Shown here piece after piece: positions 1-64,000 of a DNA stretch of 64,000 bases. A program made the translations under genes and the position numbers. The notes beneath the pieces were generated by a model. The model ran no database searches and was not told where the DNA came from. It saw only the letters and a program-made list of their open reading frames with translations. Origin of the DNA: Rhizobium grahamii (GTDB taxonomy: Bacteria > Pseudomonadota > Alphaproteobacteria > Rhizobiales > Rhizobiaceae); the NCBI RefSeq assembly GCF_009498215.1, contig NZ_CP043498.1, positions 1,364,001 through 1,428,000 of the forward strand. The letters are read 5' to 3'. The stretch's first letter is position 1. Each line of letters opens with the position of its first letter.

Positions 1-516
1 GACAGCTTCAGGATGCTGACAGAGTGGGCCTCAAAGCGCGATCGCGAGACCATCATCATCCTGTGGGGAGATCACCTTCCTCCGCTGGGCAGCGTCTACA
101 TGACGACCGGCTACATGCCGGACCAGGTCGCCACCCGCAAGGCGCCGGTAGAGGTGATGAAGAAGGAACACGAGACGCCGCTGGTCATCTGGTCGAACAG
201 GAAGGGCAGCAAGAGCGATGTGGGCACTGTCAGCCCGTCGATGTTGCCGTATCATCTCCTGAAATTCGCTGGCTACGAGCACCCCTACTATACCGGTTTC
301 CTGGGCCGGATGCAGAAGAAGTATCCGATCGTCGATCGTTATCAGCTTATCGCCCGCGACGGCACGCCGACGCCGGATTGGGTACTGAAGCCAGCAGGAC
401 TGGATCCCTTGGTTCGCGACTATCGCTATCTGCAGCATGACATCATGTTCGGAAAGGCGCAGTCACGCGCCCGCTTTTTCCCCGAGACAGCAGGCACTGA
501 AGATTCCGGAACCTAA
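1..516 (+). CDS. LTA synthase/sulfatase-like protein, C-terminal part (5' end outside window)
   Basis: The reading frame is open from the first base (D-S-F-R before the first internal ATG at 13), so this is the 3' end of a longer gene. The visible 171 residues contain the ILWGDHLPPLG segment; a W-G-D-H motif near the end of the catalytic domain is typical of alkaline-phosphatase-fold sulfatases and of LtaS/MdoB-type phosphoglycerol transferases, where the Asp and His bind metal. Such enzymes act at the outer face of the inner membrane, but the N-terminal membrane segments that would confirm this are not in the window. The exact substrate cannot be read from this fragment. Confidence 0.6.
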   Translation, partial: DSFRMLTEWASKRDRETIIILWGDHLPPLGSVYMTTGYMPDQVATRKAPVEVMKKEHETPLVIWSNRKGSKSDVGTVSPSMLPYHLLKFAGYEHPYYTGFLGRMQKKYPIVDRYQLIARDGTPTPDWVLKPAGLDPLVRDYRYLQHDIMFGKAQSRARFFPETAGTEDSGT

Positions 517-593
517 CTTAATGGTCGATTGCAATTTGACGCCATAAAGGAATACTCGCCCCGAAAATCGAAGAGCGTATCGGGAGTCGATCC

Positions 594-1118
594 ATGCATA
601 ACCTGCCCAATTTTGTTCATATCCACTTCGGCAAGTCCCCCGATGAACTTGGAGACATAGAGAAGCGCGTGCTCGCCAAAGCGCACGAGCGCAAGATCAT
701 TTCCACGGACATAAACGCCGCGCTAAAGGCCGAATCCACATCCGGCGAGCGCCTCGCCGACTCGATCGCGCGGGTCGGAGGCTCCTGGAGCTTCATTTTG
801 GCCTTCCTGGCTTTTCTGGTCTTCTGGTGCATCGTTAACACGGTCGTCCTCCTGACGCGTGCCTTCGATCCCTACCCCTTCATTTTCCTTAACCTCGTCC
901 TGTCTATGCTGGCTGCCATCCAGGCGCCGATCATCATGATGTCGCAGAACCGGCAGGCGGAACGTGACCGTTTCGAAGCCGCGAAGGACTATGAGGTCAA
1001 TCTCAAGGCCGAGCTGGAAGTACTGTCGCTTCATCAGAAGATCGATATGCACGTGCTGACCGAGATCGCGGCTTTGCGGGAGGAAATTGCCAGGTTGCAT
1101 CAGAAGATCCCGGACTGA
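594..1118 (+). CDS. DUF1003 family membrane protein
   Basis: A 174-residue protein with a charged N-terminus, two membrane segments (about residues 65-87 and 95-116, joined by the short FDPYPF turn), and a charged coiled-coil-like C-terminal tail (about 120-172). The FDPYPF-x-LN-x-x-LS pattern followed by QAPIIMMSQNRQ is the recognisable core of the DUF1003 family, whose function is not established. It stands alone between the sulfatase-like gene and an unknown gene on the same strand. Confidence 0.8.
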   Translation: MHNLPNFVHIHFGKSPDELGDIEKRVLAKAHERKIISTDINAALKAESTSGERLADSIARVGGSWSFILAFLAFLVFWCIVNTVVLLTRAFDPYPFIFLNLVLSMLAAIQAPIIMMSQNRQAERDRFEAAKDYEVNLKAELEVLSLHQKIDMHVLTEIAALREEIARLHQKIPD

Positions 1119-1240
1119 TCCGGCGGGCGCCGCTTAACTATATTGCTACGATCTCTGCTTGTCGGTGAGTAGAGCATTGAAATTGTACTTCAAATATTCC
1201 AGTAGCCAACTTTAGTCGTCGATACATTGTTACAAAGAAA

Positions 1241-2152
1241 ATGGATGAATTTCATACGCTCGCTTCTCGACCCAGGCTCGTCGGCAAGCTGCACGACAGT
1301 CAGGAAATACTGCATCACCCCGCCTTCCTCGCTATCGAGCGAAAGATAGCGCTCCACCTGATCGAGATACACAGGAAGACACCACGCCTGGCGCGGCTTG
1401 CAGCATCGCACCGCAAGTGGTTGTTGACGCAGACGCTGTTCGCCATGCACGCAGGTCGTGATCGAAGCGATCCCCTCTCGGGGCTGACTGCAAGCAGGCT
1501 GATGCAGGCGGCCGTGGAATTCGATGTCGCGAGCAGGAACACCGCTGCGTCGTTTCTAGCCGAGTTGGTCGCCTATCGCTTCCTGCGCGACGTGCCGGAT
1601 GAAACACCCGACAGGCGCGTCCGTCGTCTTGAAACGACCGACGCGAGCGAGGAAGCCATGTTCTCTTGGTTCCTCGGGCACATGGCTTGCTTGGATCAGC
1701 TCGACGGTGGAAACCGGGCGGCTGTCACCCAGGCGAAGCCCGACCTCTTCACATTGGCGCAACCGCACGCTGCCACTGCCCTGATACGTGATGCCGCCTG
1801 GAAGCACCCGCGTGAGAGCATCGGCCATTTCCTATGGTCGGATATCGGAGGGCTTGTGCTGCACGATCTCATCAGTCGCTTGCCCGATGATGCCCGGGAG
1901 CACGATCGCGTCGTCCTCGATGGGGTAAGCCCGACGGAGATCGCGACCGAGTTCGGAATCTCGCTGACGAATCTGAAGCGGATGTTCAAAAAGGCCGAAG
2001 CCGACAAGTTGCTCGGCTGGGAAAAGGTCCGCGGGCGCCTATGGCTGTCCCAAATTTTCATAGAGGATTATTTCTATTGGCAGGCGGCCAAATTTGCCCA
2101 ACTGGATCAGTCGATCCACTGGGCCGCGAAGCAGCCTGCGCCAAGCACCTGA
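1241..2152 (+). CDS. hypothetical protein with winged-helix-like segments
   Basis: A 303-residue protein I do not recognise as a named family. Two stretches look like helix-turn-helix regions: about 79-118 (LTASRLMQAAVEFDVASRNT onward) and about 229-262 (GVSPTEIATEFGISLTNLKR onward), the second followed by a short hydrophobic strand as in winged-helix proteins. It could be a MarR-like or otherwise unusual transcriptional regulator. No signal peptide or membrane segment is visible. The start at 1241 is the longest option, and the preceding AT-rich 120 bases hold no other gene. The regulatory role is inferred only from the HTH-like segments. Confidence 0.5.
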   Translation: MDEFHTLASRPRLVGKLHDSQEILHHPAFLAIERKIALHLIEIHRKTPRLARLAASHRKWLLTQTLFAMHAGRDRSDPLSGLTASRLMQAAVEFDVASRNTAASFLAELVAYRFLRDVPDETPDRRVRRLETTDASEEAMFSWFLGHMACLDQLDGGNRAAVTQAKPDLFTLAQPHAATALIRDAAWKHPRESIGHFLWSDIGGLVLHDLISRLPDDAREHDRVVLDGVSPTEIATEFGISLTNLKRMFKKAEADKLLGWEKVRGRLWLSQIFIEDYFYWQAAKFAQLDQSIHWAAKQPAPST

Positions 2153-2322
2153 AAAAATGGGCGAAAACCATACCTGCACCACTTTCCCGCGAAAGCTTAC
2201 CATCGCGCCCTCTCGATGAGAATGCACGCAGTGGGTTTATTAGGTAAGCAAAACTTAATAAATGATAATGTATCCTTGGGTTGTCGTCGAACGTGCTTCG
2301 ACCAGCGTAAGGAGTGGTCATC

Positions 2323-2745
2323 ATGAATACCATTCGCCGCCTCCTGTCGAGTACACGAGGCGCTGCCGCCATCGAATTTGCGATCGTGGCGCCGTTATTC
2401 CTTCTGGTCGTTTTGACGCTCATCGCCTACGGAATCTATCTAAGTGCCGCCCACGCCTTGCAGCAGCTTACCGCCGACGCGGCGCGCACGGCGGTTGCCG
2501 GCATCTCGGAGCAAGAGCGCGTCACGCTCGTCAACAACTACATCGCCGTCTCGACGCTGAACGATCCGCTGATCGACCGGAAGAAGCTGCAGGTTACAGT
2601 GGCAACCGATCCACAAAACAGCAACCAGTTCACGGTCACCACGGAATACGACGCGCGCGCACTACCTATCTGGAATCTCTATACATTTCCGCTTCCAAGC
2701 ACGACAATTCGTCGTTTTGCGACGATCCGCATGGGTGGCATATGA
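2323..2745 (+). CDS. TadE-family pilus/surface assembly protein
   Basis: A 140-residue protein with the TadE signature: a short basic N-terminus, then RGAAAIEFAIVAPLFLLVV, which forms the single membrane helix with the conserved Glu after the A-A-I run. TadE-like pseudopilins belong to Tad/Flp systems. A TAAGGAG ribosome site at 2308-2314 sits 8 bases before ATG 2323, so this start is preferred over GTG 2314. The stop overlaps the start of the next gene (ATGA), so the two are translationally coupled. No other Tad machinery genes (cpaA-F, tadB/C) lie in the window. Confidence 0.8.
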   Translation: MNTIRRLLSSTRGAAAIEFAIVAPLFLLVVLTLIAYGIYLSAAHALQQLTADAARTAVAGISEQERVTLVNNYIAVSTLNDPLIDRKKLQVTVATDPQNSNQFTVTTEYDARALPIWNLYTFPLPSTTIRRFATIRMGGI

Positions 2746-4478
2746 CTGTAAGGAATCGGTCTCTTGTCAATTTCCTTGCCGCTAGGGAGGGGAATGTGGC
2801 GATCATGGCGGCGCTCTGTGCACCGCTGATCCTCTATACGCTCGCGCTTGGCGTCGACTACGGCATGATGACGCTGCAACAGCGGCGGCTGCAGCAGTTG
2901 AGCGATATCGGCGCAATCGTCGCTGCCTCCGACATCGCCAATGCATCCTCCAATCTGGTCGCGAGCTTCCAAAAGAACGGCCTCAACGTTGCCGTGAAAA
3001 CCACCAATGGCTATCTGACGCCGTCGGGCAGTCTCCCCTCCGACACCGGGAAGCTCTCTCAGTACGACGCTGTGGTTCAGTACACGCCTGGCGTTTATGT
3101 CGCCGACCCGACAGTGGCGGCGGCGCAGAGATTTGTCGCCGGCGTCCAACCGTACGATGCCGTAAAGGTTGCAGTGCAGCAGAAGGCCGAACTGACATTC
3201 GCTGCGTCGTTTGCAACCCCTCCGACACTTGGCGCCGTCGGAACCGCCTCTGCCTCGAAAATCGCGGCCTTCTCGATCGGTTCACGTCTCGCCAGTCTGA
3301 ACGGTGGTGTCCTGAATGCGCTGCTTGGCAGCCTGCTCGGTACGACCGTGTCGCTAAAGGTGGCCGACTACGAAGCCCTCGCGTCGGCGGACGTCGATCT
3401 CCTGTCCTATCTGGATCTGCTCGCCACGAGCCTCAATCTGCAGGCGGCGACTTACGATGATCTGCTGAATACAGACATCTCCTATCCGCGGCTGTTGAAT
3501 ACGCTCGGCAAAACGCAGAGCCTCTCCTCGACCGTTACCAAGGTGCTCACATCTCTTGAGAAGGGTCTGGGATCGACGCAGCTGAAGGTGAAGCTCAAGG
3601 ATCTGGTTGATCTCGGTCCCATGAGCGAAAGAGTGATCGGCAGCGGCTCGCATCTTCTCGTCAATGCGACCGTCATGGATATTCTCTCGGCGACCGCGAT
3701 GGCGGCAAACCAGAAGAACCAGGTGGCGATCAATCTTGCCGGCACGGTGCCCGGGCTGACAAGTATCACCCTGAAACTCTCGATCGGCGAACGGCCCAAG
3801 GGCATTGCATTCAATGCCGTCGGCGCCACGGGCGCAGCAGTCCGAACTGCACAAATTCGCCTCGCGATAGAGGCAAGCATCCCGGGCCTTTCCTCGATCG
3901 CGGGTCTCAAGGTGCGTGTGCCGCTTTATGTCGAGGCAGCCTATGCCGAAGCAAAGCTGGCGTCCTTCAGCTGCCTGGGCGGCAATCCCAAGAATGCGAG
4001 CATTGGCGTCGATGTCGTCCCGGGCGTCGCTGAAATCGCTCTTGGCGATGTAGATCCCTCAGCCATGGCAAACTTCGGCACCAAGCCGCGTGTGACGCCG
4101 GCAACAATCATCGACGCGAACCTTCTGCGCGTCACCGGCATGGCCGATATTAATTTGACGAACACCTCGAAAACCCGATTGGGCTTCCAAAGCACTGACA
4201 TTGCCGCAAAGACGATCAAGAACGTCTCCACCCGAGACAGCCTGACCTCGGCCGTCCAGTCGCTGCTGAAAAACACGGACATAGAAATACAGCTACTGTT
4301 CATTACACTTGGGACCAACAAGGCCGTAATGTCGGCGATCGCCGACACGCTGTCGGGCGCGACGGCACCGCTCGATGAACTGCTCTACAACACACTCCTG
4401 ATGCTCGGCATCAAGATCGGTGAGGCGGACGTGCGGATGACCGACGCCCGTTGCCAGCAATCTGTTCTGGTCCAATAA
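2742..4478 (+). CDS. TadG-like surface protein with N-terminal Tad domain
   Basis: A 578-residue protein starting at ATG 2742, inside the stop of the TadE gene. The first 60 residues (FLAAREGNVAIMAALCAPL, then LALGVDYGMMT) match the N-terminal Tad membrane anchor seen in TadG/TadE-like proteins. The rest is a long extracytoplasmic domain rich in S/T/L/A with few cysteines, and shows no VWA metal-binding motif. The open frame extends upstream to 2262, but that part overlaps TadE and is rejected. A strong bidirectional hairpin terminator follows. It is probably secreted or membrane-anchored; its role in adhesion or pilus assembly is inferred. Confidence 0.7.
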   Translation: MTVRNRSLVNFLAAREGNVAIMAALCAPLILYTLALGVDYGMMTLQQRRLQQLSDIGAIVAASDIANASSNLVASFQKNGLNVAVKTTNGYLTPSGSLPSDTGKLSQYDAVVQYTPGVYVADPTVAAAQRFVAGVQPYDAVKVAVQQKAELTFAASFATPPTLGAVGTASASKIAAFSIGSRLASLNGGVLNALLGSLLGTTVSLKVADYEALASADVDLLSYLDLLATSLNLQAATYDDLLNTDISYPRLLNTLGKTQSLSSTVTKVLTSLEKGLGSTQLKVKLKDLVDLGPMSERVIGSGSHLLVNATVMDILSATAMAANQKNQVAINLAGTVPGLTSITLKLSIGERPKGIAFNAVGATGAAVRTAQIRLAIEASIPGLSSIAGLKVRVPLYVEAAYAEAKLASFSCLGGNPKNASIGVDVVPGVAEIALGDVDPSAMANFGTKPRVTPATIIDANLLRVTGMADINLTNTSKTRLGFQSTDIAAKTIKNVSTRDSLTSAVQSLLKNTDIEIQLLFITLGTNKAVMSAIADTLSGATAPLDELLYNTLLMLGIKIGEADVRMTDARCQQSVLVQ

Positions 4479-4480
4479 AA

Positions 4481-4502
4481 AAGCCCGGCAATCGCCGGGC
4501 TT
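4481..4502. terminator. bidirectional rho-independent terminator between TadG-like gene and DAHP synthase
   Basis: The arms AAGCCCGGC (4481-4489) and GCCGGGCTT (4494-4502) form a perfect 9-bp stem with loop AATC. It is flanked by an A-run on the left (4477-4482) and a T-rich stretch on the right (4501-4514), so it can act for both convergent genes. Confidence 0.85.
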
Positions 4503-4529
4503 CTTCAATTTTTTCCGCAGTCAGAAAGA

Positions 4530-5903
4530 TCAGGCGTTTGCGGCCAATCTCTTCTCGTCACGGCCGCCCTTCATGCGTTCAGCCAGCAGGAATGCAAGCT
4601 CGAGCGCCTGGTCGGCATTGAGGCGTGGATCGCAATGGGTGTGGTAGCGATCCTGCAGGTCTTCGCCGGTCAGGGCGCGCGCACCGCCGGTGCATTCCGT
4701 GACGTCCTTGCCGGTCATCTCGATATGAATACCGCCCGGATGCGAGCCTTCCGCACGATGGATCTGGAAGAAGCTTTCGACCTCGGACAGAATCCGCTCG
4801 AACGGGCGTGTCTTGTAGTTGTTCAGCGTGATCGTGTTGCCATGCATCGGATCGCAGGACCAAACGACCTTTCGGCCCTCGCGCTCGACCGCACGGATCA
4901 GACGCGGAAGATGATCGGCAACCTTGTCATGGCCGAAACGGCAGATCAGGGTCAGGCGACCGGCTTCATTGGTCGGGTTGAGGATATCGATCAGGTTCAA
5001 GAGATCGTCGGCCTGCAAGGAAGGGCCGCACTTCAGGCCGATCGGGTTCTTGATGCCACGGCAGTATTCGACATGCGCGTGATCGGCCTGGCGCGTACGG
5101 TCGCCGATCCAGATCATGTGACCTGAGGTCGCGTACCAGTCGCCCGAGGTGGAGTCGATGCGCGTCAGGGCTTCTTCGTAACCCAGCAGCAGCGCCTCAT
5201 GGCTGGTGAAGAAATCGGTTTCGCGCAGGCTCGGATTGTTTTCCGCGCTGATGCCAATCGCCTTCATGAAGTCCATGGTTTCGCTGATACGGCCAGCGAG
5301 CTTGCGATAACGCTCGCCCTGCGGGCTGTCCTTGACGAAGCCCAGCATCCATTGATGCACGTTCTCGAGGTTGGCATACCCGCCCATCGCGAACGCGCGC
5401 AGAAGATTGAGCGTCGCGGCCGACTGGCGATAGGCCATCGCCTGGCGCTCAGGATTGGGGATACGGGCCTCTTCGGTGAACTCGATGCCATTGACGATGT
5501 CGCCGCGATAGCTCGGCAGCGAGACACCATTCTGTGTTTCGATACCGGACGAACGCGGCTTGGCGAACTGACCGGCAATGCGGCCGACCTTGACGACCGG
5601 AAGCTGCGCACCGAACGTCAGAACGACGGCCATCTGCAGGAAGGCGCGGAAGAAGTCGCGAATATTGTCAGCGCCGTGCTCGGCGAAGCTTTCGGCGCAA
5701 TCGCCGCCTTGCAGCAGGAAACCGTTGCCCTCGGCCACATTTGCAAGATGCTTCTTCAGACGGCGAGCCTCACCGGCGAAAACCAGCGGAGGATAAGAGG
5801 CGAGCTGAGCTTCAGTTGCCGCCAATGCAGCCTGATCCGGATAGTCCGGCACCTGCTGGATCGGTTTTTGCCGCCAACTGCTCGGGGTCCAATTCTGTGC
5901 CAT
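4530..5903 (-). CDS. 3-deoxy-7-phosphoheptulonate synthase, class II (DAHP synthase)
   Basis: This enzyme condenses phosphoenolpyruvate and erythrose 4-phosphate into DAHP, the first step of the shikimate pathway. The 457-residue protein carries class II hallmarks in order: [46 protein letters not shown] with KCGPS following, [10 protein letters not shown], and [15 protein letters not shown]. The metal-site Cys, His, Glu and Asp are all present. The preferred start is ATG 5903 ([10 protein letters not shown]) behind CAGGTGAG; the in-frame TTG at 5921 is rejected. It is a single-gene unit convergent with the TadG-like gene. Class II enzymes in rhizobia have been named aroF or aroG inconsistently, so no symbol is given. 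Confidence 0.95.
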
Positions 5904-6189
5904 CTTACTCACCTGTTTCAACCATCCGCGCGAGCCGCGGGAAGTTCCTGCCCAAAATGTTGCGCGGCTTATAAACCTTTAGCGCCCCCTTGCCTAGCGG
6001 CGTTGCAGCGTTTGCATTGGAGGCGGCTCCCTGGCTCTCCAGCATTCTTAGCCAAGCCCTCAAGATTCGATTAACCAAGACATTTCGTATCTGATTCAAT
6101 TTTTTAGCCTAGAAGACAGGCATGAGGGCCGGGCATGAAGATCCCGCTTTGAAACACCGATGTGATGGTGAAACCATGGGATTAGCATC

Positions 6190-7487
6190 TTGCGTGGCTT
6201 CTCGCGTTTCTTCCGCGACCGTTCCGGGAACTTCGGCGTCATAACCGCCATCCTCGTCGTGCCGTTGATCGGCGCGGCAGGCACCGCAATCGACTTCTCC
6301 CATGCGTTGAGCTTGCGCACTCAGCTCTACTCCGCCGCCGACGCGGCAGCGATCGGCGCGATTTCCGAAAAATCCCCTGCCGCTGCCGCCGCGATGGCGA
6401 TGACCGCCGATGGTCCGATCTCGGTCGGTCAGGACGATGCGCGCAGCATCTTTTCCGGACAGATGCAGGGGGAAATCACGGCCAACCAGGTGACGCTCGA
6501 CACCCAGGTCACCCGCGCGGCAAACCGGTTGAACGCCTCGGTCTCGTTCAGCGCCAATGTTCCGACGACGTTCATGCAGCTCTTTGGCCAGAAGAGCATT
6601 CCGATTTCCGGCACCGCGACGGCGATGTTCCAGACGGCATCGTTCATGAACTTCTACATCCTGATCGACAACACCCCTCAATGGGTGTCGGCGCAACGCC
6701 GGCGGATGTCGCAACAATGGAACGCAAGACATCCGATACCTGCGCTTTCGCCTGCCACATCGTTTCGACGGCAGGGGTCGAGGACAAGAACAGCTACTAT
6801 AATATCGCGCGACAGAACGGGGTGACGTTGCGCGTCGACGTCGTGCGCCAGGCAACGCAGCAGCTGACAGCAACGGCAAAAACGCAGCGTACGGCCGACA
6901 ATCAGTTCAAGATGGGCGTCTATACGTTCGGCACAAAGGCGGAAGACGCGACGCTGACGACGATCTCGTCACCGATCTCCAACCTCGACCAGGTTGCAAC
7001 CTACACCAATGCCGTCACGCTGATGTCGATCCCTTACCAGGGCTACAACAACGACCAGCAGACGAGCTTCGACAGCGCCTTAACCCAGATGAACAAGATC
7101 ATTGGTACATCGGGCGATGGTGCAAATTCATCTCAGCCCCAGCAGATTTTGTTTTTCGTGTCTGACGGCGTCGGTGACAGCAAGAAGACCAACTGCACCA
7201 AAGCCAAGACCGGCGACCGCTGCCAGGAGCCGATCGACACGTCTTTCTGCAAGCCGCTGAAAGACCGGGGCGTCAAGATCGCGGTGCTCTACACGACCTA
7301 CCTGCCGCTGCCCAAGAACAGCTGGTACAACAGCTGGATCAAGCCCTTCCAGAGCGAAATCCCGACGAAGATGAAGGACTGCGCGACGCCGGGCCTCTAC
7401 TTCGAAGTGACGCCGACGGAGGGTATCGCCGACGCCATGAAGGCCCTTTTCCTCAAGGTCATCAGGACGCCACGCCTGACGAGCTGA
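6190..7487 (+). pseudogene. TadG-like protein with VWA-type domain, interrupted by a frameshift
   Basis: Two overlapping frames make one protein. The first (from TTG 6190) has the Tad anchor FFRDRSGNFGVITAILVVPL and runs through FYILIDNTP. The second begins exactly where the first loses sense, with MGVGATPADVATM, and ends with a VWA-like domain (ILFFVSDGVGD) and a Cys-rich part. Joined, they would give D-N-T-P-S-M-G, the metal-site (MIDAS-like) motif expected in this family. Adding one C to the CCCC run at 6674-6677 restores the frame. The start is also doubtful: ATG 6176 is out of frame unless one G is added to GGG at 6178-6180. This is either a true pseudogene or a sequencing error. Confidence 0.75.
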
Positions 7488-7496
7488 GGACGCAGC

Positions 7497-8882
7497 TTAA
7501 ACTTTCTGCCCGTCCCGGACGCGGTAGCTCGGCGCATACATGGTGACGAGTTCTTCCGCCGCCGTCGGATGAACGGCCATCGTACGATCGAAATCGTCCT
7601 TGGTGCAGCCGGCCTTCAGCGTGATGCCAAGCAGCTGCGCCATTTCGCCGGCGTCGTGCCCGAGAATATGCGCGCCAACCACCTTGCGGCTGGCGGCATC
7701 GACGATCAGCTTCATGATCATCTTCTCGGTGCGGCCTGACAGCGTTGCTTTCAGCGGGCGGAACTGGGCCCGGTAGACTTCCAGTTCTTTGTACCGCTTG
7801 CCCGCTTCCTCTTCGCTCAAACCCACGGTTCCGATCTCGGGCTGTGAGAACACAGCGGTTGCGATCGTATCGTGGTCCGGCTTCGTCGGATTGTTCTTGT
7901 ATTCCGTCTCGATGAAGCACATCGCCTCATGAATTGCGACCGGCGTCAGCTGTACCCGGTCAGTGACGTCACCAAGCGCGTAGATGTTGTCGATGCTCGT
8001 TCTCGAGTATTCGTCAACAACGATCGCGCCCCGCTGGTCCGTCTTCACGCCGACAGCCTCCAGCCCGAGACCTTCGGTGTTTGGCACACGTCCGAGCGCC
8101 AGGAGCACGACGTCGGCATTGAGCGTGCCGTTCTTCAGGGTCTCGACCAGCAGTCCGTCGTCGCCTTTCGAGACCTTTTCCAAGGTGTCGTGGCACAGGA
8201 TGCGAATGCCCTTTTCCGTCATCGCTTCGTGAAGCCCGCGGCGCAGGTCCTGATCGAAGCGCGACAGAATTTCTGCACCCCGGTAGACCAGCGTCGTCTC
8301 GACCCCGAGCCCATGGAAAATGTTCGCGAACTCGACCGCGATGTAACCGCCGCCTGCGATGACGATCGAACGCGGCAAGTCTTCCAGATGAAATGCTTCG
8401 TTGGAGGAAATGCAGAGATCGTGCCCCGGCAGAGCAAGATGCTCGTTCGGGTGGCCACCCGTCGCGATCACGATCGTTTTCGCCGTGACCGTCTCGCCGG
8501 TTTTAACCAGCCGCACGGTGTGTGCATCGACGAGTTCGGCACGCGTTTCCAGGATTTCCGCGTTGGCGTTGGCGAGGCCCTTCTTGTAGAGCCCCTCAAG
8601 TCTTGCAATCTCCGCGTCCTTGGCGGCGATAAGCTTCTTCCAGTCGAATGAGCTTGCGCCGACCTCCCAGCCGAAACCCGCCGCATCCTCGAAGTGCTCG
8701 CGATACTGGGAGGCATAGACGAAGAGCTTCTTCGGCACGCAGCCGCGGATGACGCAGGTGCCGCCGTATCTGTATTCCTCCGCGATCGCGACCTTCTTTC
8801 CGAGCGACGCCGCTACGCGGGCGCTGCGCACGCCGCCAGAACCGCCGCCAATGACGAAAAGATCGTAGTCGTAGGATGTCAT
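7497..8882 (-). CDS. gor: glutathione-disulfide reductase
   Basis: An FAD/NADPH enzyme that keeps cytosolic glutathione reduced. In this 461-residue protein the FAD fingerprint GGGSGG is at 12-17, the redox-active pair at Cys43 and Cys48 (GGTCVIRGCVPKK), the NADPH-binding GGGYIAVEFA near 170, and the catalytic His near 438 in HPTAAEE. The GTCVIRGCVPKKLFVYAS form separates it from lipoamide dehydrogenase (GTCLNVGC). ATG 8882 is chosen because of CCGGAG on the coding strand 6 bases upstream; the frame extends to 8960 but that part is non-conserved. It fits functionally with the glutathione-dependent formaldehyde genes 10 kb away. Confidence 0.95.
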   Translation of the reverse strand: MTSYDYDLFVIGGGSGGVRSARVAASLGKKVAIAEEYRYGGTCVIRGCVPKKLFVYASQYREHFEDAAGFGWEVGASSFDWKKLIAAKDAEIARLEGLYKKGLANANAEILETRAELVDAHTVRLVKTGETVTAKTIVIATGGHPNEHLALPGHDLCISSNEAFHLEDLPRSIVIAGGGYIAVEFANIFHGLGVETTLVYRGAEILSRFDQDLRRGLHEAMTEKGIRILCHDTLEKVSKGDDGLLVETLKNGTLNADVVLLALGRVPNTEGLGLEAVGVKTDQRGAIVVDEYSRTSIDNIYALGDVTDRVQLTPVAIHEAMCFIETEYKNNPTKPDHDTIATAVFSQPEIGTVGLSEEEAGKRYKELEVYRAQFRPLKATLSGRTEKMIMKLIVDAASRKVVGAHILGHDAGEMAQLLGITLKAGCTKDDFDRTMAVHPTAAEELVTMYAPSYRVRDGQKV

Positions 8883-8946
8883 GAGAAACTCCGGAAGGAA
8901 TCGCAGAAGGGAATGCGCCTGATATAGTGTCGGCGCCAACCAAAAC

Positions 8947-8971
8947 AAAAGCCCGGACAATGCCGGGCTCT
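8947..8971 (-). terminator. terminator downstream of the rpiA-DUF2059 operon
   Basis: On the minus strand a GAGCCCGGCA arm pairs with the TCCGGGCTTTT arm around a short loop and is followed by a T-rich tail (plus-strand AAAACAAAA at 8942-8950). It lies between the DUF2059 stop at 8995 and the gor start. Confidence 0.8.
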
Positions 8972-8994
8972 CGAAATTCGTGGGTCTAAAAGAA

Positions 8995-9579
8995 TCAGGG
9001 CTTTGCAGCCGGCTTTGCGGCGGGCTTTTCCGCCGGAGCCGCTGCCGGATCAGCCGTAGCAGCCGGCGGCGCCTTCACGACCTTACTCAGAGCGGTGCTC
9101 GTCTGCTTCTGCAGGTCACGCGAAATGCCCTGTGCCCAGATGTCGGCAGCCTTTACCGTCTCACGCGAGGCAATAGGACCATCCTTCAGGAGCTTCTGGC
9201 CGACAGGTGAATTGTAGAACTCAGCGATTGCGTTGAGTTCTTCCACCGTGAACGCCTTGGCGTAGGTCAGTGCGGCTTCCTTCTCGAGGTCGGCGCGGCG
9301 CGGCGCAAGAGCCAGCGCCTGCTTGTCGACTTCTTCGGTGATGGCGTCCTGGTAGTTCGGCGAATCCTGAATGAGGTCTGCCTTCAGACGCTCGGCCAGA
9401 CCGGGCAGGATATTGTCGAACTGGCTCGTTGCACCGATCGCGTTGATTGCAGCCTTGGCAGCCTTGAGCTGCTCAGGGGATGCTTCCTGGGCCTGAACGG
9501 CACCCATCGCTACGCCGGAAAGAATGATGGTCGCAGCGGCAAAACGGCCAAGGCCTGCCAATTTAATCATGAGTTTCAT
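8995..9579 (-). CDS. DUF2059 domain periplasmic protein
   Basis: A 194-residue secreted protein. Residues 1-30 are a signal peptide (FAAATIILSGVAMGAVQAQ). The DUF2059 core follows at about 90-150, with AKAFTVEELNAIAEFYNSPV and GQKLLKDGP. The C-terminus is a low-complexity Ala/Pro/Lys tail with PAAKPAAKP repeats that could contact the envelope. The family's function is unknown. It begins 8 bases after the rpiA stop, so the two are probably co-transcribed. AGGAG lies only 2 bases before ATG 9579 but 11 before ATG 9570, so the true start may be 9570. Confidence 0.8.
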   Translation of the reverse strand: MKLMIKLAGLGRFAAATIILSGVAMGAVQAQEASPEQLKAAKAAINAIGATSQFDNILPGLAERLKADLIQDSPNYQDAITEEVDKQALALAPRRADLEKEAALTYAKAFTVEELNAIAEFYNSPVGQKLLKDGPIASRETVKAADIWAQGISRDLQKQTSTALSKVVKAPPAATADPAAAPAEKPAAKPAAKP

Positions 9580-9587
9580 AGCTCCTG

Positions 9588-10286
9588 TTACCTGTTTGCC
9601 TGCAGCGTGCGCGCACCCGCCGGACCGGCAATAATTGCGAGCGTGGCCATATTGAGAAAGAGTCCGTGTTCAACCACACCTGGGATTGCATTCAGCTCGT
9701 TTGAAAGCGCCTCTGCATCAGGAATGCGGCCAAAAGATGCATCGACGATATAGTGGCCACCGTCGGTCATGAAGTTTCCGTCTTCCGATTTGCGCAGCGA
9801 AAGCGCTCCGGTAAGACCAAGCTTCGACGCCACCTTCTCGATCGCGATGCGCGTGGCGACGAGACCGAATTGATTGACTTCGATCGGCAGCGCGAATGCC
9901 CCGAGTGTCTGTACGAGCTTGCTCTCGTCAGCGATCACGATCATCCGCTCGGATGCCGCGGCGACGATTTTCTCGCGAAGCAAAGCACCGCCACCGCCCT
10001 TAATCAGACGCAGAGCGACGTCGAGTTCGTCGGCGCCGTCGATTGTCAGATCCAACTGCGGCAGTTCATCGAGAGACTTCAACGGCACGCCGAGCTCCAC
10101 GCACAGCCTTGCTGTCCGTTCCGATGTCGGAACACCCTCGACCTTGAAACCCTGTGCCACCTTCTCAGCAAGCAGGCGCACGAATTCCTCGGCGGTACTT
10201 CCCGTTCCTATGCCAAGCCGCATTCCCGACTCGACGTGAGCAAGTGCGGCCTCGGCGGCTTTAATTTTCATTTCGCGGGCATCCAT
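9588..10286 (-). CDS. rpiA: ribose-5-phosphate isomerase A
   Basis: Interconverts ribose 5-phosphate and ribulose 5-phosphate in the non-oxidative pentose phosphate pathway. The 232-residue length is normal for RpiA. Phosphate-binding GTGST is at 27-31, the catalytic TIDGADELD loop near 81-89, and [11 protein letters not shown] at 96-106. It is the first gene of a two-gene unit with the DUF2059 gene and is divergent from the phosphatase gene at 10484. Its pathway partner rpe is also in this window at 61.4 kb. Confidence 0.97.
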
Positions 10287-10483
10287 GCGCCGCTAACTCC
10301 AAATGTTACGTTGGATGAGCTGTTTACACGCCTCGTCCTGCAAACGAAAGCCAAATAACGCCACCACTTTTCGAAATCCGCCGGAGTTTTTGCTGTACCA
10401 AGTAAAGTAGCTGCAACGTTGCGTTTGCCGAGATCATCGCCTACGTCGGAATGAACACAACAGATAGCAAGCGGATCAAATCC

Positions 10484-11206
10484 ATGGCACCTGCACTGAT
10501 CGTTTTCGACCTCGACGGAACATTGCTCGATACACATGCCGACCTTGTCGAGAGCTTGAACCATACGATCGCGGCATTGAAGCTTGCTCCCGTGCGATAT
10601 GAAGACCTGACCCATCTCGTCGGGCATGGCGCCAAGGTGATGATAGAGCGAGCCTGCCGGCTTCAGGGGCATCCATTGACAGATGAAGAGCTGCCCGCGC
10701 TGCTTAACCGCTTCATCGCGCATTACACACAGAACATGCCGGGGAAGACGCACCCCTACCCCGGCCTCATCCGCTCGATGGAACACCTAAAAAGCAAGGG
10801 ATACCGTTTCGCTGTCTGCACAAACAAGCTCGAAGGTCTCGCCCGCACGCTTCTGGATCGCCTCCAATTGACCAGCCACTTCGATGCCATCACCGGCGGC
10901 GATACGTTCGCCATGCGCAAACCCGATGCCGGTCACTTGCTTGGAACGATCGAGCGCGCCGGCGGTGATCCGTCTCGCTGCGTGATGATCGGCGACAGCA
11001 TCAACGACATCCTTGTGGCCCGCAATGCCGGGATACCATCGATCGCGGTGCCTTTCGGCTATTCCGACGTGCCAGTGGCAACGCTTGAGCCCACGACGAT
11101 CATCTCACACTTCGACGAACTCACATCGGATTTGATCGAAGAGCTGCTGCGATCCGCCAATTCGGCTTTTGCAAACGGCGTGGTGGCAAACACTCGTCAT
11201 AGTTAA
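10484..11206 (+). CDS. gph: phosphoglycolate phosphatase-like HAD hydrolase
   Basis: A HAD-superfamily phosphatase, probably removing phosphate from 2-phosphoglycolate. Motif I is VFDLDGTLLDTHADL at the N-terminus, motif II lies in FAVCTNK, the motif III Lys is in RKPDAGH, and motif IV is MIGDSINDI. The cap-1 insertion and length (240 residues) fit the Gph subfamily. The start at 10484 gives MAPALIVFDLDGT, like homologues; ATG 10451 adds 11 residues with no clear ribosome site. HAD phosphatase substrates are hard to predict, so the specific substrate is an inference. Confidence 0.8.
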   Translation: MAPALIVFDLDGTLLDTHADLVESLNHTIAALKLAPVRYEDLTHLVGHGAKVMIERACRLQGHPLTDEELPALLNRFIAHYTQNMPGKTHPYPGLIRSMEHLKSKGYRFAVCTNKLEGLARTLLDRLQLTSHFDAITGGDTFAMRKPDAGHLLGTIERAGGDPSRCVMIGDSINDILVARNAGIPSIAVPFGYSDVPVATLEPTTIISHFDELTSDLIEELLRSANSAFANGVVANTRHS

Positions 11207-11451
11207 GTTGCATACTACGATGAAATCTCCATTAGATTGCGGTTAATTGCTCCTTCCCCGCAATCCGTGTCCATAGGAAGGTTCCATCAAGTTCTATCAA
11301 ATCCAGGTCGCGCGTCCGTGATTTCATTTGAAAAATCGTGGGATGGCTGCGGCGATTTCCTTCACAATCCCGCCTTAATTGAGGCGCGAACTTGGTTTCG
11401 CCGAGGGTTGGAAGTCACGTTGTTTGCAACGATGGATTGAGGAGAAGCACG

Positions 11452-11816
11452 ATGCATATTCGATTTGCCGCAGCGGCTGCAATTCTTGCCCTTGGCCTGG
11501 CCGGAACCGCCTTCGCACAACCCAGTACTCGAACGATTATTCCAACGATAGTGACGGCTTTGCTCCCGTACAGGTTGCGCCATCGAAGCCTATTCACTAT
11601 GCAAAGCACAAGGCACCGGAATATTCGAACGACTACACGAACGACAGCGATGGCTTCGCTCCCGTTCGCATGTCTCCGTCTGTTGACAAGATGTCCACGG
11701 GCAGCATCAAGCCGCTTCCCGACTGCCCGTCCACCCCAACCGGCCGGGTTCACACGGCGGGCGGCGATAGCGGAGCATCCCATTCCGACGCCTGCCGCGA
11801 GGTCGGCGACAAGTAG
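11452..11816 (+). pseudogene. small secreted repeat protein, interrupted by a frameshift
   Basis: A GAGGAG site (11439-11444) precedes ATG 11452, which starts a clear signal peptide (RFAAAAAILALGLAGTAFAQ). The continuation is in another frame: YSNDYSNDSDGFAPVQVAPS, then 32 codons later YSNDYTNDSDGFAPVRMSPS, ending with a Cys-containing tail. The shift falls at about 11515-11526; adding one C to the CCC run at 11521-11523 joins the frames. The mature protein would be about 95 residues with two near-identical Asn/Asp-rich repeats. I do not recognise the family. The broken frame may be a sequencing error. Confidence 0.6.
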
Positions 11817-11833
11817 GTCTTTGCTCGGGGATT

Positions 11834-11858
11834 ATGAGGGCAGGAACCCTGCCCTCAT
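11834..11858. terminator. perfect hairpin between convergent genes (possible terminator)
   Basis: ATGAGGGCAGG (11834-11844) and CCTGCCCTCAT (11848-11858) form a perfect 11-bp stem with loop AAC. It sits between the small secreted protein gene and lipB, which converge here. No strong T-run follows on either strand, so it may act with Rho or as an RNA-stabilising hairpin. Confidence 0.55.
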
Positions 11859-11873
11859 CTATGCCACTTCAGT

Positions 11874-12596
11874 TTATGGACGACAGATGTCGGTCGTGGT
11901 CGCACCGAATACCGATTCGAACGCAGCGCGAAGCCGCGTGTCGACATCGGTCATCATGACCGGAAGACCGAGATCCACCAGGCTCGTCACGCCATAGGCA
12001 GATATCCCGCACGGTACGATTCCACCGAAATGATCGAGATCGGGCTCGACGTTCAGGGACAATCCGTGGAACGTCACCCACTTTCGCAGACGGATGCCGA
12101 GTGCCGCGATCTTGTCCTCGGTCATTGATCCGTCGGGCAACACAGGCTTGTCCGGGCGCCTGACCCAAACGCCGACGCGATCCTCCCGCCGCTCGCCCCG
12201 AACATTCATCGAATCGAGCGTGCGAATGATGACCTCTTCTAGTGCCGCAACGAACGCCCGCACGTCCTGGCGGCGGCGCTTTAGGTCCAGCATGACATAG
12301 GCGACGCGCTGGCCGGGGCCATGATAGGTGTATTCGCCGCCGCGCCCGGTCTGATGAACGGGAAACCGGTCGGGCTGCACCAGATCCCTCGCATCGGCGC
12401 TGGTTCCGGCCGTATAGAGAGGCGGATGCTCGAGCAGCCAGACAAGTTCATCGCCACCCTCGGAAATCGCTGCGACCTCCCGCTCCATGATATCCACAGC
12501 CTCTTCGTAAGGCACCAGCCCATCGGAAATGCGCCAGCGCACCGGGGGCGAACCGGCGGTGGGAAACATGGAAAAGTCGAGATCTGTGCGTAACAT
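11874..12596 (-). CDS. lipB: lipoyl(octanoyl) transferase
   Basis: Moves octanoyl groups from acyl carrier protein to lipoyl domains, including GcvH, which is also encoded in this window. In this 240-residue protein the family landmarks are [27 protein letters not shown], the catalytic Lys in [10 protein letters not shown], and the catalytic Cys in [14 protein letters not shown] 12596 is preferred because AAGGA lies 7 bases upstream; ATG 12602 and a longer frame to 12638 are possible but less likely. It is divergent from the tRNA-Leu gene. Confidence 0.95.
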
Positions 12597-12781
12597 AGCC
12601 ATTCCTTGCCACCCGGCCCGGACATTCCCGGCGGGCACGTATGGCTGTCTATATGGCTCTGTTTCGGCTTCGATTCAAACACTGTCACCGTGTTTGAAAA
12701 AATCTGTCACATGGCCCTTGTGTCCCGAAAAACCTTTTGCTACATGCTGCGTCGCCGGCACAAACCGGCACCTACCACGAT

Positions 12782-12866
12782 GCGGTCGTGGCGGAATTGG
12801 TAGACGCGCAGCGTTGAGGTCGCTGTGGGGCAACCCGTGGAAGTTCGAGTCTTCTCGACCGCACCA
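12782..12866 (+). tRNA. tRNA-Leu (anticodon GAG)
   Basis: An 85-nt cloverleaf: acceptor arms GCGGTCG and CGACCGC with discriminator A and encoded CCA; D-arm GCGGAATTGGTAGACGCGC; anticodon stem CAGCG/CGCTG with loop TTGAGGT (anticodon GAG at 12816-12818); a long class II variable arm; and T-arm GTTCGAGTC. The large variable arm and the A-rich D loop are as expected for leucine. Confidence 0.95.
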
Positions 12867-12930
12867 TCTCTTCTTGAGAGAGATATTTATCATTGACGGC
12901 TGAACCTCAGCCAATGAAGAAATCTCTCGC

Positions 12931-13857
12931 ATGAACGATCCTTCCGATCATCATAATCCCTTGCAGGGCATGGCCCTGATGGCCGGCGCCATGCTTGTGC
13001 TGCCGGCGATGGATGCGATCGCGAAATACATGGCGACCTTCGAGGCCATGTCTCCCGGTCAGGTCACATTCTACCGATTCTTTTTTCAGCTGCTCTGCAC
13101 CCTGCCGATTCTCTTTTTGATGTTCGGCTGGGGCGCGCTGTCGGCGAAGCGTCCCTGGATGAATTTGCTTCGCGGCGCATTGCACGGCGCGGCAAGCCTG
13201 CTTTTTTTCGCTGCAGTGAAGTACATGCCGCTGGCAGATGTCTTTGCGATCTATTTCGTGGAGCCGTTCATGCTTGCTGGCCTGTCGGCACTCTTCCTTG
13301 GCGATAAGGTCGGTTGGCGGCGCTGGACGGCCATCGTCGTCGGTTTCGGTGGAGCGATGATCGTGATCCAGCCGAGCTACGAGGTGTTCGGCCTGAAGGC
13401 GTTGCTCCCGGTTTGCTGCGCATTTCTGTTCGCACTGTATCTTTTTATGAATCGCGCAATCGGGACAGCCGATTCGCCGCTGACGATGCAGACCATGGCG
13501 GGCATAGGCGGCACCTTGTTCATGTCGGTTGCGCTTGCCATTGGAGGCGGGCTGGGCGTGCCTGACTTCGAACTCTCCCTGCCGTCGTCGGTGCTTGGGC
13601 TGGTTCTACTGCTGATTCTCGGATCGCTCTCCGGTTATGTCCACATGATCGTGGTCAAAGCCTTCCGAATGGCCCCGCTTTCGCTGCTCGCACCGTTTCA
13701 ATATTTCGAAATCATCTCGGCCACGGTGCTCGGCTACGCGCTTTTCGGAGACTTTCCGAATTTCTCGAAGTGGATCGGCATCTTGATCATCGTCGCCTCG
13801 GGCCTGTTCATAATCTGGCGCGAACGCGTTCAGGCGAGGTCGCTAAAAGCGTCGTAA
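12931..13857 (+). CDS. EamA/DMT-family transporter
   Basis: A 308-residue integral membrane protein with about ten hydrophobic segments arranged as two EamA repeats. The first ends around FLGDKVGWRRW, and the second ends with ALFGDFPNFSKWIGILIIVA. The repeat-end G-D motifs and duplicated layout are typical of drug/metabolite exporters. The substrate cannot be predicted. It starts 64 bases after tRNA-Leu on the same strand and may be read from the same promoter. Confidence 0.85.
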   Translation: MNDPSDHHNPLQGMALMAGAMLVLPAMDAIAKYMATFEAMSPGQVTFYRFFFQLLCTLPILFLMFGWGALSAKRPWMNLLRGALHGAASLLFFAAVKYMPLADVFAIYFVEPFMLAGLSALFLGDKVGWRRWTAIVVGFGGAMIVIQPSYEVFGLKALLPVCCAFLFALYLFMNRAIGTADSPLTMQTMAGIGGTLFMSVALAIGGGLGVPDFELSLPSSVLGLVLLLILGSLSGYVHMIVVKAFRMAPLSLLAPFQYFEIISATVLGYALFGDFPNFSKWIGILIIVASGLFIIWRERVQARSLKAS

Positions 13858-13954
13858 ACCGTCGAAGGTTTCGTTAACCGCACCCGTTGAGGGAACGTCA
13901 ATTCGCTGGCTGTAAGCATCGTCTTGGCTTCATGATGAAGCTTGGAGATAAAAG

Positions 13955-14650
13955 ATGAGCGAATTTCGACTCGCTTTTCCGGCATGTGTAATCGCCGGGA
14001 AGCATCGGCTGACTGTCGATGACATCAGCCTATTGCGCAAACATAGTTTTCCGGAGGGAATCCGGACCCCTGACGACGTCGTCGTCATGCTGGCGCTGAA
14101 CAACTCGTGCCCCGAAAAATGCCCGGAGTGGAACACCTTCTTCGTCGAGCAACTGGCGGCATTCATCGTCAATTACAGCTATCCGCAAGGCAGCCTCGAT
14201 GAGATCAACGTCGCATGGCTGATGCGCATGGTCGCAACCGACGGCGTCGTCAACTCGCCCCTGGAACTGGAACTGGTCCAGCATGTTATCGACATCGCGA
14301 ACTATGTTCCTGATGAGCTTCGCGCTTTCGCCCTCGATCAGCTCCGCTTGGCGATCGACAGAAAGATCGGCGGCTACAGCCTCGTGCGGGCGGTAGAACG
14401 TCGCGGCATTTCGCGTCAGGACATCGATTATGTCATGCGCGTGCTGCGCGGCGTGTCCGATGGGGGCAGCATCAACGTCCAGCCGATGACGTGGAATGTT
14501 CTGATGCGAATCGGCGAGGCCACCCTGCCCGCTTCCAACCACCCGCGTTGGGACGACATCATGGCTGGTCTTCGTCTGGTCGAGTATGCAGAACCGCAGC
14601 GTCGCAGCCGCTGGCTGCGCATCGTCGACGACAGCGTCGCCGTCGCCTGA
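13955..14650 (+). CDS. hypothetical cytosolic protein
   Basis: A 231-residue protein that I do not recognise. It has no signal peptide or membrane helix. The N-terminal part contains three cysteines close together (NNSCPEKCPEW) and a mixed helical body with many D/E/R residues. A GGAG site 9 bases before ATG 13955 supports the start. It lies 90 bases upstream of pccA on the same strand, so co-transcription is possible, but nothing links it to propionate metabolism directly. Confidence 0.55.
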   Translation: MSEFRLAFPACVIAGKHRLTVDDISLLRKHSFPEGIRTPDDVVVMLALNNSCPEKCPEWNTFFVEQLAAFIVNYSYPQGSLDEINVAWLMRMVATDGVVNSPLELELVQHVIDIANYVPDELRAFALDQLRLAIDRKIGGYSLVRAVERRGISRQDIDYVMRVLRGVSDGGSINVQPMTWNVLMRIGEATLPASNHPRWDDIMAGLRLVEYAEPQRRSRWLRIVDDSVAVA

Positions 14651-14739
14651 GCCCCTGCCAATGAAGACTTCGCATGTGATTGTGCCTCCCGAACTTTATG
14701 CGTAAGACTTCGGGTACGCATCTCACGGGTGGAGTCTTC

Positions 14740-16749
14740 ATGTTCAACAAGATCCTGATCGCGAATCGCGGCGAAATCGCTTGTCGCGTCATCAAAACTG
14801 CGCGCCGGATGGGCATCGCGACTGTCGCGGTCTATTCCGACGCCGATCGGGATGCCTTGCATGTCGAAATGGCTGACGAAGCTGTCCACATAGGCGCAGC
14901 GCCGGCCTCCGAAAGCTATCTTGTCGCGGACAGGATCATCGCGGCTTGCAAATTGACGGGCGCCGAAGCCGTCCACCCCGGCTACGGCTTCCTGTCCGAG
15001 CGCGCATCGTTCTGTGAAGCCCTCGAGAAGGAGGGTATTGTCTTCATCGGTCCGAAACCGCGCGCGATCGAGGCAATGGGCGACAAAATCGAATCGAAGA
15101 AGTTTGCAAATGCTGCGAAGGTTTCGACCGTTCCTGGCCACCTCGGCGTCATCGAAGACGCTGACCACGCCGAACGCATTGCCGGCGAAATAGGCTATCC
15201 CGTGATGATCAAGGCATCGGCGGGCGGCGGCGGCAAGGGCATGCGCATTGCATGGAACCAGGCCGATATCAGCGACGGTTTTGACCGCGCCCGGTCCGAA
15301 GCCAGGAGTTCGTTTGGTGACGACCGGGTCTTCATCGAAAAGTACATCGTCGAGCCTCGCCATATCGAAATCCAGATCCTCGCGGACGCTCATGGAAATG
15401 TCGTCTATCTCGGAGAGCGCGAATGCTCGATCCAGCGCCGGAACCAGAAGGTGGTCGAGGAGGCTCCTTCACCGTTCCTCGGCGAAGCGACCCGCAAGGC
15501 CATGGGCGAACAGTCGGTCGCACTCGCCAAGGCGGTGGACTATCGGAGCGCCGGGACGGTGGAGTTCATCGTCGACCGGGACCGCAATTTCTACTTCCTC
15601 GAAATGAACACCCGCCTGCAGGTCGAGCATCCGGTGACCGAACTCATCACGGGTATCGATCTGGTCGAGCAGATGATTCGGGTCGCTGCCGGTGAACCGC
15701 TGGCACTCACGCAGGACGATATCCGCCTGAACGGCTGGGCGGTCGAAAGCCGTCTCTACGCGGAAGATCCCTATAGAAACTTCCTCCCGTCGATCGGCCG
15801 TCTTACGCGTTATCGCCCGCCGGCCGAAGGCAAGGCTGGAAACGCGATCGTGCGAAACGATACCGGCGTGTTCGAGGGCGCCGAGATCTCGATGTATTAC
15901 GACCCGATGATCGCCAAGCTCTGCACCTGGGCCCCCACCCGCCTGGAAGCGATCGAGGCGATGGGCCAGGCCCTCGACGGCTTCGTTGTCGATGGCATCG
16001 AACACAACGTGCCCTTCCTCGCCTCGCTGATGAAGCATTCGCGGTGGCGGGAGGGACGGCTTTCGACGGGTTTCATCGCCGAGGAGTATCCAGACGGTTT
16101 CGCGCCGATGACGCCGGATGGCGTCCAGCAGGCGGTCTTGGCAGCCGTTGCGCTGTCGGCCGCCCTGATAGATGCGAACAGACGTGACTACTTCAAGGAT
16201 CGACTGCGTCAGTCGTCAGGCGCGATCAGCGAAAACTGGGTCGTCAAGCTGGACGACGAGTACATCGCCGCGCGACTGCTTGAAGGCATCCCGACGGTTC
16301 CCTTCGAAATGGATATCGCGATCGGCGACGAGATCTTGAATGTCGTCACCGACTGGAGACCCGGTGAGCCCGTTTGGAGCGGACGCGTCGGCAATCTCAG
16401 GGTGACCGCACAATTGCGGCCGCTGCTCAACGGTCAACGGATCGACTGGCAGGGGTTCTCGGTAAAATCGAAGGTCCTCACGCCGCGTCACGCGGAACTG
16501 GATCGTTTGATGCCGGTGAAACTGCCTCCGGACACGTCGAAACTGTTGCTTTGCCCCATGCCGGGACTGGTGGTCTCCATTGCGGTCGCTGAAGGCCAGG
16601 AGGTCAAGGCCGGTGAAACCCTCGCTGTCGTCGAGGCAATGAAGATGGAGAATGTGTTGCGGGCCGAGCGCGACCTCGTTGTCGGCAAGATCAACGCAAA
16701 GCCCGGCGAAAGCCTGGCGGTCGATGCCGTCATCATGGAATTTGCCTGA
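14740..16749 (+). CDS. pccA: propionyl-CoA carboxylase, biotin-containing alpha subunit
   Basis: The biotin carboxylase plus biotin-carrier subunit, which with PccB makes methylmalonyl-CoA from propionyl-CoA. In this 669-residue protein the N-terminal biotin-carboxylase signature is KILIANRGEIACRV; the ATP-grasp part has KASAGGGGKGMR and EMNTRLQVEHPVTE; a linking BT-like region follows; and the biotin-accepting Lys is about residue 635 in EAMKMEN. The start at 14740 follows GGAG and matches family N-termini; the frame from 14680 is too long. The beta subunit is encoded about 5 kb downstream on the other strand, so the two are not in one operon. Confidence 0.92.
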   Translation: MFNKILIANRGEIACRVIKTARRMGIATVAVYSDADRDALHVEMADEAVHIGAAPASESYLVADRIIAACKLTGAEAVHPGYGFLSERASFCEALEKEGIVFIGPKPRAIEAMGDKIESKKFANAAKVSTVPGHLGVIEDADHAERIAGEIGYPVMIKASAGGGGKGMRIAWNQADISDGFDRARSEARSSFGDDRVFIEKYIVEPRHIEIQILADAHGNVVYLGERECSIQRRNQKVVEEAPSPFLGEATRKAMGEQSVALAKAVDYRSAGTVEFIVDRDRNFYFLEMNTRLQVEHPVTELITGIDLVEQMIRVAAGEPLALTQDDIRLNGWAVESRLYAEDPYRNFLPSIGRLTRYRPPAEGKAGNAIVRNDTGVFEGAEISMYYDPMIAKLCTWAPTRLEAIEAMGQALDGFVVDGIEHNVPFLASLMKHSRWREGRLSTGFIAEEYPDGFAPMTPDGVQQAVLAAVALSAALIDANRRDYFKDRLRQSSGAISENWVVKLDDEYIAARLLEGIPTVPFEMDIAIGDEILNVVTDWRPGEPVWSGRVGNLRVTAQLRPLLNGQRIDWQGFSVKSKVLTPRHAELDRLMPVKLPPDTSKLLLCPMPGLVVSIAVAEGQEVKAGETLAVVEAMKMENVLRAERDLVVGKINAKPGESLAVDAVIMEFA

Positions 16750-16849
16750 ACCATTCTGGCACATGGATGCGTGCCGACGCGGATCAATTTCGTTAAGGCG
16801 TCGGCTCTAGAATATGCCCATTCGGCAATGGCCCGAATGGAGTATGTGA

Positions 16850-18118
16850 ATGACCGTGGTGCAATCGGCGATCTTGCTGCTGACCATCAACCTCGGGCTG
16901 CTCGCCTTGTTGATGCGCCTGCCGCTCGGGCAACGGACCTTGTCTATCCGGCGCACCTTTAATTGTACCCGCGAGAAACTGTGGAGCGCGATCAACCCGA
17001 CCGGCGACGCAGCCGACTGGCATCACTCCGTCCTGTCAAGCAAACCCGTCAGACTGCGCGGTAACCTCGTCGAGCAGACCTATAAGCATCTCGACCGTCA
17101 TGGAGCGCCGCTGCGCCGGCTTCTTGCGGTCGAGCCACTAGACACGGCCAACGCAAACGCAGTCGGATACAGATCGTCCGTCGTGGACGACAGCACGCTC
17201 GATCCCTCTTTCTGGAAGAATTTTCAGGAGAGCAGGATTGTCCGGGAGACCGCGAACGGCGTCACGATCGAGATTACCCAGACGGATCGCTATCGAGGCT
17301 TGGCATTCCTCATCGTCAGATACTTTGCCTTACGGCGGGAAATGCGCGCCTTGGAAGGCTGGTTGAAAACCGGCCAGTCCGTTCCCCAAGGGTATTTCGA
17401 GCATCCGCTTGTCCAGGTGTTGCTGGCGATCGTCTCGACGTTGCTGCTCTGGCCGTTTCTCGGCCTGACCATACAGGGCCTGATGATTTCAACCTTCCTG
17501 ACGCTGGTCATCGTCCTGCATGAGCTTGGCCACATGGCAGCCTATCGGATGTTCGGCCACCCCTCGGTCCGGATGATCTTCATCCCCCTGCTGGGTGGTG
17601 TAGCGATCGGCGGCAGGCCTTACCGCTCGCTTTTTGAAGTCGGAACATGCGCGTTGATGGGCGCTGGCATGTCGGCTTTTCTGGTGCCGCCACTTTGCCT
17701 CGCGGAACAACTGGCCGAGCAAGGCATTTTGCCGACGAGCGCGGTTAAGCCAGCCCTCGTCTTTCTTCTGATCCTCGGGGCATTCAATCTTCTGAACCTG
17801 CTGCCGATGCATCGCTTTGACGGCGGACAGGTCCTGCGACAAATCTTCCGTTCGCGGTCATCGCAGATCGCGGCGAGCTTCTTTGTGACGCTCTGCATCC
17901 TGTGCATTGGCTTTGCCATTGGCCTTCCGGCCCGGATGCTGACGATAGGCCTGCTGGTCTTCACTATTGTCAGTCTGATCGGTGCGCGCTCGGTCAAGCC
18001 GCGTCATCAGCTCGACGAAATGAGCGATGGAGAGCGGATGATGGTCGCCTTCGGCCTCTATTCGGCGATCGCGATGCACGGCTATGCCATCGTCTTCGCA
18101 GTGAAAAATCTATTCTGA
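16850..18118 (+). CDS. site-2-protease-like M50 metallopeptidase with N-terminal SRPBCC-like domain
   Basis: A 422-residue membrane protein. Residues 1-22 are a membrane segment. About 33-175 reads like an SRPBCC/START-type ligand-binding domain (RRTFNCTREKLWSAI at its beginning, amphipathic helix REMRALEGWLKTG at its end). The C-terminal half is an intramembrane protease core: zinc-binding HELGH at 224-228 within a helix, and the second site LLPMHRFDGGQ with Asp at about 324. The domain order is unusual. Its substrate is unknown; it could release a regulator from the membrane in response to a lipid-like ligand. GGAG 7 bases upstream supports ATG 16850. Confidence 0.75.
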   Translation: MTVVQSAILLLTINLGLLALLMRLPLGQRTLSIRRTFNCTREKLWSAINPTGDAADWHHSVLSSKPVRLRGNLVEQTYKHLDRHGAPLRRLLAVEPLDTANANAVGYRSSVVDDSTLDPSFWKNFQESRIVRETANGVTIEITQTDRYRGLAFLIVRYFALRREMRALEGWLKTGQSVPQGYFEHPLVQVLLAIVSTLLLWPFLGLTIQGLMISTFLTLVIVLHELGHMAAYRMFGHPSVRMIFIPLLGGVAIGGRPYRSLFEVGTCALMGAGMSAFLVPPLCLAEQLAEQGILPTSAVKPALVFLLILGAFNLLNLLPMHRFDGGQVLRQIFRSRSSQIAASFFVTLCILCIGFAIGLPARMLTIGLLVFTIVSLIGARSVKPRHQLDEMSDGERMMVAFGLYSAIAMHGYAIVFAVKNLF

Positions 18119-18253
18119 CGCAGATTGCACAACAATCGCCGCAAGTTGCTATTTGAACAAGGAAATCTGCGTCTCGCGCAGGTTTTTCCTTGAGCCACCG
18201 ACATGCGGCGTGCAAGAGTCCGCGCGATCAAATCAGCATTGGAGAATTCGAAG

Positions 18254-19377
<1,124 letters not shown>

Positions 19378-19381
<4 letters not shown>

Positions 19382-19860
19382 CCACCCAGCCAAACTACAC
19401 GGTCGATGCGCGGAGGCTCGATGAGCTCTCCGCGGTCGAGCTGTATGCATTGTTGAAGATGCGCGTCGACGTCTTCGTCGTCGAGCAGAACTGCCCCTAT
19501 CCCGAGCTCGACGGCAAGGACGGTGACGCCCTGCATCTCCGGTTGATGGCTGGAGATGAGCTTCTGGCGGCCGCGCGTCTGTTCGAGCCACATGGAGACA
19601 AGGGTGTTGCCAAGATCGGACGTGTCGTCGTTTCGCCTGCGCAGCGAGGCCAGAGGCTTGGCCAGGCCGTGATGGCGGAAGCCGTCAGCGCTTGCGAGCG
19701 TCTCTTTCCGAAGAGTGACATCGCGCTATCCGCACAGAGCCATTTGCGCAGGTTCTACGAATCGTTCGGCTTCGTCGCCACGTCGGACGAATACCTCGAA
19801 GACGGGATTCCCCACATCGATATGCGCCGGTCGGCGAACTCCGACGGGACGGCATCATGA
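19378..19860 (+). CDS. GNAT-family N-acetyltransferase (ElaA-like)
   Basis: A 160-residue protein with the ElaA/GNAT fold. The N-terminal [20 protein letters not shown] is characteristic of ElaA-type members, the acetyl-CoA loop is [15 protein letters not shown], and the C-terminal part ends with [19 protein letters not shown]. It begins at TTG 19378, overlapping the adhC stop (TTGA), and its own stop overlaps the next ATG (ATGA), so translation is coupled on both sides. The substrate is unknown; the position suggests, but does not prove, a role in handling toxic small electrophiles. Confidence 0.85.
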
Positions 19861-20318
19861 TCTACGTGGACGCCGACGCATGCCCTGTGAAGCCGGAGAT
19901 ACTCAAGGTCGCCGAGCGCCACGGCATCGAAGTCACTTTGGTTGCCAACTCCGGCTTGCGCCCCTCGCGTGATCCGATGGTGCGCATCGTGATCGTCTCC
20001 GCTGCCTTCGACGCGGCCGACAACTGGATTGCCGAACATGCCGGCGCAGGCGACATCGTCGTGACCGCGGATGTGCCGCTCGCGGTTCGCTGCGTGGCGA
20101 CAGGCGCCTTCGTCACAGGCCCGACCGGCCGCGTCTTCGACGACACCAATATCGGCATGGCGAGCGCCATGCGTGATCTCGGCGCGCATCTGCGCGAGAC
20201 CGGCGAAAGCAAGGGCTACAACGCCGCATTCAGCCCACGGGATCGCTCTCAGTTTCTCGAGACATTCGACCGCCTGTGCCGCCGCGCCAAAGCCGTCACG
20301 CCACCATCAGGAGAATAG
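19857..20318 (+). CDS. YaiI/YqxD family (DUF188) protein
   Basis: A 153-residue protein whose N-terminus [15 protein letters not shown] is the DUF188 (YaiI/YqxD) signature. Acidic residues (DADACP, VTADVPLA) are arranged as in PIN-like nuclease folds, which is the basis for a suspected RNA-processing function in this uncharacterised family. It is the third coupled gene of the adhC set, starting in the stop of the GNAT gene and ending one base before the fghA start. Confidence 0.88.
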   Translation: MIYVDADACPVKPEILKVAERHGIEVTLVANSGLRPSRDPMVRIVIVSAAFDAADNWIAEHAGAGDIVVTADVPLAVRCVATGAFVTGPTGRVFDDTNIGMASAMRDLGAHLRETGESKGYNAAFSPRDRSQFLETFDRLCRRAKAVTPPSGE

Positions 20319-20319
20319 A

Positions 20320-21153
20320 ATGAATATCCTATCCCAGGCGACCGCCTTCGGCGGCATGCAGGGCGTCTTTAGCCACACGTCGGAGACCTGCAAGTGCGAC
20401 ATGACATTTGCGGTCTTCGTTCCTCCGCAGGCGACCAAGGAGCCCTGCCCCGTCCTCTGGTATCTTTCGGGCCTGACCTGCACCCACGCCAACGTCATGG
20501 AAAAGGGTGAATACCGGCGGATGGCCGCCGAACTCGGCTTGATCATCATCTGCCCCGACACGAGCCCGCGCGGCAACGATGTGCCCGACGAGCTCACCAA
20601 CTGGCAGATGGGCAAAGGCGCCGGTTTCTATCTCGACGCCACCGAGAAGCCATGGGCCGAGAACTACCAGATGTACAGCTACATCACCGAAGAGCTGCCA
20701 GCCTTCGTCAGCCAGCACTTCCGGATGGACATGAGCCGTCAGGGCATCTTCGGTCACTCGATGGGCGGTCACGGCGCTATGACGATTGCCTTGAAAAACC
20801 CTGACCGTTTCAAGAGCTGCTCTGCCTTCGCGCCGATCGTCGAACCGTCGACCGCCGACTGGTCCGTACCGGCCTTCGAAAAGTACCTCGGCTCCGATCG
20901 CGCCGCCTGGCGTCAGTACGACGCCTGCTCATTGGTCAGCGATGGCGCACGCTTTCCGGAGTTCCTGATCGACCAGGGCAAGGCCGATGGTTTCCTGGAG
21001 AATGGTCTGCGGCCGTGGCGGTTCGAGGAAGCAGTGAAGGACACTGATATCAAGCTGACCTTGCGCATGCATGAGCGCTACGATCACTCCTACTACTTCA
21101 TCTCCACCTTCATGGACGACCATCTCCGGTGGCATGCGGAGCGCCTCGCCTGA
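20320..21153 (+). CDS. fghA: S-formylglutathione hydrolase
   Basis: Hydrolyses S-formylglutathione to formate and glutathione, the second step of glutathione-dependent formaldehyde detoxification. In this 277-residue esterase D-type alpha/beta hydrolase the nucleophile elbow is FGHSMGGHGAM, the oxyanion region is LWYLSGLTCTHANV, and the C-terminal catalytic His is in MHERYDHSYYF. A CAGGAG site lies 6 bases before ATG 20320. It is the last gene of the adhC-GNAT-DUF188-fghA unit. Confidence 0.95.
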   Translation: MNILSQATAFGGMQGVFSHTSETCKCDMTFAVFVPPQATKEPCPVLWYLSGLTCTHANVMEKGEYRRMAAELGLIIICPDTSPRGNDVPDELTNWQMGKGAGFYLDATEKPWAENYQMYSYITEELPAFVSQHFRMDMSRQGIFGHSMGGHGAMTIALKNPDRFKSCSAFAPIVEPSTADWSVPAFEKYLGSDRAAWRQYDACSLVSDGARFPEFLIDQGKADGFLENGLRPWRFEEAVKDTDIKLTLRMHERYDHSYYFISTFMDDHLRWHAERLA

Positions 21154-21190
21154 GGCGCCCTCACGGGTTATTCAAGTTCCCCAAAACTGT

Positions 21191-21215
21191 TGCGGCCGCC
21201 CATCGGGCGGCCGCA
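21191..21215. terminator. strong GC hairpin between fghA and the DoxX gene
   Basis: A perfect 11-bp stem, TGCGGCCGCCC (21191-21201) with GGGCGGCCGCA (21205-21215), and loop ATC. It separates two convergent genes. The lack of a T-run on either side makes classical termination uncertain. Confidence 0.6.
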
Positions 21216-21222
21216 GTCATAT

Positions 21223-21615
21223 TCAGGCAGCTTTGCGCTTGTCGACCGACAGCGCGCCTGCACCTGCAAAGAACAGGAACAGGAAGACGAAGGAGAAGAG
21301 AATGGCGCCGTCGCCACCGTTGAGCGCCGGGTAGAAGCTCTTCGGATAGTGCGCCATGAAATAGGCAAACGCCATTTCACCGGAAAGAATGAAAGCGATC
21401 GGCCGCGTCAGGAAACCGACGAGCACGAGTACACCGCCGACGACCTCAAGCAGGGCGGCGAACAGCATCAGCGGAGGCAGCGAGCCTTCCATCTGAGCGG
21501 CTGGAAACGCAAAAAGCTTCATCGTGCCGTGTTCGATGAACAGCAATGCCGTGATGATGCGCAGAGCGGCGAGCGCGTAGGGCTGATACGCGCTCAGACG
21601 TTCCAAACTGGACAT
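21223..21615 (-). CDS. DoxX family membrane protein
   Basis: A 130-residue protein with four hydrophobic segments. The family signature ALRIITALLFIEHGTMKLF is near the N-terminus, followed by LEVVGGVLVLVGFLTRP and EMAFAYFMAHYP. DoxX-like proteins sit in the inner membrane and are linked to redox or quinone metabolism; the exact role is unclear. TAGGAG 7 bases before ATG 21615 supports the start; the frame from 21642 is rejected. Confidence 0.88.
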   Translation of the reverse strand: MSSLERLSAYQPYALAALRIITALLFIEHGTMKLFAFPAAQMEGSLPPLMLFAALLEVVGGVLVLVGFLTRPIAFILSGEMAFAYFMAHYPKSFYPALNGGDGAILFSFVFLFLFFAGAGALSVDKRKAA

Positions 21616-21740
21616 GAAAACTCTCCTATTAAGTAAAGACAAGCGAGCGTTAGCCGGTCCGTCAAATGAAATGAATACACGGATTACTGACGTGCAATCA
21701 CTTCCTTTTGATTTTACTCGGCTTTTGCCAATACTTCACT

Positions 21741-23273
<1,533 letters not shown>

Positions 23274-23304
23274 GGACACTCCTCGCCGCCAAGGCGGCTG
23301 CTGA

Positions 23305-23763
23305 TTATGCGGATCCGGCCTTGAGCGTGAAGATCGAGCGAATCCGTGCCGAAATATCCTCTGCCAGGATTTCGTCGGCCGAGCTCGAATTGTTCGATAC
23401 ACTGGTAACGGAGAACTTGCTGACGGCAATGACCGAACCGTCTTCGACGGAGGCGGCATCGACGGTGATGTCGGCCACGGTCTGGTTCTTTTCGTAGCCC
23501 TGCTGCCGCCTGATCGAAACGATGCGGATCGTAAGCACGACCCGAGGATAGACTTCCGTGCGGACGGTGGCGTTGATCGCCTTGTTGACGCGATCGCCTA
23601 TCCCGGACAGCAGGGCCGGAGGCATGTTCGGCCCCGAGAGAATGATAGCGTTGCGGACATCATAAACCGGGCCGGGATCCTGCTTTCCAAACAGGGAGGC
23701 ACAGGATGCCAAAGCCATGCAGACAAGTGCGACCCGAAAAAAGCACGACCTGAAACAGTTCAT
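23305..23763 (-). CDS. putative lipoprotein of unknown function
   Basis: A 152-residue protein with a type II signal peptide: [14 protein letters not shown], where L-A-S-C fits a lipobox with the lipidated Cys near residue 21. The rest is a compact alpha/beta region with no recognised motif. It lies 31 bases upstream of pccB on the same strand. The family is unknown to me; location in the envelope is supported only by the lipobox. Confidence 0.65.
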
Positions 23764-23833
23764 TCAAAAAATCCGCGTCCGCCCCCGATAGAGTCGCAGA
23801 TTTTCGCCATAACCAGCATCAAGGCAACTGATT

Positions 23834-24619
23834 TCAACCCCTCAAGGCCAAAAAAACGTCCGTGGCAGCTTTGAAATCTTCGAAGCGCTGAGCGCGCCTC
23901 TGTTCCGCCTCTTCATCCTGCCCCCAATGCTCGATCGTCCAGTCCTCATCGAGATGAGCAAGCGACCAGATATCGTCAGACGGAAGGAACGCCTCGGCGA
24001 ATGCGAGCGACAGCAGAGCCGAACCCGTCAGCGTCGTCACTGTATGGAGGGCAGCCAGCTCGATAGCAGTCGAGTGGGGGCGCAGCGCGGCGGAAAAGGC
24101 GGAAACCGCCTCGCGGGGCTGATCGTGGTGCATGATACCCTCGATCAGGATGAAGCGCGCGCCGAAGGCTTCCGCTGCCCAATCGAGAACGGGATCCCAG
24201 CGATTTCGCTGGCGATCCACAAGCTCCTTCGGCCCGTCGGCGCGGTAGCAGAGCAAATCGCTTGTCGAAAAGCGCAAAATATCCTCAAAAACGGCCTGCG
24301 TGTCGGTGGTAACGCCATCGATCGCCGTGTTGACGAGCCTGGTAACCGGCATCATCGCAGGGTCGATCACATCCGCCTGTGCCTCCCATTCCCGGGCAAC
24401 CAGTTCGGCCAGCGCTCGTGTTGGAACGGCAAGCACATGACGCGCGGGCGTACGGACGGCCTTGCCGTCGAGCTCAATTGCGAAACCCTCATCGCGCGGT
24501 GTGATTTCGACATTCTTGTAGAAGCGCTTCGGCAGCGGCTTCTTCATCTGAACCTGTGCCCGTCGGATCGGATCAGGATGGCTCAGGCCCTCGGACAAGT
24601 CGTTCAGGAGATCGCGCAT
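23834..24619 (-). CDS. ATP12-family F1F0-ATPase assembly chaperone
   Basis: A 261-residue protein of the ATP12 family, which in mitochondria assists assembly of the F1 alpha subunit; alphaproteobacteria share it. Landmarks are PKRFYKNVEI, LDGKAVRTPARHVLAVPT, EWEAQADVIDPAMMPVTRL and the DLLCYRADGP segment. It starts 3 bases after the HAD gene stop, so the two are likely co-transcribed. Its direct role in ATP synthase assembly in bacteria is inferred from the eukaryotic family. Confidence 0.9.
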   Translation of the reverse strand: MRDLLNDLSEGLSHPDPIRRAQVQMKKPLPKRFYKNVEITPRDEGFAIELDGKAVRTPARHVLAVPTRALAELVAREWEAQADVIDPAMMPVTRLVNTAIDGVTTDTQAVFEDILRFSTSDLLCYRADGPKELVDRQRNRWDPVLDWAAEAFGARFILIEGIMHHDQPREAVSAFSAALRPHSTAIELAALHTVTTLTGSALLSLAFAEAFLPSDDIWSLAHLDEDWTIEHWGQDEEAEQRRAQRFEDFKAATDVFLALRG

Positions 24620-24621
24620 GG

Positions 24622-25281
24622 TTACCCTCGCGGAAAGTGTTTCAGAATGTCGTCCGGGTGATAGGCGATGCTATCGGCGCCAGCTGCGACGAGGTCGCTG
24701 ACGCTGGCATAACCCCACGAGACACCCACGGCCGTCGCACCGGCTGCCTTTGCCATTTGCATATCGTAAACAGCGTCGCCGATGACAATGGTATCAGTCG
24801 GATTCATTCCCGTTTCATCGCAGCATTCACTGACCATCGCGGGATGAGGCTTCGAGGGGCAATCGTCGGCGGTACGCGAAACGATGAAATGCGGCGCAAA
24901 CCCATGGGTCTCAAGCACGTGCACAAGACCACGCCTCGACTTGCCGGTGACCGCACCAATCAGGATTTCGTCCTGCGTGGCCAACGTATTGACCAGCAGC
25001 TTAATGCCGTCGAACAGAGGGACATCCATACCCGGCTCGTCGCGAACATCGGCATAGATCGCCTTGTAATGCGCCGTCATCGCAACAGCCTCGTCATCGA
25101 CATGCGGTTTTCCCAGCATCCGGGCGATGGCGATATCAAGCGTCAGGCCGATGATCGATTTGGTCAGCCCAATGGGCGGCCGGTCGTAACCGAAATGCAC
25201 GAAGGTACGCGCCATGACCTCATGGATCAGCCCGGCACTGTCCACGAGCGTGCCGTCGCAATCGAACAACGCCAGTTTCAT
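24622..25281 (-). CDS. HAD-IA family hydrolase
   Basis: A 219-residue HAD phosphatase-like protein. Motif I is LFDCDGTLVDSAGLI, the motif III Lys is in PSKPHPAM, and motif IV is VIGDAVYDMQMAKAAG. The second Asp of motif I is present, so it is probably a phosphatase; the substrate is unknown. ATG 25281 overlaps the stop of the RluA-type gene (25278), showing coupling; the longer frame to 25644 is an artefact inside that gene. Confidence 0.88.
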   Translation of the reverse strand: MKLALFDCDGTLVDSAGLIHEVMARTFVHFGYDRPPIGLTKSIIGLTLDIAIARMLGKPHVDDEAVAMTAHYKAIYADVRDEPGMDVPLFDGIKLLVNTLATQDEILIGAVTGKSRRGLVHVLETHGFAPHFIVSRTADDCPSKPHPAMVSECCDETGMNPTDTIVIGDAVYDMQMAKAAGATAVGVSWGYASVSDLVAAGADSIAYHPDDILKHFPRG

Positions 25282-26270
25282 TCGTAGTCTTCCCTGTCTG
25301 CGGATGCGAGATCGAGGCCGAGCAGGTTCCAGGTCTGGACCATGTGCGGCGGCAGCGGCGCGGTGACGCGAAGCCGACCACCGTTCGGATGTGGGATATC
25401 GATCTTGCGCGCATGCAGGTGCAGCTTCTTCTGCACGCCGCCTGGGAACGGCCAGTTGAGATCGTCGTCGAAGTATTTCGGATCGCCGATAATAGGATGG
25501 CCGATATGGAGCGCGTGGACGCGCAACTGGTGCGTGCGGCCGGTATACGGCTCCATCTCCAACCAGGCGAGGTTCTGCGCCGCGGTCTCGCGCACACGGT
25601 AATAGGAGATCGCGTGATCCGCGCCCTCCTCGCCATGCTTGCACACGCGCATCCGGTCGCCGTCCGGCGTCTGTTCCTTCACCAGCCAGGTCGAGATCTT
25701 GTCCTCGTGCTTGCGCGGCACGCCCTTGACCAGCGACCAGTAGGTCTTCTTGGTATCACGCTCGCGAAAAGCCGCGGTCAGCTTTTGTGCCGCCCCGCGG
25801 GTGCGGGCGATGACAAGCACGCCCGACGTGTCGCGGTCGAGGCGATGCACCAGTCGCGGCTTTTCGCCCTTCTTGTTGGTCCAGGCTTCGAGCATCTTGT
25901 CGATGTTGCGCGTCACGCCGGAGCCGCCCTGTACGGCAAGGCCGGCCGGCTTGTTCAGCACGATCACCTTGTCGTCCTCGTGGAGAACCATGCGCTGCAG
26001 CAAGTCGTAATCGTCGCCGTGCTTCAGGTCGTGGCTGGCGATCGGGCCGGTCTTCTTCGCGTCGACATCCAGCGGTGGCACACGCACCATCTGGCCGGGC
26101 TGTACGCGCGCGTCGGTCTTGACGCGGCCGCCGTCCACACGCACCTGACCGGAGCGTAGGAGTTTCTGCAGCGGCCCGAAGCCGAGTCCGGGGTAGTGGA
26201 TCTTGAACCATCGGTCGAGCCGCATGCCCGCCTCGTCCGGCTCCACCTTGATGTGTTCGATACCTGCCAT
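25278..26270 (-). CDS. RluA/RluC-family pseudouridine synthase
   Basis: Converts specific uridines in rRNA (RluC or RluD type) to pseudouridine. In this 330-residue protein an N-terminal S4-like RNA-binding part (MRLDRWFKIHYPGLGFGPL) leads to the catalytic domain with HRLDRDTSGVLVIARTR, which carries the active-site Asp, followed by YTGRTHQLRVHALHIGHPI and GDPKYF. Which uridines are modified cannot be told from the sequence. ATG 26270 matches family N-termini; the frame to 26417 is too long. Confidence 0.9.
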   Translation of the reverse strand: MAGIEHIKVEPDEAGMRLDRWFKIHYPGLGFGPLQKLLRSGQVRVDGGRVKTDARVQPGQMVRVPPLDVDAKKTGPIASHDLKHGDDYDLLQRMVLHEDDKVIVLNKPAGLAVQGGSGVTRNIDKMLEAWTNKKGEKPRLVHRLDRDTSGVLVIARTRGAAQKLTAAFRERDTKKTYWSLVKGVPRKHEDKISTWLVKEQTPDGDRMRVCKHGEEGADHAISYYRVRETAAQNLAWLEMEPYTGRTHQLRVHALHIGHPIIGDPKYFDDDLNWPFPGGVQKKLHLHARKIDIPHPNGGRLRVTAPLPPHMVQTWNLLGLDLASADREDYE

Positions 26271-26358
26271 GATGATCTTTCGGAAAGAGTTGCGCGCATG
26301 AGGCGCGGCCTTTGCCGGTCGCTTTAGAGCATTTTCGCCAAAAACGGAAATCAGAATC

Positions 26359-26736
26359 TCAAAGCACTGCGCGGATGATTGCAAGTCCGGCAAAGACGGC
26401 GCCCATCGAAAGACCAACGCTGGCGATCATATACACCGTTCCTTCGACGATCGCGCCGCGTTCAAAGAGCGCGAGCGAGTCGAGTGAAAAGGTCGAGAAC
26501 GTCGTAAGGCCGCCAAGGAAACCGGTCATGAGCAGCATCCGCAACTCGAGCGAGCCGCCGAACCTGCGCCCGATCAGTTCAGAAAGCACCCCAATGACGA
26601 AGCAGCCGACGACATTCACCGTCAGGGTACCCCACGGAAATGCCGGACCCGCGAGGCGCAACGCCCACTGCCCCACATAGTACCTAGCAACGGAACCAAG
26701 CGCACCACCAAGTGCCACGAGAAGAGCTTGTGTCAT
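26359..26736 (-). CDS. crcB: CrcB/Fluc-family fluoride exporter
   Basis: A 125-residue protein with four membrane helices; it works as a dual-topology dimer exporting fluoride. Family landmarks are GGALGSVARYYVGQW at the N-terminus, WGTLTVNVVGCFVIG with the conserved Asn, and GFLGGLTTFSTFS with the Phe/Thr ladder. It is the first gene of the crcB-RluA-HAD-ATP12 run. I did not find a convincing fluoride riboswitch upstream. Confidence 0.93.
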   Translation of the reverse strand: MTQALLVALGGALGSVARYYVGQWALRLAGPAFPWGTLTVNVVGCFVIGVLSELIGRRFGGSLELRMLLMTGFLGGLTTFSTFSLDSLALFERGAIVEGTVYMIASVGLSMGAVFAGLAIIRAVL

Positions 26737-26859
26737 GAGATCGGTCTAGCGCAACTTTCCACTCCAATCCAATTGTCCGAAGAGATAGGTTTCACAATCA
26801 CTTAAAATGCCAGCCTTTTTATTAGCCGGATGCCAAGAGCGGTGCGCTATCCTCATGCG

Positions 26860-27129
26860 ATGTCAGTCTCGCTTATCTCCATATCCGCCGACACCGCCGT
26901 TGTGGCGCTGGAAAGCCTGAAAATCCCGAAGCGCGTTCCCGCCAGTATCGCTGCGAAGGAAGCGCGACGCGTCGCCGAACGGCGCGAAAAAGTCGATGCC
27001 GGTGCGGATATCGATGACACTGCCTCGATCATCCAGTCGACGGAAGTGGCGCTTGACTTGATGACGATGGGCCAGCGCCAGCCGCAAGCGAGCCTTAACC
27101 AGGCGCTCAAGCTTTACGAAGAAGACTGA
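26860..27129 (+). CDS. small hypothetical protein
   Basis: An 89-residue protein starting MSVSLISISADTAVVALESL, with a long charged helical middle (AAKEARRVAERREKVDAG) and an acidic C-terminus. I do not recognise a family. ATG 26830 would add ten residues (MPRAVRYPHA), with no better ribosome site. It lies alone between crcB, which is divergent, and the glycine riboswitch. Confidence 0.5.
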   Translation: MSVSLISISADTAVVALESLKIPKRVPASIAAKEARRVAERREKVDAGADIDDTASIIQSTEVALDLMTMGQRQPQASLNQALKLYEED

Positions 27130-27192
27130 TCGGTGGTCGCGTCGTCTTCCGGGACACGCGACAAAAATTTGCTCGGTGGCGACATTCCCCCC

Positions 27193-27220
27193 TTGCCAAG
27201 TACAGCCTTGGCCAGATAAT
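27193..27220 (+). promoter_or_regulatory. predicted promoter for the glycine riboswitch-gcvTHP transcript
   Basis: TTGCCA (27193-27198) and GATAAT (27215-27220) are separated by 16 bases and would start transcription near 27227, just before the first riboswitch aptamer. Inferred from motif and position only. Confidence 0.4.
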
Positions 27221-27229
27221 TGCCCTCGA

Positions 27230-27395
27230 CCTTGTTGGGAGAAGCTGGTCGTCCGCGATCAGTGCCGAAGGAGCAACCGCCCCGGAAACTCTCAGGCCAA
27301 AGGACCAGCAAGGGGCAGACGGAACTCTGGAGAGATGCGTTCTCGAAACGCACGCCGAAGGGATAACAATCTCAGGCAAAGGGACAGAGGGGGCT
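27230..27395 (+). ncRNA. tandem glycine riboswitch
   Basis: Two consecutive glycine-aptamer cores are readable. The first runs about 27233-27312 and contains GCCGAAGGAGCAACCGCC and ACTCTCAGGCCAAAGGACC. The second runs about 27320-27392 and contains CGCCGAAGGGATAACAATCT with CAGGCAAAGGGAC. The pairs GCTGGTC/GGACCAGC and CTCTGGAGAG-type stems close the aptamers. It lies directly upstream of gcvT, the classical position for glycine-activated expression of the glycine cleavage system. Confidence 0.92.
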
Positions 27396-27471
27396 CGAAA
27401 TGCAAGGCGCAACTGCGTCTGAAGATTTGAGCCCGCGCATGGAATTCCAGGCGCAAACCCCGGAGGCGTCG

Positions 27472-28608
27472 TTGGACGATACTGCTGCCCTCAAGAAAAC
27501 TCCGCTTCACGCGCTGCATCTGTCGCTCGGCGCCCGCATGGTCCCGTTTGCAGGCTATGACATGCCCGTCCAATATCCGGCCGGCGTCATGAAGGAACAC
27601 ATCCAGACCCGCACATCCGCAGGCGTCTTTGACGTGTCCCATATGGGCCAGGTCATCATCAAGGCGAAGTCGGGCAAGTATGAGGACGTCGCACTTGCGC
27701 TCGAAAGCCTCGTTCCTGTCGATATCCTCGGCCTTGCGGAAGGACGCCAGCGCTACGGTTTCTTCACCGACGACAATGGCTGCATTCTCGACGACCTGAT
27801 GATTACCCACCTCGACGACCACCTCTTCGTCGTCGTCAACGCCGCCTGCAAGGATGCAGACGTCGCGCACCTTCAGAAGCACCTCGCTGCCACCTGCGAC
27901 ATCACTGTCCTCGATCGCGCGTTGATCGCGCTGCAAGGCCCACGCGCCGTTGAAGTGCTGGCCGAACTCTGGGCCGACGTCGCGGCCATGAAGTTCATGG
28001 ACGTGCGCCATTGCCGGCTGCACGACGTTTCCTGTCTCGTGTCGCGTTCGGGCTACAGCGGCGAAGATGGCTTCGAGATCTCGATCCCTGCAGACAAGGC
28101 AGAAGATGTCACCAAGCGGTTGCTTGAGCATCCCGATGTCGAGCCGATCGGCCTCGGCGCCCGCGACAGCTTGCGCCTCGAAGCCGGCCTCTGCCTCTAC
28201 GGCAACGACATCGACACCACCACGACCCCCGTCGAGGCAGCCCTCGTCTGGGCCATCCAGAAGGCCCGCAAGTCGGGCGGCGCCCGCGCCGGCGGCTTCC
28301 CGGGCGCTGAACGCATCCTCTCCGAACTCGACCACGGCGCTACCCGCCGCCGCGTCGGCCTGAAGCCCGACGGCAAGGCGCCGGTGCGCGGCCACGCCAA
28401 GCTCTATGCCGACCAGGAAGGCAAGACCGAGATCGGCGAAGTCACCTCAGGCGGCTTCGGCCCCAGCGTCGAAGGCCCGGTTGCCATGGGCTACGTGCCG
28501 GTCGCGTCGGCTGACGTCGGAACGGTCGTCTACGCCGAGGTTCGCGGCAGGTACCTGCCGGTGACCGTCGCGGCCCTGCCCTTCGTCACGCCGACTTACA
28601 AGCGATAA
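27472..28608 (+). CDS. gcvT: aminomethyltransferase (glycine cleavage T protein)
   Basis: Transfers the methylene group of glycine-loaded GcvH to tetrahydrofolate and releases ammonia. Landmarks are VPFAGYDMPVQYPAGVMKEH, GVFDVSHMGQ, ALIALQGPRAVEVL and GLGARDSLRLEAGLCLYGND near the folate site. The frame opens at ATG 27400, but a strong GGAGG at 27462-27466 lies before TTG 27472, giving LDDTAALKKTPLHALH as in homologues, so TTG 27472 is preferred (378 residues). First gene of gcvTHP under riboswitch control. Confidence 0.93.
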   Translation: MDDTAALKKTPLHALHLSLGARMVPFAGYDMPVQYPAGVMKEHIQTRTSAGVFDVSHMGQVIIKAKSGKYEDVALALESLVPVDILGLAEGRQRYGFFTDDNGCILDDLMITHLDDHLFVVVNAACKDADVAHLQKHLAATCDITVLDRALIALQGPRAVEVLAELWADVAAMKFMDVRHCRLHDVSCLVSRSGYSGEDGFEISIPADKAEDVTKRLLEHPDVEPIGLGARDSLRLEAGLCLYGNDIDTTTTPVEAALVWAIQKARKSGGARAGGFPGAERILSELDHGATRRRVGLKPDGKAPVRGHAKLYADQEGKTEIGEVTSGGFGPSVEGPVAMGYVPVASADVGTVVYAEVRGRYLPVTVAALPFVTPTYKR

Positions 28609-28695
28609 GACCATGAGCGCGGCGGCGATCCATATCGTTGCAATGCCTGTTCAGGCGCACTGTTCGCAGGCCGCCGTCGCTGGCGTTGCGCGTGG

Positions 28696-28856
28696 GATGC
28701 CCCCCTCTGGCCTGCCGGACATCTCCCCCACAAGGGGGGGAGATCGACCCGGAGCAGGCGCCTTGCCAGACGGTGAGGTTGGAACGATCGGTCGTCCCCA
28801 GCCAATCTCCCCACCTGTGGGGGAGATGTGGCCGGCAGGCCAGAGGGAGGCGCCAC
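28696..28856. repeat. palindromic intergenic mosaic repeat (RIME-like)
   Basis: The gcvT-gcvH gap (28609-28956) contains a large imperfect inverted repeat. The left arm at about 28698-28744 reads CCCCCCTCTGGCCTGCCGG, then ATCTCCCCCACAAGGGGGG. The right arm at about 28803-28853 holds the complementary CTCCCCACCTGTGGGGGAG, then CCGGCAGGCCAGAGGGAGG. Each arm also has its own internal hairpin. The architecture resembles rhizobial intergenic mosaic elements (RIME); the name is from memory and was not checked by search. The rest of the gap shows no gene. Confidence 0.75.
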
Positions 28857-28956
28857 ACGGCACCACCTCGGTCGGAAAGCACAAAGCGCCACCACGCCAA
28901 CCAAAACAAACCACACATTTCCACCAAACACCCCATTCCCCAGAGAGGACAATCCC

Positions 28957-29318
28957 ATGCTGAAATTCACCGAAGAACACGAATGGCTGCAGATCGAGGC
29001 GGGTGTCGCCACCGTCGGCATCACCACCTATGCCGTCGAGCAACTCGGCGATCTGGTGTTCGTGGAACTGCCTGAAGTCGGCGCGACCTTCGGCAAGAAC
29101 GACAACGCGGCAACCGTCGAATCCGTCAAGGCCGCCTCGGATGTCTACTGCCCGCTCGCCGGCGAAATCACCGAAGTGAACCCCGCCATCGTCGCCGATC
29201 CGTCGCTGGTCAATTCCGACCCGCAGGGTGCAGGCTGGTTCTTCAAGCTGAAGCTCGCCAACGCCGCCGATGCCGACGGCCTGCTTGACGAAGCGGCCTA
29301 CAAGGAGCTTACCGCGTA

Positions 29319-29319
<1 letters not shown>
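28957..29319 (+). CDS. gcvH: glycine cleavage system H protein
   Basis: The 120-residue lipoyl carrier of the glycine cleavage system. The lipoyl-Lys motif is in [19 protein letters not shown] (Lys near 57), and the family N-terminus [12 protein letters not shown] is present. The octanoyl group is supplied by LipB, encoded at 11.9 kb. GAGAGGAC precedes ATG 28957, and the stop TAA shares a base with the gcvP ATG (TAATG). Confidence 0.97.
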
Positions 29320-32182
<2,863 letters not shown>

Positions 32183-32197
32183 GGTTTAAACATTCGA

Positions 32198-32220
32198 GAC
32201 GCCCGGCTTTGTCCGGGCGT
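32198..32220 (+). terminator. rho-independent terminator after gcvP
   Basis: ACGCCCGG pairs with CCGGGCGT around CTTTGT, followed by TTTTG. It lies 16 bases after the gcvP stop and ends the gcvTHP transcript. Confidence 0.85.
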
Positions 32221-32268
32221 TTTGATTCTCGATCTCGTGTCCAGTCACAGCACCAAGCCAGCACCCCG

Positions 32269-32916
32269 ATGCCCGAAATCCAAGGCTTTCACTACCGCGC
32301 AACGCCAACCACCGACGCCCGCCCACCGCTCCTCCTCCTGCACGGCAGCAGCCGCGACGAAACCGAACTCCCGCCGCTGGCAAACACCGCAGACCCCAGC
32401 TGGCCATATCTGTCGCTGCGCGGCCCCATCCCCTGGGAGAACGGCTATGCGTTCTTCCGCCGCAACCCCGACCGCACGCTCGACCGGGCCGACCTCGCGC
32501 GCCAGACGGAGCGCTTGCACGCCTTCATCACTGCATCCATCGAAACCGGCCTCATCGCCCGCCCACCCATCCTCCTCGGCTTCTCGAACGGCGCTATCAT
32601 CTCCGCCTCCCTCCTGATCCGCGACCCAAACTCCGCAGTCGGCGCCATCCTCATCCGTCCGCTCTCGCCGGATCCGGACGCGATCATCCCGCCTATGCCC
32701 GATAAACCGATCCTCATGCTCTCGGGCGACCGAGACGACCGCCGCGCACCCGAGGACGCCATTCGCGTCGCCAGGCAGTTCCAAGCCGCCGGCGCCGATG
32801 TCGCCAGCCATGCATCATCCACCGATCACCATCTCCACGGCGACGAACCCGCCATCATCGGCCACTGGCTGACATCCCGCGTCTTTCCGCTTGCCGCAGG
32901 CCACGGGCCGCTTTAA
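32269..32916 (+). CDS. alpha/beta hydrolase (phospholipase/carboxylesterase-like)
   Basis: A 215-residue serine hydrolase. The oxyanion loop is LLLLHGSSRDETEL, the nucleophile elbow GFSNGA, an Asp is in LSGDRDDRRAPEDA, and the His is in STDHHLHGDE. The short length and lack of a lid fit the carboxylesterase/phospholipase family (PF02230 type), often acting on small esters or thioesters. ATG 32269 gives MPEIQGFHYR. The substrate is unknown. Confidence 0.8.
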   Translation: MPEIQGFHYRATPTTDARPPLLLLHGSSRDETELPPLANTADPSWPYLSLRGPIPWENGYAFFRRNPDRTLDRADLARQTERLHAFITASIETGLIARPPILLGFSNGAIISASLLIRDPNSAVGAILIRPLSPDPDAIIPPMPDKPILMLSGDRDDRRAPEDAIRVARQFQAAGADVASHASSTDHHLHGDEPAIIGHWLTSRVFPLAAGHGPL

Positions 32917-32957
32917 GCAGACCGCCACTCGACAACAGACAACAGGCGACCAGTCCC

Positions 32958-33230
32958 ATGGCAAAATCCGACGGCGATCTCACTCAGCAGCCTTGGCCGA
33001 AGCCTGTCATGCTGGCGCTGGAAGAGCCCGGCCAGTACGTCGCTATCGCCACGACGCAGGCTGCCTCCTGGGCGATGATCGAGGACTGGCCGACGGAAGA
33101 CGGCCCCGCCCTCGACAAGGCCCTGCTCATCTGCGCCGACGTCATCAAGGGCAAGCGGAGCAACGACGACGCTCGCAAGGCCTTCATCGCCGCCGCCATC
33201 GAGGCTGGCATCGATATCAAGAACGACTGA
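32958..33230 (+). CDS. DUF982 family small protein
   Basis: A 90-residue protein with the DUF982 pattern typical of rhizobia: PVMLALEEPGQYVAIATTQAA, then ASWAMIEDWPTEDGPALDKA. DUF982 proteins often occur in many copies in these genomes, and their function is unknown. It follows the hydrolase gene on the same strand by 41 bases. Confidence 0.8.
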   Translation: MAKSDGDLTQQPWPKPVMLALEEPGQYVAIATTQAASWAMIEDWPTEDGPALDKALLICADVIKGKRSNDDARKAFIAAAIEAGIDIKND

Positions 33231-33238
33231 GCCGAAGG

Positions 33239-33715
33239 CTAACCCTCACGCGGCACGGTCAGCGGCGGCCCCAGAAACTCGACGTCCCAGGTTCTGGCGA
33301 AGACGTTGAGCGCCGCTGTATCCGGTCGCCCGTCGCGCATGACGTCGGCAAGCCCGAGGAAGAAGGCTTTTGCGTCAAGCCCAGGCTCGATCAGGATATA
33401 CTGTCGCGCCGGTCGGTCAGTGACGTTGACGAAGGCATGCGCCGCCCCACCCGGCACGGTGACGACGTCGCCCTCCTCGGCGTAAAACTGCCGGCCATCC
33501 ACCTCGAACAGATACCGCCCCTCCATCACCCGGAAGACTTCCGTCTCGCGATGCCGGTGGCGCGGCGGCCCGAAGCCCGGCGCATTGATCGTGTCGATGA
33601 AACAGAACTGCCCACCCGTCGTCGAAGGGTCGACCCGGACGCTGAGTTCCAGCCCGATCGCAGGGATCTTGATGATCTCCTCGGACGATTTGGAGTGAGA
33701 CATCTGGATGGTCAT
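33239..33715 (-). CDS. cupin-domain protein
   Basis: A 158-residue single-cupin protein. Motif 1 is GPPRHRHRETEVFRVMEGRY (two His and a Glu of the metal site) and motif 2 is GDVVTVPGGAAHAFVNVTD with the third His. These residues are complete, so a metal-dependent function is possible, but the reaction is not evident. AAGGAA 8 bases before ATG 33715 supports the start; frames to 33766 and 33845 are rejected. Confidence 0.8.
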   Translation of the reverse strand: MTIQMSHSKSSEEIIKIPAIGLELSVRVDPSTTGGQFCFIDTINAPGFGPPRHRHRETEVFRVMEGRYLFEVDGRQFYAEEGDVVTVPGGAAHAFVNVTDRPARQYILIEPGLDAKAFFLGLADVMRDGRPDTAALNVFARTWDVEFLGPPLTVPREG

Positions 33716-34034
33716 AAACAGGTTTCCTTGACGGACAGAATGGGCCGTCGATCCCAGCCATCGCACATAGCTTCACAGCATCGTCACGCGATTCTCGCCG
33801 AATTAAGGATTTCAGCAGGCTCCAAAACACATTTGTGAAAAACAATATTACAGAGAATCAAAATACATTAAAAACTAAATTGAGAACCGCGCAGTTCCGT
33901 AAATAAAACCAGCCGCTCGCAACAAATTTATACTTAAACTCGCCCAAAATACTCTATCAACTTTTTGGTAAGTTGGAGTTGACACTTTCCTTGTGTAGTG
34001 TGCTAACCGAAATATTTATGCGGAGATGCGACCG
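33716..34034. other. AT-rich gene-free interval with promoter-like elements
   Basis: About 320 bases without a gene, noticeably richer in A+T than the surroundings. Towards the 3' end it carries a small dyad (33958-33975) and a consensus -35 box for the acyl carrier protein gene. Nothing else recognisable is seen. Confidence 0.5.
33958..34007 (+). promoter_or_regulatory. predicted promoter and operator-like dyad upstream of the acyl carrier protein gene
   Basis: CAACTT-N6-AAGTTG (33958-33975) is a perfect inverted repeat ending three bases before TTGACA (33979-33984). A GCTAAC hexamer 17 bases further (34002-34007) could be the -10. The dyad's position just upstream of -35 suits an activator site. 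Inferred from pattern only. Confidence 0.4.
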
Positions 34035-34388
34035 ATGGAAAGTAAAATCCGTAGAGCCCTTGCCAGCCACGCAAAGCTTGCAGTTGATGCCGGCGAAATT
34101 TCCAATACCCAGAATCTGTTTGACGTCGGGCTCACTTCGTTTGCCTGCGTTCAGTTGATGATGCGCCTCGAAGAGGTTTTCGACGTCGAGTTTCCGGATG
34201 AGCTCCTGAAGAAAGCGACCTTCGAAAGCATCGCGGCCATCGAGCACAATATTGAACGCCTGAGCGACGATACCGACGCCGTGAGCGCCGGCAGCAGCCT
34301 GCCGGGCCTGCTCGGCATCGGGACAATAATGTTTGCCGGCGCCTTCCACCGATCGCTGATGGCGGCCGCTGATATCGGCATCCTCTGA
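34035..34388 (+). CDS. orphan acyl carrier protein with C-terminal extension
   Basis: A 117-residue protein whose first 80 residues look like an acyl carrier protein: MESKIRRALASHAKL, then LFDVGLTSFACVQLMMRLEE, where the Ser of GLTS would carry phosphopantetheine (normally D-S-L; here T-S-F), followed by VFDVEFPDELLKK. The last 35 residues (from about SDDTDAVSAG) are hydrophobic and not typical for the family; they may be a real extension or the result of a frameshift or deletion. GGAG at 34021-34024 supports ATG 34035. No acyltransferase or ligase partner lies nearby. Confidence 0.8.
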   Translation: MESKIRRALASHAKLAVDAGEISNTQNLFDVGLTSFACVQLMMRLEEVFDVEFPDELLKKATFESIAAIEHNIERLSDDTDAVSAGSSLPGLLGIGTIMFAGAFHRSLMAAADIGIL

Positions 34389-34410
34389 AGCTGCCGATTG
34401 TCAGGCAGCC

Positions 34411-35028
34411 CTAGAGAAACGAATACGCGGCTGAGCCGAGCGCCAGAACACCGAAAGCGATTAGCAGGTAGCTCGTGCCGCGCAGGACTTTGCCGGTAAA
34501 GTCGCGAGGCAGCCTTTTTCTGGCGAGGCTGACCGCGCCGCTCAGGAAAAACCACCAGGCGAGCGAACCACTGAAGACACCGCCGACAATGACGGCGGAG
34601 CTGAAACGCCGCGTTTCCTCCGTCAGGCCAAAACCGGCGAACAGCGCCCCAAAAGACAGGATCGTCGCTGGGTTGGAGATCGTGAGCAGGAAGGTCGCCA
34701 ATGTCGTTCCGAGCAGCCCGCCTGCCTTGATGTCGGCAGCCTGGATGGGATCATGGGTGAGACCCCGATATCCAAGCCACAACAGGAGTAGACCGCCGCC
34801 GATTGCCAAGGGCAGCGTTGCCATCGACATGGTCTGTTGAAAGACCGCAATACCGGTCACCGCCACAAGCGCATAGCTTGCATCGCCAACCGCGGTTCCG
34901 AAACCACACGAAAACCCTGCGGCAAAGCCGCGCTCGAGCGTCCGGTTGATGCAGAGCATTCCGATCGGCCCGAGTGGCGCGGTGATGATGACACCCAGAA
35001 GAGCGCCCTTCAGGAACAACAAAAGCAT
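34411..35028 (-). CDS. LysE-family translocator
   Basis: A 205-residue membrane protein with about six hydrophobic segments. The LysE/RhtB signature is near the start (ITAPLGPIGMLCINRTLERG), followed by GDASYALVAVTG and the mid-protein SNPATILSFGALFAGFG. The family exports amino acids or related small molecules; the substrate here is unknown. Confidence 0.87.
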   Translation of the reverse strand: MLLLFLKGALLGVIITAPLGPIGMLCINRTLERGFAAGFSCGFGTAVGDASYALVAVTGIAVFQQTMSMATLPLAIGGGLLLLWLGYRGLTHDPIQAADIKAGGLLGTTLATFLLTISNPATILSFGALFAGFGLTEETRRFSSAVIVGGVFSGSLAWWFFLSGAVSLARKRLPRDFTGKVLRGTSYLLIAFGVLALGSAAYSFL

Positions 35029-35110
35029 TTCGTCGGTCTATTCCTCTTCCGCGGCGGCGATGGCGCGGCGTATCGAAGGCCTTAAAGCCCGGTTGCGGGG
35101 AGGTAAAATG

Positions 35111-35136
35111 AAAAAGGCCACCGAGACGGCGGCCTT
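35111..35136 (-). terminator. rho-independent terminator of the suf operon
   Basis: On the minus strand AAGGCCGCC-GTCTC-GGTGGCCTT is followed by a T-run (plus-strand AAAAA at 35111-35115). It lies 27 bases after the sufA stop. Confidence 0.85.
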
Positions 35137-35162
35137 ATCGATAATTCGGTCGATTGTGATAA

Positions 35163-35555
35163 TCAGTGCGCCGGAACGACGGCGTTACCCTGGGCAGCCA
35201 GTGCTGCAAGATCAGCCGGCTTCAGCTCGACCGATTCGCCGCAACCGCAGGCGGAGGTCTGATTCGGGTTGGTGAAAGTGAAGCCCGAACGCAATGTCGT
35301 GCTTTCAAACCCCATTTCGGTCCCAAGCAGATAGAGCACGGCTGACGGCTCGACCCAGACCTTGGCGCCATCGCGCTCTATCAGGTCGTCTTTTGCATTC
35401 GGCTCGGTCACGAGGTCGATGGTGTATTCCATCCCTGCGCAGCCGCCCTTTTTGATCCCGACGCGAAGGCCCCTGGCGCCCGGTCCGGAGTTTTCGACGA
35501 TAGCCTTCACGCGGTTCGCGGCAGCCTCCGTCATGCTCATTATTGCAAAGCCCAT
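35163..35555 (-). CDS. sufA: Fe-S cluster assembly accessory protein SufA (A-type carrier)
   Basis: A 130-residue A-type carrier that receives clusters from SufBCD and passes them to client proteins. The three conserved cysteines are visible: KKGGCAGMEYTI and the C-terminal SACGCGES. A GGAAGGAGAAGAGG stretch lies just before ATG 35555. It is the last gene of the suf operon, followed by a clear terminator. A-type proteins SufA, IscA and ErpA are similar; the operon position favours SufA. Confidence 0.92.
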   Translation of the reverse strand: MGFAIMSMTEAAANRVKAIVENSGPGARGLRVGIKKGGCAGMEYTIDLVTEPNAKDDLIERDGAKVWVEPSAVLYLLGTEMGFESTTLRSGFTFTNPNQTSACGCGESVELKPADLAALAAQGNAVVPAH

Positions 35556-35660
35556 AGGCCTCTTCTCCTTCCGCGCACGGATTAAAGGTCCGGCGTTTCA
35601 CGATTCAAATGTAGTGCCAGCAGCTTAACCGATCAATACCAGCCGCGCGAGATGATCGGA

Positions 35661-36041
35661 TCAGTACCAGCCGACCGCGACCTGCGCCTCTTCCGACATG
35701 CGATCAGGCGTCCACGGCGGATCGAAGGTCATTCCGACCTCGACACCGGACACGCCTTCGACAGCACCGACAGCGTTCTCGACCCAGCCCGGCATCTCGC
35801 CGGCAACGGGGCAGCCAGGCGCGGTCAGCGTCATCATGATCTTGACCATGCGATCATCTTCGATATCGATCTTGTAGATCAGCCCGAGTTCGAAGATGTC
35901 GGCAGGAATTTCAGGGTCGTAGACCGTCTTCAGCGCCATGATGACGTCGTCGCTGAGGCGCGCCAGTTCGTCGGCAGGGATGCTGGAATGCACGATGCCT
36001 TCGCGCACGTCGATCTTCTGTTCGCTGTCATCGAGGCTCAT
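35661..36041 (-). CDS. sufT: SufT (DUF59/MIP18 family) Fe-S assembly protein
   Basis: A 126-residue protein of the DUF59 family. Landmarks are ALKTVYDPEIPADIFELGLI and TLTAPGCPVAGEMPGWVE with the conserved Cys. SufT helps mature Fe-S proteins. It sits between sufS and sufA, where rhizobial literature calls the gene sufX. 12 bases separate it from the sufS stop. Confidence 0.93.
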   Translation of the reverse strand: MSLDDSEQKIDVREGIVHSSIPADELARLSDDVIMALKTVYDPEIPADIFELGLIYKIDIEDDRMVKIMMTLTAPGCPVAGEMPGWVENAVGAVEGVSGVEVGMTFDPPWTPDRMSEEAQVAVGWY

Positions 36042-36053
36042 ACGGCCTACTCC

Positions 36054-37295
36054 TTATGCAAAGAACTTGCGCGCATACTCAAGCGCGTCGGCCAAGGCAT
36101 CCACCTCGGCGCGGGTATTGTACATGCCGAAAGATGCACGGCATGTGGAGGTGACGCCGAAGCGTTTCAAGAGCGGCATGGCGCAATGGGTGCCGGCGCG
36201 GACTGCAACGCCCTGCCGGTCGATCACCATCGACACGTCATGAGCATGCAGACCGGCAAGCTCGAATGAGAAGATGCCGCCCTTGCCCGGCGCCGTCCCG
36301 AACACCCGCAACGAATTGACTGCCTGCAGTCGCTCCGCGGCATAGGTTGCGAGATCCGCCTCATGGCGCGCAATCGCCTCGCGGCCGACTTTCTCCATGT
36401 AGTCGAGCGCATAGCCGAGCCCGATCGCCTGCACGATCGGAGGCGTTCCGGCTTCGAAGCGGTGCGGCGGATCGTTGTAGGTCACGGCATCCTCCGTCAC
36501 CTCGAAGATCATCTCGCCACCGCCCTGGAAGGGCCGCATCTCGCGAAGCCGATCCTTCTTGCCATAGAGCACGCCGATGCCCGACGGCCCATAGAGCTTG
36601 TGGCCGGTCATCACGTACCAGTCGCAATCGATGTCCTGCACGTCGACGGGCATGTGGACGGCGCCCTGCGAACCATCGACCAGCACGGGAATGCCGCGCT
36701 CATGCGCGATCCGGCAGATTTCCCTGACCGGAACGACTGTGCCGAGCGCATTCGACATATGCGTGATGGCAACGAGCTTCGTCCGCTCCGTCAGGCTCTT
36801 CTCGAAATCCTCGATGTGAAAAGCGCCTTCGTCGTCGACAGGCACCCAGACCAGCCTGGCGCCCTGCCGCTCGCGGATGAAATGCCACGGCACGATGTTG
36901 GAGTGATGCTCCATGATCGAGATGACGATCTCGTCGCCCTCGCCGATCTTGGGCATGCCCCAGCCATAGGCGACAGTGTTGATTGCTTCCGTCGAAGACT
37001 TCGTGAAGATGATGTCGTTGACATCGGGCGCATTGAGGAAGCGCCTCACTTTCTCCCGAGCGCCCTCATAGGCGTCCGTTGCCGCATTCGAGAGAAAATG
37101 CAGGCCGCGATGAACGTTCGCATACTCGTTTGAATAAGCATGCGAGATCGCGTCGATAACGACCTGCGGCTTCTGTGCAGAGGCGCCGTTGTCGAGATAG
37201 ACCAGCGGCTTGCCATAGACTTCCTTAGCAAGGATCGGGAAATCCTTGCGAATGGCTTCGACGTCGTATGCTGTGGCCGGAACTATCTTGTCCAT
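36054..37295 (-). CDS. sufS: cysteine desulfurase SufS (class II)
   Basis: A PLP enzyme that removes sulfur from cysteine for Fe-S assembly. In this 413-residue protein the PLP-binding Lys lies in VMTGHKLYGPSGIGVLYG, and the active-site Cys in RAGTHCAMPLLKRFG, the short loop form typical of SufS/CsdA type enzymes. The N-terminal VEAIRKDFPILAKEVYGKPL also matches. It is the fifth gene of the operon; a second, NifS/IscS-like desulfurase is the first gene. Confidence 0.95.
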   Translation of the reverse strand: MDKIVPATAYDVEAIRKDFPILAKEVYGKPLVYLDNGASAQKPQVVIDAISHAYSNEYANVHRGLHFLSNAATDAYEGAREKVRRFLNAPDVNDIIFTKSSTEAINTVAYGWGMPKIGEGDEIVISIMEHHSNIVPWHFIRERQGARLVWVPVDDEGAFHIEDFEKSLTERTKLVAITHMSNALGTVVPVREICRIAHERGIPVLVDGSQGAVHMPVDVQDIDCDWYVMTGHKLYGPSGIGVLYGKKDRLREMRPFQGGGEMIFEVTEDAVTYNDPPHRFEAGTPPIVQAIGLGYALDYMEKVGREAIARHEADLATYAAERLQAVNSLRVFGTAPGKGGIFSFELAGLHAHDVSMVIDRQGVAVRAGTHCAMPLLKRFGVTSTCRASFGMYNTRAEVDALADALEYARKFFA

Positions 37296-37307
37296 TTCGC
37301 TATCCGA

Positions 37308-38582
37308 TCAGGCGTGCTTTTCGAGCCAAGCCGAGATCACGCTTTCCAGCGACTCGACGAGGGCTTCGTCTTCCAGTTCCTCGACGATCTCGGCAACGAA
37401 GGCGTTGACGAGCATGGCACGCGCCTTGTTCTCCGGAATGCCGCGAGCCATCAGATAGTAGAGATGGTTGTGGTCGATATCCGCAACGGTTGCGCCGTGG
37501 CCGCACTGGACGTCGTCTGCGAAGATCTCGAGTTCCGGCTTCACCGAGAATTCGGCGTCGTCGGACATTAGCAGCGTGTTGCACGCCATCTTGGCGTCGG
37601 TCTTCTGCGCATCCGGCGCAACGCGGATCATCCCCTGGAAGACACCCTTGGCGCGGTCGAAGACCACGTTGCGGATGACTTCGGTGGAGCCCGTATGCGG
37701 AACGTTGTGGCCGAGAACCATGGTCACGTCGGTATGGGTTTCGGCGCCCAGCAGGTTGATGCCACGCAGCGTCAGATCGGCACCCTCGCCCGTCACCTTG
37801 ATGTGCAGCTCCTGGCGAACCAGCTTGCCGCCGGCATTGATGACGAAAAGCTTCAGCTTCGCATCGGCGCCGAGGTCGACGCGGATCTGGCCGAGATGCG
37901 TATCCTCGGCACCCTGCTGCTGGACAATGATCCAGGTAAGCTCGGCGCCTTCTCCGACCGTGATGTCACTGACATGCGACACGAAGGCAGCATCCGACGT
38001 CACTGCCAGGTGACGCTCGATGACAACAGCCTTAACGTTGGCGCCGAAGCTGACCGGCAGGCGCGTATGTGCCTGGCCACCGGCGTGAACGAACTGTATC
38101 TCCAACGGCTCTTCAAGCGAAGTGTCAGCGGCAACGTCGATGACATAGCCATCGCGCACGAAGCTGCCGTTGATGCGACCGATCGCGTCGTCGTTGCCGA
38201 GCGCGCCGAGGCTCGTCGCAGCCGTGCCGTTTGACAGCTGGGCCGCGTAGGCCGAAATGTCGAGGCCATCGACCGAAGCCTTGAGGTTGGGAACGCCCTG
38301 AATGACCGAGAGAACAGAGGACTCTTCGACCAGCGGATCGCGGGCTTCGGAGCCGGCGTCGCCGGCCGGTTCCGGAATGGCGCGCAGCAGGGTCTTGAGG
38401 TCGGTGTAGTGCCACGCCTCGACGCGGCGCGTCGGCAGCCCGGCCTTCTTCAGGTCGTCAAGCAGGCGGTCGCGGATGGCGATAACCGAACCGTCGCCCG
38501 GCAGTTCGCCGATCTGATTGTTGAAAGCCTCGATGAGCGCCGCTTCCGCGGCGGTCTGGCGGTTAGTCGTCTGCATATTCAT
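37308..38582 (-). CDS. sufD: Fe-S cluster assembly scaffold subunit SufD
   Basis: A 424-residue protein with the SufB/SufD beta-helix core. The C-terminal half has GVFQGMIRVAPDAQKTDAKM and SVKPELEIFADDVQCGHGAT, then LYYLMARGIPENKARAML, all SufBD family landmarks. SufD forms the SufBC2D scaffold with SufB and SufC. It ends 12 bases before the sufS start and starts 23 bases after the sufC stop. Confidence 0.95.
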   Translation of the reverse strand: MNMQTTNRQTAAEAALIEAFNNQIGELPGDGSVIAIRDRLLDDLKKAGLPTRRVEAWHYTDLKTLLRAIPEPAGDAGSEARDPLVEESSVLSVIQGVPNLKASVDGLDISAYAAQLSNGTAATSLGALGNDDAIGRINGSFVRDGYVIDVAADTSLEEPLEIQFVHAGGQAHTRLPVSFGANVKAVVIERHLAVTSDAAFVSHVSDITVGEGAELTWIIVQQQGAEDTHLGQIRVDLGADAKLKLFVINAGGKLVRQELHIKVTGEGADLTLRGINLLGAETHTDVTMVLGHNVPHTGSTEVIRNVVFDRAKGVFQGMIRVAPDAQKTDAKMACNTLLMSDDAEFSVKPELEIFADDVQCGHGATVADIDHNHLYYLMARGIPENKARAMLVNAFVAEIVEELEDEALVESLESVISAWLEKHA

Positions 38583-38605
38583 GCGACCAGTCCTTTCCGC
38601 CGTGA

Positions 38606-39361
38606 TCAGGCTGCCGCACCGATGATGTCGGCGTAGCCATTGGCTTCCAGCTCATGCGCCAGCGTCTTGTCGCCCGACTTGATCACCTGGCCCTTGTAGA
38701 GAACGTGAACCGTATCCGGGACGATGTAGTCGAGCAGACGCTGGTAGTGCGTGATGACGATGACGGCGCGATCCGGCGAACGCAGCGCATTGACACCGTC
38801 GGCAACGATCTTCAGCGCATCGATGTCGAGGCCGGAGTCGGTTTCGTCAAGAACGCAAAGCTGCGGCTGCAACAACGCCATCTGCAGGATTTCGGCGCGC
38901 TTCTTCTCACCGCCGGAGAAACCGACGTTCAGCGGGCGCTTCAGCATTTCAGTGTTAATCTGCAGCTTGGCGGCAGCATCCTTGACGAGGCGCATGAAGT
39001 CAGGCGTCTTCAGCTCTTCTTCGCCGCGAGCCTTGCGCTGCTCGTTCATCGCGACCTTCAGGAACTGCATCGTCGCAACGCCCGGAATTTCGACAGGGTA
39101 CTGGAAAGCGAGGAAGATGCCCTTGGCGGCGCGCTCGGCAGCGTCGAGCTCCAGGATGCTCTCGCCGTTGTAAAGGATGTCGCCTTCGGTGACTTCGTAG
39201 TCTTCGCGGCCCGACAGGATGTAGGAAAGCGTCGACTTGCCGGAGCCGTTCGGACCCATGATGGCGGCAACTTCGCCAGCCTTCACGGTGAGGTTCAGGC
39301 CGCGGATGATCTCGGTGCCGTCTTCGGCGATGCGGGCGTGCAGGTTCTTAATCTCAAGCAT
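38606..39361 (-). CDS. sufC: Fe-S assembly ATPase SufC
   Basis: The ABC-type ATPase subunit of the SufBC2D scaffold, 251 residues. Walker A is MGPNGSGKST, the ABC signature GFSGGEKKRAEIL, and Walker B LCVLDETDSGLDIDALK; VITHYQRLLDYI contains the switch His. ATG 39361 (MLEIKNLHARI) is chosen; the open frame to 39418 runs into the intergenic space. Confidence 0.96.
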   Translation of the reverse strand: MLEIKNLHARIAEDGTEIIRGLNLTVKAGEVAAIMGPNGSGKSTLSYILSGREDYEVTEGDILYNGESILELDAAERAAKGIFLAFQYPVEIPGVATMQFLKVAMNEQRKARGEEELKTPDFMRLVKDAAAKLQINTEMLKRPLNVGFSGGEKKRAEILQMALLQPQLCVLDETDSGLDIDALKIVADGVNALRSPDRAVIVITHYQRLLDYIVPDTVHVLYKGQVIKSGDKTLAHELEANGYADIIGAAA

Positions 39362-39434
39362 GGTCTTGTCCCATAAAAAGCAATCGGAGAAAGGCGCGAT
39401 CCACGCGCCCTCGCGCATTCATTTTCGTGTTGCG

Positions 39435-40904
<1,470 letters not shown>

Positions 40905-41016
40905 GTCATTCTCCAATCTCGCCGGAGAAAAGGTCCGGCAGCTTGTCGTGCGGGCAGTATTGTTTGCCCCGTATGTAGGTGGCCAAAAGGGACTTTTCAG
41001 CCCGAATGGCAAGCGG

Positions 41017-41038
41017 AAATTTGCGTTTCCGCAAATTT
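41017..41038. repeat. perfect inverted repeat between sufS2 and sufB
   Basis: AAATTTGCG (41017-41025) and CGCAAATTT (41030-41038) are perfect 9-bp arms around TTTC. In the operon transcript it would form a hairpin 10 bases after the sufS2 stop. It could be an operator, an RNA-processing site or a weak terminator; no T-run follows on the operon strand. Confidence 0.6.
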
Positions 41039-41047
41039 ATGAAGCGG

Positions 41048-42214
41048 TCACGCCGCCTCCCCGGCCGGCTTGCGCCGGGCGGCAATTTTGGCAAAGACGG
41101 AAATCGCTCGATCGATCTCCTCTTCGGTCGTGGCAAAGCCCAACGAAATACGCAAAGCACCGAGCTTGGGGTCGCGCCCCATGGCGACCAGAACATGACT
41201 TTCGCCGACCTTGCCGGACGAGCAGGCAGAGCCGGCGGAAAGCGCAACGCCTTCGAGATCGAAGGCGATCTGGCCCGTTTCGGCTTTCAACCCTGGAAGG
41301 GTGAAGAAAGTCGTGTTCGAAACACGCTCTCCTTCGGCGCCGTAGACGACAACATCGGGTGCAGCCCCACGCATGCCGCTTTCCAGTCGATCTCGCAAAG
41401 CCGAAATTGCCGCGTTGCGCGCATCGAATTCCGCGACAGCAGCTTGCGCGGCCGCGCCGAAGCCGATCACCGCCAATGAATTCTCTGTCCCCGAGCGGTG
41501 ACCCTTCTCCTGACCACCGCCATGGATCAAGGGCCGCGGCATCAGCACTTCACCGCGCGTGACCAGCGCGCCGGCGCCTTTGGGGCCGCCGATCTTGTGG
41601 GACGAGACGATCATGAAATCCGCGCCAAGCGCGTTGATGTCGAGTTTCAGCCGGCCAGATGCCTGTACCGCATCCACAACAAGCAGCCCGCCCTGCGCCT
41701 GCACGATCTTCGCAATATCGGCGATCGGCTGAACGATACCGGTCTCGTTGTTGACGAGCATGACCGCAACCATTGGTAACCCGGCCGACTTGTCGTGAGC
41801 CGCAAGCAAAGCACCCAGAGCGTCAAGATCGACAACGCCGTCAGACGTCACCGGGATTTCGGTCGTCTTGTCCTTTGGAAACCGTCCGCCCTCGCGCACC
41901 GCCGGATGCTCGACCGCCGAATAGTAGAGCCGACCGATCGCTATCGGCGTCCGCCCCATCTTGAAATCAGGCGTCAGCACCATGTTTGCTGCTTCGGTAG
42001 CGCCGCTGGTAAAGATCACATGCGCGGGATCGGCACCGACAAGCGTTGCGACCTGCCGGCGTGCCTGCTCGATCACGGCCCGCACAGCCCGGCCTTCGCC
42101 ATGCACAGAGTTCGGATTGCCGAAAAGATCCAGCGCACGCAGAACCGCGTCGCGCGCATGTGGATGCAGCGGCGAGGTCGCGTTCCAGTCGAGATAAAGG
42201 CGTGGCGGCGCCAT
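41048..42214 (-). CDS. sufS2: cysteine desulfurase, NifS/IscS type (first suf operon gene)
   Basis: A 388-residue PLP-dependent desulfurase of the NifS/IscS subgroup. Landmarks are LDWNATSPLHPHAR, ATEAANMVL, the PLP-Lys region VSSHKIGGPKGAGALV, and the Cys loop LSAGSACSSGKVGESHVL, the long-loop form unlike the SufS gene downstream. Rhizobial suf operons begin with such a gene, known as sufS2 in R. leguminosarum. It starts at ATG 42214 downstream of a predicted iron-regulated promoter. Confidence 0.88.
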   Translation of the reverse strand: MAPPRLYLDWNATSPLHPHARDAVLRALDLFGNPNSVHGEGRAVRAVIEQARRQVATLVGADPAHVIFTSGATEAANMVLTPDFKMGRTPIAIGRLYYSAVEHPAVREGGRFPKDKTTEIPVTSDGVVDLDALGALLAAHDKSAGLPMVAVMLVNNETGIVQPIADIAKIVQAQGGLLVVDAVQASGRLKLDINALGADFMIVSSHKIGGPKGAGALVTRGEVLMPRPLIHGGGQEKGHRSGTENSLAVIGFGAAAQAAVAEFDARNAAISALRDRLESGMRGAAPDVVVYGAEGERVSNTTFFTLPGLKAETGQIAFDLEGVALSAGSACSSGKVGESHVLVAMGRDPKLGALRISLGFATTEEEIDRAISVFAKIAARRKPAGEAA

Positions 42215-42324
42215 GATCTTTGTCCTGCGCTTTAAGCTTGCACGACGCCTCGGCTCATTTTCCTTGAAATTTCGGCCGGGCTTGCCTTATGACACATCCC
42301 ACAATGCGTGGATCGCCATGCAAG

Positions 42325-42373
42325 TTTCGAATTGTTCTAAACTGCGTTTTAGAAAAGCTGACAACGTCCGTCA
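42325..42373 (-). promoter_or_regulatory. predicted iron-regulated suf promoter with ICE (Irr) and IRO (RirA)-like sites
   Basis: On the minus strand, TTGTCA (complement of 42359-42364) and TTTAGA (complement of 42336-42341) are 17 bases apart and form a promoter reading into sufS2. Plus-strand TTTCGAATTGTTCTAAA (42325-42341) matches the rhizobial Irr box TTTAGAA-N3-TTCTAAA except at one position and covers the -10. TGA-CAACGTCCG-TCA (42359-42373) fits the RirA motif TGA-N9-TCA and covers the -35. The motif consensuses are recalled from the rhizobial iron literature; binding is inferred. Confidence 0.65.
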
Positions 42374-42417
42374 AGTCTGCGCAGCATGAACGCGAAGAAA
42401 TAAACGCCGGAGTACCG

Positions 42418-43095
42418 ATGCCCGAAGTCATTTTCAACGGCCCCGCAGGCCGCCTTGAAGGCCGCTACCAGCCCTCCAAGGAGAAAAGCGCGCCGATTGC
42501 CCTCATTCTGCACCCGCACCCACAGTTCGGCGGCACGATGAACAACCAGATCGTCTACCAGCTCTTCTACATGTTCCAGAAGCGCGGTTTTACGACACTG
42601 CGTTTCAATTTCCGGGGAATCGGTCGTAGCCAGGGTGAATTCGACCATGGCGCCGGCGAGCTTTCCGATGCAGCCTCAGCCCTCGACTGGGTGCAGAGCC
42701 TACATCCTGATTCGAAGACCTGCTGGGTTGCCGGCTATTCCTTCGGTTCCTGGATCGGCATGCAGCTGCTGATGCGCCGGCCGGAGATCGAAGGCTTCAT
42801 GTCGATTGCGCCGCAGCCGAATACCTACGACTTCTCGTTCCTCGCACCCTGCCCGTCGTCCGGCCTGATCATCAACGGCGACGCCGACAAGGTCGCCCCC
42901 GAAAAGGACGTCAACGGCCTCGTCGAGAAGCTGAAGACGCAGAAGGGCATCCTGATCACGCACCGCACGGTGCCGGGCGCCAATCACTTCTTCAACGGCC
43001 AGGTCGAGACGCTGATGGGCGAATGCGAGGACTACCTCGATCGCCGCCTGAACGGCGAACTGGTGCCTGAGCCGGCCGCCAAGCGTATTCGCTAG
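42418..43095 (+). CDS. alpha/beta hydrolase of unknown substrate
   Basis: A 225-residue alpha/beta hydrolase resembling the YfcA/DUF-type small serine hydrolases. The HPHPQFGGTMNNQIVYQL segment with the oxyanion loop, nucleophile elbow GYSFGSWIG, Asp in INGDADKVAPEKDV and His in VPGANHFFNGQ form the likely triad. GGAG before ATG 42418 supports the start. It is divergent from the suf operon, with the predicted iron-regulated region between. Its stop overlaps the GNAT stop by the CTAG palindrome. Confidence 0.85.
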   Translation: MPEVIFNGPAGRLEGRYQPSKEKSAPIALILHPHPQFGGTMNNQIVYQLFYMFQKRGFTTLRFNFRGIGRSQGEFDHGAGELSDAASALDWVQSLHPDSKTCWVAGYSFGSWIGMQLLMRRPEIEGFMSIAPQPNTYDFSFLAPCPSSGLIINGDADKVAPEKDVNGLVEKLKTQKGILITHRTVPGANHFFNGQVETLMGECEDYLDRRLNGELVPEPAAKRIR

Positions 43096-43616
43096 GCCGA
43101 TCGCATCCCGGCGGTCATTTCGAACGTCGGACAGGACAATCCGTCAATGATCATAGGCATGCGGCTTCGCATGCCTATTTTCGTCAGCACATGCTGGGAC
43201 GCGGCATTGTCAGGATTGGTGAAGGCGATGAACTGTTGCGCAAAGTTCCGCTGGAAAAACCAGTCCATCAGGCCGCTGGCAATCTCCGTCGCATAGCCCT
43301 TGCCCCACTCCTGCTGCCGCAGCGAGTACCCGAGTTCGAAATCCTGCCTGTCGCCGCCGAACAGCGAAAAGCCCGCGCGACCGATGAAGCGGCCATCCTC
43401 ATTACTGAGGATTTTGTATTTCGTCGTTCCGTCCCGCGCCTGCTCGCCGAACCAGCTGCGCAGCCGCTCGTCGGCCTTCTCGCGCGACCATGGGGCTGCG
43501 CCGGAAAGATATCGCGTCGTCTCGATCGTCGAGTGAAGCTCCTGAATGAGACCGGCATCGTCGGGTTCCCACATGACGGCGACAAGCCGGGGCGTCTCCA
43601 GAATGACCTGCCTCAC
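43092..43616 (-). CDS. GNAT-family N-acetyltransferase (RimJ/RimL-like)
   Basis: A 174-residue acetyltransferase. [19 protein letters not shown] opens the fold, [19 protein letters not shown] carries the acetyl-CoA loop, and [16 protein letters not shown] is the RimJ/L-type C-terminal pattern. The GTG start at 43616 overlaps the anmK stop (GTGA), so it is translated after anmK. The substrate is unknown. Confidence 0.87.
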
Positions 43617-44731
43617 GGCATCACCACCACACCGCCGCTGACAGGCGTACGAACTCCCGTCGTTCCCGGAAATGTTAAAGGCAGGCCGTCCAGCGACCGA
43701 ACAGCGAGATAGGCCCAGGCTTCCGCCTCCATGGAATCACCGTTGAATCCCGCTTCTTCCGCTGCAATCACCTGGGCGCCCTGGCTTTGCGCCAGATCCT
43801 TCAGATCCTGCATCAGCACGCGATTGAGGCGCCCACCTCCGCAGATGATATACAACGTCGGCATCAGTGGAAGGTGACCCGCGGACTTGATGATCGACGC
43901 GGCGGCGACATGCGCAAGGGTGCGCGCACCATCTGCAAGCTCTGCGTCCAAGCCTGAAGGTGGCGGAAAGTCGTTGCGATCAAGCGAGCGCCGCTTCTCC
44001 GCTGTAAAGAACGGGCTGCTCAAATATCGATCCGCAAGATCGTCGATCACCCTTCCCTCCGAGGCAATCATGCCGCCTTGATCGAACGGCACCCCCGCAT
44101 GGGTCTCGACCCACTGGTCGATCAGCGTATTGCCCGGCCCACTATCGTATCCGACGATCACACCGTCAGCACCGATATAGGTCAGGTTGGAAATGCCGCC
44201 GATATTGACGAAGCAAACCGGCAAGGTCGCATCGGCGACGTTAGCGGCAAGCGCTGCGTGATAGACGGGGACCAGGGGTGCGCCCTGACCGCCGTGGACC
44301 ATGTCATTGGCGCGGAGGTCATAGGCGACAGGTATCCCCGTCTCGCGGGCGAGCAGCGCCCCGTCACCGATCTGGACCGTCAGCGCCTCGTCCGGCCGAT
44401 GCAGCACCGTCTGCCCATGAAAGCCGATGACGTCGATCGAGGCTACATCCAGCGCATTCGCGGTCAAAAATTCCCTAACGGCAGCTACATGACGTAACGT
44501 CAGTTCTCGCTCGATTGATGCCAGATCGCCCGGCCGCTGCTCACGTTGAGTAATGCTCTTTGCCTGCTCCAGCGCGAGCTTAAGCCGGTCACGGAAGGCG
44601 GGATCGTAGGCGACACCGAGCGAGGGTCCGCGCTCGACCAGATCGCGGCCATCGGTGCGCAGCAGCGCCACATCGATGCCGTCCATCGAGGTCCCGCTCA
44701 TCAGGCCGATCGCCGTGCGTATCTTTCCCAT
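43613..44731 (-). CDS. anmK: anhydro-N-acetylmuramic acid kinase
   Basis: Phosphorylates 1,6-anhydro-MurNAc during cell-wall recycling. In this 372-residue protein the family signature [19 protein letters not shown] is near the N-terminus, with the ATP-binding [15 protein letters not shown] and [14 protein letters not shown] in the middle and the C-terminal [14 protein letters not shown] 44731 gives [14 protein letters not shown]; the open frame to 44764 is too long. Followed by a coupled GNAT gene. Confidence 0.94.
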
Positions 44732-44861
44732 ACTTCCCCTGCATTCAACAAGGCCGTGACTCAATCAACCAAATGGTGACTGTGCGAGAAAACAGTGCTA
44801 AACGCGCCGCTCCATATCAACAATAGCCAATCCGAAAATCCTGATCCGAAAGCAAAAGGTC

Positions 44862-46118
44862 ATGACCGAGTTCAAATCCGATTTCCTCCGCACGCTGAAA
44901 GAGCGTGGCTTCATTCATCAAATCTCCGATGAATCCGGCCTCGACGACCTCTTCGCCAAGGAAACCGCGACGGCTTATATCGGCTTCGACCCGACAGCCC
45001 CCTCGCTGCATGCGGGCGGCCTGATCCAGATCATGATGCTGCACTGGATGCAGAAGACCGGCCACCGGCCGATTTCGCTGATGGGCGGCGGCACCGGCAT
45101 GGTCGGAGATCCGTCCTTCAAGGATGATGCACGCCAGCTGATGACCATCGACACGATCGAAAGCAACATTGCCTCGATCAAGCGCGTCTTCGCCAACTAC
45201 CTCTCTTACGGTGAGGGTCCGAAGGATGCGATGATGATCAACAATGGCGACTGGCTGCGGGACATCAATTACCTTGAGTTCCTGCGCGACGTCGGCCGCC
45301 ACTTCTCGGTCAACCGCATGCTGTCCTTCGATAGCGTCAAGACGCGTCTCGATCGCGAGCAGTCGCTGTCCTTCCTCGAATTCAACTACATGATCCTGCA
45401 GGCCTACGATTTCGTGGAACTGAACAAGCGATACGGCTGCCGCCTGCAGATGGGCGGTTCCGACCAGTGGGGCAACATCGTCAACGGTATCGATCTCGGT
45501 CACCGCATGGGGACGCCGCAGCTCTACGCGCTGACCTCGCCGCTACTGACCACCGCCTCCGGTGCCAAGATGGGCAAGTCGCTGAACGGTGCCGTCTGGC
45601 TGAACCCGGACATGCTGTCGGCCTACGACTTCTGGCAATACTGGCGCAACACCGAGGACGCCGATGTCTCGCGCTTCCTGAAGCTATACACGACGCTGCC
45701 TATGGACGAGATCGCCCGCCTTTCGGCGCTTGGAGGCTCGGAAATCAACGAGGTCAAGAAGATCCTCGCGACTGAAGTGACAGCAATGCTGCACGGTCGT
45801 GAAAACGCCGAACAGGCAGCGGAGACGGCCCGCAAGACCTTCGAGGAAGGCGCGCTTGCCGACACCCTGCCCTCGATCGACGTCCCCGCGGCCGAACTCG
45901 ACGCGGGCATCGGCCTGCTGGCGCTAATCGTCAAGGCCGGCCTTGCCGCCTCCAACGGCGAAGCCCGCCGCCACGTTCAGGGTGGCGCAGTGCGCATCAA
46001 CGATGCGGCGATTTCCGACGAGCGCAAGGTGATCGGCTCGGGTGAGATCACCGCCGATGGCGTGATCAAGCTCTCGCTCGGCAAAAAGAAGCACATCCTG
46101 ATCCGCCGCGCGGCATAA
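44862..46118 (+). CDS. tyrS: tyrosine--tRNA ligase
   Basis: Charges tRNA-Tyr. In this 418-residue class I synthetase the HIGH-like motif is HAGG in [15 protein letters not shown], the KMSKS-like motif is KMGKSLNG, the tyrosine-binding region includes [13 protein letters not shown], and the C-terminal S4-type domain (about 350-418) contains [20 protein letters not shown] strong terminator follows. Confidence 0.96.
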
Positions 46119-46140
46119 GTACGGCCACAACATCAGATAC

Positions 46141-46168
46141 AAAGCCGGCCTCGCGCCGGCTTTTTTGT
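46141..46168 (+). terminator. rho-independent terminator after tyrS
   Basis: AAAGCCGGC-CTCGC-GCCGGCTTTTTT: perfect arms with a T6 run at 46161-46166. It sits between convergent tyrS and the DUF3971 gene. Confidence 0.9.
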
Positions 46169-46170
46169 GC

Positions 46171-49100
46171 CTATTGGAATTCGAAGATGTTGCGGAACAC
46201 ACCAGGCGCAATGATCGACAACGGGTTGATCGTCAGGTTCGGCGCTTCCAGCTTGCCGGTCAGCTTGAAGGTGATGCCGATCAGGCCACGATCCGTTCCG
46301 TTGCCAAGGATGATGCCGATCAGCGGCAGCTCGGCAAACAATCTGTTGAGACCGTAAGCCGGCATGAAGGTTCCCGTCATGTCCATGTTGCCGCGCTGAT
46401 CTCGGAGCGTGCCTTGAAACACCGCGCCGACCTGGTCGCCGCGCGCAACACCGTTCTCGATGCTGACAACACCGTCTTGCGAGACGATACGAGCAAAGCC
46501 GCGCTGGAACCGCTGGGCAGACGTGTCGATGCTCTTCTTCACAGCGGAATTCAGGCTTCGCTGCTCCTGTCCCACCGGGGTCGACACGATGGAATGCAGG
46601 CGCTGTTCGTTGACCAGCGCGAAGCGCCGAACATCGATCGAGCCGTTCCAGTTGCCACCCGGCCCAAGGCGAATGGCGAGGTTGAGCAACCCGCCACTCA
46701 TATGCTGATAGAGGTCGGCGAAACGCGATACCGATCCCGCGTCACCGCTCGTGATATTGATGACGCCGGCATCCTTGGTCTGCGCGACGACGGCTTCGCC
46801 GCTATCGGTCACACCTGAAAGATTAAGCGCCTGGATACGCCTGCCTTGAGCAGCATAGGTCCCGGAGACATTTCGCAGTTTCTCATCGTTGAACCCGATG
46901 ACACGGTCGAGCTTGGCTCGCACTGTAACGCTGCTTCCACCCTTGCCGCCGTCACCGTCGCCTTTGCCGCTATCCGACTTCAGGTTCGCGATAATGGGCC
47001 GGGCATCGGCACTCGTGCCCGAGACTGACACGTCCATGCCGGTCTTGTCGCGCCGCAAGGAGACCGCAAAATCGTCATTAGACGACAGCTTCACGCTGTC
47101 GAAATCCGCCTTGGTCAAATTGCCCTTGTTGAGCATCAGCGAGCCGGTCGCGCCGAAACCGTCACCCTTCAGATTGAAATTCTTGATCTGCAGATTGTCA
47201 TCCGGACCCGAGATCTCGAACGTCGCATTCGCCCCGATCCCGCTGCCTTTCGACCAGCCGATCCACGGCAGGTCGAGCCGCGCCTTGCCGAAGTCGATGG
47301 ATACGGACTGTCGGTCCTTGTCGATACGGTTAAGCTCGACGCTGATGCTGCCGTCGACAATATCGGAGAGGCCGGGCAGTATTTTCTCGCGCTGGTCGTT
47401 GCTGAGCGTCGTACTGATCGACTGCTGCGGCTGCACGTCCGAGGATTTGTCCGTCGGCTCCACCAGCGTGATTTCAGCCGGCACGCCATCGATATTGCCC
47501 TTGCCATCCAGGCTGACCTGCTTCGGGTCGGCCGTCAAAGTCCCATCCAAATCGGTGATCTTACGGCCCGAGATCGGTTTGGCGACGTCTACGTCCTGCA
47601 ACTGCAGCGTAGCCTTCCATTCCGGTGGCGGCGGATTTTGCGCCGATATCAATCCGATCCGCGCCTGCACGTTTGCGGTAATCTTGCCCTTCAGATCTTC
47701 GGGTACGAAGCCTGCACGCTGCAGCACCTGGATCGGCTTGAACGTCAACAGCTCGCCGATTGCGTCCGCAGCACCTGAAATTGGAAGGTTGAGTTCCGCC
47801 ATCAGCGGCTTGTCGTAGGTCGATGGCAGGATAAACGTGCCCTGCCCCACATCAACGGTGCGCCCGGAGGCAAAGAAGGATTTGCCGCTCTTGATTGAAA
47901 TCGTCGCCTTCGGCCCTTTCAGGTCGAAATGCGCACTGGTATCCCGGATCGGAGGTATATCACCAGTGACGTTCATGCGCGCGCCATCGATGTCAAAGGA
48001 GATCTGAATCTGCTTCTCATCGAGCTTCAGCCCCTTGCCGACGGCCTCATCGAGCTTGCCGAACGGAATGAAGACCGACAGCGACGCATCGGTAACGGTC
48101 CCCCCGAACAGGTTTCGCTCCATCCATTCTCGCGCCTTCGGCGCCATCCAGAATGGCCAAAGCTGCTTGACGGCGGTGGTCTGAAGCTGCTGCGACTGGC
48201 CAACGAAGCTGATTTCAGGCGAAACATCGCTCAAACGGAGGTGAAGCGATCCGTAGAAGGATCCAGCCGGGCTGGAAACGGTCATGTTCGGAAATTGCAG
48301 CTCGCGAGACGCCACGAAGTACCGCCCGGTCGCCTGTATATCGAACGGCAGCGGTTGCTCCCGGAAGTAGCCGGCGCCGCTACACCACCATTGACCAGAA
48401 GGTCTATGCCAAATCCTTTACCCGCCTGCGGATCGATCTTGTCGAGATCGATGAGTGCCCCGTTGAAGGGCACCGTCGTTCCGCCGAACTGCATTTTTGA
48501 CTGTGCAATCTCGAGCGTCTGCTTGGCGAAGTCATAGGCAAGGTTCAGCCGCCCGCCGCTCAGATCCTGCTCGTCGCCGTCCATGTAGAGCTGGCCCGGT
48601 TTGAAATCGACCGTAGCCGCAAGCGCCGGCTGCGCGTCGCCGGAAGCGCGAACGGCGGAAATCATCAGGTCGGCGAAGCCATCGATGCCCTGTCGGATCT
48701 GGCCGAGCGCGTTGCGTTTCAGAACGAACGGCGCCAGATCGGCGTTCAAGAGTTGGCCGGTCAATTTCGACGTCTGCTCGCCGGTCTTGGTTGCCAACAG
48801 GCTGAGCTGCGCCTTCTCGCCATTGATGGCGATCTCGCCGTCGAGCTGCAACCCGCCTTCAGGGGTTCGCGAGAACACGAGGCTGTCGATGACGATCGCC
48901 AACGGGCCGTTGGCTGTGTCGGCAAGTTTGATATTGATGCCTTCGAGCTTGATGGAGCGGGTGCCGCCTCGGTCGACGAAACTGTCGATCGTATCGAGCT
49001 GCTGGAATACAGTCTCCATTGCCGCCGGTATCTCATCGACACGCAGATCGTCGAGCTTCAGCGGCTTGCCGGAAGGCAACAACGCGGTATCCAGGGCAAT

Positions 49101-49568
49101 TTGTTCGGCCTCGACTTGCGCAATCGCGATTTTGCCGCGGAAAAGCTGCAGCGGATCGAGCGCCATTCGCATAGCACCCGTCGTCGACAGGTGCTGCCCC
49201 GTTTTCTCGTCGATCATGTTGACGTCCCGCGCCTCGAGCGCGAGCCGCATGTTCGACGTAAAACGAATGACAGTAGAGCCGACCTCGGCGCGGTAGCGCG
49301 GCCCGATCGCGGCGTTCAGGGCCGACTGCGCCTGCCGGGAGAGCGGCTGGTCGAACACGCCGCTCTCGATGGTAGCGACGATCGCCATCAGAATGAAAAG
49401 CACCAATCCGATGCAACCACCGGCCACGCCGGCGGTCCGCCGCATATGCGAACGTTCAGGCGGGCAATGCACGATCAGAGGATCTTCAGCCTTGGCGGAA
49501 GGAAGCTCGTGCAAGGCGACGATATCTTTTTTGCGGAATGTAATCTTTTCGCCGCGGATCGCCGACAT
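46171..49568 (-). pseudogene. large AsmA-like/DUF3971 envelope protein, interrupted by a frameshift
   Basis: Two overlapping frames form one gene of about 1130 codons. The upstream frame (from ATG 49568) has a membrane anchor (AGVAGGCIGLVLFILMAIVA) and a DUF3971-type beta-rich body up to GIDLLVNGG. The downstream frame (to 46171) continues with GYFREQPLPFDIQATGRYFV and a long repeating C-terminal region ending near GLIGITFKLTGKLEAPNL. The two would join if one base is added near 48371-48381 (a GC-rich stretch with GG/CC runs). AsmA/YhdP-like proteins bridge the envelope and help move phospholipids. The break is most simply a sequencing error. Confidence 0.8.
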
Positions 49569-49689
49569 GCGCCTCGCCTGACTCCATAAAGCTTGTGGTG
49601 GACCAGACTGGCTGGACGCATGTTCGTCCAATATATATCTGGCAATTCACCTGTCATCACATAAACCCGGCAAAAGAAAGGTTTCCCCC

Positions 49690-50160
49690 ATGGCGGATCT
49701 CGGCATCGGCTCCACTGCTCCCGACTTCGATCTTCCCAGAGACGGTGGTGGCCGTGTCAAACTGGTCGATTTCAGCGGCAAGCCCTTGGTCCTTTTCTTC
49801 TATCCGAAAGATGACACCTCGGGCTGCACAGCCGAATCGATCGCCTTCACGGCGCTGGCGCCGGAGTTTGAAAAGGCCGGCATCGCAGTCCTCGGCATGT
49901 CACCCGACTCGGTGAAATGCCATGATCGCTTCATCAAGAAGCACAGCCTCTCCGTGGTCCTGGCTTCCGATGAGGAACGGACGACGCTCGAAGCCTACGG
50001 CGTCTGGAAGCAGAAGAGCATGTATGGCCGCAGCTACATGGGTGTGGAGCGCACGACCTTTCTCATCCGTCCGGACGGAACGATCCAGACGATATGGCAG
50101 AAGGTCAAGGTGCCCGGCCATGCCGAAGCTGTTCTGGTTGCAGCACAGAATCTCCGCTAA
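49690..50160 (+). CDS. bcp: thioredoxin-dependent thiol peroxidase (BCP-type peroxiredoxin)
   Basis: A 156-residue peroxiredoxin that reduces hydroperoxides. FYPKDDTSGCTAES holds the peroxidatic Cys (about 46), with the conserved Thr two residues later, and RTTFLIRPDG contains the conserved Arg. The resolving Cys often found five residues after the first is absent here (CTAESI), so another thiol must resolve it. The stop overlaps the next gene by one base (TAATG), so translation is coupled. Confidence 0.93.
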   Translation: MADLGIGSTAPDFDLPRDGGGRVKLVDFSGKPLVLFFYPKDDTSGCTAESIAFTALAPEFEKAGIAVLGMSPDSVKCHDRFIKKHSLSVVLASDEERTTLEAYGVWKQKSMYGRSYMGVERTTFLIRPDGTIQTIWQKVKVPGHAEAVLVAAQNLR

Positions 50161-50984
50161 TGACGCACTCACATGTACCGTCGCTTCGTGGCGGCGCGAT
50201 CCTGGCTATTCGCTCCACCGATCTCGATGAAAAAACCGCTTTGGCTCAGGAAGCAGCCGTCCGCTGGCACGACCGCAAGCTCTCGCTTCGGTCGCCGCTG
50301 GACGGTCCGCTTCCGGATCGACCGGGCAGGCCCGAAAGGCCGGAACTGGTTCCTCCGACGCAAGTCGAGAAGCGGTCGCTCCATACCGTCAAGGGACGGA
50401 TCGCCCTCCTGCATTCGATCGCTCACATCGAACTGAATGCCGTCGATCTTGCTCTTGATATCGTTGCAAGGTTTGCCACGGAACCTGTACCGAACTCCTT
50501 CTTCGACGGCTGGATGCAGGTCGCCTACGAAGAGGCAAAGCATTTCCGGCTCGTACGGCAGCGCCTTCGCGATCTCGGCGCCGACTATGGCGATCTGCCC
50601 GCGCATGACGGCCTCTGGCAGGCCGCCCACACGACAAAGAACGATCTGACCGCACGCCTCGCCGTTGTCCCGCTCATCCTGGAAGCACGCGGGCTCGACG
50701 TGACGCCCTCTCTGCAGGCAAAGATGCGCGAGACAGGCGACCTCGAAAGCGCAGCCGTTCTCGACGTCATCTACAACGATGAAAAGGGCCATGTTGCAAT
50801 CGGCGCGAAATGGTTCCGGTTCCTCTGCGCGCGCGAAAAACGCGATCCGGCCAGGACATTTCACGAACTCGTCCGCAGCAATTTCCGAGGCCCTCTTAAA
50901 CCGCCTTTCAACGATCTTGCTCGCGCCGAGGCTGGTCTGACACCATCCTTCTATCGCTCGCTGACGTCGACAAGTCGTGGCTGA
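50160..50984 (+). CDS. DUF455 ferritin-like protein
   Basis: A 274-residue protein with the helical carboxylate-bridged di-iron layout. Metal-ligand segments are visible in order: AHIELNAVDLALD, VAYEEAKHFRLVRQRL and IYNDEKGHVAIGAK, which provide repeated E-x-x-H pairs. DUF455 belongs to the ferritin-like superfamily; the function is unknown. Coupling with bcp suggests an oxidative-stress context. Confidence 0.85.
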   Translation: MTHSHVPSLRGGAILAIRSTDLDEKTALAQEAAVRWHDRKLSLRSPLDGPLPDRPGRPERPELVPPTQVEKRSLHTVKGRIALLHSIAHIELNAVDLALDIVARFATEPVPNSFFDGWMQVAYEEAKHFRLVRQRLRDLGADYGDLPAHDGLWQAAHTTKNDLTARLAVVPLILEARGLDVTPSLQAKMRETGDLESAAVLDVIYNDEKGHVAIGAKWFRFLCAREKRDPARTFHELVRSNFRGPLKPPFNDLARAEAGLTPSFYRSLTSTSRG

Positions 50985-51080
50985 CCAACCGGCCTTAGCG
51001 GCGACCAATAAGCATTTTGTTAACCTTAACAGTGTGTAATCACGGCAATTGAGGCAAGGTCTTCAATTGGGAGATTCTCC

Positions 51081-52385
51081 GTGACGCACGCACAGCAGAG
51101 CCACGTATTCGGCAAGAGAAAACAGGAACATATCCTGATCCTGGCCAGTGGCGATCGAGTGCGTCACCTGACCGTACGGCCTTGGATGGCGGCTCTCGCT
51201 GTCTGTTTCGTCGGCCTCTTCTCGATCGGCTATCTCATAGCGACATCCTATCTGGTGCTACGCGACGACCTGATCGGCGCAACGATGGCGCGCCAGGCCC
51301 GTATGCAGCACGATTACGAGGACAGGATTGCCGCACTTCGCGCCCAAGTCGACCGCGTGACATCGCGCCAGTTGCTCGACCAACAGGTCGTCGAAGACAA
51401 GGTCGACAAGCTGATGGAACAGCAGATGGCGTTGACGTCGCGCCACGGCAAGCTCGGTGCGCTCCTCGATCGCGCCGCAAATTCCGGTCTCGACGAGAAG
51501 GAGCAGACCGCCGTTCCCGCTGTTTCTGATGCGAAGGACAAGGGTGCGGCGCTGAGCGGCGGCATGCAGGCAATCGAGAGCCAGCTGGTCGGCAATACGG
51601 AACCGACCGACGCCACCCCTGAGAACACCACTCTTGCCTATGTGCCCGCTCGCGAGACGACCGGCGACCGCGCCGACCGGGTTTTCTCGAAGGTAACCCT
51701 CGCTCTCAAGGGCATTGAGCAGCGCCAGCGCGATCGGGTTGAGCAACTGACTGCCGATGCCGGCGACAGCGCCGATGCCATATCGCGTGTCCTCGCCCGG
51801 TTCCGCATAGCCGTTCCGGCCGAGAGCGCCTCGGCCAAGCAACAGGACCAGAGCGCTGTCGGTGGCCCCTACATCGCGCCTGAAAGCGCTGACGATTTCG
51901 ACAATTCGCTGACACAACTCGACAGCGCCCTGACGCGGCTCGAGACCGTGCGCAGCACCGCGGAATCCCTTCCCTTTCAAAATCCCGCAATCGGCAAGGA
52001 AATTACCAGCCCGTTCGGCAACCGCCGCGACCCGTTTCTCGGCCAGCTTGCGCTGCATTCCGGTATCGATTTTCGCTTTGCACCCGGCGAGCGCATACGT
52101 CCGACCGCTCCCGGCAAGGTGATTGCCGCCGGCTGGACAGGCGGTTATGGCAACATGGTCGAGGTCGACCACGGGAATGGTATCTCGACCCGCTATGGCC
52201 ATATGTCCGAGATACTGGTAAAGGTCGGAGATACCGTCGGACGGCGTGATGTCATCGGATTGGCGGGAAGTACGGGGCGCTCGACGGGCACGCATCTTCA
52301 CTACGAAGTACGTCAGGATGGACGCGCTATCGATCCGATCTACTTCATGAATGCAGGCACGAAACTCGCCTCCTACATGAAATAG
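51081..52385 (+). CDS. M23-family membrane-anchored peptidoglycan peptidase
   Basis: A 434-residue protein. One membrane helix at about 35-58 (MAALAVCFVGLFSIGYLIAT) follows a cytosolic start. A charged coiled-coil runs from about 68 to 140, then a variable linker. The C-terminal M23 domain (about 315-425) has LALHSGIDFRFAPGERI (first His and Asp) and TGTHLHYEVRQDG (H-x-H). The zinc ligands are complete, so endopeptidase activity is possible. GTG 51081 follows GGGAG. Cell-division or envelope remodelling is inferred from family members. Confidence 0.88.
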   Translation: MTHAQQSHVFGKRKQEHILILASGDRVRHLTVRPWMAALAVCFVGLFSIGYLIATSYLVLRDDLIGATMARQARMQHDYEDRIAALRAQVDRVTSRQLLDQQVVEDKVDKLMEQQMALTSRHGKLGALLDRAANSGLDEKEQTAVPAVSDAKDKGAALSGGMQAIESQLVGNTEPTDATPENTTLAYVPARETTGDRADRVFSKVTLALKGIEQRQRDRVEQLTADAGDSADAISRVLARFRIAVPAESASAKQQDQSAVGGPYIAPESADDFDNSLTQLDSALTRLETVRSTAESLPFQNPAIGKEITSPFGNRRDPFLGQLALHSGIDFRFAPGERIRPTAPGKVIAAGWTGGYGNMVEVDHGNGISTRYGHMSEILVKVGDTVGRRDVIGLAGSTGRSTGTHLHYEVRQDGRAIDPIYFMNAGTKLASYMK

Positions 52386-52542
52386 CGTCTTTTACTAACC
52401 GCGCCTTTACCTCTGCAGCGGTTGCAAACCGCGTATTCCTTGACTTCTCGGCTGTTTAGGACTATTCGGCGCTGCATTGCGGCACGCAATCACGCCGACT
52501 CAACCCGAGTCCGGCCGAACCGGAACGGAAACAGTTTTCCCT

Positions 52543-54039
52543 TTGACGACATTTGCTGATCTTGGCTTGAGCCAAAAAGTGCTTTCCGCTGTTACTGATG
52601 CGGGCTACACGACGCCAACTCCTATTCAGGCTGGCGCGATCCCGTTTGCCCTTCAGCGCCGCGATATTTGCGGCATTGCACAGACCGGAACGGGAAAGAC
52701 AGCCTCGTTCGTTCTTCCCATGCTGTCGCTGTTGGAAAAGGGACGAGCACGCGCTCGCATGCCGCGCACGCTGATCCTAGAGCCGACCCGCGAGCTTGCT
52801 GCCCAGGTGGCGGAAAACTTCGAGAAGTATGGCAAGAACCACCGTCTCAACGTTGCGTTGCTGATCGGTGGCGTCTCCTTCGAGGACCAGGATCGCAAGC
52901 TTGAGCGCGGTGCGGACGTCCTGATCTGCACGCCCGGTCGTCTGCTCGATCATTTCGAGCGCGGCAAGCTGCTGATGAGTGGCGTGGAAATTCTCGTCAT
53001 CGACGAAGCCGACCGCATGCTCGACATGGGCTTCATCCCGGACATCGAGCGCATCGCCAAGCTGATCCCCTTCACGCGCCAGACGCTGTTCTTCTCGGCC
53101 ACCATGCCGCCGGAGATCCAGAAGCTGGCCGACCGTTTCCTGCAGAACCCGGAACGCGTCGAAGTCGCCAAGCCCGCCTCGGCATCCAAGACCATCACGC
53201 AGCGCTTCGTCGCGGCCCATGGCAAGGATTACGAAAAGCGTTCGACGCTGCGCGATCTCATCCGTTCTCAGGAAGAACTGAAGAACGCCATCATCTTCTG
53301 CAACCGCAAGAAGGACGTCGCCGATCTGTTCCGCTCGCTGGAACGCCACGGCTTCTCCGTCGGCGCGCTGCATGGCGACATGGACCAGCGTTCGCGCACG
53401 ACCATGCTCCAGAATTTCCGCGACGGTCAGCTCCAGCTTCTGGTTGCCTCCGACGTCGCGGCTCGTGGTCTCGACATCCCGGATGTCAGCCACGTCTTCA
53501 ATTTCGATGTGCCCATCCACGCGGATGACTACGTGCATCGCATCGGCCGTACCGGCCGCGCAGGCCGTGCAGGCGCTGCTTTTACCATCGTCACCAGCCG
53601 CGACCAGAAGTTCACCGACGCGATTGAAAAGCTGATCGGTGAAAAGATCGAATGGCACAATGGCGATCTCTCCGCTCTGCCCCCGGCAGAACCCAGCCGT
53701 GACGACGATCGTTCGCGCCGCAAGGGTCGCGATCGCGATAAGGACCGTGGCCGCAGCAAGCGCCATCAGGGTCATAAATCTGATATCGGCGTCGACGATA
53801 ATGGCGCAGAGACGATTGAAGCAGCACCAGCACCAGTAAGGGCCGAAAGCGTGAAGCAAGAGCGCAAAGCAGACAACAACAAGACGCACAACAACGCACG
53901 CAATAGCCGGCCTTATCCTGCCAACGACGACAACCGCGAGCGCCGCCGTTATCGCGATCACGACGATGGTCCGACACCGATTGGCTTCGGCGATGAAATT
54001 CCTGCATTCATGCTGATCACGGCCAACGCCAAGGCTTGA
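52543..54039 (+). CDS. DEAD-box RNA helicase
   Basis: An ATP-dependent RNA helicase of about 498 residues. The motifs appear in order: Q (TPTPIQAGAIP), I (AQTGTGKT), Ia (PTRELA), II (DEAD), III (SAT), V (VASDVAARGLDIP), VI (HRIGRTGRAGR). A long arginine/aspartate/lysine-rich tail follows (about 400-498), as in RhlE-like helicases with RNA-binding tails. The frame opens at TTG 52477, but TTG 52543 gives LTTFADLGLSQKVL as in homologues. Members act in rRNA assembly or mRNA decay at low temperature. Confidence 0.9.
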   Translation: MTTFADLGLSQKVLSAVTDAGYTTPTPIQAGAIPFALQRRDICGIAQTGTGKTASFVLPMLSLLEKGRARARMPRTLILEPTRELAAQVAENFEKYGKNHRLNVALLIGGVSFEDQDRKLERGADVLICTPGRLLDHFERGKLLMSGVEILVIDEADRMLDMGFIPDIERIAKLIPFTRQTLFFSATMPPEIQKLADRFLQNPERVEVAKPASASKTITQRFVAAHGKDYEKRSTLRDLIRSQEELKNAIIFCNRKKDVADLFRSLERHGFSVGALHGDMDQRSRTTMLQNFRDGQLQLLVASDVAARGLDIPDVSHVFNFDVPIHADDYVHRIGRTGRAGRAGAAFTIVTSRDQKFTDAIEKLIGEKIEWHNGDLSALPPAEPSRDDDRSRRKGRDRDKDRGRSKRHQGHKSDIGVDDNGAETIEAAPAPVRAESVKQERKADNNKTHNNARNSRPYPANDDNRERRRYRDHDDGPTPIGFGDEIPAFMLITANAKA

Positions 54040-54045
54040 TTGACC

Positions 54046-54468
54046 ATGGGTCAGCCTGGCATCGATTTTCCGGGCCTCGGTGTAGGCCTGGTCATCTTGC
54101 GTGACCGCAAGATCCTGCTTTATCGTCGGATTCGAGCACCCGAGGCCGGGCATTGGAGCATTGTCGGCGGCAAGGTCGATCATATGGAGCCGGCAGCACG
54201 GGCCGCCCGGCGCGAAGCCGAGGAAGAGACGGGGCTATCAATCGGCCGGGTCGACCTTCTGGGGCCGGCCGAAGTCCTGACCGAGGCTGACGGTCATCAC
54301 TGGATTTCCCTTCTCTACATCGCATCCGAGTTCGAGGGCGAGCCGCAACTGACGGAGCCGGACAAGCTTTCCGCTTTCGGCTGGTTCTCGCGGGCCGACC
54401 TTCCCCAGCCCCTGTCCGCTTTTGCGGAGGCGGCGATCGCGCACCTCGACATGGCTATTTTCGAGTAA
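54046..54468 (+). CDS. Nudix hydrolase
   Basis: A 140-residue protein with a complete Nudix box: GGKVDHMEPAARAARREAEE with ETGL directly after, which matches G-x5-E-x7-REUXEEXGU. It hydrolyses nucleoside diphosphate derivatives; the substrate is unknown. ATG 54046 lies 7 bases after the helicase stop, so the two are likely co-transcribed. Confidence 0.9.
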   Translation: MGQPGIDFPGLGVGLVILRDRKILLYRRIRAPEAGHWSIVGGKVDHMEPAARAARREAEEETGLSIGRVDLLGPAEVLTEADGHHWISLLYIASEFEGEPQLTEPDKLSAFGWFSRADLPQPLSAFAEAAIAHLDMAIFE

Positions 54469-54478
54469 GTCGATTTAG

Positions 54479-54796
54479 TTAGCCGGCTCGCAGTGCGGCC
54501 TCGTAAGCAAGCCGCACCCAGCGCGCCATCAGATCCGGATCATCGAAAGCGTCGTCCGGTATGGACCAATACGGCATCTTGACCGGCGTGCCCTTCTTTC
54601 CTTCGTAGACCCATTGGGAGGCGCCGGCTTCGGCAAACTCCGCGCTGCTCACCTCATCCGCCTTCAGCAGCATCTCGCCTCTCAGCTCAATGGCGATGAT
54701 GCGGCCCAGATGGTAAATCCCTTTACCGCCAAACATCCGTTTGATGGTGACCGGCCCGAGCCCCTGAAACATCTCTTCGATCGCTGCTGCGTCCAT
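54479..54796 (-). CDS. TfoX N-terminal domain protein
   Basis: A 105-residue protein with the TfoX/Sxy N-terminal domain: MFQGLGPVTIKRMFGGKGIY, then YHLGRIIAIELRGEMLLKAD. In enteric and Vibrio relatives the family controls competence genes; in rhizobia the role is unclear and the C-terminal domain of true TfoX is missing. It is the last gene of the cox-type operon, starting 3 bases after the previous stop. Confidence 0.85.
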   Translation of the reverse strand: MDAAAIEEMFQGLGPVTIKRMFGGKGIYHLGRIIAIELRGEMLLKADEVSSAEFAEAGASQWVYEGKKGTPVKMPYWSIPDDAFDDPDLMARWVRLAYEAALRAG

Positions 54797-54799
54797 TGC

Positions 54800-56434
54800 C
54801 TATTCCTTCAGAGTGCCGCCCGCGGCGACCACGGCTTCCGGCGTATCGACATCGAGATGCGCACCATCTCCAATCTCGACATCAATGACGGGAAGCCCAG
54901 AGCTTTCAATAATATGTCGCGCACCTATGTCACCTTCGAGGTGCAGGACCGCATCCCGCAGCGCGCGCGGCAAGATAACCGGATTGCCGCGCTTGCCACG
55001 GCTTACCGCCCTGACGATCGCATGTCCCCCGGAGCGGCGAAAAGCCGTGATGAGGAGATCCATGTCACCCGACGATACGCCTGGCATATCAGCCAGCAGA
55101 ACCAGAACGCCATCGGCTCGCATTGCCTCCGATGAGGCAAATCCGGCTCCAAGCGAGGAGGCCATTCCGGAAGCAAAGTCCGGATTTTGAACGAGGGCCA
55201 CATCGAGCCCGTCTAGTTTCGCCTCTATTTCGTCCCGTCGATGTCCCGTCACCACGCTGACGGAGGCAGCACCGCTTTCGAGCGCGGCGAGCGCGCAACG
55301 CCGCACGAGGGGCACCCCCTCGAACTCCGCAAGCAGCTTGTGTGGGCCGCCCTCGCCCATGCGCCGCGCGCGCCCGGCCGCCAGTACAACGGCAGCAACG
55401 GTGGTCTCCTTGACATCGGCGACCTGCGGTTCCCGCAATTGCGGGCGCGAACGAATCTCCATCAACAGACCTCCCACACCCATGCCGCTGATATCGAGCG
55501 CCGTGATCGGCTCCCCGGCGAGAATGCGATTGAGCACCCAGTCGAAACCATTCTCTTTTGGGCTCCGCGCGCAACCTGGTGCCCCGACAACCGGGATATT
55601 CCCGACGCGGCCGAGCACAAGAAGATTGCCGGGATCGACGGGCATCCCGACCTGAATCACCTCGCCGCCGGCAAGACGTATCGCCTCGGGGATGACATCG
55701 TGAGCGTCGATAACCGCAGAAGCGCCGAAGACCACGATCATCCTGGGGCCGGCAGCGGCTCGCGATGCCGCGTTCCGGATCGCATCCGCCACCGCGTCCG
55801 CCCGATGTGCCACCCGGTCCTCGCCAATCAAGCGGCTACCCGACGGCGCAAGGCGTTGCGCGAGTATCCGGGCAGTCTTGTCCATCACAGCAGGCTTCAG
55901 CGACGGAAGCTCTGTTGCGACCAGTCGCACGGCATGCGCCTCGAACGGCTTGACCTCGAAGGCGGTCGACGCCCGCAGGATGGCGCAAGCTTCATCGACC
56001 TTCTCACCGGGAACTGCGAGAGGAATGATCTTGAATGTCGCCACCATGTCGACTGTTCGCACCGGCACATGGTCGTTCAGGCATGCAAGCGTAATGCCCG
56101 GATCAACTCTATTGACGCGATCGACGACATCTCTATCGACCACGAAAAGCCCTTCTACGGAGGAGTAGACATTCACCCGCCCTGTCGCCGCTTCCGAAAA
56201 GGAGAGATGATCCGGCTCTATCGCCTCGGCCAGCTTTCGTGCAGCGACATCCTCACTGAGGTCGCCGTCTTCAAGCCGCGCGGCGATCACCGATCCGACT
56301 CCCGCTGCGTGAAGCCTCTCTATATCCTCGCTGGTCAGCAGATGCCCCTTCGGAAAGCTCTGGCCAGCAAATCTCACGGAATGCGCAAGCACTACGCCTT
56401 CGGCATCTCCTGTCGCAAACTCGCCGAACTTCAT
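54800..56434 (-). CDS. fusion protein: molybdopterin-binding domain plus MobA-like nucleotidyltransferase
   Basis: A 544-residue protein with two parts. Residues about 1-330 resemble the MoeA/MogA-type molybdopterin-binding domain (PKGHLLTSEDIERLHAAGVG and FGASAVIDAHDVIPEAIRLA). Residues about 345-544 are a MobA-like transferase (VVLAAGRARRMGEGGPHKLL, LVLLADMPGVSSGDMDLL). The likely role is attaching CMP or otherwise tailoring the molybdenum cofactor of a xanthine dehydrogenase-family enzyme. It starts within the XdhC stop (ATGA overlap). Confidence 0.9.
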   Translation of the reverse strand: MKFGEFATGDAEGVVLAHSVRFAGQSFPKGHLLTSEDIERLHAAGVGSVIAARLEDGDLSEDVAARKLAEAIEPDHLSFSEAATGRVNVYSSVEGLFVVDRDVVDRVNRVDPGITLACLNDHVPVRTVDMVATFKIIPLAVPGEKVDEACAILRASTAFEVKPFEAHAVRLVATELPSLKPAVMDKTARILAQRLAPSGSRLIGEDRVAHRADAVADAIRNAASRAAAGPRMIVVFGASAVIDAHDVIPEAIRLAGGEVIQVGMPVDPGNLLVLGRVGNIPVVGAPGCARSPKENGFDWVLNRILAGEPITALDISGMGVGGLLMEIRSRPQLREPQVADVKETTVAAVVLAAGRARRMGEGGPHKLLAEFEGVPLVRRCALAALESGAASVSVVTGHRRDEIEAKLDGLDVALVQNPDFASGMASSLGAGFASSEAMRADGVLVLLADMPGVSSGDMDLLITAFRRSGGHAIVRAVSRGKRGNPVILPRALRDAVLHLEGDIGARHIIESSGLPVIDVEIGDGAHLDVDTPEAVVAAGGTLKE

Positions 56435-57450
56435 TGCTGGACGCTATCCCTTGCCACTATTTCCCGTGTCCTCAGCGACTGAATGACATCGGCCAGGATC
56501 GCCACGGCGATCTCCGCCGGGTTGGATGCGCCGATATTGAGCCCGATCGGCGCATGGATCCCGGCAAGCACCGCGTCATCGAAGCCCTCGGCCCGAAGCC
56601 GCTCAAGCCGCGAGGCATGCGTCTTGCGGCTGCCAAGCGCCCCGACATAGAGGCAACCCGCTCTCAAGGCCTCGGCAATCGCGAAGTCATCGATCTTCGG
56701 ATCGTGCGTTACCGCGACCAGTGCGGTGTACCGATCAAGAGGTCGTTCCTTGAGTACATCGATTGGCCAGTCGGCGACAAGTTCGACGTCCGGGAAACGA
56801 TCCGGCGTGGCAAACGCGGTCCGTGGATCGATGATCCTGATATCGAAGCCGGCAAGTTTTGCCATCGGCGCAAGCACCTGGCTGATATGGACCGCGCCAA
56901 TGACGACAATCTCGGGAGGCGGCAGATAAACGTTGAGAAAGAAGGACTTGCCTTCAACCTCGACCAGCGCGGATTTCCCGGATCGAAACGCTCCGTCCAG
57001 AGTTGCACGAAGCGCCGGCGCTATTTCTTGTCCTTCTGCGGCGATGAAGGCCTTGCCGTCGTCGAGCGACGTTATCAGCGCCACGGCCTCGCGCCGGTCG
57101 CGACAGTCGTTCAGCCGCTCGATATCGAAACTCAAGCTCTCAAGATAGACGCGGATCCGCCCCCCGCAGGACAGTCCGACCCGCCACGCAGTTTCATCGG
57201 CAACCCCGAACTCCAGGGTCTTTGCCGCTCTGTCGGCAATTACATCCAGCGCTTCGGCGATGACCGCACCTTCGACGCAGCCTCCCGATACCGATCCCTC
57301 GAAGTTCCCTTCACCGTCAATCACCAGATGGCTACCGACAGGCCGCGGGGCCGATCCCCATGTCTCAATAACCGTTGCGATCGCAACATCGCGCCCGACC
57401 TTCTTCCAGGCCTCCGCGACTGCCAATGGGTGCAATAGACCTTCGCTCAT
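56431..57450 (-). CDS. XdhC/CoxI-family molybdenum-hydroxylase maturation protein
   Basis: A 339-residue protein of the XdhC/CoxI family that handles the molybdenum cofactor before insertion. Landmarks are GSAPRPVGSHLVIDGEGNFE, SVSGGCVEGAVI with its conserved Cys, and the Rossmann-like C-terminal domain (VVIGAVHISQVLAPMAKLAG, VAVTHDPKIDD). It overlaps the stop of the CoxE-like gene by 4 bases and the start of the MobA fusion by 4 bases, a tight coupling. Confidence 0.9.
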   Translation of the reverse strand: MSEGLLHPLAVAEAWKKVGRDVAIATVIETWGSAPRPVGSHLVIDGEGNFEGSVSGGCVEGAVIAEALDVIADRAAKTLEFGVADETAWRVGLSCGGRIRVYLESLSFDIERLNDCRDRREAVALITSLDDGKAFIAAEGQEIAPALRATLDGAFRSGKSALVEVEGKSFFLNVYLPPPEIVVIGAVHISQVLAPMAKLAGFDIRIIDPRTAFATPDRFPDVELVADWPIDVLKERPLDRYTALVAVTHDPKIDDFAIAEALRAGCLYVGALGSRKTHASRLERLRAEGFDDAVLAGIHAPIGLNIGASNPAEIAVAILADVIQSLRTREIVARDSVQQ

Positions 57451-58706
57451 GGCTGGCCCTTCATTCGAACGAGAAATCGCCGCGGATCGTAGGTAGCCGA
57501 CCGGCTCTCGCCAAGGGCCGTCGCGAGGTCGGCCAGCGACGAAAGATTGTGAACCGGCCGGAATTCGTCGACATGCGGAAGCATGGCTTTCACCCCCCGC
57601 GCGCGCGGCTCGAAACCGTCGAAACGAAGCAAAGGATTGAGCCAGATCAGCCGTCGACAGGATCGATGCAGCCTATCCATCTCCGCCGCGAGAAGCTCCG
57701 TCCCCTCCCGCTCCAGACCATCGGTAATCAGCAGGACGACCGCGCCCTGCCCGAGCACGCGCCGCGCCCAGAGCCGGTTGAACTCCTTCAACGTCTCGCC
57801 GATGCGCGTCCCGCCAGACCAATCCCTGACGGCGGCCGCGCATTCGTCCATCGCCTCGTCGGGATCCTTGTGACGCATCTGGCGCGTGACATTCGTCAAT
57901 CGCGTCCCGAACAGAAACGTATGCACCCTCCGCCGCTTCTCGCTCAGAACATGCATGAAATGCAAAAAGATCCGCGTGTACTGGCTCATCGAGCCGGAGA
58001 TATCCGCAAGCACAACCAGTGGCGGCTGGATCTCCCTGATCTCCCGGTATCGCGGCAGGATCAGCGCGCCGCCGCTGCGCAGGCTCGCGCGCATCGTGGC
58101 GCGAGGGTCGACATGCGCATGCATATGCGACGGTCGGAACCGTCGTGTCCGGACACGATCATCGGGCAAGGTCAGCTTGCCGAGCGCCTTCTTCGCCGCG
58201 GCGATCTCGATCACAGACATCTGCGCAAAGTCCATTCTTCTGAAGACTTCGCTGCCCGACATCGTGAACCTGGCATCGATTTCTACATCGGGATCCTCAC
58301 GCGGAGGTCGGTTATCGGGCCGCTCTCCAAGCAAGGCATCGCTGGCGCGACTTTCTCCCGGCCGCGCCTTCTCCTTCTGCTGCGGCATCGCCCGTGGCGA
58401 CATCATCGCGATCATCTTCTCGACGAGATCGCGAGACCGCCAGAACAGCCGAAAAGCCTCGTCGAAGACGGCCTTGTCCTCATGCCGCTTCACGAAAACG
58501 GCAAAGAGTGCGGAATGGAATTCCTCTCGGGAACCGATACCAATCGCGTCGACAGCCTCGATCGCATCCGCAATGGCACCCGGGCCGATCTTCAGCCCCG
58601 CCTTGCGCAAGATCCGACCGAAAAGAACGATATTATCAGCGAAGCGACCGCCAGCCACAGGCGGCGGAGACTTCACAATACGCTCCCGCTGGTCGGATCC
58701 CTGCAT
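57447..58706 (-). CDS. CoxE-like VWA domain protein
   Basis: A 419-residue protein of the CoxE family. The VWA fold starts near LVVLADISGSMSQY, the full MIDAS D-x-S-x-S. CoxE acts with the MoxR-type CoxD in assembling the sulfur-modified metal site of CO dehydrogenase in characterised systems. It starts 2 bases after the MoxR stop. No CO dehydrogenase structural genes are in this window, so the target enzyme is unknown. Confidence 0.9.
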   Translation of the reverse strand: MQGSDQRERIVKSPPPVAGGRFADNIVLFGRILRKAGLKIGPGAIADAIEAVDAIGIGSREEFHSALFAVFVKRHEDKAVFDEAFRLFWRSRDLVEKMIAMMSPRAMPQQKEKARPGESRASDALLGERPDNRPPREDPDVEIDARFTMSGSEVFRRMDFAQMSVIEIAAAKKALGKLTLPDDRVRTRRFRPSHMHAHVDPRATMRASLRSGGALILPRYREIREIQPPLVVLADISGSMSQYTRIFLHFMHVLSEKRRRVHTFLFGTRLTNVTRQMRHKDPDEAMDECAAAVRDWSGGTRIGETLKEFNRLWARRVLGQGAVVLLITDGLEREGTELLAAEMDRLHRSCRRLIWLNPLLRFDGFEPRARGVKAMLPHVDEFRPVHNLSSLADLATALGESRSATYDPRRFLVRMKGQP

Positions 58707-58708
58707 TG

Positions 58709-59629
58709 CTATCCTGCTGCCTGCATCTCGCGACTTACCTCTTCGAGCACCTTCGTCCCTTCGCCGCCGGTTATCCGGGCGATATCGTCCTGATATTTGA
58801 GGAGCGTGCCAAGGGTGTCCGAAATTGTCTCGGGATCAAGTGCCAGCCGGTCAAGCTCGGTCAGGGCCGTTGCCCAATCGATGGTCTCCGCGACACCAGG
58901 ATTCTTGAAGAGATCGAGTGTCCGCAGCTTCTGAACATAGGCGACGATCTGCTCCGAGAGCGCCGCATTGCACCCCGGAACCTTCCGCCTGATGATCTCC
59001 AACTCCTGCGCGGCCGCAGGATAGTCGACCCAATGGTAGAGACAACGACGCTTCAGCGCGTCGTGAACTTCACGCGTGCGGTTGGTCGTGATGATGACGA
59101 TCGGCGGCTCGGTTGCCTTGATCGTCCCCAGTTCCGGGATAGTGACCTGGAAATCCGATAGCACCTCCAAGAGGAAGGCTTCGAAGGCCTCGTCTGTCCG
59201 ATCGAGTTCGTCGATGAGGAAGACCGGCGCCTTTCCACCGACAGACGACAACGCCTGCAGAACAGGTCGTCTGATCAGATAACGCTCCGAAAAGATGTCG
59301 GATTCGATGCGGCTTCTGTCGGTCGTTCCAGAGGCCTCTGCAAGACGGATTTCCAGCATCTGCGCCGGGTAGTTCCATTCATACACCGCGGACGCGATGT
59401 CGAGCCCTTCGTAGCATTGCAACCGGATGAGTGGCCGGTCCAGAGCGCTTGCAAGGACCTTGGCGATCTCGGTCTTGCCGACACCCGCCTCTCCCTCGAA
59501 GAAGAGCGGACGCTTCATCTTGAGCGCAAGGAAGATAACGGTCGCGAGCGCTCGCCCGGCGAGATAGTTCTGATCGCCCAGCAAGCTGATCGTATCGTCG
59601 ATAGACGATGGCAGTAGCGGATCCGGCAT
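58709..59629 (-). CDS. MoxR-family AAA+ ATPase (CoxD-like)
   Basis: A 306-residue AAA+ ATPase. Walker A is EGEAGVGKTEIAKVLA, Walker B is VFLIDELDRTDEAFEAFLLE, sensor 1 is IITTNRTREVHDALKRR, and the lid follows. MoxR ATPases act as chaperones with VWA proteins for metal-cofactor insertion. ATG 59629 follows AGGGAG by 5 bases; the GTG at 59635 is less likely. It precedes the CoxE-like gene in the operon. Confidence 0.93.
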   Translation of the reverse strand: MPDPLLPSSIDDTISLLGDQNYLAGRALATVIFLALKMKRPLFFEGEAGVGKTEIAKVLASALDRPLIRLQCYEGLDIASAVYEWNYPAQMLEIRLAEASGTTDRSRIESDIFSERYLIRRPVLQALSSVGGKAPVFLIDELDRTDEAFEAFLLEVLSDFQVTIPELGTIKATEPPIVIITTNRTREVHDALKRRCLYHWVDYPAAAQELEIIRRKVPGCNAALSEQIVAYVQKLRTLDLFKNPGVAETIDWATALTELDRLALDPETISDTLGTLLKYQDDIARITGGEGTKVLEEVSREMQAAG

Positions 59630-59650
59630 ACGCACTCCCTTTTAGGGAAG

Positions 59651-60151
59651 TTATAGCGCGTGATAGTCCCGGTTCATATAGAGCAAAGCCGGCTTTTGTT
59701 CATCGAACCTGACGGCCAGTACTTCACCGAAGATGATGTGATGGGTCGTCATCTCCTTTATCTCGGTCACCCGGCAATCGAACGCCGCCAGCGCGTCGCT
59801 CAATACGGGGGCGCCTGTCGCCAGCGTGACGAATTTGCCCGTTGCGAACCGCTCCTCGTTGGTGAGTTGCGTGCGGCCGGAAAAGGCATCGGCGAGTGCC
59901 TGATGATGAGCGCCAAGCGTATTCAACGCGAAAATGCCGCTGCTGAAGAAAATCTCGTTCTTCGGGTTGCTGTTGTTCAGGCACACCAGAACGGTCGCCG
60001 GATTGTCCGAGACGGAGCATGCGGCCGTAATCGTAACGCCTCGGCTTTGGTCACCTGCGGCTGTGGTAACGAGCTGCACATGTCCGCCAAAACGGCTCAT
60101 TGCGTCTCGGTAAAGGCGGGGATCGATCGGTTGCTTGTTCAACAAATGCAT
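59651..60151 (-). CDS. flavin reductase family protein
   Basis: A 166-residue FMN-binding protein of the flavin-reductase (RutF/HpaC-like) family. Landmarks are RLYRDAMSRFGGHVQLVTTA, GVTITAACSVSDNPATVLVC and FALNTLGAHHQALADAFSGR. It would supply reduced flavin to a monooxygenase or act as an independent reductase. It is the first gene of the minus-strand operon, 21 bases before the MoxR ATG, so it may serve the molybdenum-enzyme pathway. Confidence 0.87.
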   Translation of the reverse strand: MHLLNKQPIDPRLYRDAMSRFGGHVQLVTTAAGDQSRGVTITAACSVSDNPATVLVCLNNSNPKNEIFFSSGIFALNTLGAHHQALADAFSGRTQLTNEERFATGKFVTLATGAPVLSDALAAFDCRVTEIKEMTTHHIIFGEVLAVRFDEQKPALLYMNRDYHAL

Positions 60152-60318
60152 TCTCCATCCGGCAGCGCCGGCCTATATCTGCCCCTGCTACTATGACGAC
60201 GATCCGTTACCTTTTCTACAAACATCAAGCGAAAAGCTGACAAATCGTGCGTTTTTCTTTGACGATTGGACGGGGACGGATAAAAGAACATGAAAAAGGT
60301 CAGGGGCGTATAAGTTTT

Positions 60319-61401
60319 ATGAATATCTTGCGTGGCTTAGGATTTCTCGCGCTGCTGCTTATCGCGGCCGGGGAAAGCCATGCGGCAGGTCTCACGATCG
60401 GCGTCGTCGCACCGCAAGAAGGCAATTTCGCCAATCTTGGCGCCCAGATTTTCGCCGGCGCCGAGGGCAAAATCCGGCAGAACGGCGACACCATCGTTCG
60501 CGTCCCGGAAAACTGCGAGGAGAACAGCGGCGGCTCCGTCGCCGATGCGCTGATCGCCGCCAAGGTGCAGGTCGTCGTTGGCTTTCTCTGCTCCGAGACG
60601 CTGGAAGGCGCGCTTCCCAAGCTGAAGGATGCGAACATACCGGCGATATCGGTCTCGGTACGGTCGCGCATTCTCATGGAAGATGCGCTGAAGAATGGTT
60701 GGCCGTTCTACCGCCTGGCACCGAGCGACCGCGCCGAGGCCGCCAAGATCATCGAGGTCATCCTGCGCGACTGGTCCGCGGAGCCGATCGCGCTGATCGA
60801 GGATGGCACGATCCACGGTCGCGAGCTTACCGAAGCGGTTCGCAACGCCCTGGAAGAAAAGGGCCTCAAACCGGTCTTCACCGACACCTACCGTCCCGGC
60901 CAGGAGCAGCAGATCGGGCTCGTGCGCCGACTGAAAAGAGCCGGCGCCACCAAGGTTTTCGTCGGCGGCGATCGAGCTGATATCGCCATACTCGCCCGCG
61001 ATGCCGCAGCCGAAAAGATCCCGTTGACGCTGATGGGCGGAGACGCCATGCGGGCCGCCGATCAGCCGTTGCCGCTTGCCGACGGCGTTCTCGCCGTTAC
61101 GCTGCCGGAATACGCTGCGCGCCCAGAGGCCGCCTCTGTGGTGGAGGCGCTGCGCGCGGCCGGTGCCGAACCGGAGGGCTATACCCTGCCCGCCTATGCG
61201 GCAACCGAAGTTGCCATCAAGGCTGCGCAGGACGCAGGTGGCGATGAGCGCCCGATCGCCCAGCACCTCGGCGGCATGCCATTCGATACCGTCATCGGAC
61301 CGGTTTCCTTCGACGCCGGCCACGAGTTGACCGACAATCCCTATCAGCTTCAGCAGTGGCGTCGCGGCAGCTTTGTCGCCGCTTCTCCACCGGCTGAATG
61401 A
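60319..61401 (+). CDS. periplasmic ligand-binding protein (branched-chain amino acid ABC type)
   Basis: A 360-residue secreted protein. The signal peptide LRGLGFLALLLIAAGESHA is followed by TIGVVAPQEGNFANLGAQIF, typical of type I periplasmic binding proteins (LivJ/Leu-Ile-Val-binding family). Cys pairs around PENCEENSG and GFLCSETLEG could form a disulfide. No ABC permease or ATPase genes are adjacent, so the partner transporter, or a sensing role, is unknown. ATG 60319 is chosen; a longer frame from GTG 60247 is possible. Confidence 0.85.
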   Translation: MNILRGLGFLALLLIAAGESHAAGLTIGVVAPQEGNFANLGAQIFAGAEGKIRQNGDTIVRVPENCEENSGGSVADALIAAKVQVVVGFLCSETLEGALPKLKDANIPAISVSVRSRILMEDALKNGWPFYRLAPSDRAEAAKIIEVILRDWSAEPIALIEDGTIHGRELTEAVRNALEEKGLKPVFTDTYRPGQEQQIGLVRRLKRAGATKVFVGGDRADIAILARDAAAEKIPLTLMGGDAMRAADQPLPLADGVLAVTLPEYAARPEAASVVEALRAAGAEPEGYTLPAYAATEVAIKAAQDAGGDERPIAQHLGGMPFDTVIGPVSFDAGHELTDNPYQLQQWRRGSFVAASPPAE

Positions 61402-61437
61402 CGCTGCCCGGCGACAGGGCACCAATGGAGAGACGAC

Positions 61438-62115
61438 ATGACCAAGCCCATCCGAATTGCCCCTTCCGTACTTGCAGCGGATTTCGCAAAACTCGGCCAG
61501 GAAGTCCGTGATGTAACCGCGGCCGGCGCCGACTGGATCCATCTTGATGTCATGGACGGACACTTCGTCCCGAATATCTCTTTCGGACCTGACGTAATCA
61601 AATCGTTGCGCTCCTACACGGACGCGACGTTCGATTGCCATTTGATGATCGCTCCGGTCGATCCTTATCTCGAGGCCTTTGCCAAGGCCGGTTGCGATCG
61701 GATCACCGTGCATGCCGAGGCCGGTCCCCACCTCCATCGATCGCTGCAGACGATCCGTCACCTCGGCAAGAAGGTCGGCGTGACACTCAATCCCGCAACG
61801 CCTCTGTCGGTGATAGAGAACGTCCTCGACGATATCGACCTCATTCTCATCATGTCGGTAAACCCGGGCTTCGGCGGCCAGAAGTTCATTCCGGCAATGA
61901 CCGACAAGATCGCGGCCGCAAAGTCGCTGATCGGTGACAGACCGATCGATCTCGAGGTGGATGGCGGCGTAACGATCGAGACGGCAGCGATGATCGGTCA
62001 GGCAGGTGCGGATGTGCTCGTCGCCGGCTCGGCGATCTTCAAGGGAGGGTCGGTCGAGGCCTACAAGGCAGCGATTTCAGGCCTTCGAGACGCCGCATCG
62101 GGACGACAGGCCTGA
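61438..62115 (+). CDS. rpe: ribulose-phosphate 3-epimerase
   Basis: Interconverts ribulose 5-phosphate and xylulose 5-phosphate. In this 225-residue TIM barrel the family landmarks are [36 protein letters not shown] with metal-binding residues, [15 protein letters not shown], and [17 protein letters not shown]. It acts on the same substrate pool as RpiA (9.6 kb). Confidence 0.97.
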
Positions 62116-62621
62116 GCGAGGATGCCAAACCTCTGCCGGGACGACTGAGGGCGGCGCTGCCGCCCTATTCCGACCTGCTGATCGGTGCCATTCTCTGGGC
62201 GTGCCAGATGCTGCTGTCGGCCGGCCTCGCGCTCTACATCCGCAACAGACTTGAGACGAGCCACAGCGCCGAACTCGCGGCGCTCTATTTTTTCGGAGCG
62301 CTCCTGGCTTGGCCGCTCGCGCTTCCCTGCGCCCGGTTCATTGCCTATCGGCGGCGCATCGAAACGCGCTTCGCGGCATTTTTCCTGGCTCTTGCGGCTT
62401 TTACGATCCTATTGACGGCCTTTCTGTTCGCGATGGACTATCGCGCGTTCTATTCCCAATGGCATGCACCGTTCGGCAGCGTGACCTGGGCTTTCCAGTT
62501 CGTATTCACCGGCGCCAGCGCGGTCTACCAGTTTTCGGTCCTGGGCCTGCGGCTGTTCATGCCCCTCGGCCTGCTTTGCCTGTTCGGCACGAGTTTCATC
62601 CTTGCCAAACGCATGCGTTGA
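62112..62621 (+). CDS. small integral membrane protein; start unclear
   Basis: A mostly hydrophobic protein with about four membrane segments (from [20 protein letters not shown] onward) that I do not recognise. The first ATG in frame is 62208, which would cut into the first helix. In-frame residues reach back to CTG 62112, overlapping the rpe stop (CTGA); alternatively ATG 62122 would be in frame if one G were missing from the run at 62138-62140. The exact start is therefore open; 62112 is shown as the longest plausible version. Confidence 0.5.
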
Positions 62622-62683
62622 GATTGCCGCCCGTCTTTGCTACAGGGGCGCCAGCATTCCATTAGAACGAAAGCAGGAAGCCC

Positions 62684-63991
<1,308 letters not shown>

Positions 63992-64000
63992 CGAAACGAT

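Follow-up and report, generated by a model that had tools for sequence, protein, structure and literature searches.

The window analysed here is a stretch of 64,000 nucleotides from the 5.89-Mb genome of Rhizobium grahamii (contig NZ_CP043498.1, positions 1,364,001 to 1,428,000), and it carries a suf operon on the minus strand, the first gene of which, sufS2, is divergent from an alpha/beta hydrolase gene on the plus strand (Table 1). The best NCBIfam matches of sufS2 are of the NifS/IscS type, every one of them under its cut-off, and among the relatives listed its product is closest to those of Rhizobium species. The remaining genes sufB, sufC, sufD and sufS were named from their sequence and gene order (the naming of sufB is also backed by the annotation of S. 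meliloti), and the last two genes of the operon matched TIGR02945 and TIGR01997 above cut-off. The best solved relative of the hydrolase is Atu1826 of A. tumefaciens (PDB 2i3d). The same gene order, with annotated neighbours, is found in S. meliloti Ak57; in the parts of the literature that were searched by the gene tags of the neighbours, nothing was found on the regulation of these neighbours.

Table 1. Genes, candidate operators and predicted promoter elements at the suf locus (positions in the window)
Feature	Position	Strand	Basis or remark
sufB, sufC, sufD, sufS, SUF-associated gene, sufA (remainder of operon)	35163..41012	-	ORFs
sufS2, IscS/NifS-type cysteine desulfurase, first gene of suf operon	41048..42214	-	ORF; PF00266
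Predicted suf 5' leader, 125 nt	42215..42339	-	from predicted start to sufS2
Putative hydrolase promoter, -35 TTGAAA (CTTGAA from 42263)	42264..42269	+	conservation
Putative hydrolase promoter, -10 TATGAC, spacer 18; predicted start ~42300	42288..42293	+	conservation
ICE-type dyad (candidate Irr operator), 13/14	42325..42341	.	predicted -2 to +15 of suf start
-10 of the sequence-only reading, TTTAGA (first ICE half)	42336..42341	-	sequence
Predicted suf transcription start	42339	-	inference: 7 bases past -10
Probable suf promoter, -10 TAAAAC, spacer 17	42346..42351	-	conservation
-35 of the sequence-only reading, TTGTCA	42359..42364	-	kept in part of genus only
IRO-type site (candidate RirA operator), TGA-N9-TCA	42359..42373	.	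predicted -34 to -20 of suf; overlaps -35
Probable suf promoter, -35 TTGACG (CTTGAC including 42375)	42369..42374	-	CTTGAC in 80/80 genus (best 80 of 468), 82/84 family and 12/16 order-group rows
Divergent alpha/beta hydrolase	42418..43095	+	ORF; profile and structure match

The regions upstream of sufS2 were compared within the genus, the family and a wider order group. The genus rows are the best 80 of 468 sufS2 relatives, all of them named, and a set of 60 genus genomes was used as a tally only. The family set (n = 91) comprises the upstream regions from 90 of 150 matching family genomes together with that of genome G327, the 58 lowest-ranked matches, the source genome itself and G029 being left out; the order group adds 25 rows from 131 matching genomes. 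The group labels are imperfect, as the order group (L143-L167) includes one member of the family (L143) and the family set includes one row of the same genus (L112). The regions were aligned on the ICE-type dyad, for which at least 11 of the 14 letters were required, a level reached by 80/80 genus, 84/91 family and 16/25 order-group rows. Genes for Irr and RirA were checked in 80 genomes, i.e., the source genome and 79 of the 91 family rows. Named rows of Sinorhizobium and Shinella came from a search of PLSDB, in which some chromosome-sized records are labelled as plasmids. The divergent hydrolase was present in all 91 family rows and in 22 of the 25 order-group rows.

The sequence-only reading of the locus had described an ICE match, perfect bar one base, between the divergent sufS2 and hydrolase genes, and this was confirmed: TTTCGAATTGTTCTAAA, read on the plus strand, agrees in 13 of 14 letters with TTTAGAA-N3-TTCTAAA, which we take to be the consensus of the ICE dyad. 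The 17-mer occurs a single time in the source genome with up to one mismatch allowed, and the consensus is found there at six places with at most one mismatch and at 12 places with at most two (three for a reversed-pattern control). The best upstream ICE scored 13/14 in all of the best 80 of the 468 genus rows, which carry 26 distinct core sequences. The off-consensus position is letter 14, which is G in each of these 80 rows and G in 26, A in 53, C in four and T in one of the 84 family rows (the T row deviates at another letter). The consensus base at this letter was thus never found in the genus rows and only once in the family rows, a pattern that would fit a preference for a weaker operator. 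Among the rows examined, a perfect dyad upstream of the sufS2 match was seen only in L161, a row of the order group. Of 40 family genomes, 30 contain a perfect dyad at some locus (the control gave one match in one genome), and at the 30 loci compared, one per genome, TTGAC lies 25-27 bases upstream of the ICE in 15, at other distances in four, and nowhere within 45 bases in 11. At the 15 loci with the 25-27-base distance the ICE therefore overlaps the -10, and the suf ICE sits 6-8 bases further downstream than it does there. A single gene for Irr was found above cut-off in the source genome (NF045678, IrrA; 230.9 bits versus 150), and Irr was above cut-off in 80/80 of the family genomes checked, so that the idea that the ICE was lost along with Irr is not borne out.

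The dyad recurs at other iron genes of the source genome, several of whose proteins scored under the NCBIfam cut-offs. The six sites with at most one mismatch adjoin mbfA, nfu, genes for a ferrichrome-type binding protein, cytochrome b561 and a generic solute-binding protein (at L230, not clearly iron-related), and suf; a further site with two mismatches lies upstream of rirA. One-mismatch sites were observed immediately ahead of the genes for an nfu-type Fe-S scaffold (L231), a ferrichrome/ferrioxamine-type binding protein (L232) and a cytochrome b561 (L229), and these three are candidate Irr targets. The iron exporter gene mbfA (L228:1417-2510, contig C1), beside a perfect ICE at 3665052, is apparently split: positions 1-87 and 106-317 of the mbfA profile match two ORFs in different reading frames, which indicates either a frameshift or a sequence error. 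Among the 30 perfect-ICE loci, mbfA was identified only at that of the source genome.

The second motif noticed earlier, TGA-N9-TCA, is likewise present where it had been placed, 17 bases from the ICE (TGACAACGTCCGTCA), and has the form given for the RirA operator, or IRO, in the available text of PMC6386902. It is intact in every one of the best 80 of the 468 genus rows, so that both motifs are conserved in close relatives. Among the ICE-bearing family rows, 32/32 of those with a SufS2 identity of 63% or more have it, as do 1/52 of those under this value, a cut that was picked after inspecting the rows. There are 19 distinct versions of the site in the 32 near-family rows, in all of which TGA and TCA are invariant and the middle letters vary; a motif with six fixed letters is weak evidence alone, and this one is credible because it is conserved. 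A single gene for RirA was found above cut-off in the source genome (NF008886; 290.8 bits versus 193), as was RirA in 79 of the 80 genomes checked. Loss of RirA as the cause of the missing IRO is therefore not borne out, and, because the site divides by SufS2 identity although RirA is present in nearly all genomes checked, the IRO at suf marks one branch of the family. One RirA homologue above cut-off (G177:C18:43311-43757) reads through an in-frame TGA.

A conserved pattern, CTTGAC-N17-CTAAAA or CTAGAA, lies upstream of sufS2, and the rhizobial sigma-70 consensus is CTTGAC-N17-CTATAT according to the available text of PMC2873474. In all of the best 80 of 468 genus rows CTTGAC is found 33 bases before the ICE and is followed after 17 bases by a -10 of the form TA-A; in 82 of 84 family rows its distance to the ICE is 29-34 bases, and TTGAC is kept in all 84. 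The -10 agrees with TATAAT in at least four of six letters (best of spacers 15-19) in 80/80 genus (best 80 of 468), 81/84 family and 13/16 order-group rows. The whole pattern was found in 83/91 family rows against a mean of 0.50 in two-base-block shuffles. Both hexamers and their spacing are thus conserved, which is the mark of a rhizobial sigma-70 promoter, and on this ground CTTGAC-N17-CTAAAA is the most likely suf promoter, a short way upstream of the position assigned to it in the sequence-only reading. With the promoter in this position, the IRO, the TGA of which is the TGA of the -35, would lie on the likely -35, and the ICE would lie on the start site rather than on the -10.

The promoter pattern is kept in a few rows in which the dyad is degraded. 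L219 has only an 8/14 resemblance to the ICE, yet keeps TTGACG-N17-TATGAC; L183 and L189 (one genus) keep CTTGAC-N17-CTAGAA with an ICE below 11/14, and cannot serve as clear examples of an operator-free promoter, because a 10/14 ICE-like stretch runs across their -10. Four rows of three genera (L172, L174, L175 and L185) show neither a CTTGAC promoter nor an ICE before sufS2, and Irr is above cut-off in all four. A further ICE half (TTCTAAA), seen in the -35/-10 region of just 14 of 84 family rows, was set aside. A strict scan for promoters of the E. coli type (at least 9/12 letters, -10 with A second and T last) returned none between 42200 and 42450 on either strand (the -10 boxes proposed here for suf and for the hydrolase both lack the final T); this failure counts against the strength of the promoter, and equally against the version proposed earlier.

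A second conserved block, missed by the sequence-only reading, was recognised within the suf leader in the aligned family rows. On the plus strand it reads CTTGAA-N18-TATGAC in the window, i.e., toward the hydrolase, and in much of the family its -10 is CTATCT- or CTATTT-like. A narrower first pattern (CTTGAA) was found in 78/80 genus (best 80 of 468) and 79/91 family rows, and the final one in 80/80 and 87/91, respectively, against a mean of 0.26 of 91 in two-base-block shuffles, a comparison that is flattering because the pattern had been widened after the misses were viewed. Outside the family the block was found in none of the 21 rows with a divergent hydrolase (the single hit in 22 rows of the order group is the family member L143). 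Within the family, its hexamers and spacing are conserved and linked to the hydrolase gene, in the manner of a sigma-70 promoter. The predicted suf and hydrolase transcripts start face to face with an overlap of 29-56 bases in 78 of the 81 family rows that have both promoters (39 bases in the window). The three exceptions are L178, L180 and L212, in the last of which a later TTGAC was taken, the row being ordinary by eye. In L178 and L180 (one genus) the two promoters are arranged back to back, 151 bases separating their predicted starts; the block is found on the side of the hydrolase, beyond the predicted suf transcript, and the suf promoter is found with its ICE on that of suf.

Other explanations can be given for these elements. 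The promoter of the sequence-only reading, TTGTCA-N17-TTTAGA with its hexamers inside the two operators and a start near 42328, is exact in the window in letters and in spacing; TTGTCA is kept in 61 of the best 80 of 468 genus rows, and the geometry is near that of the many perfect-ICE loci at which the dyad overlaps the -10. TTGTCA is, however, replaced by CGCTCA in the remaining 19 of these 80 rows, occurs in 1/84 family (the same-genus row L112) and 0/16 order-group rows, and is absent from the records of S. meliloti, Shinella and Sinorhizobium sp. that were inspected, while the ICE and CTTGAC stay; in addition, TTTAGA agrees with TATAAT in only three of six letters and lacks the second A. 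We therefore consider it very improbable that the operators themselves supply the -35 and -10, and the predicted start moves to ~42339. The block at ~42263-42293 could be an RNA element of the suf leader, or the site of a third regulator of suf, and no promoter. It lies inside the predicted leader, where a role as RNA or as a protein-binding site on the suf side is possible in rows with normal spacing, it is conserved across the aligned family rows, and the fold of the leader beats shuffles somewhat (z -2.0, with 6 of 200 as good). Against this, L172, L174, L175 and L185 retain the block where neither the suf promoter pattern nor the ICE is matched, L178 and L180 carry it outside the predicted suf transcript, its -35/-10-like spacing is fixed at 18 in the 87 matching family rows, and no Rfam match up to E 5 was found at the block (one sub-threshold snoRNA match, at 42002-42096, is outside the suf leader). 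A role confined to suf is thus rather unlikely; since the block is kept where it is decoupled from the suf promoter, it most likely belongs to the hydrolase and is probably its promoter. A leader peptide in the suf leader (AAGGAAAATG) was also considered and rejected, because the open frame is, by eye, not kept in relatives.

It could further be argued that only Irr acts at suf and that TGA-N9-TCA is a by-product of the -35 and a chance TCA. The motif is short, its TGA comes free with CTTGAC, and it is missing from 51 of the 84 ICE-bearing family rows although nearly all genomes checked have RirA. TCA is nevertheless invariant in 80/80 genus (best 80 of 468) and 32/32 near-family rows in which the adjoining spacer letters vary, and the RirA regulon of R. 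leguminosarum lists suf (available text of PMC5863699). A fortuitous TCA is accordingly improbable, and we favour, with fairly good confidence, a suf promoter that carries two operators opposite in logic and is interlocked with the divergent promoter of the hydrolase. The dual control by RirA and Irr proposed by the sequence-only reading is strengthened by the conserved sites, by the presence of both regulator genes and by the precedent of R. leguminosarum; what has to be given up is the use of the motifs as promoter boxes. It concluded that the promoter would be blocked by either regulator, and this can be retained once the geometry is corrected, the IRO being on the predicted -35 and the ICE on the predicted start. 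The opposite iron states in which Irr and RirA act were not mentioned in it.

In the interlocked arrangement that we favour, sigma-70 polymerase would use CTTGAC-N17-CTAAAA and start suf at ~42339. Under iron-replete conditions, [4Fe-4S] RirA bound to the IRO would hide the -35, the first half of the IRO being the TGA of this hexamer; under iron-poor conditions, haem-free Irr bound to the ICE at the start site would block opening or escape. With RirA and Irr repression opposed, suf would be held down at both extremes of iron, and it would be freest at intermediate iron or when the cluster of RirA is damaged by O2. A second polymerase would use CTTGAA-N18-TATGAC in the suf leader and run the opposite way from ~42300 toward the hydrolase gene, so that its transcript would cross the suf start, the ICE and the IRO. 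From this map, the two promoters would be expected to interfere, and polymerase on its way to the hydrolase gene may meet a roadblock in either regulator when it is bound. With two opposed repressors acting at a single promoter, the expected response of suf to iron is flat. In S. meliloti, suf is listed as RirA-regulated but not iron-responsive (available text of PMC6386902), which opposed repressors could explain; the agreement is consistent with the model and is not proof of it. The available text of PMC7762939 states that Irr and RirA act in an antiparallel way and that Irr represses or activates depending on the position of the ICE.

Taken together, these elements allow a wider and more tentative reading, which we regard as plausible without leaning toward it. 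The face-to-face pair of suf and hydrolase promoters would be family-wide, with starts about 40 bases apart and with the iron operators between the hydrolase start and its gene; at this distance two polymerases facing each other could not easily occupy both promoters at once. The opposed repressors, placed on the -35 and the start, respectively, would make suf flat toward iron, the hydrolase would enter the iron circuit as a roadblocked transcript, and the IRO would have been gained in one branch when a TCA arose beside the TGA of the -35. Since suf makes the type of cluster that is sensed by RirA, the suf promoter would close a loop of the iron circuit. With the operators correctly placed, what was a loose idea can be put into precise mutants (of the -35, the TCA and an ICE half, each on its own); the placement also gives a simple explanation for the iron-flat suf reported in S. 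meliloti, and it suggests that a little-studied, structurally solved family of hydrolases shares iron control.

Dual control of suf by RirA and Irr is already known. For the exact suf promoter, the operator positions, the gain of the IRO in one branch and the hydrolase promoter that faces suf, no description was found in the literature searched, which consists of partial texts and does not include the primary papers on R. leguminosarum, on A. tumefaciens and on regulon reconstruction, so that an earlier account may exist. Among the closest known systems is that of R. leguminosarum, in which the same operon is under the same two regulators (PMC5863699); the available text of that account gave no operator positions, start site or facing hydrolase promoter. 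The genome of R. johnstonii 3841 (L056) has the same ICE, IRO, CTTGAC and hydrolase block as the source genome. The sufS2 of A. tumefaciens (Bhubhanil 2014, as cited in the available text of PMC5863699; also cited in PMC8300815) is RirA-regulated and derepressed by oxidative stress, and resembles the present locus in the candidate control by RirA. The isc-suf operon of Rhodobacter sphaeroides (available text of PMC6956336) is similar in that Irr binds a site at promoter P3 and antisense promoters contribute to expression. It differs in that IscR is the main regulator, RirA homologues are without effect and the Irr site lies ~50 nt before the start instead of covering it; binding of Irr was not confirmed there at two predicted isc-suf sites, which counts against our interpretation. 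The promoters with a perfect ICE, e.g., that of mbfA in the source genome, likewise combine TTGAC with an ICE at the core, but there the dyad is perfect, whereas letter 14 of the suf dyad is G, A or C in every family row except one, and at 15 of the 30 loci the perfect dyad stands nearer to the -35 by the 6-8 bases that separate an ICE overlapping the -10 from one on the predicted suf start.
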